DNA of 40,394 nucleotides from Leptolyngbyaceae cyanobacterium MO_188.B28. GTDB taxonomy: Bacteria > Cyanobacteriota > Cyanobacteriia > Phormidesmidales > Phormidesmidaceae. Position numbers and translations under genes: made by a program. Every line of letters begins with the position of its first letter. Within the stretch, counting starts at the first letter, position 1. The stretch lies in assembly GCA_030065175.1 (NCBI GenBank), contig JASJDH010000017.1, positions 1 to 40,394 of the forward strand, written 5' to 3'. Positions 1 through 40,394 of this stretch are shown one piece after another. Below the pieces are notes generated by a model. That model was not told where the DNA came from, ran no database searches, and saw only the letters and a list, made by a program, of their open reading frames with translations.

Positions 1-216
1 AATCCACCGCCTGCTTACGCCTCCCGCAAGAAAAAAGAGCGCATCGATACCCGAATCGAGTTTTCAAAGGTTACTGTTTTCTTGTCTTGAGTCTCATCAG
101 TCTTAGAGTTTTCTGCACCACTAAGGTAACGTATCACAAGATCAATTCAACTCGCCTATCTAAAACCTCTCAATTCCTATTACTTCGGGAGTATAAGTTC
201 TAAGGGAGTATAAGCC

Positions 217-352
217 GTAGGGTGGGCATTGCCCACAACAATATTTATCACTATCCTACAGTTAATCAACTGACTATATATCCTGGCGGTGGGCATTGCT
301 GACTTTTAAATAATGTGTTGGTAATTGATACTTAAGGTGTTTCCCACCCTAC
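217..352. repeat. Palindromic MITE-like element with GTAGGGTGGG ends
   Basis: The left end GTAGGGTGGG (217-226) and the right end CCCACCCTAC (343-352) are perfect 10-bp inverted repeats. Inside, GGTGGGCATTGC occurs twice (about 221-232 and 288-299), the first inside the palindromic stretch GTGGGCATTGCCCAC. GTAGGGTGGGCATTGCCCAC-type repeats are common in cyanobacterial intergenic DNA from general knowledge. The rest of the first 390 bases shows no gene. A short direct repeat GGGAGTATAAG (188-198 and 204-214) lies just to the left. Confidence 0.55.
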
Positions 353-392
353 CTTCTCTTTCGGATCTTATCCACTAGATCTAACATTGAAA

Positions 393-761
393 TAAATAAT
401 AGTTAGATATGCTCCACAGTTAGAATTGTTGCAACGAACCACACTTACAATTACCCATACAGACATGAATACCACCTTGGAATCCTTAAGCAATGGTGCA
501 CCAATGGTGGCAATTCCGATTGCTAATGACCAACCCGGAGTAGCAGCATATATGACATGGACTGGGACTGGAGAAGTAGTTCCCCTGAAGCACTTAAGTA
601 TCTCCAGGCGGCGGAATGCGATCGAGCAAGTATTGACAATAGAGTCTTACAAAAAGAATGCTCTCAGCCAACAAGAGACAATTAAACGAGCCGAGGGAGT
701 CAAGAAAGTGGTTAAAATTATTGAACAGGTAGCATTTACAGGTAAGCCTATATTGGCTTAA
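393..761 (+). pseudogene. C-terminal remnant of a UGT-type glycosyltransferase
   Basis: The reading frame encodes about 120 residues running from APQLELL through THTDMNTTLESLSNGAPMVA to the stop at 761. This matches the UDP-sugar binding signature of the MGT/UGT (GT1) family, as in cyanobacterial zeaxanthin glucosyltransferase-like proteins. In intact members it is the C-terminal third of a protein of about 420 residues. An in-frame stop precedes it near 390 and no N-terminal domain can be found to the left, so this is a truncated gene. One signature residue is changed: the usual THAG/THGG reads THTD here, which also suggests decay. It is not expected to be active. A short expressed fragment cannot be excluded. 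Confidence 0.7.
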
Positions 762-814
762 AAGTAATAGTAATGGTTGTGCATTTATGTCAGCTTTAAT
801 TCCAGAAATTATAC

Positions 815-1440
815 TCCCAATTGGATGAAAATCTTTTACAAAAACAAAGAGGAAGTGGAGTTTTTATATGAAGAAATGCTCTTCTACTTCAAAAATTGAA
901 TTGAGTTGAATGAAGGCGATACAGTGTTTGATGTGGCAGCTAATATTGGCTTGTTCACACTATTTGCATCCCAGTTGTGCAATAACAATGCTAACATCTA
1001 CACCTTTGAACTGATTCAAGCAACTTTTGAAGTTCTCCAGCGTAATGTTCAACGCTTTAATCTAGAAAAAATAAAGGCATTTTCCTGCGGACTTTCGCTG
1101 AATTCTGAGACTGTAACTTTTGCTTTTTATCCTAACGCTAGCGGTTGGTCTACCCTATATCCAGATGATTCGGAAGAACAGCGAGACTCAATGAAAAAAG
1201 TGGTTCCTGATAATCTTAAACAGGCACTTTCTTTCATTCGTTGGCTACGCTAGCTTCCTCCCTTTATGCGTTCTTTTATTCTCGATAGTAAAATAGATAA
1301 AGCATTTCAAATGCAGCAAGTCATTTGTGAGTTAAGAACTGTATCGCAAATTATCCGCAAGCATAATATTCAGCAAATTGACTTGTTGAAAGTGGATGTG
1401 GAAAGAAGTGAATTGGATGTAATTTTAGGTATTCCCATCC
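815..1440 (+). pseudogene. FkbM-family methyltransferase, broken by in-frame stops
   Basis: One continuous frame reads as an FkbM-type SAM-dependent methyltransferase. The N-terminal part (PNWMKIFYKNKEEVEFLYEE) is followed by a TGA at 897-899. The SAM-binding motif I is next (GDTVFDVAANIGLFTLFA, usually DVGANIG), then a TAG at 1251-1253, then RTVSQIIRKHNIQQIDLLKVDVE. After DVILGI the similarity to the family stops and unrelated sequence follows. Because all pieces stay in the same frame, the damage is two nonsense mutations plus loss of the C-terminus. Such enzymes usually O-methylate sugars or polyketides. With the glycosyltransferase remnant beside it, this may be what is left of a glycan or secondary-metabolite cluster. 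Confidence 0.75.
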
Positions 1441-1563
1441 CCTCCAGCAGGTTCAATATAATTTCAGCGATTGCCGTTAACCCTTGCTTGCAACTAACGG
1501 GATGTCAATCTCTGGTTTCGTTTAGATGCTATCTGTCGCCGGTGACACTAGTCGTTAAGTGCT

Positions 1564-2532
1564 TTAGGAGATAGGCGCTTGAACTTTAGCGTCAGTCAGT
1601 TCTTGGGTGGCGGCGTTACTAGAACGGGCTAGATAAATGCCGGTTAGGACAACGGCAAACCCCACCCAAGTGATAGGACTTAGGCGTTCTAGAAAAATAA
1701 CCCAGGCCAACAGAGCGCTGACAATGGGTTCTAGGAGCAAAAAGAGGGCGACGAAACTCGAAGACAACTTGTCCATGCAATCCGCTAACAGACGCTGGCC
1801 AAACCCTTCACAGAGCAATCCCAATCCTAAGACAGCGAGAATCGCAACCTTGCTTGTGGGAAACAATTGCCCTTCTGTGATCGCCACCACCGGTAAAAGC
1901 AACAGACTGCCGATCGCGCCCCGCCAAAGCAAGATCGTGGTGGCGGAAAACCGATTCCGGAGTTGCTCAATGATCAGAAAATAAGTTCCTAGAAATACCG
2001 CGGACAATAGGGCGTAAATATCCCCGATTAAGAATCCCTCCGCCCCATTGAGATCCTCCAAACCCAGCGCGATCGCGCCCGATAATGCGAGCGTCATCCC
2101 GATCATAAACTTAGCGTCAAACCGTTTGCCCAAGAATAACAAACTCCCCAAGCTGGTAAAGAGAGGCGTGAGGTTATTCAACAACATGCACTTAGCGACC
2201 GTCGTATATTCCAGCGAGATCGCCCAGAGTCCTAAAGAAATGATTGAGATAATCCCAACACTCATCAGGAGAAGCCACTGTTGGAGCGTTAGGGGGGCTT
2301 GATCGCTAACCTCCGGTTCTTTAGAGAACCGCTGACCGACCGCGCGACCAACTCCAAATATCATTACAAAAATAAACAAACGGTTAAAGACTGTTGCGTT
2401 GGCGCCCAATTCAGTCTCACTGAAGCGAATGAAAATTGGGGCGAAGGAGATCGACAGAAGCGCTATGCATAGGGTGACAATGGCGATTAAATAGGATCGA
2501 TCTTCGCGGGGTTGAGATATGTCCTGTTGCAT
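1564..2532 (-). CDS. DMT-superfamily (EamA) transporter
   Basis: The 322-residue protein is almost entirely hydrophobic, with about ten predicted membrane helices arranged as two EamA repeats. The first repeat covers roughly residues 15-145 and the second about 160-300. FIRFSETELGAN near the N-terminus and LLEPIVSALLAW in the second repeat are typical of drug/metabolite exporters of this superfamily. The substrate cannot be told from sequence. The ATG at 2532 is preferred; the frame also has a TTG nine bases upstream (2541). No strong Shine-Dalgarno sequence is seen. It stands alone, with degenerate genes downstream and a long non-coding gap upstream. Confidence 0.88.
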   Translation of the reverse strand: MQQDISQPREDRSYLIAIVTLCIALLSISFAPIFIRFSETELGANATVFNRLFIFVMIFGVGRAVGQRFSKEPEVSDQAPLTLQQWLLLMSVGIISIISLGLWAISLEYTTVAKCMLLNNLTPLFTSLGSLLFLGKRFDAKFMIGMTLALSGAIALGLEDLNGAEGFLIGDIYALLSAVFLGTYFLIIEQLRNRFSATTILLWRGAIGSLLLLPVVAITEGQLFPTSKVAILAVLGLGLLCEGFGQRLLADCMDKLSSSFVALFLLLEPIVSALLAWVIFLERLSPITWVGFAVVLTGIYLARSSNAATQELTDAKVQAPIS

Positions 2533-2960
2533 GATGCACAAATGGGGGCTAATGAAGAGGGGCTAGCGGGCGGCTATCAAATCAGTAGCCGTCGATTGAT
2601 TTTCCATTAGCGCATCAGTCGGGAAGGAGGAATGTGTTACAAGCTACAGTTTAAGGAGCAGAGGGAGCAGGGGGAATTGATCAGATAAAGGAGCAGGTAA
2701 AGCCCATGCACGCCCAACTTCACCTATCACGGAGGGTGCGATCGCGCCACATACTGCCAGAACCCATCAAATCGTAGACAGGCTTCTCTACACTTTCCCG
2801 ATTCAAGTCTAAATTAAAACCCTACCTGTGTTTGACGCACAGTAACATAGCACATCGTTTGCGGCAATTAGTGAATAGCGCGAAGGGTATTGAACAGGCC
2901 ATATTCACCTGTCAATGTCAATTGTTCGTAGTAGCACGTTGGACAGAGGGTTGTTTAAGG
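2533..2960. other. Non-coding gap between the DMT transporter and the amt region
   Basis: I see no convincing gene here. It includes a purine-rich stretch near 2650-2700 with repeated GGAGCAG words and a HIP1 site near 2740. It presumably contains the promoter of the DMT transporter, which reads leftward. Confidence 0.4.
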
Positions 2961-2969
2961 AGAAATCAA

Positions 2970-3104
2970 ATGCATCAAGTAGGGCTCCCGTTGAACACCA
3001 TGCAAACACCCCCAGAAAAGCAACTTTCCCTAGAGATAGTACAGTCAGAAATGAGCCGCCTCATTAACGCCAACTTTGTCGAATCGCTGCGAGAATATGG
3101 TTAA
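2970..3104 (+). CDS. Possible 44-residue small protein
   Basis: A short open frame starts with ATG seven bases after a strong Shine-Dalgarno match (AAGGAGA, 2957-2963). It encodes a peptide of 44 residues, mixed charged and polar, with no membrane segment: MHQVGLPLNT at the start and ESLREYG at the end. I do not recognise it. The main support is the ribosome binding site. It lies downstream of, and convergent with, the ammonium transporter gene. It could be a chance frame. Confidence 0.3.
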   Translation: MHQVGLPLNTMQTPPEKQLSLEIVQSEMSRLINANFVESLREYG

Positions 3105-3162
3105 AGCGCTGTTGCTCATTGGTTTGTTAACAGTCTTGTTTGGATGGGAATCGTCGATGGGA

Positions 3163-4614
3163 TTAATACCCCTCCATATCACTGGCTTCCTTATGAAAGC
3201 CGCCGTAAGCTTCTATGCCATGTTCTCCAATATCCAAACCCACCATTTCTTCCTCAGGGGTTACCCGAAGACCCAGGGTGCTTCTCAAAATTTGCCAGAA
3301 GATTGAACTGAGGATAACGGTAAATAGGCCAATGACGCCTACCCCCATCAGCTGAACCATAAATTGGTGTACGCCCGCCTTTTCCAAATCAAAAATACCC
3401 ACAGCCAAGGTGCCCCAGATACCGCAAACCAAGTGAACCGAGAGCGCCCCCACCGGATCATCAATCCTGACACTGTCGAAAAAGCTGACCGCAAAAACTA
3501 CGATGGCGCCAGCGATCAAGCCAATGAGTACAGCGCCTTGATAGGAAACACTGGCGCATCCAGCAGTGATACTGACCAGACCGGCCAGAATACCATTAAT
3601 GAGCATGGAAAGATCCGGCTTACCAAAGACTCGCCAAGAGGTGACCGTCGCCGCGACGCCGCCCGCCGCCGCCGCCAGATTAGTGGTTGTTGCAATGTAG
3701 GGAACAGCCGTGTTGGCGGCCAGTGCCGACCCAGGGTTGAAACCAAACCAGCCAATCCACAAAATCAAACATCCCAGGGTGGAAATACTCATATTGTGGC
3801 CGGGAATGGCTCTAACCTGGTTATTCTGAAATTTGCCAATCCGAGGCCCCAGAAATGCAGCCCCCATTAGCCCCGCCCAACCGCCGACCGAGTGCACGAC
3901 GGTAGAGCCTGCAAAGTCAATAAAGCCGATTTCACTGAGCCAGCCGCCGCCCCACACCCAATGGCCGGTGATGGGATAAGAGAACCCGGTGATCAACAGA
4001 CTAAAAATAAAGAAAGAACTGAACTGGATCCGTTCAGCCACACAACCCGACACGATGGTCGCCGCTGTTCCAGCAAAGGCTGCCTGGAACAAGAAAAATG
4101 TGGTGACGGTAAGGTTCGGATTCAGCCTATCTATGCCATAGGTTGAGATATCCCCGCTACTGAGAAAGAAGCCGCCGGAGCCGATCAATCCAGAGCCGCC
4201 GCCGAACATTAAAGAGAAGCCGATCGCCCAGAAGGACAGAGTGGTCAAGGCAAATACGATCAGGTTTTTGGCAAGAATATTAACCGCGTTCTTCCGCCGA
4301 CAAAATCCGGTTTCTAACATGCCAAAGCCAGCATTCATAAAAATAACGAGAATGGCGGCCACCAGAACCCAGATGTTATCTAAAACAGCCTTTACCCCCT
4401 CTGTGGTGAGGGATCTATCCTGGGCATGGGCGGCGGCAACCCAGCTAACGACAATTGCAAGGGCAAGTGGAATGCAAGCGAGCCAACTCCACAAGACTCT
4501 TTTACCCAAACAGTTTTCAAGTATATCGGTCAATGAAGGCGCGTAAACACGCCGACTCAACCCTATAGGACGCCCCTGAGACTTCGTTTTTTTACGGTGC
4601 GCTAGTCTAGACAT
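3163..4614 (-). CDS. amt: Ammonium transporter Amt
   Basis: Amt/MEP/Rh-family channel of 483 residues that moves ammonium across the membrane. An N-terminal hydrophobic segment ending AAAHAQ looks like a signal peptide and is followed by about 11 membrane helices. Family hallmarks include [20 protein letters not shown] in the first helical region, [13 protein letters not shown] with the first pore histidine, and [13 protein letters not shown] with the second. The C-terminal tail [14 protein letters not shown] is the conserved cytoplasmic tail that responds to PII signalling proteins. The ATG at 4614 is chosen because the homologous part begins there; the frame remains open to a TTG at 4653. 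No GTA-N8-TAC NtcA box was found upstream. A MITE-like element (4686-4831) lies within the upstream region and may have displaced the promoter. Confidence 0.95.
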
Positions 4615-4685
4615 CGTCAATAGACGTTCCTTCAATGCAGTTTTGGATAGCAATTACGGACTTATGTTGAAGGTGTGTAATTATG

Positions 4686-4831
4686 GGGCTCCAACTTAAA
4701 GCGGGACAATCCAGTAGAGAAGGAAAACAGAAGTCAGAAGTCAGAAGTCAGAAGTCAGTCAAGAACTGGATTCTGTCTCCTGTCTCCTGTTTTCTTGCCC
4801 CGTTAGAATGTCCCGACTTAAGTTGATACCC
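4686..4831. repeat. MITE-like palindromic element, copy A
   Basis: Imperfect terminal inverted repeats: GGGCTCCAACTTAAAGCGGG at the left, and TGTCCCGACTTAAGTTGATA then CCC at the right. The core holds AGAAGTC tandem repeats and TTCTGTCTCCTGTCTCCTG. The copy at 9604-9750 is its reverse complement along almost the whole length, down to the flanking TACCCTAATT. It sits between the amt start and the pstB stop. No open frame of useful length is present, so it would have to be moved by a transposase encoded elsewhere. Confidence 0.75.
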
Positions 4832-4920
4832 TAATTAAGTCCTCTAGTTGAATCCTCTGACGAATGAATTTAAATTAAAGAGCCCATAAAATCTAACTAT
4901 TGTTCCGTAAAGAAGCATTT

Positions 4921-5745
4921 CTATCCCCGCACGCCATTGATATAGGCGGCTGTAATCGAACTCTTTGGGGCTTCAAAAATTTCTTGAACGGATCCGGTTT
5001 CAATCAACCGCCCGCTGTTTTGCTGGAGCCAGAACAAAGCGACATTATCGGCAATGCGGCGGGCCTGGGCCAAGTTGTGGGTAACGACCAGGATGGTGTA
5101 GCGCGATCGCAGTCCAGCAATCAAGTCTTCCACAATCCCGCTAGAGATCGGGTCCAGGGCGCTACAGGGCTCATCCATTAGCAGCGCTTCCGGCTGCAGC
5201 GCTAACGCGCGGGCGATGCAAAGCCGCTGTTGTTGTCCGCCTGAAAGGGATTGGGCGGGAGCCTTAAGGCGATCTTTAACTTCATCCCATAGCCCCACAT
5301 CTTGCAGCGCTGTCTCCACAATCTCGTCTATCTGCGCCCGGTCCCGCACCCCATGCTCCCGTAGCGGAAAGGCTAAATTCCGCCAAATTGACAACGGAAA
5401 GGGATTGGGTTTCTGCAAAATCATTCCCACCCGGCGGCGGAGGGCCGTAGTATCCGTTTTAGCGTCCAGCACATCTAAGTTTCCTAATCGAATGCGGCCT
5501 GTGACGCGGCAATTGGAAATGAGATCGGTGAGGCGGTTGAGACAGGTTAAGAAGCTGCTCTTGCCACATCCCGAAGGCCCCACCAGAGAGGTGATCTGGC
5601 CCGCTGGAATGGCTAAATTCACCTGCTCAAAGGCGGGCTGAGGGCCGTAGTAAAGGCTCAGTTGCTCTGTGCAAATAAACGGAGACGATGAATCGGGGTG
5701 TTGGGACGTCGGGGAGGTCTCGAATTTGGGGTAGAGGGTGGTCAT
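4921..5745 (-). CDS. pstB: Phosphate ABC transporter ATP-binding protein PstB
   Basis: ATPase of 274 residues that powers the PstSCAB high-affinity phosphate importer on the cytoplasmic side of the membrane. The Walker A motif GPSGCGKSS, ABC signature LSGGQQQR and Walker B ALLMDEPCSALDP are all intact. The family marker QKPNPFPLSIWRNLAFPLR follows the Q-loop. It has an N-terminal extension of about 25 residues rich in Ser and Pro. It is the last gene of the arsM-pstS-pstC-pstA-pstB operon, 22 bases after pstA. Copy A of the MITE-like element follows downstream. Confidence 0.96.
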   Translation of the reverse strand: MTTLYPKFETSPTSQHPDSSSPFICTEQLSLYYGPQPAFEQVNLAIPAGQITSLVGPSGCGKSSFLTCLNRLTDLISNCRVTGRIRLGNLDVLDAKTDTTALRRRVGMILQKPNPFPLSIWRNLAFPLREHGVRDRAQIDEIVETALQDVGLWDEVKDRLKAPAQSLSGGQQQRLCIARALALQPEALLMDEPCSALDPISSGIVEDLIAGLRSRYTILVVTHNLAQARRIADNVALFWLQQNSGRLIETGSVQEIFEAPKSSITAAYINGVRG

Positions 5746-5767
5746 GGGAATTTGGCAAGCAGGTCAA

Positions 5768-6646
5768 TTAACGCCAATGAAAACCGCTCTGAAAACTAAG
5801 CCGTCGACCAATCCAGTTGGCGGCTCCATTGAGCAGAATCAATAGGACTACTAAAACCAGAGCGGAACCGTAGGCTGGGGCGTCGCCGCCGGGGACATTC
5901 ATCGACAAGTCAAAAATATGCACGGAGAGGGCCCGGCCTGAGTCTAGCAAGGAAGTGGGCATCCGATCGACATAGCCGCTGGTGAAGATTAGGGCGGCGG
6001 TTTCAGCGATCGCGCGGCCAATTCCCAGCACCAGGCCCACGACGATACCTGGGACGGCTGCCGGTAAGAGCAAATGCCAAAGGGTCGCAGTGCGGGAGAG
6101 TCCCAGGGAGGCGGCGCTAAGGCGGTAGTCGGCCGGGACGGCGCGAAAGCCTTCCTCTGCTGAGCGGATCAGAATCGGGAGGACCATGCAAGCCAGGGTC
6201 AGCCCGCCTGAAAGGATGGAGAATCCCAACCCTAGAGTTTGGGCGAAGAAGGTGTAGCCAAACAGTCCGAATACGATGGAGGGTACGCCGGACAGGATGT
6301 CTAAACTCCGCCGCACCAGGCGGCCAAAGCCGTTGTCAGCGGCCGTAAATTCAGATAGAAAGACGGCGGTTCCTAAGCCCAAGGGCAGGGAAACCGAGAG
6401 ACAGACGACCAGAATCAACCCAGTGGAAACCAAAATTGGACCGATGCCCCCGTCCCGTCCGGCGTTTTGGGGCGGCAGGGTAAGAAAGTCCCAGGAAATT
6501 TGTCCGGCGCCGCGCCAGAGGATATCCCCCATGATCCAGGCGAAGATCGCGGTGATGATCAGGGCGACAGACCAAACCCCAAAGGCCGATAGGCGGTCTA
6601 GCCATGGGGAGCGGCTTGGCGAGGAGCGCTGAAGCGGTTTAGCCAT
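5768..6646 (-). CDS. pstA: Phosphate ABC transporter permease PstA
   Basis: Permease subunit of 292 residues with about six membrane helices. The binding-protein-dependent permease loop is visible as AASLGLSRTATLWHLLLPAA followed by GIVVGLVLGIGRAIAETAAL, the EAA-type contact site for PstB. The ATG at 6646 is chosen because it follows a near-ideal ribosome site (GGAGGAG) and overlaps the pstC stop by 8 bases (ATGGCTAA), a layout that indicates translational coupling. The N-terminus is basic (MAKPLQRSSPS). Confidence 0.95.
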   Translation of the reverse strand: MAKPLQRSSPSRSPWLDRLSAFGVWSVALIITAIFAWIMGDILWRGAGQISWDFLTLPPQNAGRDGGIGPILVSTGLILVVCLSVSLPLGLGTAVFLSEFTAADNGFGRLVRRSLDILSGVPSIVFGLFGYTFFAQTLGLGFSILSGGLTLACMVLPILIRSAEEGFRAVPADYRLSAASLGLSRTATLWHLLLPAAVPGIVVGLVLGIGRAIAETAALIFTSGYVDRMPTSLLDSGRALSVHIFDLSMNVPGGDAPAYGSALVLVVLLILLNGAANWIGRRLSFQSGFHWR

Positions 6647-7541
6647 GGTTCTCCTCCGGCGCGATCGCATCGGCGACAATCACCAAAGCCGTCACCAACC
6701 CCATTAGAATTAAACCGCTGACGAACAGGGCGGAGCGATGATCCCCCAAGGCGTAGGCCATTTCCAAGGCGATATTGGCGGTGAGGGTGCGAATCGGATC
6801 AAATATGCTCTGAGGCGTCTGGACCACATTGCCGCAGACCATCAGAATCGCCATGGTTTCCCCTAAGGCTCGTCCAGTTTCCAGGATGACGCCCGTCAAT
6901 AGCCCCGATTTGGCGGCGGGAATCACCACCCCCCAAATCGTCCCCCAGCGGGACAACCCCAGAGACGCCGCGCCTTGCAGATAGGCGGGGGGAACCTTGG
7001 CGAAACTTGCGTCTGCGGTCAACGCAACCGTCGGCAGAATCATCATCGTCAGAATTAACATCCCAGCCAGTAGACTCGGCCCCGGCGGATGCAGCCGCCC
7101 AATTAGGGGAACCAGCGTCACCAGCCCCCAAAATCCATAGACCACCGAAGGAATCCCCGCCAGTAACTCAATCAGCCGTCGATACAGCAAGGCAATCCCG
7201 GCAGGGGCGTAGTATTGACAAAACATGGCCGACAAGATTCCTAGCGGTGTGGCCAACAGGACAGACCCGGCGGCGGCGAATAGGGTTCCCCAGAGCATAG
7301 GAGCCAGATTATACAGGGCTTCTGTTGGATTCCAAGCCGGGTCTGTGAAAAATGGCAAGAATCCCACTTTCTGCAGCACGGGCAGCGTTTCCCCAATTAG
7401 AAAGGCCGCAATCAGCAGCACCAGAGCGCCCGCGATCGCGGCGATCGCCTGCAAGCTCCAAACCAAAATCCGATCAACGGAGAGTTTGGGCCAACTCTTT
7501 CCTCTGAACGGGGACGAAGTTTTGGGCTTTGATGATGTCAT
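6639..7541 (-). CDS. pstC: Phosphate ABC transporter permease PstC
   Basis: Second membrane subunit of the Pst importer, about 300 residues. It shows IPSVVYGFWGLVTLVP and the permease contact loop GAASLGLSRWGTIWGVVIPA followed by GRALGETMAILMVCGN. The start is uncertain. ATG 7541 gives a 68-base overlap with pstS. A TTG at 7466 would remove the overlap but would also remove the usual cytoplasmic N-terminus. PstC pairs with PstA to form the translocation path. Confidence 0.94.
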   Translation of the reverse strand: MTSSKPKTSSPFRGKSWPKLSVDRILVWSLQAIAAIAGALVLLIAAFLIGETLPVLQKVGFLPFFTDPAWNPTEALYNLAPMLWGTLFAAAGSVLLATPLGILSAMFCQYYAPAGIALLYRRLIELLAGIPSVVYGFWGLVTLVPLIGRLHPPGPSLLAGMLILTMMILPTVALTADASFAKVPPAYLQGAASLGLSRWGTIWGVVIPAAKSGLLTGVILETGRALGETMAILMVCGNVVQTPQSIFDPIRTLTANIALEMAYALGDHRSALFVSGLILMGLVTALVIVADAIAPEENHG

Positions 7542-8364
7542 GAACGTCTTCAGACTGTGCAAACTGGATGAATTCCTGCGTCAACCCTGACGGGGGATTA
7601 GCGGTGACTAACGTCAGCGGGCGAGCCAGTGGAAAACTGCCATCTTGAACGGTTTCTACAGTCGCCTCGACGCCGCCCACTGGCAGCAAATGAATCGGAG
7701 CGCCCTGGCCGATGTCGTACTCAGCCGCCCCGATGGAGACGTAGCCAATGGCGTTAGCATTTCCGGCAACGGTTTTGATCCCCTGTTGATTGTCGCCAAT
7801 GATCACGTCTGCCTGGATTTGAGAGTTTTGTAGCTGGAAATAACTGAGAAACAACTCCAGGGTCGACCGTCCCTCCGCTTTATTCACCACCGTAATGGGC
7901 GCGTCTTCACCGCCCACTTCTCGCCAGTTCTGGATTTGATTGGTATAGATATCCACCAGCTGGCGATCGCTAATGGCGCCGACCGAATTGGCTTTATTGA
8001 TAATGACGCCAATCCCATCCTGGGCGATCACAAAGCCTTGAAAGTCATCGGTTTCTTCCGGCTTCAAGGCTCGGGAAATCATGCCAATATCCGCTAGCCT
8101 CTGTTTAGCGTCCGCCAGTCCTCGGGAGGATCCCCCTGTTTGAACATCGATTCGAACGCTAGGATGCTCAGCCTCAAAGCGTTTGGCGATTTCGCCCACC
8201 AAGGGGGCGACGGTGCTTGACCCCGTCAAGATCAATTTACCAGTTAACCCATCTGACGATGGCGCCGTCCCCTGGGGAGATGAGGAACAAGCCTGGACTC
8301 CAAAACTAGCGGCCAGGCTGACGATAAAGGCGGCGAAATACCCTCGATTTCGCATTAACCTCAT
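7474..8364 (-). CDS. pstS: Phosphate-binding lipoprotein PstS
   Basis: Periplasmic phosphate-binding protein, 296 residues. It has a lipoprotein-type signal peptide (hydrophobic AAFIVSLAASF then GVQAC, modified Cys at residue 26; the -2 residue is Gln, slightly off consensus). The PstS signature LTGSSTVAPLVGEI, which contacts phosphate, is present, as is TGGSSRGLADAKQ. The ATG shares one base with the stop of arsM (TAATG), so the two are translationally coupled. Whether this PstS discriminates arsenate from phosphate cannot be told by eye, though the neighbour makes the question relevant. Confidence 0.95.
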   Translation of the reverse strand: MRLMRNRGYFAAFIVSLAASFGVQACSSSPQGTAPSSDGLTGKLILTGSSTVAPLVGEIAKRFEAEHPSVRIDVQTGGSSRGLADAKQRLADIGMISRALKPEETDDFQGFVIAQDGIGVIINKANSVGAISDRQLVDIYTNQIQNWREVGGEDAPITVVNKAEGRSTLELFLSYFQLQNSQIQADVIIGDNQQGIKTVAGNANAIGYVSIGAAEYDIGQGAPIHLLPVGGVEATVETVQDGSFPLARPLTLVTANPPSGLTQEFIQFAQSEDVHDIIKAQNFVPVQRKELAQTLR

Positions 8365-9326
8365 TAGCAGCAGCCTCCACCGTCATAGTGCCAGGTGGAA
8401 TCCGTCACCAGGATTTCCTCAAATTTCCCCAATTTGCCTGCGGTCTTGTCGCACACCGCCAGAGGAACACCGGGTTGCAGAATGTGGCCGACCTGGTCGT
8501 CAAAATAGTCTTCCGCGCCTGCATAGACAGCCGTTTTACCGGTGAAAACGCAGGGACCATCTTCCGGAATCACCACCTTGAAGGAGACGGAATCCAGACT
8601 CTCTAGCAGCAAATGCTCCTCTAGCTCGTAATTTTTCTGATCCAGGAGTCGATAGGGGCGGCGCGCCCGCACTTCCACTTGGCCAAACCCAGCTCTAACA
8701 ATCCGCTGAACGTATTGTTCATAGGTCAGGGCGCCAGAAAGGCACATCGCCCGCAACCGTTCATCCTGCTGTAGATGGAGCGGGATGGAACGGGTGGCGA
8801 TTGGATCGCTCATGACTAAGCGGCCGCCGGGTTTCAACACCCGATAAGCTTCCTGCAGCGCTTTAGATAAGTCTTCCGGTTCAAAGATATTGAACAGGCA
8901 GTTCTGCGCCACCACATCTACGGAATCGTCTGGAACGGGCAGGTCGAAAGCGTCGCCAGCCTTTATGATGACAAAGCTGGGATCAAACCAAGCATTCTCT
9001 TCAGCAGCGATTGACAAGTTACGGGCCGCCGCTTGCCGCATCGAGTCGACGGGATCGATGGCGACAACCGCCCCCGGTCGACGGGAGAAATAAGCAAACT
9101 GTAAGGCTTCCAGCCCTCCGCCAACCCCAACGTATAGAACGGTGGGTTCTCCAGAGAGCTCAGCTGGGTGAACAGTCGTTCCGCAGCCGTAATTCATTTC
9201 CTGCATCGATGCGGGAATTTCCAGTCCAGGCAGCTGGAGGGGCGTACTCTGGACACAGCACAATCCCACTGAGGGGGTTTCTGCAACTTCGGTGTAAAAA
9301 TCGGCAACGGTTTCTAAGTACGTCAC
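8364..9326 (-). CDS. arsM: Arsenite S-adenosylmethionine methyltransferase ArsM
   Basis: Methyltransferase of 320 residues. The SAM-binding motif I is VLYVGVGGGLEALQFA (64-79) and motif II/III follows as SVDVVAQNCLFNIFEPEDL and YRVLKPGGRLVMSDP. Conserved cysteines expected to bind As(III) are visible at C48 (NYGCG), C143 (QNCLFN) and C195 (AMCLSGAL), with an early CC pair at 23-24 and a C-terminal GGGCC. This is the type named as the arsenite methyltransferase of arsenosugar biosynthesis. It would turn arsenite into methylated species in the cytoplasm. The start is GTG with a GAGG site seven bases ahead. It leads the pst operon. No adjacent arsenosugar radical-SAM enzyme (ArsS) or ArsR is present in this window. 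Confidence 0.9.
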   Translation of the reverse strand: MTYLETVADFYTEVAETPSVGLCCVQSTPLQLPGLEIPASMQEMNYGCGTTVHPAELSGEPTVLYVGVGGGLEALQFAYFSRRPGAVVAIDPVDSMRQAAARNLSIAAEENAWFDPSFVIIKAGDAFDLPVPDDSVDVVAQNCLFNIFEPEDLSKALQEAYRVLKPGGRLVMSDPIATRSIPLHLQQDERLRAMCLSGALTYEQYVQRIVRAGFGQVEVRARRPYRLLDQKNYELEEHLLLESLDSVSFKVVIPEDGPCVFTGKTAVYAGAEDYFDDQVGHILQPGVPLAVCDKTAGKLGKFEEILVTDSTWHYDGGGCC

Positions 9327-9410
9327 TAGGATCCTCGCTTAAGTTTTGCTTTGACACTCGAAGGTAGCATGGGCTTCCAAAAACTGGGTAAGTCAATTGG
9401 CTACCTAACC

Positions 9411-9451
9411 CCTTACCTCTCGATTAAAGTATCCTTAAACGGGATTTAAAT
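9411..9451 (-). promoter_or_regulatory. Candidate Pho box upstream of arsM-pstSCAB
   Basis: TTAAA occurs at 9424-9428, 9435-9439 and 9446-9450, exactly 11 bases apart, and a weaker TTACC lies in the same register at 9413-9417. Cyanobacterial SphR/PhoB boxes are 8-bp direct repeats of a PyTTAAPyPy(T/A) type separated by 3 bases, that is an 11-bp period. The block lies about 90-125 bp before the arsM start, a normal position for an activator. Together with the downstream phosphate genes this is a good candidate; binding is inferred. Confidence 0.65.
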
Positions 9452-9550
9452 GAGTTTTTCCTGAGCGGAGGTTAGATTTTTTCTGAAAACACCCTAACCA
9501 AGTCCACATTAGAATCCATGGTTTTGGGTCCACTCTTCAAGAAGAATCGT

Positions 9551-9577
9551 TCAATTTCAGGTAGAGCCTGAAATTGA
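9551..9577. other. Perfect 11-bp hairpin upstream of the arsM promoter
   Basis: TCAATTTCAGG and CCTGAAATTGA form an 11-bp perfect stem with a five-base loop TAGAG. It is followed on the plus strand by a run of A, not T, so it does not look like an intrinsic terminator in either direction. It may be an operator or a cruciform; role unknown. Confidence 0.4.
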
Positions 9578-9603
9578 GAAAAAAAGGAAGGATTACGAAA
9601 TTA

Positions 9604-9750
9604 GGGTATCAACTTTAGCCAGGACATTTTGATGGGGCAAGAATACAGGAGTCAGGAGACAGAATCCAGTTCCTGACTGTCTTTTGACTTCTGCATTCTG
9701 TATTCTGTATTCCTGCTCTAATGGATTGTCCCGCTTTAAGTTGAAGTCCC
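9604..9750. repeat. MITE-like palindromic element, copy B
   Basis: Terminal inverted repeats GGGTATCAACTTTAGCCAGG (left) and TGTCCCGCTTTAAGTTGAAG then TCCC (right). It aligns end to end with the reverse complement of copy A (4686-4831), so the two copies are inverted relative to each other and flank the arsM-pst operon. The core carries ATACAGGAGTCAGGAGACAG and ATTCTGTATTCTGTATTC words. Confidence 0.75.
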
Positions 9751-9911
9751 GAAGTTATTGAAGCTCCCAAATTCCTCCGTGGGGAATTGAGACGGAAAAA
9801 CCAGAATTTCTACTATCTAAAGAGTGTTAATTTATACATTAAATTCAAATAGAGAAGGAAGCCGATGCAAAGTCTCCTTAATACTCCTAATGTCTTAACT
9901 AGGAGGAGCTT

Positions 9912-10131
9912 CTGAAGGCCATTTTGCTAAATCCTAGCTACGCGGAGGCGTATACCCACCGAGCAGCGGTTTATTTATCCTGAGGTGTATCACGGTCGAG
10001 GATTGACTTACGTTAATCTGGGAGACACCATAGCAGCCATAGACGACTATACGCAAGCAGCTGATCTTTATCTACAACAGGGCATGGCGGCGGGTTATCG
10101 AGCCGTGCTAAATGATATGGCGCAATTGTAG
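9912..10131 (+). pseudogene. Remnant of a TPR-repeat protein
   Basis: The frame beginning at 9912 reads LKAILLNPSYAEAYTHRAAV, a classic TPR segment. It then meets a TGA and shifts frame. After the shift the sequence reads YHGRGLTYVNLGDTIAAIDD and YTQAADLYLQQG, ending VLNDMAQL before the TAG at 10129-10131. These are the last two repeats and the usual C-terminal tail of a cyanobacterial TPR protein, disrupted by a stop and a frameshift. The remainder of the gene is missing. Confidence 0.65.
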
Positions 10132-10160
10132 GCGCGTCAAAAATTTCCCATTACCCTCAA

Positions 10161-10193
10161 TCCCTCTTCCCCTGTAGGAGAGGGACTTTTTTT
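10161..10193 (+). terminator. Rho-independent terminator-like hairpin
   Basis: TCCCTCT (10161-10167) pairs with AGAGGGA (10179-10185), followed by CTTTTTTT. It follows the TPR remnant and precedes the TIR-WD40 gene, so it would insulate that gene from upstream reads. Similar CCCTCTCC hairpins also occur as dispersed repeats in cyanobacteria. Confidence 0.5.
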
Positions 10194-10260
10194 GAGATCT
10201 TGACGCCTAGCATTGGGCATGCTCTATACAACCGAATTCAGCCCATGACGCCTCTTCTCT

Positions 10261-13200
10261 ATGACTGGTTATCAGGATGTCTTTATTTCCTACGGCAGGG
10301 CGGATAGCAAAGTATTTGCTAAGAAGCTGCATGATCGTCTAATCCAAAAGGGGTTAGAGGTTTGGTTCGACTTTGAGGATATCCCCCTCGGCGTTGACTA
10401 TCAGACCCAAATTAATCAGGGCATTGAACAAACCCACAACTTTGTATTCATCATTTCTCCCCATGCCGTCAACTCCCCCTACTGCGCCAAGGAAATTGAA
10501 CTGGCGGTTAACCTCCACAAACGCATCATTCCCTTGATGCATGTGGAGGAAATTAGTCGAGACACCTGGCTACAGCGGTATCCCCACTGCACTGATGAAG
10601 ACTGGGCGGCCTATCGGGCTAAGGGATTACACGCAAGCTATCCCAATATGCACGCCGAAATTAGTCGGATTAACTGGGTCTATTTTAGAGAAAACATTGA
10701 TGATTTTGAACAGTCCCTGGTCAGGCTGCTTGAAATCATTGAACGACAGCAGACTTATGTTCATCAGCACACTGACCTGCTGACAAAGGCGCTGGTGTGG
10801 GAACGACATCAGAAGCAATTTCAATACTTGCTGACGGGATCCGCCAGGCAGTCGGCGGAAGGCTGGCTGAAAACCCGATGGCCAGATAAACAACCTCCCT
10901 GTCAGCCCACCGATTTGCACTGTGAGTTCATCTGCGAGAGCGCCAAAACCGCCAACAACGGTATGACTCAGGTGTTTCTCGCCTACGCTGAGGCGGATGC
11001 CGCGATCGCCCAAAGAGTCGGTAATACCCTGATGCGGGAGAGTATTACGCTCTGTGCAAACACCCCTAACATTCAGACCAACGGCGCCATTCAAGAAGAA
11101 TGCGATCAGGGGGTTGAGAAAGCTGATAATGTCGTTTATTTGGTTTCCGCCCAAGCGTTGCAATCCCGCGATTGCCAGCAAGACATTGACTACGCCCTCA
11201 GCCTCAACAAGCGGATCATACCCTTGCTGCTGGAAGCTAACGCCATAGAAACCATTCCGGCCAAATTACAGGCTTTGCAGTTTATTGATTTCAGCCGCCA
11301 GGACATTGCCAGCTATCGCCGCGCCGCCGCCAAACTGCTCTATGTCTTAAGGGAAGACGCTGCATACTACAAAGAGCACAAAAAACTGCTGGCCAAGGCG
11401 TTGAAATGGGCGCAGCAAAATCGCAATCCTAGCATTTTGCTCCGGGGCTATACGCTAAGCCATGCCGAAACCTGGCTGATGTTGGCGCAAAGGCGATCGC
11501 AGCATCCCCCCACCGCTCTGCAGGAAGACTTCATTGCCGAAAGTCTGCGCCAACCACCCGCAACCTCACTGGATGTCTTTATCTCTTACTCGCACACAGA
11601 CGCCGACTTTGCCCGCAAGCTCAACGACGCCCTACAGCTCCAAGGCAAGACAACCTGGTTTGATCAAGAAAGCATTGGGGCGGGCGCCGACTTTCAGCAA
11701 GCTATCCATCAAGGCATTGAAACCGCCGATAATTTCCTATTTGTGCTTTCCCCAGATTCAATCAACTCCCCCTCTTCCTTGGATGAAGCGGATTATGCGG
11801 CTAAGTTGAACAAACGCGTGATTGCAGTGTTGCATCACCCGGTGAATCCGGCTGATTTGCCTTCCGAGTTAACCCAGATTCAATGGATTGACTTCAGTCG
11901 ACAGGGCGGTGATTTTTATAGCAATTTCTGTGAATTAATCCGCACTCTGGATCTGGATCGAGCGCATGTGAAAAGCCATACTAAGTGGACCCAACGGGCG
12001 ATCGAATGGACCCAGCGCGATCGCAATGAAGACCTGCTTTTGCGGGGAAGCGAATTGGTCATCGCTCAAAACTGGCTGGCGAACGCCGAACAACAGGCCA
12101 AACGCCCAACTCCGACCTCATTACAGCAAACCTTTATCCAAGCCAGTATAGACCTCCAAACCCGTCTGCAGCAACAGGAAGAAGCTCAGCATCAGCGCCA
12201 GTTAGCCCAGGAGCGCCGAGCCCGTAAAATGGCTCAGCGGACCACCCGCCGCGTGATCATTGGCGGCTTGTTGATGGCGGGGCTCTCTCTCTTTGCAGGC
12301 GTACAGTTGAGAGAATCAGAAATCAACGAAGTCCGGGCCCTAGTCGCCTCCGCCAAAGTGGACTTAACCCGGAATAGAGATTTCGATGCGGTGCTCCACA
12401 GTTTGCATGCGTTCCATGAAATAGTTTGGTTGCGCTGGCTTCTGGCCCCCACCGCACACCTTCAGAATGATGTAATTGATGTTCTGCGACAAGCCGTCAA
12501 TGTGAAGGAACGCAATCGGATTGAGGTGGATTCGGTTTGGCGGGTGCGTTTTAGTCCAGATGGTCAGACACTGGCCACAGCCTCCTACGACGGGACTATG
12601 CAGTTATGGACAGTCCAGGGAAGCGAACTTCGTCTACTGACGGAAATGATCCATGAAGAAGCGCTGAGTGAGATCCAATTCAGTCCCGATGGACAGAGGA
12701 TCGCCGCCGCGTTGCAAAATGGCGACGTGCAGATCTGGACAACTGCTGGACAAGTCCTGACAACCCTCGGCGGAAATGACGGCGCTATCACCAGTCTTAG
12801 CTTTAGCCCCGATGGCCAAACCCTAGCGACCGCCGCCGTAAACAATACGGTCCGGCTATGGAATTTACAAACCAACGAACCGCTTCAGTCCAGCCCCAAT
12901 GAATATTTGGGGGGCCGGGTTAGCTTCAGTCCCAATGGTCAGCGGTTGGCCACGATTCACTATGATGGAACGCTTTATTTATGGGATTTAGACGGCGACC
13001 AACCCGCCCAACGGATTGAGCATGAGACTGATATTGGGTGGGTTAGTTTTAGTCCCCTTAACCCATCGTCGCCTGACGACGACAGCGGTCAGATTCTAGC
13101 CACCGCCTCAAATGATGGGTCAGTTTACCTGTGGGATTTGCAAGGAAACCCACTGACGAAATTCCAAGCCCATAATGCGACGATTTGGGAAATCAGCTTT

Positions 13201-14388
13201 AGTCCCAATGGCGATGTTTTGGCGACTGCTTCAGCCGATGGAACCGTCCGCTTTTGGGATTTACAGGGGCGCGAATTATCTCAACTGAGTGGATACGATT
13301 ATGAAGTCTGGAGTTTTAGTTTTAGTCCGAATGGCGAAACTCTGGCCACCGCGTCTGGAGACGGCATGGTTCGCTTATGGGATACGACCCAAACTGAAAA
13401 CCCCATTCTGAGGGGACACCGAGATGCGGTTTGGAAAGCGAGTTTCAGTCCAGATGGTCAGTTTCTGGCGACCGCTTCGGCAGACGGAACAATTCGTTTG
13501 TGGGATCTGCAGGGCTCTGAATTAGGGCAATTGAATGGTCATACCGCCGCCGTCTGGGATATCAGCTTTAGTCCCAACGGCGTTCACCTCCCCTCAGGCG
13601 AGAATACTCCATTTTTGGTCACGGCGTCAGAGGATGGCGCCGCCCGCCTATGGGATTTACAGGGCAATGAGCTGACTCAATTGAGCGGCCATACAGAGGG
13701 AGTTTGGGGGGTTCACATCAGTCCCAATGGAGAATTGATCGCCACAGCTTCAGCTGATGGAACCGCCCGCCTGTGGGATTTACAGGGACGTGAACAGGCT
13801 CACTTGATTGGCCATCAGAAGGAAATTTGGGGCGTTCGGTTTAGCCCCGACGGACAACATATCGCCACGGCTTCCTATGACGGTACGGCTCGCTTATGGG
13901 ATTTACAGGGCAATGAGCTGACTCAATTCATGGGCCATGAAGCGGAGGTTGGTATTGTCAACTTTAGCCCAGACGGTCAACATTTAGCGACGGCCTCCTA
14001 TGACAAGACGGTCCGTCTATGGGACCTGCAGGGGAATGAGCTGGCCCAATTCATCGGCCATCGGGAGAAAGTTTGGGGGGTCAGCTTTAGTCCGGATGGT
14101 CAGTTTCTGGCGACCGCTTCCGATGACAAAACAGTTCGCCTATGGGATTTGCAAGGGAAAGAACTGACCCAGTTTACCGGACATAAGCGCGGCGTTTTAA
14201 GTGTGGAATTTAGCCCGGATGGCCAATTACTAGCCACGGCTTCCGCCGATCGCACCGTTCGCCTGTGGCCGGTGGAAACCACTGATCAATTATTGGCGCG
14301 GGCTTGCAATCGGGTGCGGACGTATCTGGAAACCAGTCCTGAGGTGAGGGAACGCAACATTTGTGATGGAATTGGCGTAGAGCAGTAG
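10261..14388 (+). CDS. Triple-TIR, transmembrane, 14x WD40 protein
   Basis: 1375 residues with a striking modular layout. TIR1 spans about 5-155 (DVFISYGRADSKVF; SPYCAKEIELAV with C75 and E78). TIR2 spans about 236-360 (QVFLAYAEADAAIA; SRDCQQDID, Asp308 where a catalytic Glu is usual). TIR3 spans about 437-560 (DVFISYSHTDADFA; SPSSLDEADYAA). Each is followed by the same helical unit of about 60 residues, ending LLRG-type then AxxWL. A charged coiled segment (630-660) leads to one membrane helix (664-682) and then 14 WD40 repeats from about residue 755, enough for two seven-bladed propellers. TIR domains of this sort often cleave NAD+ or produce signalling nucleotides; TIR1 looks most intact. 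No NTPase domain is present, unlike STAND relatives. The propellers probably sense a ligand on one side of the membrane. It is monocistronic here. Function in defence or cell death is inferred. Confidence 0.9.
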   Translation: MTGYQDVFISYGRADSKVFAKKLHDRLIQKGLEVWFDFEDIPLGVDYQTQINQGIEQTHNFVFIISPHAVNSPYCAKEIELAVNLHKRIIPLMHVEEISRDTWLQRYPHCTDEDWAAYRAKGLHASYPNMHAEISRINWVYFRENIDDFEQSLVRLLEIIERQQTYVHQHTDLLTKALVWERHQKQFQYLLTGSARQSAEGWLKTRWPDKQPPCQPTDLHCEFICESAKTANNGMTQVFLAYAEADAAIAQRVGNTLMRESITLCANTPNIQTNGAIQEECDQGVEKADNVVYLVSAQALQSRDCQQDIDYALSLNKRIIPLLLEANAIETIPAKLQALQFIDFSRQDIASYRRAAAKLLYVLREDAAYYKEHKKLLAKALKWAQQNRNPSILLRGYTLSHAETWLMLAQRRSQHPPTALQEDFIAESLRQPPATSLDVFISYSHTDADFARKLNDALQLQGKTTWFDQESIGAGADFQQAIHQGIETADNFLFVLSPDSINSPSSLDEADYAAKLNKRVIAVLHHPVNPADLPSELTQIQWIDFSRQGGDFYSNFCELIRTLDLDRAHVKSHTKWTQRAIEWTQRDRNEDLLLRGSELVIAQNWLANAEQQAKRPTPTSLQQTFIQASIDLQTRLQQQEEAQHQRQLAQERRARKMAQRTTRRVIIGGLLMAGLSLFAGVQLRESEINEVRALVASAKVDLTRNRDFDAVLHSLHAFHEIVWLRWLLAPTAHLQNDVIDVLRQAVNVKERNRIEVDSVWRVRFSPDGQTLATASYDGTMQLWTVQGSELRLLTEMIHEEALSEIQFSPDGQRIAAALQNGDVQIWTTAGQVLTTLGGNDGAITSLSFSPDGQTLATAAVNNTVRLWNLQTNEPLQSSPNEYLGGRVSFSPNGQRLATIHYDGTLYLWDLDGDQPAQRIEHETDIGWVSFSPLNPSSPDDDSGQILATASNDGSVYLWDLQGNPLTKFQAHNATIWEISFSPNGDVLATASADGTVRFWDLQGRELSQLSGYDYEVWSFSFSPNGETLATASGDGMVRLWDTTQTENPILRGHRDAVWKASFSPDGQFLATASADGTIRLWDLQGSELGQLNGHTAAVWDISFSPNGVHLPSGENTPFLVTASEDGAARLWDLQGNELTQLSGHTEGVWGVHISPNGELIATASADGTARLWDLQGREQAHLIGHQKEIWGVRFSPDGQHIATASYDGTARLWDLQGNELTQFMGHEAEVGIVNFSPDGQHLATASYDKTVRLWDLQGNELAQFIGHREKVWGVSFSPDGQFLATASDDKTVRLWDLQGKELTQFTGHKRGVLSVEFSPDGQLLATASADRTVRLWPVETTDQLLARACNRVRTYLETSPEVRERNICDGIGVEQ
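12525..14280 (+). repeat. Tandem WD40-coding repeats
   Basis: Fourteen coding repeats of about 120-126 bases, each carrying FSPDGQ/FSPNG near the start and RLWDLQG near the end. The repeats from 13.1 kb onward are nearly uniform at DNA level, which points to recent duplication or gene conversion. Repeats 5 and 9 carry short insertions of about 9-11 residues before the ATAS motif. Confidence 0.85.
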
Positions 14389-14427
14389 GAGATTGGCGTC
14401 AAAATGAAAGACCCCGGAAGAGATAGT

Positions 14428-14459
14428 GGATGGGTGGATGGGTGGATGGGTGGATGGGT
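14428..14459. repeat. Four perfect GGATGGGT units
   Basis: Four tandem copies of an 8-bp unit, in the gap between two convergent genes (TIR-WD40 and the histidine kinase). Such arrays vary in copy number by slippage. Confidence 0.85.
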
Positions 14460-14509
14460 AAGTGGTGTAAACCGTAGATTCATCAGCGGGTATTTTTTAT
14501 TGCAGGAAA

Positions 14510-16732
14510 TCAGCTGGCAATTGGAACCGTGAAGTAGAAGGCGCTCCCTTTGCCAAAGTCGCTCTCCGCCCAAATTACACCACCATGCTGCTCAATAATC
14601 TTGCGACAGATCGCCAGTCCTAACCCCGTTCCTCCCCGCTTGCGGGAGTCAGAGGCGTCCACCTGATGAAAGCGCTCAAAAACCCGTTCGAGCTTGTCAG
14701 CCGGGATGCCTTCTCCTTGGTCGCGAACACTGAACAGAGCATAGGGGGGCTGGATTTTGGATTTTAGATTTTGGATTTTAGAATTTTCTCTTCGTTCTTC
14801 GTTCTTCATTCTTCGGCCACCTTTCCTCCCCATCTTCCCCATCTCCCAAGACGCAACATGTTGCGTCTCTACATCTGCCTCCCCTGCTCCCTCTGCTCCT
14901 CTACCTATCTCCTCCCTCACAACTTCCACCGTCAACCAAACCGTCCCCCCAGAGGAGGAAAACTTGATCGCATTACTGAGCAGATTGGCTAAGGTTTGCA
15001 CAATGTAGTCAGGATCGGCCTGAATAAGAATGGAAATAGGGCTGGTCGAAAGAGCCACTCCATGCTGTTGAGCCATCCCTTGCATGGCTTCTGTTGCTCG
15101 TCTCATCAAGTCAGCGGCATCGCAGACTTGGAAGTCTAGCTGAACGCGGCCTGACTCGATGCGCTGCAGATCGAGCACATCATTGACTAAGCGCACCAGC
15201 CGATCGGTGCTTTCATCGGCAATTTTAAGCATTTGCCGCCCCTCTTCCGAACGGCTGTCCAATTGCCCGGCGGCAAGGAGCTTCAGGGAGCCATGAAGTG
15301 ACGTTAGCGGAGTGCGCAGTTCATGACTAACGACGGAGATAAACTCGTCTTTCATCCGTTCGATGGCTTTGCGTTCACTGATATCGCTCATCAAGGCGAA
15401 AAACCCCTTCACCTCTCCCTGTTCTCCAAGATGGGGAATATAGTCAGCATCAACCCAACGAGAGTCGCTGGTTTCGTTAGTTATCTCGATCTCAAAGCTA
15501 ACAGGCTCACCGGATAATACCGCTTCAACGTAGGGTTGAATGCGCTGATAAAGCGCTTCTCCTATCACTGCCTGAATAGAACAGCCATAGATATCTGAAA
15601 CGGATTTGCCATACCAGTCTTCGTAGGCTCGATTGTTGAAGCGATAGTGTTGTTGAGCATCCACATAGGCAATGAGGACGGGAAGCGCATCGGTGGTCAG
15701 GCGCAGTTGTTCCTCACTATGTCGCAGGGCGGCTTCAACTTGCTTGCGCTCATTGATCTCCTGCTGCAACTGTTGGTTGGCGGCAGTGAGTTCAGCCGTT
15801 CGCGATTCGACCATATGCGCCAGGTGATCACGATACTGGCTCAATTGCGCTTCGGTGAGCAACTGCTTTTCACGCTCGATGCCGATGATCAGCGCTGGCA
15901 GGATCACAATGCCTAGAAAAAGCTGCAGTTCTTGTATGGCGCCTAAGGAAGCGTCCCACCCCAAGGGGTGGTTCAACGGTCCAGAGCCTTGAAGGGTTAG
16001 CGTCACGGCGATCGCGGTGATGATCACGCCCAGCAACGCGCATCCGAACACGCCGAGCCGATAACCGCACCAGAGTAACAGCGGTCCGATTGAATACAGT
16101 AAGGTCGTATATGACGACTGGGTGAATACCTGCGACGTCATCGCAATAATGAGCAACCCATACATCATGCTTTCGAGACGCTGTTTGCCGTAAATTCGTC
16201 TCACCTCCGACCAGGAAGCGCTGAGAACCACAGGCGTAATGATGGCGAAGCCCATGACATCTGCGATCCACCACGTCGGCCACACGACCCCGTAAGGCGT
16301 GCCGTAAGTTAAATGAATTAGAGTGGCCCCGGCCGTTGCGCCTGCCGCTGCGCTCAGCAATCCCGCGCCAACTATCTTCAAGGGTTGGGCAACGGTTTTT
16401 AGCACGACAGGCAGCGGCATTAACCGCCAGACGATAGCAACAAAGGTGACGATCTCCAAGGCGTTGCCCAGAACAAATCCCAGGGCGATGGCGACTGTAT
16501 CGCCCATCAGCCAGTTCGCTAAGCCATTAGCGACCAGACAGGTCCCCAGATAACCGGGCCAGTCTTTCATGGCTGCCCGCAGCAATACACCGACCAAGAT
16601 CGCATTTGGCGGCCACAACGCAGCGACATTCCCCCCTTCACGGGTTAGGGCGATACCGATCAGTGCGGCCAACAGATAAACGAGCCCCATGATCAGAAAA
16701 CGGCTCACCCACATCCCATTGGCGAGTTTCAC
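14510..16732 (-). CDS. MASE1-PAS sensor histidine kinase
   Basis: About 740 residues. An N-terminal MASE1-type integral membrane sensor of roughly eight helices (GNVAALWPPNAILVGVLLRA; IADVMGFAIITPVVLS) is followed by a coiled coil and a PAS domain. Next come HisKA with the phosphorylated His in FISVVSHELRTPLTSLHG and a HATPase domain with N-box LANLLSNAIKFS, G1 DQGEGIP and G2 GTGLGLAICR. No response regulator is adjacent, so it is an orphan kinase. GTG 16732 is preferred because AAGGAA lies just ahead; an alternative GTG lies at 16777. A segment of about 60 residues between the N-box and G1 is low-complexity and matches intergenic repeat DNA, see the separate entry. Ligand and partner are unknown. 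Confidence 0.92.
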   Translation of the reverse strand: MKLANGMWVSRFLIMGLVYLLAALIGIALTREGGNVAALWPPNAILVGVLLRAAMKDWPGYLGTCLVANGLANWLMGDTVAIALGFVLGNALEIVTFVAIVWRLMPLPVVLKTVAQPLKIVGAGLLSAAAGATAGATLIHLTYGTPYGVVWPTWWIADVMGFAIITPVVLSASWSEVRRIYGKQRLESMMYGLLIIAMTSQVFTQSSYTTLLYSIGPLLLWCGYRLGVFGCALLGVIITAIAVTLTLQGSGPLNHPLGWDASLGAIQELQLFLGIVILPALIIGIEREKQLLTEAQLSQYRDHLAHMVESRTAELTAANQQLQQEINERKQVEAALRHSEEQLRLTTDALPVLIAYVDAQQHYRFNNRAYEDWYGKSVSDIYGCSIQAVIGEALYQRIQPYVEAVLSGEPVSFEIEITNETSDSRWVDADYIPHLGEQGEVKGFFALMSDISERKAIERMKDEFISVVSHELRTPLTSLHGSLKLLAAGQLDSRSEEGRQMLKIADESTDRLVRLVNDVLDLQRIESGRVQLDFQVCDAADLMRRATEAMQGMAQQHGVALSTSPISILIQADPDYIVQTLANLLSNAIKFSSSGGTVWLTVEVVREEIGRGAEGAGEADVETQHVASWEMGKMGRKGGRRMKNEERRENSKIQNLKSKIQPPYALFSVRDQGEGIPADKLERVFERFHQVDASDSRKRGGTGLGLAICRKIIEQHGGVIWAESDFGKGSAFYFTVPIAS
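14746..14925. repeat. Intergenic-type repeat DNA inserted in-frame in the kinase ATPase domain
   Basis: This stretch of about 180 bases contains GGATTTT-type heptamer repeats (about 14752-14782), CTTCGTT-type repeats (about 14793-14818), a perfect 20-bp palindrome AGACGCAACATGTTGCGTCT (14849-14868) and C/T-rich words. Such sequence is typical of cyanobacterial intergenic DNA. Here it is translated as a charged insert of about 60 residues (for example GRKGGRRMKNEERRENSKIQ) between a beta strand (TVWLTVEVV) and ALFSVRDQGEGIP, parts normally joined by a few residues. Confidence 0.75.
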
Positions 16733-16777
16733 TTTATGTTCCTTGTAGCAGGTAATACACTGATCTGTCGAGCGCAC

Positions 16778-17137
16778 CCTGAGCAGGGGGCAGAGTCATG
16801 GTGATAAAAACCGTGACCATGTCACAAAGGTGTGAATTTATATAGATTAAATATATCAAAGTATCAGAATCTGGGCTGCTTTCAGCTGCCCAACCGTCAT
16901 TTTAGGCGGTTGCTTTTTTGAGAGAAATGATGTGATGACTTTAGGCGGCCTTTTTGAACAAGCAAATAGAGGCGGCTACGTGGACGATACAAGGAAGCGC
17001 CAAAAATTTCTAAAAACCTTAATTTAGATAAAGCTTAACGTAGAGCAATCTTTGTCAGAATTAGAAAATCGGGCTCCAATCAGAGTGTATGCATCTATAT
17101 CCACGTTTCTGCGTCAAGTTTTCTGCTGCTAAAAAAG
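16778..17137. other. Gap between divergent genes, with structured element
   Basis: Holds the promoters of the kinase (leftward) and the C15 peptidase (rightward). It also has two adjacent hairpins (16873-16912) described separately and a second TTTAGGCGG word near 16941. No protein gene is visible. Confidence 0.5.
16873..16919 (+). ncRNA. Possible small RNA 3' end: two hairpins and a T-run
   Basis: GGGCTGCT-TTC-AGCTGCCC forms a hairpin with one T-T mismatch. Next CAACCG (16891-16896) pairs with CGGTTG (16907-16912), followed by CTTTTTT. The arrangement is that of an intrinsic terminator, but no plus-strand gene lies upstream, since the kinase reads leftward. It could therefore end a short untranslated RNA starting in the AT-rich stretch near 16838-16865. 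Not matched to any known cyanobacterial RNA family. Confidence 0.3.
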
Positions 17138-17689
17138 ATGCAATCGACCCGCGCTCCTATTCTTTTGACTTCGTTTGCACCTTGGCGGGCAAGTCAACCT
17201 TCCAATTCCTCGGATGATTTATTAATCCAGTCCCAGCAGACGGGGGCGCTCCCCCCTGAAACGATTATTCTCCGAAAGCTGCCGGTGAATTTTCAATTGG
17301 CCCCAACCCAAGTAATCGCCAAAATCTTTGAACTTCGTCCCCGATGGGTAGTTTGCTGCGGCATGGCCGAAAGCCGCAATCAATTGAACCTTGAGTTGCA
17401 AGGAACTTGCAATCAGCGAGTGCTCCAAACATCCATCAATCTAAAGACGCTGATGGCGGACACTCAGATTACGGCGGTTAGTCATAGCGCTGGCGAGTTT
17501 GTCTGTAACCACCTATATTTTAGAGTGTTAGATTTTTTGAACCATGCTAATTGGCCTTGTGAATGCGTTTTTGTCCATGTTCCTCGCCTGACTAAGGCGA
17601 ATTGGCAACCGATCCAATCGGATTTTCAACTTATGCTTGACCGATTGAGCACACCTCAAAAAAATCTCTGGGCTAAGCAAGCCGCTTAG
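17138..17689 (+). CDS. Pyroglutamyl-peptidase-like cysteine peptidase (family C15)
   Basis: 183 residues. The catalytic triad of pyrrolidone-carboxylate peptidases can be placed: Glu78 in CCGMAESR, Cys123 in SHSAGEFVCNHLYF and His147 in VFVHVPR, in the usual order and spacing. The N-terminal ILLTSFAPW matches the ILVTGFEPF-type start of the family, with substitutions. Members remove N-terminal pyroglutamate from peptides in the cytoplasm. The protein is somewhat shorter than the usual 200-215 residues and the substrate pocket is divergent, as in other cyanobacterial homologues, so specificity is uncertain. Confidence 0.82.
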   Translation: MQSTRAPILLTSFAPWRASQPSNSSDDLLIQSQQTGALPPETIILRKLPVNFQLAPTQVIAKIFELRPRWVVCCGMAESRNQLNLELQGTCNQRVLQTSINLKTLMADTQITAVSHSAGEFVCNHLYFRVLDFLNHANWPCECVFVHVPRLTKANWQPIQSDFQLMLDRLSTPQKNLWAKQAA

Positions 17690-17755
17690 GCAAATGTCAG
17701 GGTTATGGGAGGGCGAATGATCTAGGGCCGGATTAACTAAAGTGATTCTGGCCGC

Positions 17756-18166
17756 CTAGGACTCAAACTTTGAATCCGAACTTAGCATTGCAGCCAGTTG
17801 ACTTCGATGGACCCGCTTCAATCCCTCCATCACCCAATCATCATCCTCGTTTCCGATCTCGTCCAGTAATCGTTTCACTAATGCTTGAACATTGTGGGCT
17901 TGATCTTCTGCAATGGCGGTTTTCCTGGCGGGGGAAAATAGCAATGGCGGTTGTTCACTGGGACGATAAACCAATAGTGGTCGATCTATCTCACCGATGG
18001 ATTGACCACAGTTAGGACACATTAGGGAATTCAACTCCCCGTTGATAATCTTTTGGACTAACTCAGGACGAGCCGCCTGATCGACAATCAGCCAGATATC
18101 TGCAGTCGTAGTTTGATGGCAGTGGGGGCAACTGTGTTCGGTTGCCTTCGCGTAGGAATAGTCCAT
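17756..18166 (-). CDS. CpXC-domain protein
   Basis: 136 residues with two zinc-ribbon-like knuckles, CPHC (13-16) and CPNC (50-53), in the pattern that names the CpXC family. LLVYRPSEQPPLLFSPARKT follows, and then an acidic helical C-terminus. The family occurs in many bacteria without a firmly established function. It may be part of a longer domain design in relatives, but this copy has a normal start (ATG) and stop. Confidence 0.8.
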   Translation of the reverse strand: MDYSYAKATEHSCPHCHQTTTADIWLIVDQAARPELVQKIINGELNSLMCPNCGQSIGEIDRPLLVYRPSEQPPLLFSPARKTAIAEDQAHNVQALVKRLLDEIGNEDDDWVMEGLKRVHRSQLAAMLSSDSKFES

Positions 18167-18230
18167 CCGAACCTGATCCTCAATAATCAGAACCTATACT
18201 TGAGGCAAGTGAGGCAAATTTGACCGAGCG

Positions 18231-18683
18231 CTAAATTGGCAGAATGGAGCGCTGGCAGGCCGGACAAACGGCATGAATCACCAACTGGCAATCCAATAAG
18301 TGATACCCTGCTTTCTCAGCAACTTTAGCGCCTGCTTTCAAAACGGAATCGTTTTTGAACTCAACTGCTTTATTGCACCGGACGCATATCAGATGATGAT
18401 GATGATGGGGGGCGGGTTGATTAATTTCGTACCGCTTGTGTCCTTCCGCCAACTCAAGTTCTCGCAAAATACCCATGCGAGCCATGAGTTTCAGGTTGCG
18501 ATAGATCGTGGATAAGCTGACGCGCTCGCCTTCTGCGTTGAGCATGTCACAAAGATCCTCAGCGCTTAGATGTTCGCCTTTGTCAAGATTCTGAAATGTC
18601 TTAAGGATAGTTTCTCGCTGAGGTGTCATGCGCCAGCCCCGCTCATTTAGTTCTGCTTTAAGCGCGGATGTAGTGTAGGCCAC
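18231..18683 (-). CDS. zur: Fur-family repressor, Zur/FurB-like
   Basis: 150 residues from the GTG at 18683, which follows AGGA and matches the usual MAYT start. The winged helix carries GWRMTPQRETIL and VSLSTIYRNLKLMARMGILR. The metal-binding part has HHHHH (93-97) and two CxxC pairs: C100/C103 and C140/C143, the latter in HAVCPACQRSILPI. That C-terminal ending is characteristic of cyanobacterial FurB/Zur, the zinc-responsive repressor, rather than FurA or PerR. It would bind DNA when zinc is sufficient. No zinc uptake genes lie nearby in this window. Confidence 0.85.
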   Translation of the reverse strand: MAYTTSALKAELNERGWRMTPQRETILKTFQNLDKGEHLSAEDLCDMLNAEGERVSLSTIYRNLKLMARMGILRELELAEGHKRYEINQPAPHHHHHLICVRCNKAVEFKNDSVLKAGAKVAEKAGYHLLDCQLVIHAVCPACQRSILPI

Positions 18684-18779
18684 GATGACAGTTCCTATCA
18701 ATAACAACGTCTTAATGCGAACAATGATAGCGGATAAATCTGGCTATTTGCAAGAATTATTTCTTATTGAGAAAAATAT

Positions 18780-19307
18780 CTAAATTGTGAAGAATACACT
18801 CTCTACGGTAAATGGGGATTCGGACTCCATGATTAAGACAGACAGGCCTTGAGCGTCTAAGTCAAAGCGTCGTTGGGGCAGGGCGCAGGACTTATTCTCG
18901 GTGAGGTTAGCCTGGGGTCCTTCAAGGCTGCTACGGGTGAGGCATTGACCCTCTTCGCCTAAAGCAATGAAGTTGACAACGCCAGCGCCTCTGACGGCAA
19001 TGGTCAAATGATCGAGAGGCCGCTGCAGATGAATTTTGATCATTTTCCGCCCTGCCTCAGGCATCAGAACCACTGCGCCGGATTCAGACAGGAAACTTGG
19101 ATTGGAAGGAGTAAGGGCGATCGCGCCTTCAAACTGCAAGCCCCAATTTTGATATTGGTCGGTGACCACCTCAAAACTAGATAAGGTTTGGAAATTCACT
19201 TTATCCCAGGCGGGTAGCTCAGAAGACGCCCTTTCAGCAAAGGACCGTTCAGGCGAAGAAGCGCCTGGATTGAGGAAATCGTTTTGAGGAGTAATGGAAG
19301 ACAGCAC
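18780..19307 (-). CDS. Conserved hypothetical beta-rich protein
   Basis: 175 residues, no signal peptide or membrane helix visible. The middle part (FEVVTDQYQNWGLQFEGAIA; TPSNPSFLSESGAVVLMPEA) resembles the beta-sandwich seen in cyanobacterial surface or choice-of-anchor proteins, where a phrase like QYxxxGVxFxG opens the domain. Here it lacks an export signal and a sorting tail. It reads toward zur, with a 96-base gap. Function unknown. Confidence 0.6.
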   Translation of the reverse strand: MLSSITPQNDFLNPGASSPERSFAERASSELPAWDKVNFQTLSSFEVVTDQYQNWGLQFEGAIALTPSNPSFLSESGAVVLMPEAGRKMIKIHLQRPLDHLTIAVRGAGVVNFIALGEEGQCLTRSSLEGPQANLTENKSCALPQRRFDLDAQGLSVLIMESESPFTVESVFFTI

Positions 19308-19620
19308 GATAAAAAAACCTGACAGACTGAAAACTTATACAGGCAAAGTCATGACTGTTCCGAAGGATTTTTTTAATTTTGTGTCAGTTATTAGGGTGGT
19401 CTATTGAAAGGCAGGCGATTTTCCTTTAGAATCTCCTCTCCAAGATCAGTCAAATTGCGGTTCCCACCTGTCTCAAAGCGGATGACGGCCCTCCCTTGGC
19501 TTTGTCTATGGCTGTGATTGAAGAACCTGGCGATCGGCAAACTGTCCTAGGACTAAAATCATTAAAATTGCTGACCAATGCTCGCAAAATCTTATGATAG
19601 GCTATCTTAGGAATTAACTA
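19308..19620. other. Gap before tRNA-Pro
   Basis: No protein gene seen. Contains presumed promoters of the tRNA (rightward) and of the 175-residue hypothetical gene (leftward). Confidence 0.4.
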
Positions 19621-19694
19621 CGGGATGTAGCGCAGCTTGGTAGCGCACTTCGTTCGGGACGAAGGGGCCGCTGGTTCGAATCCAGTCATCCCGA
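19621..19694 (+). tRNA. tRNA-Pro (anticodon CGG)
   Basis: A 74-base cloverleaf. The acceptor CGGGATG pairs with CATCCCG, with discriminator A. The anticodon arm CTTCG-TTCGGGA-CGAAG gives anticodon CGG, and the T-loop contains GGTTCGAATCC. CCA is not encoded. It reads codon CCG. Confidence 0.96.
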
Positions 19695-19780
19695 TTTTTA
19701 GGTTGATTGATCTAATAGCTGTGATCCACTCAGGTAACGGCGAAGTTATCTGAGAGTTTTAATTCGTTGGGTTTCATTCT

Positions 19781-20209
19781 TCAATCCAGCCTACGAAGCT
19801 CACGAACGTTGCCGCGTAGGGCTTTGATTTTGCCCCGCTTGGCTTTGCTGTCGAGGCGCTTTTTTTTGGCGCTTTTTGAGGGTTTAGTCGGTTTGCGCTT
19901 TTGAGGGGCGACCGTGACGCCTTTGATCAGATCCTGGAGGCGGTTGAGGGCGTCTTCTTTATTTTGCTCTTGGGTGCGGTGCTGCTGGGCTTTGATGACA
20001 ATGACGCCTTCTTTGGTGATGCGTCTGTCGTTGAGATTGAGCAGGCGCTCTTTGTAGAGGGGCGACAGGGAGGAGGCGTTAATGTCGAAGCGCAAGTGAA
20101 TGGCGGTGGCGACTTTATTGACGTTTTGACCTCCAGCTCCTTGGGAGCGAACGGCGCTGAGTTCGATTTCGCTGAGGGGGATGGCAGTGCGCTTGGTGAT
20201 TGGTAGCAT
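19781..20209 (-). CDS. arfB: Alternative ribosome-rescue factor ArfB
   Basis: 142 residues. It has the peptide-release signature with the catalytic GGQ at residues 26-28 (RSQGAGGQNVNKVATAIHLR). A strongly basic tail (KRKPTKPSKSAKKKRLDSKA) follows, which in ArfB inserts into the empty mRNA channel of a stalled ribosome. Length fits the family (about 140). It hydrolyses peptidyl-tRNA on non-stop ribosomes. It lacks the codon-recognition domains of RF1/RF2. Confidence 0.93.
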   Translation of the reverse strand: MLPITKRTAIPLSEIELSAVRSQGAGGQNVNKVATAIHLRFDINASSLSPLYKERLLNLNDRRITKEGVIVIKAQQHRTQEQNKEDALNRLQDLIKGVTVAPQKRKPTKPSKSAKKKRLDSKAKRGKIKALRGNVRELRRLD

Positions 20210-20410
20210 AGATGGGTTTGGGCTTCTGACTCCACCATAGCCAGAATAGAGAAGTCGATCCAGTGCTAAACTCTCTGCTATATTTCAAATTCCATCAAAA
20301 ATTCCTGATTTAAACCAATTTAGTAGATACTTTCAAAATGGACGGGGCTTTTCCACCCAGACAATAAAAGATGTAGTGTAAGTATCCTTTCATTGCCCAG
20401 GAGATTTGCT

Positions 20411-21031
20411 GTGGTGAATATCAGCCACCTCACTATCCTTAAGCAAGGAATAGACACGTGGAATCGATGGCGACAAAAGGATCCTACCCTTAGACCTAAC
20501 CTGCAGGGCGCTGATCTTCGCGGCGCTGACCTTTACGCCATTAATTTCAGCCATACTTATCTGAGCGGCGCTGACTTGAGGCAAGCGTATCTCCTGGATG
20601 CGGATTTGAGCGACGCAAACCTCCGGAACGCTAACTTAACCCGGGCCTGCTTAATTGGCGTTAACTTGCATGATGCATATCTGAGCGGGGCTAATCTCAG
20701 CCAAGCTTATCTGGCCCAGGGCGATCTGAGCGCCGCTCACTTGAGGGAGTCAAATCTGACCGGCGCCCATCTCCAGGCCGCCATCCTAAAGGGCGCCTAT
20801 CTGAGGGGGGCCGATCTAAACCAGGCGGATCTGAGTAGAACCCAGGGATTAACCCCTTTACAAGTCAAGTACGCCAAAGGCTTGTACGCTGCGGACTGCT
20901 TGTACTCCACAGACTATAGCGAGGAACTCCGCCAGACGTTGGCCTCCTCTACTTTGTCTTCTCTAAAAATGGTGGAATTGGACAGTTCAGTGCAATTACG
21001 ATCGCCCGTAGCAGTTCCGCTTCCCGATTAG
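20411..21031 (+). CDS. Pentapeptide-repeat protein
   Basis: About 206 residues. The GTG at 20411 is preferred because AGGAG lies seven bases ahead; a second GTG follows immediately. Residues about 30-145 are A(D/N)Lxx repeats (GADLRGADLYAINF; DANLRNANLTRACL) that fold as a right-handed quadrilateral beta-helix. The N-terminal LTILKQGIDTWNRWRQKDPT is a frequent cap in cyanobacterial members. Its last 83 bases overlap the end of the convergent M48 protease gene. Specific role unknown; some members mimic DNA, but nothing here shows that. Confidence 0.88.
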   Translation: MVNISHLTILKQGIDTWNRWRQKDPTLRPNLQGADLRGADLYAINFSHTYLSGADLRQAYLLDADLSDANLRNANLTRACLIGVNLHDAYLSGANLSQAYLAQGDLSAAHLRESNLTGAHLQAAILKGAYLRGADLNQADLSRTQGLTPLQVKYAKGLYAADCLYSTDYSEELRQTLASSTLSSLKMVELDSSVQLRSPVAVPLPD

Positions 21032-22913
21032 TCACCTCATTGTCCACCAGGACGGTGTGGGCGCAGGCGTCCACCACAGCCTGTTTGAGTTTTGGCGCAG
21101 CTAATTCAAGCCGATTCAAGCTCTGGCCAATCTCCTGAAGACTGCACCTTCGAGGCTCCTTGGGAAGGTCTTGACTCCCGGCGCCGGGCAAACAGAACAG
21201 GCCCGAGCGAAAGGCATAGGCGATCGCATCTGGAGAAGTTTGGCCAATTCGCGCCAGCGCCGACAGCAGCGTGACGCAATCCAGCCAGATCTGCTCTATT
21301 TTGGTGTATTTGATCTGCAGGTCTTTATCCTGGCTAAAGTAAGGTTTCAGCCGACGATACAAGATCAGTTGCATCACATACTCTGACAGGGAAAGCACCC
21401 CATCTGCTCTTACCAGTTCTTTAATTTGGTTAAACAGTTGAATGTACTGCTGGGGCGTACTGGTGCGAAGGGCTGGAATGGTGAGATCAAGCAGCACCAG
21501 GTGGGTCCGCTGGGCCAACTTTTGCAGATATTGACTCAGATGCGACACCTTGTCGGCGAACTCAACAGACTCTGATTGGCGCAACAGGTCAAGTTGTTTC
21601 TCTCGGATCTCTGCTTTGCTGTCCAACAATAGACCGTAAATGACCGCCAGGGCTCCTTGCCGATTACGGATAGCAGCCCGGAGCTGTTCCGGCATCTTGG
21701 AAAGGAATGCATGGGCGTAAGTCAGATGTTCAGGATCGGCGGTTCCCACCTGCTGCACAATTTGTTCAGGAGCGACGTTGATGGGGGCGACGCCAGGGCG
21801 AATGGGACTGGCTCCGGGAGGTTTCACTGCGCCCGCCGATTGAAATCCCATGACACCCCCCTTATTAACCAGAGCGTTAGCGGTGCGCCCTCTGGCTTGA
21901 GTAGACGATTTTCTTTTAGGCAGAGGAGTAGTTTGGCCGGCAAAGTTGTCCAGGCGTTGAATCCGCTCCTCGAGGGGCGGATGGGTGGCGAAAAGTTCAT
22001 TCAGAAAAAAGGACGGGCTGAGGGCGTTGCCAAAGAACAGGTGGCTGGCTTCTTCCGCCTTAGGGGAATCGATGCGAGACCCTTCGATAAATCCGCCAAG
22101 TTTCTTCAGGGCGCTAGAGATACCAGAGGGATTGCGCGTAAATTGAACCGCGGAGGCATCGGCCAGAAATTCCCGTTGACGAGAAACGGCGCTTTTAATC
22201 AGACGGCCGCACAGCAGGCCAACCCCGCCAATCCCCATCAAGGCTAAGCCAATAAAGACAATGCCATTGCCCTTTTCTCGACGAGAACGCCTGCGAGAGG
22301 ATCCTGCGCTTCGCAAGAAGACACGGCCAATGATATAAATCAGCAAAATCCCTTGCAACACCCCAATTAGCTGGATGTTGAGGCGCATATCCCCATTCAG
22401 AATATGGCTGAACTCATGGGCGATGACCCCCTGCAGTTCGTCCCGATCCAGGTGCTCCAAACAGCCTCGGGTGACCCCAATCACGGCGTCGTTCGGGGTG
22501 TAGCCCGCAGCGAAGGCATTGATCCCGGGTTCGTACTCCAGCAGGTAAACGGCGGGTATGGGCGTACCGGACGCGATCGCGATTTCCTCCACCACGTTCA
22601 ACAGGGTTTGCTCCCTCGGATCTCGGGTTTGCAGATTCACCAACCGGCCGCCCAGGTTCTCTGCAACCGCCATCCCTCCCTGACGCAATTGCAGGATTTT
22701 GTATGCGCTCCCCGAGCCGACAACCGCCAAGGTGCCGAGGGACACCAAAAACAAGACCTCTGGTCGCCACCACCCCCCAGCTCCACCATCAAGCAAGGCA
22801 ATAACGACAACGGCGTATATCGACAGAATCATGCCTGCGATCGCTAACCCAAACAGGCCCATGAGCTGTTTTGTGTTCTGCCGAGCCTGATCCTGGTGCT
22901 CGAAGAAATTCAT
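20949..22913 (-). CDS. M48-family membrane zinc metalloprotease
   Basis: 654 residues. Two N-terminal membrane helices are followed by an M48 catalytic domain with zinc motif HEFSH (H166, E167, H170) and a later glutamate in SRQREFLADASAV. Two further membrane helices lie between them. This is HtpX-like architecture. Unusually, it has a C-terminal extension of about 300 helical residues (LSLSEYVMQLILYRRLKPYF among them) not found in HtpX. LemA is encoded 9 bases upstream. LemA-M48 pairing is common and implies quality control of membrane or exported proteins. Substrate unknown. Confidence 0.9.
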   Translation of the reverse strand: MNFFEHQDQARQNTKQLMGLFGLAIAGMILSIYAVVVIALLDGGAGGWWRPEVLFLVSLGTLAVVGSGSAYKILQLRQGGMAVAENLGGRLVNLQTRDPREQTLLNVVEEIAIASGTPIPAVYLLEYEPGINAFAAGYTPNDAVIGVTRGCLEHLDRDELQGVIAHEFSHILNGDMRLNIQLIGVLQGILLIYIIGRVFLRSAGSSRRRSRREKGNGIVFIGLALMGIGGVGLLCGRLIKSAVSRQREFLADASAVQFTRNPSGISSALKKLGGFIEGSRIDSPKAEEASHLFFGNALSPSFFLNELFATHPPLEERIQRLDNFAGQTTPLPKRKSSTQARGRTANALVNKGGVMGFQSAGAVKPPGASPIRPGVAPINVAPEQIVQQVGTADPEHLTYAHAFLSKMPEQLRAAIRNRQGALAVIYGLLLDSKAEIREKQLDLLRQSESVEFADKVSHLSQYLQKLAQRTHLVLLDLTIPALRTSTPQQYIQLFNQIKELVRADGVLSLSEYVMQLILYRRLKPYFSQDKDLQIKYTKIEQIWLDCVTLLSALARIGQTSPDAIAYAFRSGLFCLPGAGSQDLPKEPRRCSLQEIGQSLNRLELAAPKLKQAVVDACAHTVLVDNEVTNREAELLRAIVIALNCPIPPFLEKTK

Positions 22914-22922
22914 AGTTCTGAT

Positions 22923-23510
22923 CTAGAAAGAGACACGAGGCGCTTGCTTAACCTCGGGTGTGGATTCTTCCAGCAGTTGGGCGGACTTGAAGTTGAAGTT
23001 GTTTGCGATCAGATTGCTGGGGAAGATTTCACGTTTGGTGTTGTACATCGTCACCGCATCATTAAAGGCTTGACGGGCGAAGGCGATCCGATTTTCAGTG
23101 GAGCGCAATTCCTCCATCAATTGCCCTATGGATTGATCCGCTTTCAAATCTGGATAGGATTCAGACAGTGCAAACAACCGCCCCAAACTCCCCGTCAAGG
23201 CGGCTTCTGCCGCCGCCAACTGCTGCATCGTCTGGGGATCGCCGGGCGCTTGGGCGGCTCGACTGTTAGCGGAAACCGCTGTATTCCGAGCCGCAATTAC
23301 AGCTTCCAACGTCTCTCGCTCGTGCTTCATATATCCCTTAACGGTTTCCACCAGGTTAGGGATTAAGTCGTAGCGGCGCCTGAGTTGCACATCAATTTGC
23401 GAATAGGCGTTCTGGTAGCGGTTGCGCAAAGTCACAAGCCGGTTGTACCCATCAACACAGATGAAACCCACAACCAGGACCAAAACAATAAGAAAGATGA
23501 AGATGCCCAT
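22923..23510 (-). CDS. lemA: LemA family protein
   Basis: 195 residues with one N-terminal membrane helix (FIFLIVLVLVVGFICVDGYN) and a long helical body. The family core is NRYQNAYSQIDVQLRRRYDL and IPNLVETVKGYMKHERETLE. The protein would be anchored in the membrane with most of its length outside. It forms an operon with the M48 protease that follows. Confidence 0.93.
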   Translation of the reverse strand: MGIFIFLIVLVLVVGFICVDGYNRLVTLRNRYQNAYSQIDVQLRRRYDLIPNLVETVKGYMKHERETLEAVIAARNTAVSANSRAAQAPGDPQTMQQLAAAEAALTGSLGRLFALSESYPDLKADQSIGQLMEELRSTENRIAFARQAFNDAVTMYNTKREIFPSNLIANNFNFKSAQLLEESTPEVKQAPRVSF

Positions 23511-23654
23511 GGATCAGCCTGCTGGATAGTCGCCTGTGATCAACAGGTTCGATTAATCCAACCCTTCCTGCTGACCCTTTGCCTGATTGCCGAAAGCAAT
23601 CATCGCCCCCAGCATGCCCATCAACGGTAACGGATTAACTGGGAAGGCCTTGCA

Positions 23655-24113
23655 TTAGAGAATTTCCACAGCATCGCTGGGTCGAATCATCCCCCCCGAT
23701 AGAACACGGGCATATAGACGACTACTGCCGGGATACTTTTTTTGACTGATTCGGCTATATCGTCGATTCGAAAACCATCGGGCATTTTTCCGGCAGGGCG
23801 CTGCATAAATGGCGATCTCAAGGAGAACGTCGCCCCCCAGCTTGAGTTTTACCCCTGGGGTCACCTGAATCCAATCGAGTCCTGCAATGGTGACATTTTC
23901 CCCCGCACTGCCTGCGGCGATCGGATGCCCTTCCCGACGCAATTCATCAATCATCTCCTGAGACCAAAGACACACCGCCCGCTCTGGCCCCCCATGGATT
24001 TTGGGGGTGGCCTGGCGATCGCCAACCAACCCATTGACCTCCACCTTAGCCTCAGCGACCGCTGTCTTGGGGACTCCACCTGCCGACACACTGACCTGTA
24101 CAATGTAGGCCAT
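23655..24113 (-). CDS. MOSC-domain protein
   Basis: 152 residues from the ATG at 24113. The MOSC fold is evident from GVPKTAVAEAKVEVNGLVGD, the GGPERAVCLWSQE region, and GSAGENVTIAGLDW; the conserved Cys is in IAIYAAPCRKNARWF. MOSC proteins handle molybdenum cofactor sulfur or act in N-hydroxylated compound reduction (YiiM-like). The frame extends upstream into the phoX-like gene end, but that extension has no homology. A decayed second copy of this gene lies at 26690-26961. Confidence 0.88.
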   Translation of the reverse strand: MAYIVQVSVSAGGVPKTAVAEAKVEVNGLVGDRQATPKIHGGPERAVCLWSQEMIDELRREGHPIAAGSAGENVTIAGLDWIQVTPGVKLKLGGDVLLEIAIYAAPCRKNARWFSNRRYSRISQKKYPGSSRLYARVLSGGMIRPSDAVEIL

Positions 24114-24127
24114 TTCAATGCTTTCCC

Positions 24128-25438
24128 TTACCAACGCTCTCCCTCCGGCCAGATAGCAAATGTCACCCCAGGACTGTAGATATTGAGAAACATTGTTCGC
24201 CCATCTGGTGAGAAGCAAATGCCAGCGAATTCAGACTGATTCAAGGCATTATGGGCGAAGGGATAAATTTCGCCATTCGGTGTGACGCCCACCACAAATT
24301 GGTCGCCTCGACCGTCCTCACAGACCATCAGATCGCCTGAGGGGGCCATGATCAAATTATCGGGGAAATCTAGGATACTGGGGTCGTCGGGTTGGACGAA
24401 GAGTTCCAGCGCACCGCCTAGATCAGGGGGTTGACCAGGGGTATAGCGCCAGATTTGGCCAAAGGGTTCTTCTCCACCCGTTGTACAAACAAAATAAAGG
24501 CTGCCATCGCTGTAGCAAATGCCCTCCCCTCGGGTAAACTGGGCCGCCCCCTTGTTGAATCCTTCTCGACGCACCGTATCTTCAGCCGGATCAACGTCTT
24601 CGATCGGAACCCAATCCACCGCCAGGGGTTGACCCACCGGAAACCCCCGACGGGTATTAGCCTGGGGATATTCTTGAATCCGCAGCGCCTCCAATTTACC
24701 CCCAACATGTAAAGCGCCAGGCAGATCGGGGATAAAGCGATAAAGCAGTCCATCGCCTCGATCTTCGGTTTGATAGACAATGCCCGTGCGGGGATCCACT
24801 GCGATCGCCTCATGCGTAAATCGTCCCATAGCCTTCAATGGTAGGGGGAACACCGGCCCGGTCGCAGTTATAGGAATCTCAAAGTTGTAACCATGGGGTC
24901 GAGAGATAGGCTTTGAAAAGCTGCCTGGGGGAGTAGAGGTGTCCTCTTCGCAGCTAATCCAACTTCCCCAAGGCGTTGCGCCGCCGCCACAGTTGCGCAC
25001 GGTTCCTGCGAGAGAGGCATATTGCCGAATTAACCGACGGTCAGGGGAAATCACCATCGTTGTGGCGCCCCCTTTTCCGCGGGGATCATATTGTCGACGT
25101 CGAGACTTGGCAAGGACACCGATGCGGGCGTTCGTCGACAGCTCATGGTTACGGATGAGTACAGTGTCGCCCTGAGTATTGATGAAAGCAGCCATGCCAT
25201 CTTGAGCCCCAGGCAATAGACTCCCATCGTTCATCAGATCTCCAGCTTTGGAGAGCACCCGATATTGAAATCCGATAGGTAAATCTAACAAGCGGTTAGG
25301 ATCGCTCTGAAGCGGACCGTAACCCAATGTAGGAACTTGCGCGGCTCTGCCGTAGAGTACCTTCAGGTGAGTCGCGATGACTACGCTAGTCGTACTTGAC
25401 CCAACCAACCTCAGAAATTGCCGTCGTGAGATCGTCAT
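24128..25438 (-). CDS. PhoX-like secreted phosphatase (DUF839), Tat substrate
   Basis: 436 residues. The N-terminus carries a twin-arginine signal, SRRQFLRLVG, followed by a hydrophobic stretch, so it is likely exported folded. The body shows the PhoX/DUF839 pattern: IRNHEL, CGGGATPWGSWISCEED, FTHEAIAVDP, EDRGDGLLYRF and GICFSPDGRTMFLNIYSPG, with acidic residues that bind Ca and Fe in PhoX. Members hydrolyse phosphate esters outside the cytoplasm. It is about 15 bases from the MOSC gene and probably co-transcribed with it. Activity is inferred from family only. Confidence 0.87.
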   Translation of the reverse strand: MTISRRQFLRLVGSSTTSVVIATHLKVLYGRAAQVPTLGYGPLQSDPNRLLDLPIGFQYRVLSKAGDLMNDGSLLPGAQDGMAAFINTQGDTVLIRNHELSTNARIGVLAKSRRRQYDPRGKGGATTMVISPDRRLIRQYASLAGTVRNCGGGATPWGSWISCEEDTSTPPGSFSKPISRPHGYNFEIPITATGPVFPLPLKAMGRFTHEAIAVDPRTGIVYQTEDRGDGLLYRFIPDLPGALHVGGKLEALRIQEYPQANTRRGFPVGQPLAVDWVPIEDVDPAEDTVRREGFNKGAAQFTRGEGICYSDGSLYFVCTTGGEEPFGQIWRYTPGQPPDLGGALELFVQPDDPSILDFPDNLIMAPSGDLMVCEDGRGDQFVVGVTPNGEIYPFAHNALNQSEFAGICFSPDGRTMFLNIYSPGVTFAIWPEGERW

Positions 25439-25928
25439 GGATTAATCAGAAAGTTGCCTTTGCAATCTTAACCGCTCTCACGCCTAAGCCGCCTGTGAAC
25501 AACAGGTTCTGGAAGCGCTTGGCTGAAGAGGCTCCTCGAAAAAATAACGTCTGATTTTCTTTTCAAATTAAACGCTGCGCAGTGCAGGTTAAATCACTGG
25601 TTAGGTGAATAAATCAGTTAAGAGAAAGTGAATCTATTTCACGGATTCAGACTTTTCAACCCTATTAGTTTAAAAATTGGTGAAAATAAGGTAAAGTTAT
25701 CTCACTTAATTAATCAAGAAACGGGTGGCGGGATGCGCAACTAGAACCCGCGAGGTTGTTTTCGTTAAAGTGTCAAACTCGTAGCACTAGCTCTGAATTT
25801 CATAGGAGCTTTTAATGCTATTTTTTATCGGTTTTAGTGATTGCAATCTATCGATGCACAGACCGTACAATTCAAAAATTTTCTTCTAAGAGAAATTTTA
25901 AAAAGTATCATATTGCTGGGGTTTATCT
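25439..25928. other. AT-rich gap before the membrane protein gene
   Basis: Base composition drops here and stays more AT-rich to about 32 kb. The gap includes a 24-codon frame at 25815-25889 with AGGAGC before its ATG, and a weak inverted repeat AAAATTT/AAATTTT near 25875-25900 just ahead of the next gene. Either may be a leader or attenuator, or chance. Confidence 0.35.
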
Positions 25929-26642
25929 ATGAAGTTGGGGCAAATTCATACAACGATTACAATCTTTAATATCTTACTATTTTCGTTCCTATTTATTGCG
26001 TTTTCAGATCTCAAGCTACTCTTTATCCAAGAGGATAATTTCATAGAGAATCTTTCAGCAATTTTGTTTTTCCTCAGCTTTTTTGTAGGTCTCATTACGC
26101 TTATAAGATTTAAAAAACCTCATTTTCACCCAATCTATATCGGAATTCCTGTTTTGGGTCTTATTGGTTTTCTGGATGAAATTAGTTTTGGCGAACGTAT
26201 AGCTGGCTTTAAGTCTCCGGAATTGTATGGCGCTAAGATCGCTTCATTTCACGATGCAGTAGATTCAATCGACCACGTGCTTTACAGGTCGATAAAGTAT
26301 GGTGATTATTTGTTGTTATTTTTACTGTTGGCTATTTTGCTTGCCACATTGTTTGGTATCGTGCAGCTTATCCGCAGATATAGAAAAAATCTCCGTCTGA
26401 ATAAAATCTTGACCTTTTCGGAGAAGCATCCCCCTTTTAGATTCCTCCTGATTTCTCTAGGTTTTATATTCATTGCAATGATGATTGACTTTGACATCAT
26501 TGGCGATCATAGGGCTGCAACCTTTATGTTCGTGGAAGAAATATTTGAAATGAATGCAGCGCTAACGTTTTTATTTGGCGCTCTCGCGATCGGCATTCGC
26601 CAACAGTCCCCTACTATTAGAAAGCATCTTGTCAAGTTGTAA
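25929..26642 (+). CDS. Multi-pass membrane protein of unknown function
   Basis: 237 residues with about six hydrophobic segments. A central polar motif, GLIGFLDEISFGERIAGFKS, resembles the (D/E)EISWGQRIFG motif found in a family of uncharacterised bacterial membrane proteins, which is the only recognisable signature. EDNFIENLSAILFFLSFFVG precedes it. Codon use is noticeably more AT-rich than in the genes before 25.4 kb, suggesting acquisition. No operon partner is visible. Confidence 0.7.
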   Translation: MKLGQIHTTITIFNILLFSFLFIAFSDLKLLFIQEDNFIENLSAILFFLSFFVGLITLIRFKKPHFHPIYIGIPVLGLIGFLDEISFGERIAGFKSPELYGAKIASFHDAVDSIDHVLYRSIKYGDYLLLFLLLAILLATLFGIVQLIRRYRKNLRLNKILTFSEKHPPFRFLLISLGFIFIAMMIDFDIIGDHRAATFMFVEEIFEMNAALTFLFGALAIGIRQQSPTIRKHLVKL

Positions 26643-26689
26643 TCATTCCTGAGAACAAGTCTCTAGACTATTACCTGAGACCTTCGCCC

Positions 26690-26961
26690 CAGCTTGAGCT
26701 TCAGCCCTGGGTTCACCTGAATCCAATCGAGCCTTGAAATGTGACATTTTCCTCTGCACTGCCTGCCGCGATCGGATCTCCCTGACGCAGTTGATCAATC
26801 ATTTCCTGTGACCCCAGGCAAACTGTTCGGTCTGGACCGCTATAAATTTTGGGAGCGGCCTGGCGATCGCCAACCCATCCATTGAATTCCCTCTTAGCTT
26901 CAGCTGATGCTGTCTTGGGGACTCCACCCGCCGACACACTAACCTGCACCATGGAGTCCAT
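26690..26961 (-). pseudogene. Decayed partial duplicate of the MOSC gene
   Basis: Reads MVQVSVSAGGVPKTASAEAK and GDRQAAPKIYSGPDRTVCLG, then GSAEENVTFQGSIGF, after which a frameshift restores WIQVTPGLKLKLG in another frame. It corresponds to the first 80 or so residues of the intact MOSC protein at 23655-24113, in the same orientation. The C-terminal half, including the conserved Cys, is absent. It is a non-functional duplicate. Confidence 0.8.
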
Positions 26962-27120
26962 ATCGACTATTCCTTCCAAGCAATCCGCTAACCCCCAGTT
27001 GAATAGTGGATTGAGGTGCGATCGCGTTTCATCGTAATCGCAAGTGCAGGATTAGGACTGAAACAAAAACTTACATTTAAAGCTTAAAAAATACTTTAAC
27101 GGAATAATCGTATTTTTGAG

Positions 27121-27167
27121 AAAAACTCCTCTGAACATGCTGATTCATATATCAGGGGAGTTTTTTC
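27121..27167. terminator. Bidirectional terminator-like hairpin
   Basis: AAAAACTCCTCTGA (27121-27134) pairs with TCAGGGGAGTTTTTT (27152-27166) with one G-T wobble. The A-run and T-run on either side make it usable in both directions. Confidence 0.6.
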
Positions 27168-27169
27168 TT

Positions 27170-27409
27170 TCTATACGGAAGTCGGCTCCGGACCAGGGGG
27201 CTTCCGCCCACAGAATCGCCCCACCACAGCGGCTGGCGACTATAGGGAACCCCAAAAACTGGACAGGGAATTCTCTGAAGCACTCGAAAAATGATATGGC
27301 TATCCTATTTGATTTATGAAAATTTCTGAGAACACAATCACCATTCGACAAGGCGTTAGTTCTAAGTGTGTATAAAAGAAATCAAACCGGATCGCTATTG
27401 GAGTGATTC
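27170..27409. other. Non-coding stretch
   Basis: Between the terminator and the IS3 remnant I see no gene. The short frames here have no recognisable protein similarity. Confidence 0.35.
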
Positions 27410-27589
27410 ATGAGTAAAATACGCAAACAGTACAGTCCCCACTTCCAAGCCAAAGCAGCCAGAAAAACCGAATCCCCATCCCCATGTTCAACACTAATGG
27501 AGGAACTGAAAGATTAGCGTCATTGGTACAATCGCCCAAAACCGCATCAATCACTGAATTATCGAACCCTTGATGAGATGTATTCCTAG
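27410..27589 (+). mobile_element. Collapsed IS3-family insertion sequence remnant
   Basis: The left part reads MSKIRKQYSPHFQAKAA, the start of an IS3-family OrfA. The right part reads HWYNRPKPHQSLNYRTLDEM, the end of the OrfB DDE transposase (family pattern WYNxxRPHxxLxYxTPxE). Over 1 kb that normally lies between is deleted and the DDE residues are lost. Non-functional. It marks past transposition beside the lipoxygenase gene. Confidence 0.75.
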
Positions 27590-27915
27590 TTTGATCGCGT
27601 ATGTTACGCTCTGAAAAAGAGAAAAACATATTCAGGACATTCAGAGCTTCTTAGTCCTTCCAACTTGTCTAGACTCTACGGTCCACTTTAGACCGCTTAA
27701 CAGTACAGAGCTAAGATTTGAGGGGATAGTTTTGAAAAGTTCTTTTAGGCGATACAAAAATCAAAGTTTTAGACGGTCGTTGGAGTTAAAGATGGGCACT
27801 TTAGAAAGAAATAAAACTCAATAAGAAAAAACTTGCCGCTCCCCACGAGCAAAGCTATGACTGATCACATAGCTAAATTCGATCTCAGAAACAATTAACT
27901 CTTGGGAAAAGCATC
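27590..27915. other. Upstream region of the lipoxygenase gene
   Basis: AT-rich, no gene seen; should contain the lipoxygenase promoter. No clear operator recognised. Confidence 0.35.
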
Positions 27916-29865
27916 ATGACTACAAGTTATCAAAATCGGAGTATAGAAGCAAACCGGGTAAGTTCGCTATCCGAAGATTCGATAGAGAATCCTTATAACC
28001 CAATTGATCTCGCACAAATTCAAGCAAAACGCCAGGAATATCAGTATAACTATACCCATATTTCCCCAATTGCCATGGTGGATAAGCTGCCAGAAGGGGA
28101 GCAATTTTCTTTCCCCTGGAAGTTGATGGTGGCTAGGGTTGGCTTTGAGCTACTTGTTAATACAATAATTGTTAAACGAGGCGATAGAGAGAAAGAAGGG
28201 GCTTCAGATGATGTCAAAGCCTTTCTCATAGAGACCTTTAAGGAAACTTTGTCAGACTATCCGGGGATATCTCGCCTTAAGATTCTTTGGCAGGTGATAA
28301 AATTTATGCCGCGATTCTTGTTTGGGCGGTTATCTACTGATTTTGACGAATTAGTTGACCTGATTAAGGATATTCTCACAAGTGTGAGTCGAGATTTCCT
28401 CGAAGCTTTTGCCGCAAATGTACAACAGAAGTTAAGGCTTGATGCGCCTGAGGATAAGGATCTCAAGGATTTTCAGGAGCTTTTCAAAACGATTGAACTG
28501 CCAGCACTCGCCTTTACTTATCAAGAAGACGAAGTATTCGCAGCGATGCGAGTAGCGGGGCCAAATCCTGTGATGTTGCAACGGCTAACGGAACCGGATC
28601 TCCGCTTTCCTGTAACAGAAGCCCATTATCAATCCGTGATGGGAGAGAGGGATTCCCTTGCAGAGGCTTATAAAGACGGGCGTTTATACCTTGCCGATTA
28701 CGCCATTTTTGATGGTGCGGTGAACGGGACATTCCCACGGGATCAGAAATATCTCTATGCGCCCCTTGCTTTATTTGCCGTTCCCAAGGCAGATATAGGC
28801 GATCGCCATCTGCAACCTGTGGCGATTCAGTGTGGGCAAGATCATCATGAATTTCCAATTCTTACACCGAAGTCTAATCCCTATGCTTGGCTCTGCGCCA
28901 AAACTATTGTGCAAGTTGCCGACGCCAATTTTCATGAAGCCGTCACGCACCTTGCCCGCACCCATTTGTTTATCGGTCCGTTTGCAATCGCCACTCACCG
29001 TCAACTCCCCGATAAACACCCCTTGAGTGTGTTGCTGCGTCCTCATTTCACAGGAATGCTGGCAATTAATAATGCGGCTCAAGACAGCCTCATTGCCGCC
29101 GGTGGAGGCGTCGATACAATTCTTTCCTCAACAATTGACTATTCCCGAGTTTTTGCTGTCTTAGGGGTCCAAAGTTATGGCTTTAACTCAGCAATGTTTC
29201 CCAAACAATTAAAAAGCCGAGGCGTGGATGATGAAGAAAAATTCCCCATTTATCCCTACCGTGATGATGGTCTTTTAATTTGGGCGGCCATTCATGATTG
29301 GGTAGAGGAATATCTTAAGCTTTATTATGTTGACGATGGCGCTGTTCAGCAGGATACCGCCCTGCAAGCATGGGCGAAGGAATTGGTCGCCTTTGATGGA
29401 GGCCGGGTAGTAGAATTCGGCGAAACAAATGGACAAATTCAAACTTTTGCTTATCTTGTGGACGCCGTCACTCTGATTATTTTTACTGCTAGCGCTCAAC
29501 ATGCTGCTGTTAATTTCCCCCAAAAGGAAATGATGAGCTTTGCACCTGCTATGCCGACCGCTGGGTATGCTGAGTTGAAAGATTTAGGCGATCGTACTAC
29601 AGAGGAAGATTACTTAAGCCTATTACCTCCCTTAGATCAAGCCCAAGAACAACTCAAGCTATTGCATTTACTTGGATCTGTTTATTTCAACCAGTTGGGC
29701 GAATATGAAAAAGATCATTTTCAAGATAGTCGAGTAAATGCTCCTCTGCAACGTTTTCAAACTTGTTTGGAGGAAATTTCGGGGGTGATCCATAAGCGAA
29801 ATCTAGATCGCTTACCCTATGAATATCTATTGCCCAAAAACATTCCTCAAAGCATTAACATCTAG
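27916..29865 (+). CDS. Lipoxygenase
   Basis: 649 residues, a bacterial lipoxygenase without the plant/animal PLAT domain. All five iron ligands can be placed: H340 and H345 (NFHEAVTHLARTHL), H529 and N533 (ASAQHAAVNFPQ), and the C-terminal Ile649. H345 to H529 spacing is 184, normal for the family. It would insert O2 into polyunsaturated fatty acids to give hydroperoxides. The first 200 residues are helical and family-poor. It is followed 340 bases later by an atypical P450 gene in the same direction, as in oxylipin pathways. Regiospecificity cannot be deduced by eye. It lies in the AT-rich accessory block. Confidence 0.93.
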   Translation: MTTSYQNRSIEANRVSSLSEDSIENPYNPIDLAQIQAKRQEYQYNYTHISPIAMVDKLPEGEQFSFPWKLMVARVGFELLVNTIIVKRGDREKEGASDDVKAFLIETFKETLSDYPGISRLKILWQVIKFMPRFLFGRLSTDFDELVDLIKDILTSVSRDFLEAFAANVQQKLRLDAPEDKDLKDFQELFKTIELPALAFTYQEDEVFAAMRVAGPNPVMLQRLTEPDLRFPVTEAHYQSVMGERDSLAEAYKDGRLYLADYAIFDGAVNGTFPRDQKYLYAPLALFAVPKADIGDRHLQPVAIQCGQDHHEFPILTPKSNPYAWLCAKTIVQVADANFHEAVTHLARTHLFIGPFAIATHRQLPDKHPLSVLLRPHFTGMLAINNAAQDSLIAAGGGVDTILSSTIDYSRVFAVLGVQSYGFNSAMFPKQLKSRGVDDEEKFPIYPYRDDGLLIWAAIHDWVEEYLKLYYVDDGAVQQDTALQAWAKELVAFDGGRVVEFGETNGQIQTFAYLVDAVTLIIFTASAQHAAVNFPQKEMMSFAPAMPTAGYAELKDLGDRTTEEDYLSLLPPLDQAQEQLKLLHLLGSVYFNQLGEYEKDHFQDSRVNAPLQRFQTCLEEISGVIHKRNLDRLPYEYLLPKNIPQSINI

Positions 29866-29961
29866 AGATCTGGTCCAGCATTTTTAGTTGCCAAATTGGG
29901 TCTGACATCAGATACGGCGCACTATCTTCTTGGATATAAATTTGAGGACCAAATGGCTTAT

Positions 29962-30095
29962 AAATAACTTAAAGCAGGAAATTTTCCCTAGGGCGGAATA
30001 CAGGAGGCAGGAGACAGAATACATAGCCTGACTGACTTCTGCCTCCTGTATTCTGTATTCCCTACCCCACCAGATTTTCCCGGCTTAAATTACAC
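29962..30095. repeat. MITE-like palindromic element, copy C
   Basis: Left AACTTAAAGCAGGAAA, right TTTTCCCGGCTTAAATTA, with core words GGAATACAGGAGGCAGGAGA and CTGTATTCTGTATTCC. More divergent from copies A and B but the same plan. It lies between the lipoxygenase and the P450 gene. The rest of the gap (29866-30204) shows no gene. Confidence 0.65.
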
Positions 30096-30204
30096 GCCGA
30101 CTAAATACTGTTCTTGGCCAGAAGATATCTCTATAGCGGAGCAGTCTGGCGTCAAAAAAGCCCGTCAAGCCTTAATTAGATCAACCCTATACCTCACAAT
30201 AACG

Positions 30205-31608
30205 ATGGATCTCACTGCACTGACCCAAAAAGTTATAAAAGCCCACGATCGCCAAGTTAAACTATCCCGTCGACTGGCAAAAGTAGGCTATGACACCGCT
30301 GTTGGAAAATTCCTTCGTCTGGTGGGTTATTACAGAGAAGGATTCATGTTGTTGAAGGCATGGCGCGATTTTCTTTACATTCGGAAGGAAAAAATTGGCG
30401 ACACATTTTTCGCAGTTGACCAGGCGATCATGCATGCTGACCATGACCAGGTTAAACGGTTAATGCATGTTGAACCGCAGGTACGGGGTAATGACTTAGG
30501 CATCATCAGGATTCTTGCTCCCAGTTACCTGCTAAATCATCCCCTAAGCTTAGGCATGAATGGCGCGGACCATACTGGCATTCGATGTGTATTTCAAAAA
30601 GCTTTACCTGACCCCTTCGAACAGACAGATTTAATAGGCCGTTATGTTGATGACTTTTTATCGGCAGCGACAAAACGAGAACAATTGCATATTGGAGATG
30701 ATCTACCTCGATTTATGGTTGAGACTTTGCACCAACTGGTGTTTCAGCTCTCTCTTTCTGAGGAAGAGGTTAAAGCCTCACTTGCTTATATTAAAGGCTT
30801 ACCCTTAGCGTCTATCCCCAATTTCATCAGTCGCTATCTGTTAGGATTTATGACTGGACCGAATATTCGTCATCGCGAACAATTAATTCAGAAATATCAG
30901 AATTCACCCAACTGGGATAGCTATTTAGAAATCGGAAAACAGTATCAGTTAAATCCGAACCAGATTGCGAATGGCTTGTTCGATATGATCCATATTGCGG
31001 GCACAGCAGGAACGAGCGCTCTATTAGGCTCTGTTATTGGTGTGTTATGTCTGAATGAAGCCCTCAGGTCTGAAGTGGTTGTAGAAGCCAATACAGTCTG
31101 GGAGGATGCAAAAACGTTCAACGGTGAGGCGCTTAAACGAGCAACGATGCTCCATAGCGTTATTTTAGAAACGGCTCGCCTGTATCCGCCAGTACGCTTT
31201 GTCAGTCAACTTGCAACGGAGTCTGGTGAAGTTACGATAGGAAGCCAGAAATGTCCTTTTCAAAAGGGGACACGATTACTTGGATCAATATTTACAGCTA
31301 ATCGTGACGCCCTTAGATATGACAACCCAGATGATTTTCAGGTAACACGAGACTTCTCTGACCTTTTGTCATGGAATGGGGAGGGCCATGAACGAGTTTG
31401 TCCAGGCAAATCCCTATCAATTGAATTAATTAAAATTTTCTGTTTGTATCTTTTCAAAGATTACCAATGGGATCAATTTACAGAAGTGAAGTGGGATTTT
31501 GAAAAAGTCACAGCTGTTACCCCCAATGATTTGGCGCTTCAGGGTTTTTCGATGAGTTCGCAAAGACTCTCAGACCCAACCCAATCACTTGCTAAGCACC
31601 CCGAATGA
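30205..31608 (+). CDS. Atypical cytochrome P450
   Basis: 467 residues. The K-helix ExxR is ETAR (322-325). The heme-binding Cys is C399 in WNGEGHERVCPGKSLS; the normal FxxGxRxCxG is altered, with Gly for Phe and His for the first Gly. In the I-helix, IHIAGTAGTSALL (262-274) replaces the usual AGx(D/E)T, so the acid-alcohol pair for O2 activation is absent. Both deviations are also seen in P450s that rearrange hydroperoxides without O2 or a reductase (CYP74 type). Next to a lipoxygenase, a hydroperoxide lyase, allene oxide synthase or epoxyalcohol synthase role is the best inference. An ordinary fatty-acid P450 remains possible. Confidence 0.85.
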   Translation: MDLTALTQKVIKAHDRQVKLSRRLAKVGYDTAVGKFLRLVGYYREGFMLLKAWRDFLYIRKEKIGDTFFAVDQAIMHADHDQVKRLMHVEPQVRGNDLGIIRILAPSYLLNHPLSLGMNGADHTGIRCVFQKALPDPFEQTDLIGRYVDDFLSAATKREQLHIGDDLPRFMVETLHQLVFQLSLSEEEVKASLAYIKGLPLASIPNFISRYLLGFMTGPNIRHREQLIQKYQNSPNWDSYLEIGKQYQLNPNQIANGLFDMIHIAGTAGTSALLGSVIGVLCLNEALRSEVVVEANTVWEDAKTFNGEALKRATMLHSVILETARLYPPVRFVSQLATESGEVTIGSQKCPFQKGTRLLGSIFTANRDALRYDNPDDFQVTRDFSDLLSWNGEGHERVCPGKSLSIELIKIFCLYLFKDYQWDQFTEVKWDFEKVTAVTPNDLALQGFSMSSQRLSDPTQSLAKHPE

Positions 31609-31666
31609 TTTAAGCAGAAACGTGGAAGTTTGAGATCTACTGAATTACCCAAAGAGGATTGCATCG

Positions 31667-32224
31667 ATGGCTAGCTCAATAGAAACCCAGAAATTAGACG
31701 ACATCGCAACTTGGATGATTCCAATACAATCGACGAACTTACCCAGTGTGTTAAGCGGCGTCTTTTTTATGGATGGGAATCCACTTCCGGATGATTGTCT
31801 GACAATGAATAACCTGATGTGGGATGAGGAAACCAATAGCCTCATCTTGCCAGTTTCTGCGCCAGTCCAATGGACTTTTCATCGCTCTGTTTTGGGATGG
31901 CTCTTGCTGCGTGGGGCCCAACTATCTAGATTCCGTTACAAAATCCAATTCGATGACGAAAGCCTGCAACGCGCCCGAATTATCCCAATTATTTTTGGCG
32001 TCCCTGTAGCGAAATGGATGATTCATGCAAGCATGTGCCGGGCTGAGAACTCTGAAAATGGCGATATTTGGCTCCGAAAAAATCTTTGGTTTGGCGGCCT
32101 ATCGCGGGTAGGTGAATATGTTTTGCGCCGGGTTGTCGATGAAGCTGGACAACATACGCCAGCCTTTCAAGACATGCTAAGCAAGGTTAAACTTGACTGT
32201 CTGGTGGTTGCTCGACATTCATAA
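31667..32224 (+). CDS. Unrecognised protein, partner of the P450 gene
   Basis: 185 residues starting 58 bases after the P450 stop, same strand, so likely co-transcribed. I do not recognise a family. Visible features: an acidic N-terminal half (DGNPLPDDCLTMNNLMWDEE), an aromatic stretch APVQWTFHRSVLGWLLLRGA, a hydrophobic segment RARIIPIIFGVPVAKWMIHA and a basic C-terminus. No signal peptide. It could be a membrane-associated or lipid-handling protein; that is a guess from the two hydrophobic patches and context only. Confidence 0.7.
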   Translation: MASSIETQKLDDIATWMIPIQSTNLPSVLSGVFFMDGNPLPDDCLTMNNLMWDEETNSLILPVSAPVQWTFHRSVLGWLLLRGAQLSRFRYKIQFDDESLQRARIIPIIFGVPVAKWMIHASMCRAENSENGDIWLRKNLWFGGLSRVGEYVLRRVVDEAGQHTPAFQDMLSKVKLDCLVVARHS

Positions 32225-32230
32225 AAATAT

Positions 32231-32363
32231 GGAGTTCTAACTTCAGCCGGGACAATCCAGCGCAGAGGGAATACGGAATACAGGAGACAGATTTCAAGCA
32301 GGAAGCGGATTCTATCTCCTGACTCGTGCCTCAAGGACGATGTCCCACTTTAAGGTGATGTCC
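32231..32363. repeat. MITE-like palindromic element, copy D
   Basis: Left GGAGTTCTAACTTCAGCCGG then GACA, right TGTCCCACTTTAAGGTGATG then TCC. The core holds GAATACGGAATACAGGAGAC and TCTATCTCCTGACTC. With copy C it brackets the P450 gene and its partner. Confidence 0.7.
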
Positions 32364-32390
32364 TAAAAAAATAAATTTAGGGTTGGGAAT

Positions 32391-32669
32391 TTAGTAAGTA
32401 ATTGCAAATACCTCAAAACTGCTTTTCGAGATCTCTACGTCCTCGATCAAGTCTATATTTGAAACTCTGGCGGCTGGAGGGCCCTGTTTCGCCCATTGGA
32501 CGAGCGCTTGAACATTTTCATCGTCGCCTTCCACCACAATTTCCACTGTGTTATCAGGTTTGTTCTTGACATACCCATTCACTTGCAATCTCTGGGCTTC
32601 TGCTCGGGTGTAAAACCGAAAGCCGACTCCTTGCACCAAACCGTGGACAGTTACTTTGCAACGTTTCAT
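32391..32669 (-). CDS. acyP: Acylphosphatase
   Basis: 92 residues, the standard size. The active-site loop GLVQGVGFRFYT carries the phosphate-binding Arg18, and NGYVKN carries the catalytic Asn36, with the canonical 18-residue spacing. It hydrolyses acyl phosphates such as carbamoyl or acetyl phosphate. It follows the slipin gene by 29 bases and is probably in the same transcript. Confidence 0.95.
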   Translation of the reverse strand: MKRCKVTVHGLVQGVGFRFYTRAEAQRLQVNGYVKNKPDNTVEIVVEGDDENVQALVQWAKQGPPAARVSNIDLIEDVEISKSSFEVFAITY

Positions 32670-32698
32670 AGATAAATCACTATAGAGAACACATCAGT

Positions 32699-33556
32699 CT
32701 AGTTATCTTCTCGAGGGACTGGATCCTGGCCATTCAGGCTGATGTAAATTCGAGCGTTGGACATGCGTGAGAGGTCTCGCAAAGTCTCCAGTTCTTGTAA
32801 GCGGAGAAGCGCGGGATGATTGGCATAGGCTTGAGCCGCCTGTTCCCGCTCCCTTAACGCTTGAATATCGGCTTCAGTTTTAATCTGCTGAATGGCCGCC
32901 TCATTCTGGGCGGCTAACCGTTCTGATTCCGCCTGGGCTTCCATTTCCAAGCGGTGTGCTTCCGCATTGGCCTGGGCGTCGATTTGCTGGACTTCCGCTT
33001 TGGTGCGAGCTTCCACCAATTGGGCTTGGCTCAGGCGCTCTGTCGCTAACACCCGATTCATAATTTCCTGCAGATTGCCTGGGAAAATCAAATCTTTGAC
33101 ATCCGCCCGCAGGATGGCTACCCCATAGCGGCTGGCGACTTCCTGTACATCCCGCAAAATATCTTCACTGAGGCGATTTCGGTTGGTTAGGATTTCTTCT
33201 AAGGGCATTGACGCCAGCGATCGCCGCGCCGCCAATTGCACATCGCTATACAGACGACTCTCATAGTTCTCCACTTCATGCAAGGCGGCCCTCGGGTCAG
33301 TCACCCGAAACTGAACAATGATGCTGACCCGAATCGCCACCTTGTCGGCTGTGAGAATCTCCTGGCCTTTAATGGTTAAATCTCGCTCCCGCACATCCAC
33401 CAGCACAATTTCCATCCTGGGTCTGCGGAATAGGCCAAAGAAGTTGAATTGCCTGGGGAGCACATATCGGCCTGCCCCCAATACCTTGACCAGCACCCCA
33501 TCCCGATAGGACAACCCCCGATGAGTATCTTTGATAATGACTTCGCGCCGAATCAT
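32699..33556 (-). CDS. SPFH/band 7 protein of the slipin type
   Basis: 285 residues. An SPFH domain covers about residues 5-165 (RERDLTIKGQEILTADKVAI; QLAARRSLASMPLEEILTNR). A long coiled coil rich in Ala, Glu and Gln (about 165-250) and a short C-terminal part follow. Unlike many slipins there is no obvious N-terminal membrane helix. Such proteins assemble into rings on membranes. No NfeD partner gene is adjacent. Confidence 0.88.
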   Translation of the reverse strand: MIRREVIIKDTHRGLSYRDGVLVKVLGAGRYVLPRQFNFFGLFRRPRMEIVLVDVRERDLTIKGQEILTADKVAIRVSIIVQFRVTDPRAALHEVENYESRLYSDVQLAARRSLASMPLEEILTNRNRLSEDILRDVQEVASRYGVAILRADVKDLIFPGNLQEIMNRVLATERLSQAQLVEARTKAEVQQIDAQANAEAHRLEMEAQAESERLAAQNEAAIQQIKTEADIQALREREQAAQAYANHPALLRLQELETLRDLSRMSNARIYISLNGQDPVPREDN

Positions 33557-33952
33557 AAGGGTGCGTTTCTAAGTTGGAAGGAGAGGAGATGGGAAAAAGG
33601 ATAAAGGGTAAGGGGGAAAGGGAAAAAAGGTGCCCCGTAGCTAAGCCGATGTGGAGAACGAATGTCCAGATGGGTGTCTGCTGAAACACTGTCGCACTGC
33701 GTGATAGCACAACCGGATGTAGATTCGCTCCTAACTCGCCGGGGCGAAATCATTATATATCCAGGAAACTGCCTTAGGACATTTCAGTAAGTTACGAAGG
33801 GGACACTCATTTCCTGACTATCGGGAAACTCTAAACAATCATCCTATGGGGTAAAGGTTTCGGCGATTTACCTCTAAGATGACCATAAATGTGTTTCAGG
33901 CATTTAGCGCTTCACCCCATTTGGAGAAACCAGTGTCCACATATCAACACAG
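33557..33952. other. Gap with a purine-rich tract
   Basis: No gene seen. Positions 33576-33630 are almost pure A/G on the plus strand (only a few T), a tract that could form triplex or simply be slippage-prone DNA upstream of the slipin start. The lexA gene ends into the other side. Confidence 0.4.
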
Positions 33953-34639
33953 CTATCGACCTAATTCACGCCAAACTCCAACCACAATACCTTGTAGTTT
34001 CAGCTGGTCCGCAGTGGTTTCAATGTCGGGATACTCCGAGTTTGCAGGCTTAAGTGTGATTTGATCTCCTTGACGGTAGAATCGCTTCAAAGTAGTCCCT
34101 TCACCTTCTACCATCGCTGCCACGATCACACCATTTCTTACTTGGTCTTCCTCCTTTACTTTACGCATGATCACAATATCCCCTGAAAGGATATTTTCTC
34201 CGATCATGCTTTCACCTGTGACTTTAAGAGCATAATGTTGAGGTTGTGGGAAGCGCCCAGAAAGCTCAAGGAATTCGCTTTCATCAGAGGGTGTTTCGAC
34301 TAGTCCCCCAGCCGCAATCACACCCAAAATTTGCAAGGATTGAACAGTTTGGTGTTGTTGCTGATTTTTTTCAGATTCAGAGTTATCAAAGTTATCATGA
34401 ACTAGCTTAAGAATACGAATTCTTGTTCGACTCCGTCTGCCTCCGCCCTCATTTACCCAGTGAATGTATCCCTTGTCATGTAGATGTTTCAAACGGTTTT
34501 GAATACTAGAGTTAGAACGCAGTCCCATTGCCTCTTTCATCTCCTGAAAAGAGGGAGATAACTCGCAATCATGCATGCAGGATACTAACCAATCAAAGAG
34601 TTGCCGCTGGGCTAGAGTTAGAGTTTGCACTGAGTCCAA
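33953..34639 (-). CDS. lexA: LexA repressor
   Basis: 228 residues from a TTG at 34639 (GTG 34630 is a possible alternative). The N-terminal winged helix (about 10-75) includes LSPSFQEMKEAMGLRSNSSI. A linker of about 25 polar residues leads to the self-cleavage site Ala110-Gly111 (GVIAAGGLVE). The catalytic Ser144 (TGESMIG) and Lys185 (TTLKRF) are intact, so RecA-stimulated autocleavage should work, which is not the case for every cyanobacterial LexA. The gene starts 21 bases after the nucleosidase-Death gene and is probably co-transcribed with it. Whether this is the only LexA of the genome is unknown. Confidence 0.92.
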   Translation of the reverse strand: MDSVQTLTLAQRQLFDWLVSCMHDCELSPSFQEMKEAMGLRSNSSIQNRLKHLHDKGYIHWVNEGGGRRSRTRIRILKLVHDNFDNSESEKNQQQHQTVQSLQILGVIAAGGLVETPSDESEFLELSGRFPQPQHYALKVTGESMIGENILSGDIVIMRKVKEEDQVRNGVIVAAMVEGEGTTLKRFYRQGDQITLKPANSEYPDIETTADQLKLQGIVVGVWRELGR

Positions 34640-34660
34640 AAGGATAACGTTTTACACCAC

Positions 34661-35815
34661 TTAATCAACTTTACGAAGTTCTGCCAGTAGATCGTACCGT
34701 TCTAGTAACTCAAGTGCCTCTTCTAAAGCGCTAAGTCTACTTCTTTCCTCTAACCAATCCCAAATATCATATGCTTGCCGTCCTTGCTCAAAACGAGCTA
34801 CATAGTGTTTTGGAATATCGCAAAGATCTGCTAATTCCTGCCAGTCAGACTGAAGCTTTCGGCAAATATACACCTTAGTCTTCCCTGAGTAGAGACGTTT
34901 TTTATCTATCCGAGGCTGAGGTTCAATTTTACTCTCGAAATCTCGTCCCCACACATAACATTCATATGTATTAGGAAGCTCCCTCTCAACTGGTTGAGGC
35001 CTACTTCGACTTTCAAAGGGCTTTGTCTTTAACAGCTCTACAACAAATGAGGCAGAGGCTTCGGCAGCGTATTTTTGCCACTGATCATTTTTGGAAGGAT
35101 CGGCCCAGTCACAGATTCCTTTCACGACTAAAAAGCCAGGTGCTTGTTCACTTTCATAGGCAGCCGTAGCAATACCTGCTGCCTCCATTTCAATTCCAAC
35201 GAGTTCTACCCAATCACTTTTCAATGCCTCGGCTGTAGAATCGTCTGCTATTACTTTGTCACCAGATGCCATTATCCCAAATAGTACCCTTGGAATCACT
35301 CTGCCAGTTGTACCATCAGGCCTTTCAGTTCCAATTGAAATTGCCCATTGCTGTTTCTGTTCAAGAGCTTTAGCGGCATCCAACAAGACTCTCGCAGGGC
35401 GATATGCCTGATACCTTGATTGTGTACTACCTGGGGTTTTCTTCCCCAATTCATAGTAAACAATTTGCTCTGCTACAACCACATCACCCAAATAACGCTT
35501 TTGTTTCTCTTTTAAGCTATCTGTTTGTTTTTCTCTCATGCCACCTGCTATACCCGCCAGGATAATGAAGGATGGATTCCAAGCCGATATTGCCCATTGA
35601 GCGGCAATAGCAGCCTGAATATTACCCATGCTTGGCAATGAAACTAATTTAATTTGATAAATTTCCCTGGATTGAGTATCAGTAATTGATGCTTTGTAAA
35701 ACGTTCTATCCTTGACCTTTATCTCTTCATAATCACCTAGATATTTAAGAACTTCATCTCTCTCTTTAGGGAGGGCGGTGATGATAACAACATCAGTTAG
35801 TTTCTCAGTATTCAC
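34661..35815 (-). CDS. Nucleoside phosphorylase/nucleosidase fused to a Death-like domain
   Basis: 384 residues, GTG start. Residues about 6-264 form a PNP_UDP_1 domain (DVVIITALPKERDEVLKYLG; LAGIAGGM) with the catalytic elements EMEAAG (E209, E211) and GICDWAD (D236), as in MTA/SAH nucleosidase or purine nucleoside phosphorylases. After a linker, residues 307-384 form an alpha-helical domain: W325, LAD, RFEQGR, IWDWLEER and ALELLERYDLLAEL. This follows the hydrophobic pattern of Death-fold domains, known in bacteria as effector-associated or Death-like domains. The neighbouring gene product carries the same domain, so the two proteins probably bind each other. PNP domains are known effectors in NTP-dependent conflict systems. 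Substrate is unknown. Confidence 0.85.
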   Translation of the reverse strand: MNTEKLTDVVIITALPKERDEVLKYLGDYEEIKVKDRTFYKASITDTQSREIYQIKLVSLPSMGNIQAAIAAQWAISAWNPSFIILAGIAGGMREKQTDSLKEKQKRYLGDVVVAEQIVYYELGKKTPGSTQSRYQAYRPARVLLDAAKALEQKQQWAISIGTERPDGTTGRVIPRVLFGIMASGDKVIADDSTAEALKSDWVELVGIEMEAAGIATAAYESEQAPGFLVVKGICDWADPSKNDQWQKYAAEASASFVVELLKTKPFESRSRPQPVERELPNTYECYVWGRDFESKIEPQPRIDKKRLYSGKTKVYICRKLQSDWQELADLCDIPKHYVARFEQGRQAYDIWDWLEERSRLSALEEALELLERYDLLAELRKVD

Positions 35816-35922
35816 AATTTATCTATTAACTCGACTAATCTGATATTTATATAATCTATAATCTGATACTTTTAAGCTGAATAGTTCTTGGTTATCCCTC
35901 CTAACACTAGGACGGGAAATTC

Positions 35923-36756
35923 TCAAGGCCTCAAAATCCTGACAGTAATTTTGACCAATTCACACACCTTTTCGCGTTTCTCCTCAAAAGAATTATCTAA
36001 ATCCTTGTTCAGGATATCTTTATTCCATATAAATTCAATCAGTTTATCAATATTATGCTTGTGTTCTTCGAGTTCGAGATATTCTTCTACTATTTTCTTG
36101 ACCTTATCTGATTTCGATACGTTTTCCGATGAACCTCCGAGATCATCATCATAAGACAAATACAGCTTCTTAATTAAATAAGATTGCCCTATATCTCTAA
36201 GAGCACTTTCTAGTTCATACAATTTATTTCTATCTTCTAACACATCCCAGAGATCAAATGCTTCCCGACCTTGTTCAAATCGCTCCCATTGACTACGTTT
36301 AATTTCAAAGACATCTGCCAGGTCTTTCCAGATAGAGTGAGAGTTTAGGCTAGTACAAACGTCAAATTTAGTCTTTCCAGAGTAAGGATATTTGCTTAAA
36401 GTATTGCAAAGACAAGATAGTTTATCCTCTGGATATTTGATTAAATAATCACGGATGTAGCCATTACGTACGTAGTTATAAATAGAAGTATTCTTAGAAA
36501 GAGTCCTTGTAGGCTCAGTTATTTCATATGCAGTATAAACTTGTGGTATGTCAATCACTGTGGTCAGAGTAGATCTTGAATCTACTGACTTGTCTAATTG
36601 ACCTATCTTTTGAGTTTCTAAAAGCTTGTACTCTAAGATGATGACTTCCTTTGGATCATTAGTGGTTAGATATAGCTTTTGTTTTTGACGAAGGATGGCA
36701 AGCAGATCAGTGGAATCTACTTCATCTTTTTCTCTTGACTTCTTCTGATTTTCCAA
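35923..36756 (-). CDS. Death-like-domain protein, probable adaptor
   Basis: 277 residues, TTG start with no better alternative seen. The central domain (125-198) closely matches the C-terminal domain of the next gene product: YSGKTK start, W143, LADVFEI, RFEQGREAFDLWDVLEDR, then ALRDIGQSYLIKKL. The N-terminal 120 residues (LLAILRQKQKLYLTTNDPKE) and the C-terminal 60 (charged helices) match nothing I know. No enzymatic motif. It reads into the nucleosidase gene with a 107-base gap, and would fit as a sensor or adaptor that recruits the enzyme by Death-Death contact. Confidence 0.75.
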   Translation of the reverse strand: MENQKKSREKDEVDSTDLLAILRQKQKLYLTTNDPKEVIILEYKLLETQKIGQLDKSVDSRSTLTTVIDIPQVYTAYEITEPTRTLSKNTSIYNYVRNGYIRDYLIKYPEDKLSCLCNTLSKYPYSGKTKFDVCTSLNSHSIWKDLADVFEIKRSQWERFEQGREAFDLWDVLEDRNKLYELESALRDIGQSYLIKKLYLSYDDDLGGSSENVSKSDKVKKIVEEYLELEEHKHNIDKLIEFIWNKDILNKDLDNSFEEKREKVCELVKITVRILRP

Positions 36757-37062
36757 GAGATAAAATTCCCAATAAAGAACAACTTAACAATGTCCGCTTT
36801 GAAGACATTAGCTTCTTACCGGAGCACCTAAAAGCACATGATTCTTTACAAATAAAAATTTCAGTTGTTTGAGGAAACTACTGATTTTAATCTAGATTGG
36901 GTTTAGAAGTAATTTTAATCTCTCGTTGCAGTCAATGCCAAGTCATAATACAAAACACTCAGGTTTTAACCTGAGTGTTTTGCAAGTCTTATAATATGCG
37001 AAAGACTGTCTAGTGCTTGAATTACAACAGTGGCGAAAGGTTTAGTATAGAAGTACCAACTA
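36757..37062. other. Gap holding a terminator and the Death-adaptor promoter
   Basis: AT-rich; apart from the hairpin at 36951-36982, nothing recognisable. No match to a LexA box was found here. Confidence 0.45.
36951..36982 (-). terminator. Perfect bidirectional terminator hairpin
   Basis: CAAAACACTCAGGTT and AACCTGAGTGTTTTG form a 15-bp perfect stem with a two-base centre. It lies after the 84-residue gene and should end the peptidase transcript, separating it from the Death-domain operon. Confidence 0.75.
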
Positions 37063-37317
37063 TTAAAGATTGCGATATTTCTTAATGCACCTTTGGGCTC
37101 TTTCCTGAAGATTACTTGGAATACCAGGTAGATTGCCATACAGTATAGATGTACAACAACCATAACTTCTAACAACGTTACTAAAAGAACCGCCAGGAGC
37201 CTGCTCTCGATAAAACTTCCAGTTAATGGCTATTTCGACACATTGCTTAAAGCTTTCCGCTGCTTCCTTATTCAAAAACGCTAGTCGACTATAGACATCA
37301 TAGTCATCATAATCCAT
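37063..37317 (-). CDS. Small protein encoded directly after the metallopeptidase
   Basis: 84 residues, ATG only four bases beyond the stop of the peptidase gene, so the two are an operon. Acidic start (MDYDDYDVYSRLAFLNKEAA), then SFKQCVEIAINWKFYREQAP, a Cys pair (SYGCCTS), and a basic end. No family recognised, no signal peptide. Tight linkage suggests an inhibitor, chaperone or specificity partner of the peptidase; unproven. Confidence 0.6.
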   Translation of the reverse strand: MDYDDYDVYSRLAFLNKEAAESFKQCVEIAINWKFYREQAPGGSFSNVVRSYGCCTSILYGNLPGIPSNLQERAQRCIKKYRNL

Positions 37318-37321
37318 TACT

Positions 37322-39829
37322 TCACCACCCTAGCTGTTCCTCTATGATTTTATTGACTGAACTTCCAGAATGCAAATAGTTAGGATTATGTTTTGCTGCA
37401 ATCATATCCTCCTGAAGTTGTTCTTGGTGATCCTCAATGACTTTCCAAATGTGTCTCATTCGTTGATCAGCACCAGCCTCAAAACCCTCAGTATTGTCTA
37501 GCAACCGGTCTTGGATTTCATTTGCACTCATTCCAAACTGAATCCGTCCATTCTGCTCAGTAATTCCAAAATCTACATCAGCAGCTTTGATCATTGCATG
37601 CAAAGCACACTGAGGACCAATATCAGGATCGAAGCAATTCTGAATCGCATTTAGAAAATCGTACATGATTCGATATTGCGAACCAGGTCCTGGATGAAAT
37701 TTCTTAAAGTACCCACTATGGTTGATCAGGCGAGCTAACTGAGTATCCTGAAACAGAAACTCTTTACGCCTGTAAAATACTTGGTTGAAAGCTGGCGCTA
37801 GTTTTTGTAGTCCGGTAAGCTCAACCCAAGCAGCAAAACCTTCATTAATCAAAAGCGCACTATGCGCCAAAATTTGGATCGCTTCTCCATACTCTTTATG
37901 CAAGGAACACAGATATGGGGAATTGAGTTCCTTGTAGTCTACTCTGCGAAGCAGACCATGATTGTTCAGTAGGGCCAACTGGCGACCTAGTGTTGTCTGA
38001 GTATGGAAGAATCCATGACCATACTTTTCATGCAATAGTAGCGCAACGATATTACCTTCTACCCAGGATTCGTCATAGCGCTCATCTCCATCAATTGAAA
38101 GAAGGTTGTAAGCAAGATTTTCTTCTCGACTTGGATATTTTTTGGCCAGATGAGTAGCAAGTCCTGGATCAAATGGAATGCAACATCCTTGTTTGGGTAA
38201 ATACGTTGGAGCAACGTAGCGCAATAACTCATCCGCCAGAGGAAGAAACCTTTGTAAATCTCCCCTTGCAGCCCGAAGAACTTCTAAAAGACGCTCTCTA
38301 GTATGTCGTGGGTAAACCTTCTGAACTAGAGTTTCTGGCGTGAATAATCTAAATGGGATATTACGGATAGAATCTGTACTGAATTCTTGCCAGATACATG
38401 AAACCCGATGATGCACTTTTGAAGTTAGAATTTCTACAGTGTCTCGCTCTAAATCACTAATGCGAGATTGTAAAGAGGAAAAGATATGAATTAGCCGAGT
38501 TCTAGTTTGGCCTGTTTCTTCTATCTTCAGTTCAATCTTACAGTTTCCTTTCTTTACAGCAGTCAAGCGCCAATGATCAGCCGAAATCTGCTCAGCTTTA
38601 ATCGAGGATGAAGGGTAATCAATAGAAAAATTTAATGGTACCTTCTTAGCATCCTGAGGCCAGCGGACTATAACCTTAGCATCAAAAGAAACTCCGGTTT
38701 CAACTTCCTGAATTTCATTTTGACCAGAAAAAAAGACAAAATCTATTTCAGCATCAGGGACGCAGATAAATTGAGAAAGGTGTTCAAAATAGAGAGGTGA
38801 ATGAGTTATTCCCTCAGGGAAATCGATCTTGAGCTTTAGATTTTGAAGGCCAAGTTTTCTTGGCTCAATAAACCACTTTAGACCTTTTTTTTCATTTGCC
38901 AGAATAGATCGAACCGTAAACTGCTCATAATTTATATGAGTAGGCATGTCTGATGCAAGGAAGCATCGGATATTGCTTAGTTGCAAATTATCCTGAGGAT
39001 TAACCAGGTTAAGTGATAATAGAGCCTGCTGACCAAATTTAACTTCGGGATCAATGTGAATATCTTCAAAATCTAAGAAATTTTGGCGGGCTAGCCAACG
39101 GAAGATATTTGTTACGATTAATTGGTTATTATCCTGCTCAATATACCAATTGCCAAAAAGTGCAAAATCTCCAACTGCAACTATCCGACCTGATCCCGCC
39201 TCAACTGTAGCCAGAAAAGGTTCATAAGTTTCAGGTAGAGTAGCAACTACTCGTGGATTATCATTCAAGATTTTTAGGTACGTGGGCTCTCGAATAGACA
39301 AACGGTTTACATCTGAACTGATATAGTGTGGCTGAAAACTTGAAACTTTTTTTGGTAGAGAGCTAACAAGTCGCTGAGCACATAATCCAAAAGTCTTCAG
39401 AAGTTTATTAATGTTATTAATAGAATTTTGCCGCCAAATAGACTCAAAGCTATTAGCAATTAAAAGAGATTTTCCCAAATGTACAAAGCTAGTGACTGCA
39501 TCCAGCTCATCTGAGGTGAGTGGTTTGGTTGGGGCTCCTAGAACTAATACATCATAACCTTGCAACACTTCATGGGTTAGAGCTTTTTGATCAACTGTAT
39601 GCGAATCAACTTTCCAATTTAACTCTCCAGTAAGTACTTCGCTCAGTTTACTCCAACTATCTACTTCATCATCTTCCTCATTGAGCTCTGCACGTAGCAG
39701 TTCTCCATGAGATTCATCAAATAAAACTTTTTTCACCGGAGGTTTTTGTGGGTGGCTTTGTTCTGACACAGTTATGCCATGAAAGTCGTAGTACTCTAGA
39801 GCGATCCCATTTTTAGCGCACTGTTCCAT
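37322..39829 (-). CDS. GATase-like domain plus HExxxH metallopeptidase
   Basis: 835 residues. Residues about 32-250 resemble class-I glutamine-amidotransferase-like domains of the IFT52/DUF4350 kind (KKVLFDESHGELLRAE; GYDVLVLGAPTKPLTSDELD; GSGRIVAVGDFALFGN), without a clear catalytic Cys-His pair. Beta-rich domains fill about 255-450. The C-terminal half is helical with HEKYGH (H600, E601, H605), an HExxxH zinc motif. It is followed 58 residues later by NEGFAAWVEL (E663), the usual third-ligand helix of gluzincin peptidases. HExxxH with one extra residue is known from the DUF1704/MATCAP carboxypeptidases. No signal peptide, so it acts in the cytoplasm. A LexA-box-like site precedes it. Confidence 0.82.
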   Translation of the reverse strand: MEQCAKNGIALEYYDFHGITVSEQSHPQKPPVKKVLFDESHGELLRAELNEEDDEVDSWSKLSEVLTGELNWKVDSHTVDQKALTHEVLQGYDVLVLGAPTKPLTSDELDAVTSFVHLGKSLLIANSFESIWRQNSINNINKLLKTFGLCAQRLVSSLPKKVSSFQPHYISSDVNRLSIREPTYLKILNDNPRVVATLPETYEPFLATVEAGSGRIVAVGDFALFGNWYIEQDNNQLIVTNIFRWLARQNFLDFEDIHIDPEVKFGQQALLSLNLVNPQDNLQLSNIRCFLASDMPTHINYEQFTVRSILANEKKGLKWFIEPRKLGLQNLKLKIDFPEGITHSPLYFEHLSQFICVPDAEIDFVFFSGQNEIQEVETGVSFDAKVIVRWPQDAKKVPLNFSIDYPSSSIKAEQISADHWRLTAVKKGNCKIELKIEETGQTRTRLIHIFSSLQSRISDLERDTVEILTSKVHHRVSCIWQEFSTDSIRNIPFRLFTPETLVQKVYPRHTRERLLEVLRAARGDLQRFLPLADELLRYVAPTYLPKQGCCIPFDPGLATHLAKKYPSREENLAYNLLSIDGDERYDESWVEGNIVALLLHEKYGHGFFHTQTTLGRQLALLNNHGLLRRVDYKELNSPYLCSLHKEYGEAIQILAHSALLINEGFAAWVELTGLQKLAPAFNQVFYRRKEFLFQDTQLARLINHSGYFKKFHPGPGSQYRIMYDFLNAIQNCFDPDIGPQCALHAMIKAADVDFGITEQNGRIQFGMSANEIQDRLLDNTEGFEAGADQRMRHIWKVIEDHQEQLQEDMIAAKHNPNYLHSGSSVNKIIEEQLGW

Positions 39830-39885
39830 GATGACAACCCCGCAGGAGATGTTTCTGCGTTTGTTAGTACAAACAATCTAATAAT

Positions 39886-39899
39886 AGTAGATATGTACT
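39886..39899. promoter_or_regulatory. LexA-box-like palindrome
   Basis: AGTAGATATGTACT fits the cyanobacterial LexA consensus RGTAC-N3-DGTWCB at all but one fixed position (G for C at base 5). It lies about 57 bases ahead of the metallopeptidase ATG, a position suited to repression. A further AGTAC half-site is at 39866-39870. Function inferred from match and position. Confidence 0.45.
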
Positions 39900-39968
39900 A
39901 AAAAGTCATCTCGCATAAACAGCCGGTTACATCTATCGTCGTTTTCCAGGCTGGCATGAACCATGATC

Positions 39969-40298
39969 TCAGCTCCTAAAACTAGCAATAGCGAAAGCTC
40001 TAGCCAGTAGAGAATTTGGATAGGCTGGTGCTAGTTGGGCCACCAAACTCCAAAATGCGATCAATCCAGCTATGCCTGAAACGACAAACGTAACCTCATC
40101 AATAATAAGCTGCTCGATCTTGTATCGCTTACGCCTACCATCATTCCTGTGAGCAATTTCCCAGCCGAAGATAGACTCCAGATCTACATTGTCAGTACAT
40201 TGTTGAATTTTGTTAACCAACTTCAGACAGATATATCTGTCAAGAGCAGATATCTTTTCGTCATCGACCAGATAGGTCCAGTCTAAGAATAGACACAC
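39969..40298 (-). CDS. Small membrane protein, possibly incomplete at its 5' end
   Basis: About 109 residues from a GTG at 40298; the frame is open to a stop at 40350-40352, so the true start may be elsewhere. The first 70 residues are mixed and charged (WTYLVDDEKISALDRYICLK; RRKRYKIEQL). One hydrophobic helix follows (FVVSGIAGLIAFWSLV), then ARAFAIASF at the end. Not recognised. It may belong to the peptidase cluster that follows 140 bases downstream. Confidence 0.45.
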   Translation of the reverse strand: MCLFLDWTYLVDDEKISALDRYICLKLVNKIQQCTDNVDLESIFGWEIAHRNDGRRKRYKIEQLIIDEVTFVVSGIAGLIAFWSLVAQLAPAYPNSLLARAFAIASFRS

Positions 40299-40394
40299 CC
40301 AAGGAATAATCGGTAGTGACCTGAAGGAAAGGATGAATGAAGTTCCCTCCTAGTCTTGGATGCATTGATTGATGACTGGATGAAAAGGTCAAAG

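What the first reader, a model, noticed from the sequence alone, without database searches (positions are those of the whole stretch)
10261..14388. Three TIR-helical units on one membrane-anchored, 14-blade WD40 protein
Three TIR domains, each followed by the same helical unit, precede a single membrane helix and two propellers' worth of WD40. There is no STAND NTPase. TIR1 keeps the Cys/Glu motif, TIR2 has Asp in place of Glu, TIR3 has lost the Cys. This looks like one active TIR with two scaffold copies, pre-assembled in one chain rather than by oligomerisation.
Basis: partly seen in the sequence, partly recalled or inferred. Interest (0 to 1): 0.72.

Follow-up and report, generated by a model that had tools for sequence, protein, structure and literature searches.

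The report
Three-TIR membrane receptor of cyanobacteria
This cyanobacterial gene encodes a membrane receptor with three Toll-type (TIR) signalling domains, probably inside the cell, and a double propeller sensor, probably outside it; its family is strongly tied, by co-occurrence and gene neighbourhood, to relatives of the ADP-ribose sensor of animal TRPM2 channels and to predicted pore-forming proteins, which suggests a bacterial receptor-messenger-pore relay.

Summary
In detail: one 1375-aa ORF with three TIRs, each followed by a three-helix unit, one TM helix (aa 665-683) and 14 WD40 blades; no STAND NTPase.

The reading needs changing. In 98 relatives all three TIRs usually keep an aromatic-Cys-x-x-Glu pocket (aromatic + Glu in all three in 70/98; TIR1 Glu 97/97). 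This copy is a degraded exception: TIR2 has D308 and lost its aromatic, and TIR3 lost aromatic and Cys but keeps Glu509. So 'one active plus two scaffolds' may fit this copy, not the family. No relative has a decayed NTPase.

Positive-inside bias, near-absence of Cys in the propellers, a conserved C-terminal Cys pair, and exchange of WD40 for CHASE2 put the sensor outside the membrane.

New: the TIR-helical family co-occurs with LSDAT (TRPM2-type SLOG) genes (23 of 24 vs 29 of 386 genomes; again 34/2/4/25 within one family) and lies by LSDAT and SLATT genes, sometimes as LSDAT-SLATT-TIR runs. Best model: outside signal, TIR NADase, ADPR-type messenger, LSDAT, SLATT pore. The messenger and enzymology are inferred. 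In this genome LSDAT is on another contig.

The parts
10261..14388 (+). Whole gene: three TIR-helical units, TM helix, two 7-bladed WD40 propellers (1375 aa)
10261..10749 (+). TIR1 (aa 1-163), pocket Y74-C75-x-x-E78 intact (E78 = 10492-10494); Glu and Cys kept in 97/97 relatives that cover it
10750..10953 (+). Helical unit 1 (aa 164-231, three helices)
10957..11358 (+). TIR2 (aa 233-366), degenerate in this copy: W265C, D270N, I285V, Y304D, E308D (D308 = 11182-11184)
11359..11553 (+). Helical unit 2 (aa 367-431)
   Evidence: no Pfam match
11560..11958 (+). TIR3 (aa 434-566); catalytic Glu509 kept (11785-11787), pocket Tyr and Cys replaced by S505-S506
11959..12252 (+). Helical unit 3 and Arg/Lys-rich juxtamembrane helix (aa 567-664)
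12253..12309 (+). Single transmembrane helix (aa 665-683, mean hydropathy 2.04), 9 K+R in the 30 residues before and 5 after
12310..12498 (+). Post-membrane helical hairpin (aa 684-746)
12508..14271 (+). WD40 repeats, 14 blades (aa 750-1337), no Cys; probably extracytoplasmic
14272..14385 (+). C-terminal tail with the family's conserved Cys pair (C1349, C1368), candidate disulfide

Best explanation
The protein is a single-pass membrane receptor of a cyanobacterial TIR signalling network. The three TIR-helical units face the cytoplasm; the two WD40 propellers, closed by a C-terminal disulfide, face the periplasm or thylakoid lumen and sense an unknown ligand or envelope event. Binding or clustering brings TIRs together so that a composite NAD+-cleaving site forms. 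In most relatives all three TIRs could be catalytic; in this copy TIR1 is the main candidate, TIR3 a possible second, TIR2 a structural partner. The ADP-ribose-type product is sensed by a cytoplasmic LSDAT protein (the SLOG domain family that binds ADP-ribose in TRPM2), which acts on or with a SLATT/DUF4231 two-helix membrane protein, in some genomes fused to a lysozyme, chitinase or peptidase domain, giving membrane permeabilisation or lysis. Shown: architecture, family-wide pocket conservation, exchangeable sensors, co-occurrence and physical linkage with LSDAT and SLATT. Inferred: topology (strong), NADase activity, messenger identity, order of the relay, its purpose (defence or programmed death), and that this copy signals in trans to the genome's one detected LSDAT.
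For: (1) TIR1 and TIR3 align to NAD+ hydrolases of known structure (AbTIR, SARM1), with TIR1 E78 at the catalytic Glu and Y74 at the aromatic four residues before it; the predicted structure matches SARM1, SPARTA and AbTir TIRs. (2) Pocket kept in all three TIRs in 70/98, Glu 97/97 in TIR1. (3) Topology: K+R 6.4 before against 3.8 after the TM (49 proteins for, 4 against, p = 1e-9); Cys 1.17% in the TIR half, 0.11% in the propeller half; two Cys in the last 45 residues in 56 of 61; clear no-TM WD40 proteins of the same genome carry 10-13 Cys per 390-570 aa; paralogues replace WD40 by CHASE2, a domain of outside receptors. (4) TIR-helical receptors in 24 of 386 cyanobacterial genomes, LSDAT in 29, both in 23 (p = 2e-30; 4e-16 even if only 100 genomes were eligible); triple-TIR alone 11 of 12. 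(5) Repeat inside one taxonomic family: 34 both, 2 LSDAT only, 4 TIR only, 25 neither (p = 1e-11); 25 of 42 LSDAT genes lie within 10 kb of a TIR-helical gene. (6) LSDAT and/or SLATT genes in 15 of 79 triple-TIR loci (LSDAT 12, expected about 0.2); same-strand runs LSDAT-SLATT-SLATT-tripleTIR in L081 and L246, LSDAT-2TM-TIR-TIR in L238, LSDAT 18 bp after a triple-TIR in L087/L244. (7) LSDAT's best structural relatives are TRPM2 channels.
Against: No enzyme or binding assay. The window gene itself has no LSDAT or SLATT beside it; the genome's one detected LSDAT is on another contig with no TIR gene next to it. Six LSDAT-bearing genomes of the 386 have no TIR-helical gene and one TIR genome (G237) has no LSDAT. 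Cys depletion could partly reflect a WD40 subtype. The window copy's pockets 2 and 3 are eroded, so this copy may be weakened. The AlphaFold model does not show a catalytic assembly. No phage or stress phenotype is known.
Confidence: 0.62

Rival explanations
1. The three TIRs act mainly as a scaffold (adaptor-like, as MyD88 or TLR TIRs), recruiting a separate TIR enzyme or kinase; NAD+ cleavage is not the output.
For: TIR2 and/or TIR3 pockets are eroded in this copy and in all six full-length members of this genome; MyD88 TIR assemblies are among the structural matches.
Against: Glu and Cys of TIR1 kept in 97/97, all three pockets kept in 70/98: a scaffold would not need this. Coupling to LSDAT, an ADPR-binding type of domain, points to an NAD+-derived product.
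Confidence: 0.15
2. Autonomous NADase: signal-driven NAD+ depletion kills the cell, with no messenger or partner; LSDAT and SLATT are linked only as co-travelling defence genes.
For: SARM1 and AbTIR, the closest solved TIRs by sequence, are NAD+ hydrolases; LSDAT and the window gene are unlinked in this genome.
Against: Near-perfect presence/absence match in two samples, repeated operon-like runs, and usually one or two LSDAT genes per genome beside many receptors are more than co-location. The abundant conflict NTPase nSTAND1, in 61 of 65 of the same genomes, does not track LSDAT.
Confidence: 0.15
3. A decayed or NTPase-less STAND receptor with a cytoplasmic WD40 sensor, simply anchored to the membrane.
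For: The helical unit and TM linker also follow STAND-type NTPases in WD40 proteins of this genome (C254, E about 1e-8), and one paralogue has nSTAND1 before TIR and CHASE2 (L021).
Against: None of 98 triple-TIR relatives has an NTPase or a remnant between the near-constantly spaced TIRs; charge and Cys patterns put the sensor outside.
Confidence: 0.05

Closest known systems
Thoeris (ThsB TIR + ThsA SIR2-SLOG or TM-macro)
   Same: TIR enzyme makes a (c)ADPR-type messenger; a SLOG or macro domain senses it; one ThsA type acts at the membrane (PMC11204291, PMC10022894).
   Different: Here the TIR sits on a membrane receptor with a probably outside sensor, the receiver is an LSDAT (TRPM-type) SLOG protein without SIR2, and the predicted effector is a separate SLATT protein. 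Messenger untested.
TIR/SLOG/SLATT nucleotide-signalling networks predicted by Burroughs, Aravind and colleagues (cited in PMC7159879, PMC9503650)
   Same: SLATT predicted as a nucleotide- or ADPr-responsive pore effector; TIR-SLATT gene neighbourhoods reported in phages and in GTPase-centred systems.
   Different: A transmembrane triple-TIR receptor with exchangeable outside sensors and its coupling to LSDAT in cyanobacteria were not found in the papers held; the 2015 source paper itself was not available.
Toll-like receptors
   Same: Membrane receptor with cytoplasmic TIR and outside repeat sensor.
   Different: Reverse order (TIR N-terminal), WD40 or CHASE2 instead of leucine-rich repeats, three TIRs with NADase-type pockets, no adaptor known. 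Analogy, not membership.
Plant TNLs and bacterial TIR-NBD-WD40 receptors
   Same: N-terminal TIR and C-terminal repeats (PMC9153377).
   Different: No nucleotide-binding switch; transmembrane; three TIRs.
SARM1 / AbTIR
   Same: Closest solved TIRs by sequence; catalytic Glu and the aromatic position align.
   Different: Single TIR per chain; SARM1 is regulated by ARM and SAM domains.

Membership tests
TIR domain superfamily (TIR_2) | TIR fold and profile match | tested here: met
   Pfam PF13676, three stretches, E 1.6e-75; fold match
Enzymatic (NADase) TIRs | Catalytic Glu with aromatic four residues before it | tested here: met
   TIR1 Y74/E78, aligned to AbTIR and SARM1. TIR2 not met (D304/D308); TIR3 Glu only (E509)
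Enzymatic (NADase) TIRs | NAD+ cleavage | not testable with these tools
   Needs an assay
STAND / TIR-NBD-WD40 receptors | STAND or NB-ARC NTPase between TIR and repeats | tested here: not met
   No NTPase family among the best 25 Pfam matches; near-constant TIR spacing without insertion in relatives
Thoeris | Adjacent thsA effector (SIR2-SLOG or TM-macro) | tested here: not met
   LSDAT and SLATT neighbours in relatives, none beside the window gene; NCBIfam ThcB4 match far below cut-off, PADLOC ThsB matches only partial
Thoeris | TIR product sensed by a SLOG domain | tested here: inconclusive
   LSDAT (SLOG family) strongly co-occurs and is linked; binding not tested
Toll-like receptor | Outside LRR, TM, C-terminal cytoplasmic TIR | tested here: not met
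   Reverse order, WD40
Single-pass receptor with outside sensor | Cytoplasmic TIR, extracytoplasmic WD40 | tested here: inconclusive
   Positive-inside bias, Cys depletion and pair, CHASE2 exchange; no experiment

The most novel reading that the evidence does not exclude
A bacterial receptor-to-channel relay in which many transmembrane TIR receptors with interchangeable outside sensors (WD40, CHASE2) make an ADP-ribose-type messenger that converges on one or two TRPM2-like LSDAT receivers and a SLATT pore with built-in lysozyme or chitinase: a prokaryotic counterpart of the ADP-ribose gating of TRPM2, with TIRs pre-assembled three to a chain.
Probability: 0.45. Interest if true: 0.88.

Novelty: new variant of a known kind. 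Interest (0 to 1): 0.72.

Why it matters
To my knowledge the best-studied prokaryotic TIR systems are soluble and triggered inside the cell. A conserved family of TIR receptors that probably senses outside the membrane, without an NTPase switch, and tracks a TRPM2-type ADP-ribose sensor and a predicted pore would give a concrete, testable bacterial parallel of both Toll-like receptors and ADPR-gated channels, and a candidate ligand source for the prokaryotic LSDAT family. It also asks why three TIRs are fixed in one chain.

Tried and rejected
Decayed STAND: rejected, no NTPase in 98 relatives. Operon partner in the window: none found; the neighbours are an arsenosugar ArsM and a MASE1/PAS histidine kinase on the other strand. 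Helical unit as a known domain: no Pfam match for units 2 and 3 plus linker. Known defence system: PADLOC and NCBIfam matches only to TIR (or WD40) parts, NCBIfam ones far below cut-off. Viral structure library: best match a TIR/WD40 protein of Tetraselmis virus 1, of little further help. nSTAND1 as a negative control for co-occurrence: present in 61 of 65 genomes, so it says only that the LSDAT link is not a general conflict-gene effect. SLATT (PF14015) alone is less tightly linked than LSDAT; 16 of 25 tabulated SLATT genes lie within 10 kb of LSDAT or TIR. Burroughs et al. 2015 is not held.
Full report
WHAT IS THERE. The ORF at 10261-14388 (+) starts with ATG and encodes 1375 aa. Pfam finds three TIR_2 stretches and WD40 repeats. 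AlphaFold2 on aa 1-700 with 80 sequences gives pLDDT 89.7 and pTM 0.81, with three TIR folds, each followed by the same three helices. A model of aa 640-1375 gives 56 strands, i.e. 14 blades. A single hydrophobic helix lies at aa 665-683.

ACTIVE SITES. TIR1 aligns to AbTIR and SARM1 with E78 at the catalytic Glu and Y74 at the aromatic four residues before it. All examined enzymatic TIRs need this Glu (PMC10022894). In an alignment of 98 triple-TIR proteins the Glu is kept in TIR1 97/97, TIR2 92/98, TIR3 88/98, and aromatic plus Glu in all three TIRs in 70/98. The window copy departs: TIR2 D304/D308 with W265C, D270N and I285V also changed, TIR3 S505/S506 with Glu509 kept. The six full-length members of this genome all have at least one incomplete pocket, against 22 of 92 others. 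So 'one active, two scaffolds' may describe this copy but not the family.

FAMILY. The search for related loci returned 79 loci from many cyanobacteria (Symploca, Calothrix, Anabaena, Nostoc, Leptolyngbya, Okeania, Moorena and others), nearly all with full-length triple-TIR proteins, with TIRs at near-constant spacing and no NTPase. In 386 phylum-wide genomes 12 carry it. In the window's own genome (G000, 8.48 Mb) paralogues carry WD40, CHASE2 or only a Pro-rich tail. Single-TIR versions of the same unit also occur and align best with TIR3. The triple-TIR protein is therefore a modular receptor family, not a one-off.

TOPOLOGY. In 61 WD40 members K+R averages 6.4 before and 3.8 after the TM (49 vs 4). 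Cys is 1.17% in the TIR half and 0.11% in the propeller half, and 56 of 61 have exactly two Cys in the last 45 residues. WD40 proteins of this genome that lack a TM have 10-13 Cys in 390-570 residues (the automatic no-TM group also contains truncated members of the TM type, so the contrast rests on four clear cases, L157, L165, L170 and L178). CHASE2, an outside receptor domain (PMC8195603), replaces WD40 in sister proteins. I infer TIR inside, sensor outside; this is not shown.

PARTNERS. Clustering of flanking ORFs showed two unexpected recurrent neighbours: LSDAT_prok ('SLOG in TRPM') and DUF4231/SLATT two-TM proteins, the latter in some loci fused to phage lysozyme, GH19 or C39 peptidase domains. 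LSDAT's best PDB relatives are TRPM2 channels; the MHR1/2 region of TRPM2, to which LSDAT corresponds, is reported to bind ADP-ribose (PMC13143021). LSDAT is found in 29 of 386 genomes; TIR-helical receptors (single or triple) in 24, of which 23 have LSDAT. Repeated in 65 genomes of the window's own family the table is 34/2/4/25, so genome size and deep phylogeny do not explain it; within one genus it is 10/2/2/14 (p = 0.0003). These p-values treat genomes as independent, which they are not; the two-level repetition and the physical linkage are the safer evidence. 25 of 42 LSDAT genes have a TIR-helical gene within 10 kb. Same-strand runs LSDAT-SLATT-SLATT-tripleTIR occur in L081 and L246, LSDAT-2TM-TIR-TIR in L238, and LSDAT follows triple-TIR by 18 bp in L087 and L244. 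nSTAND1, present in 61 of 65 genomes, does not track LSDAT. CHASE2 versions tend instead to neighbour DUF928 and TPS/CHAT genes.

MECHANISM. Most likely: outside signal, TIR assembly, NAD+-derived messenger, LSDAT receiver, SLATT pore or lysis. Literature already predicts SLATT as an ADPr-responsive pore and reports TIR-SLATT neighbourhoods (PMC9503650, PMC7159879); Thoeris provides the proven TIR-to-SLOG precedent. What appears new is the transmembrane, three-TIR, exchangeable-sensor receptor and its coupling to the TRPM2-type receiver; I could not read the 2015 source paper, so priority is uncertain. In this genome one LSDAT gene and four DUF4231 genes were detected, none beside the window gene, so any relay would act in trans.

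LIMITS. No assay; topology and chemistry are inferred; this copy's TIR2 and TIR3 are eroded; the assembly is incomplete (83% complete). Co-occurrence was found after looking at neighbours, then tested on whole genomes and repeated on a second, mostly new set; it was not corrected with a tree.

Noticed in passing
L036:169-4698 (G215): A relative with five TIR matches in one chain (order T1-T2-T1-T2-T3, 1509 aa), followed by several TM helices.
   Followed up: no
L081:3581-5896, L083:10288-11694, L111:4181-5785: SLATT/DUF4231 two-TM proteins fused to C39 peptidase plus GH19, to phage lysozyme, or to GH19: would resemble a holin and endolysin in one protein.
   Followed up: partly
L012:2066-5188, L013:2026-5193, L094, L107: CHASE2 versions of the triple-TIR protein, and some WD40 ones, sit beside DUF928 genes and secreted TPS-CHAT proteins, a second recurrent neighbourhood.
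   Followed up: partly
L015:239-5866: 1875-aa ORF that reads as leucine-rich repeats, an extra TIR, TIRs of the T1/T2 type and TPRs.
   Followed up: no
BFVD A0A2P0VP16: Best viral structural match is a TIR/WD40 protein of Tetraselmis virus 1.
   Followed up: no
window 8364-9326 (-): Arsenosugar-biosynthesis arsenite methyltransferase ArsM (NF038099, 573 bits, cut-off 400).
   Followed up: no
G000 genome: Very large repertoire of conflict-type proteins: at least 20 nSTAND1 matches and dozens of WD40 proteins of both TM-linked Cys-poor and soluble Cys-rich kinds.
   Followed up: partly
G428:C10:844114-846183: A TIR-helical gene without LSDAT in its genome seems to share its 750-aa frame with nSTAND1, suggesting a different, NTPase-fused class.
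   Followed up: no
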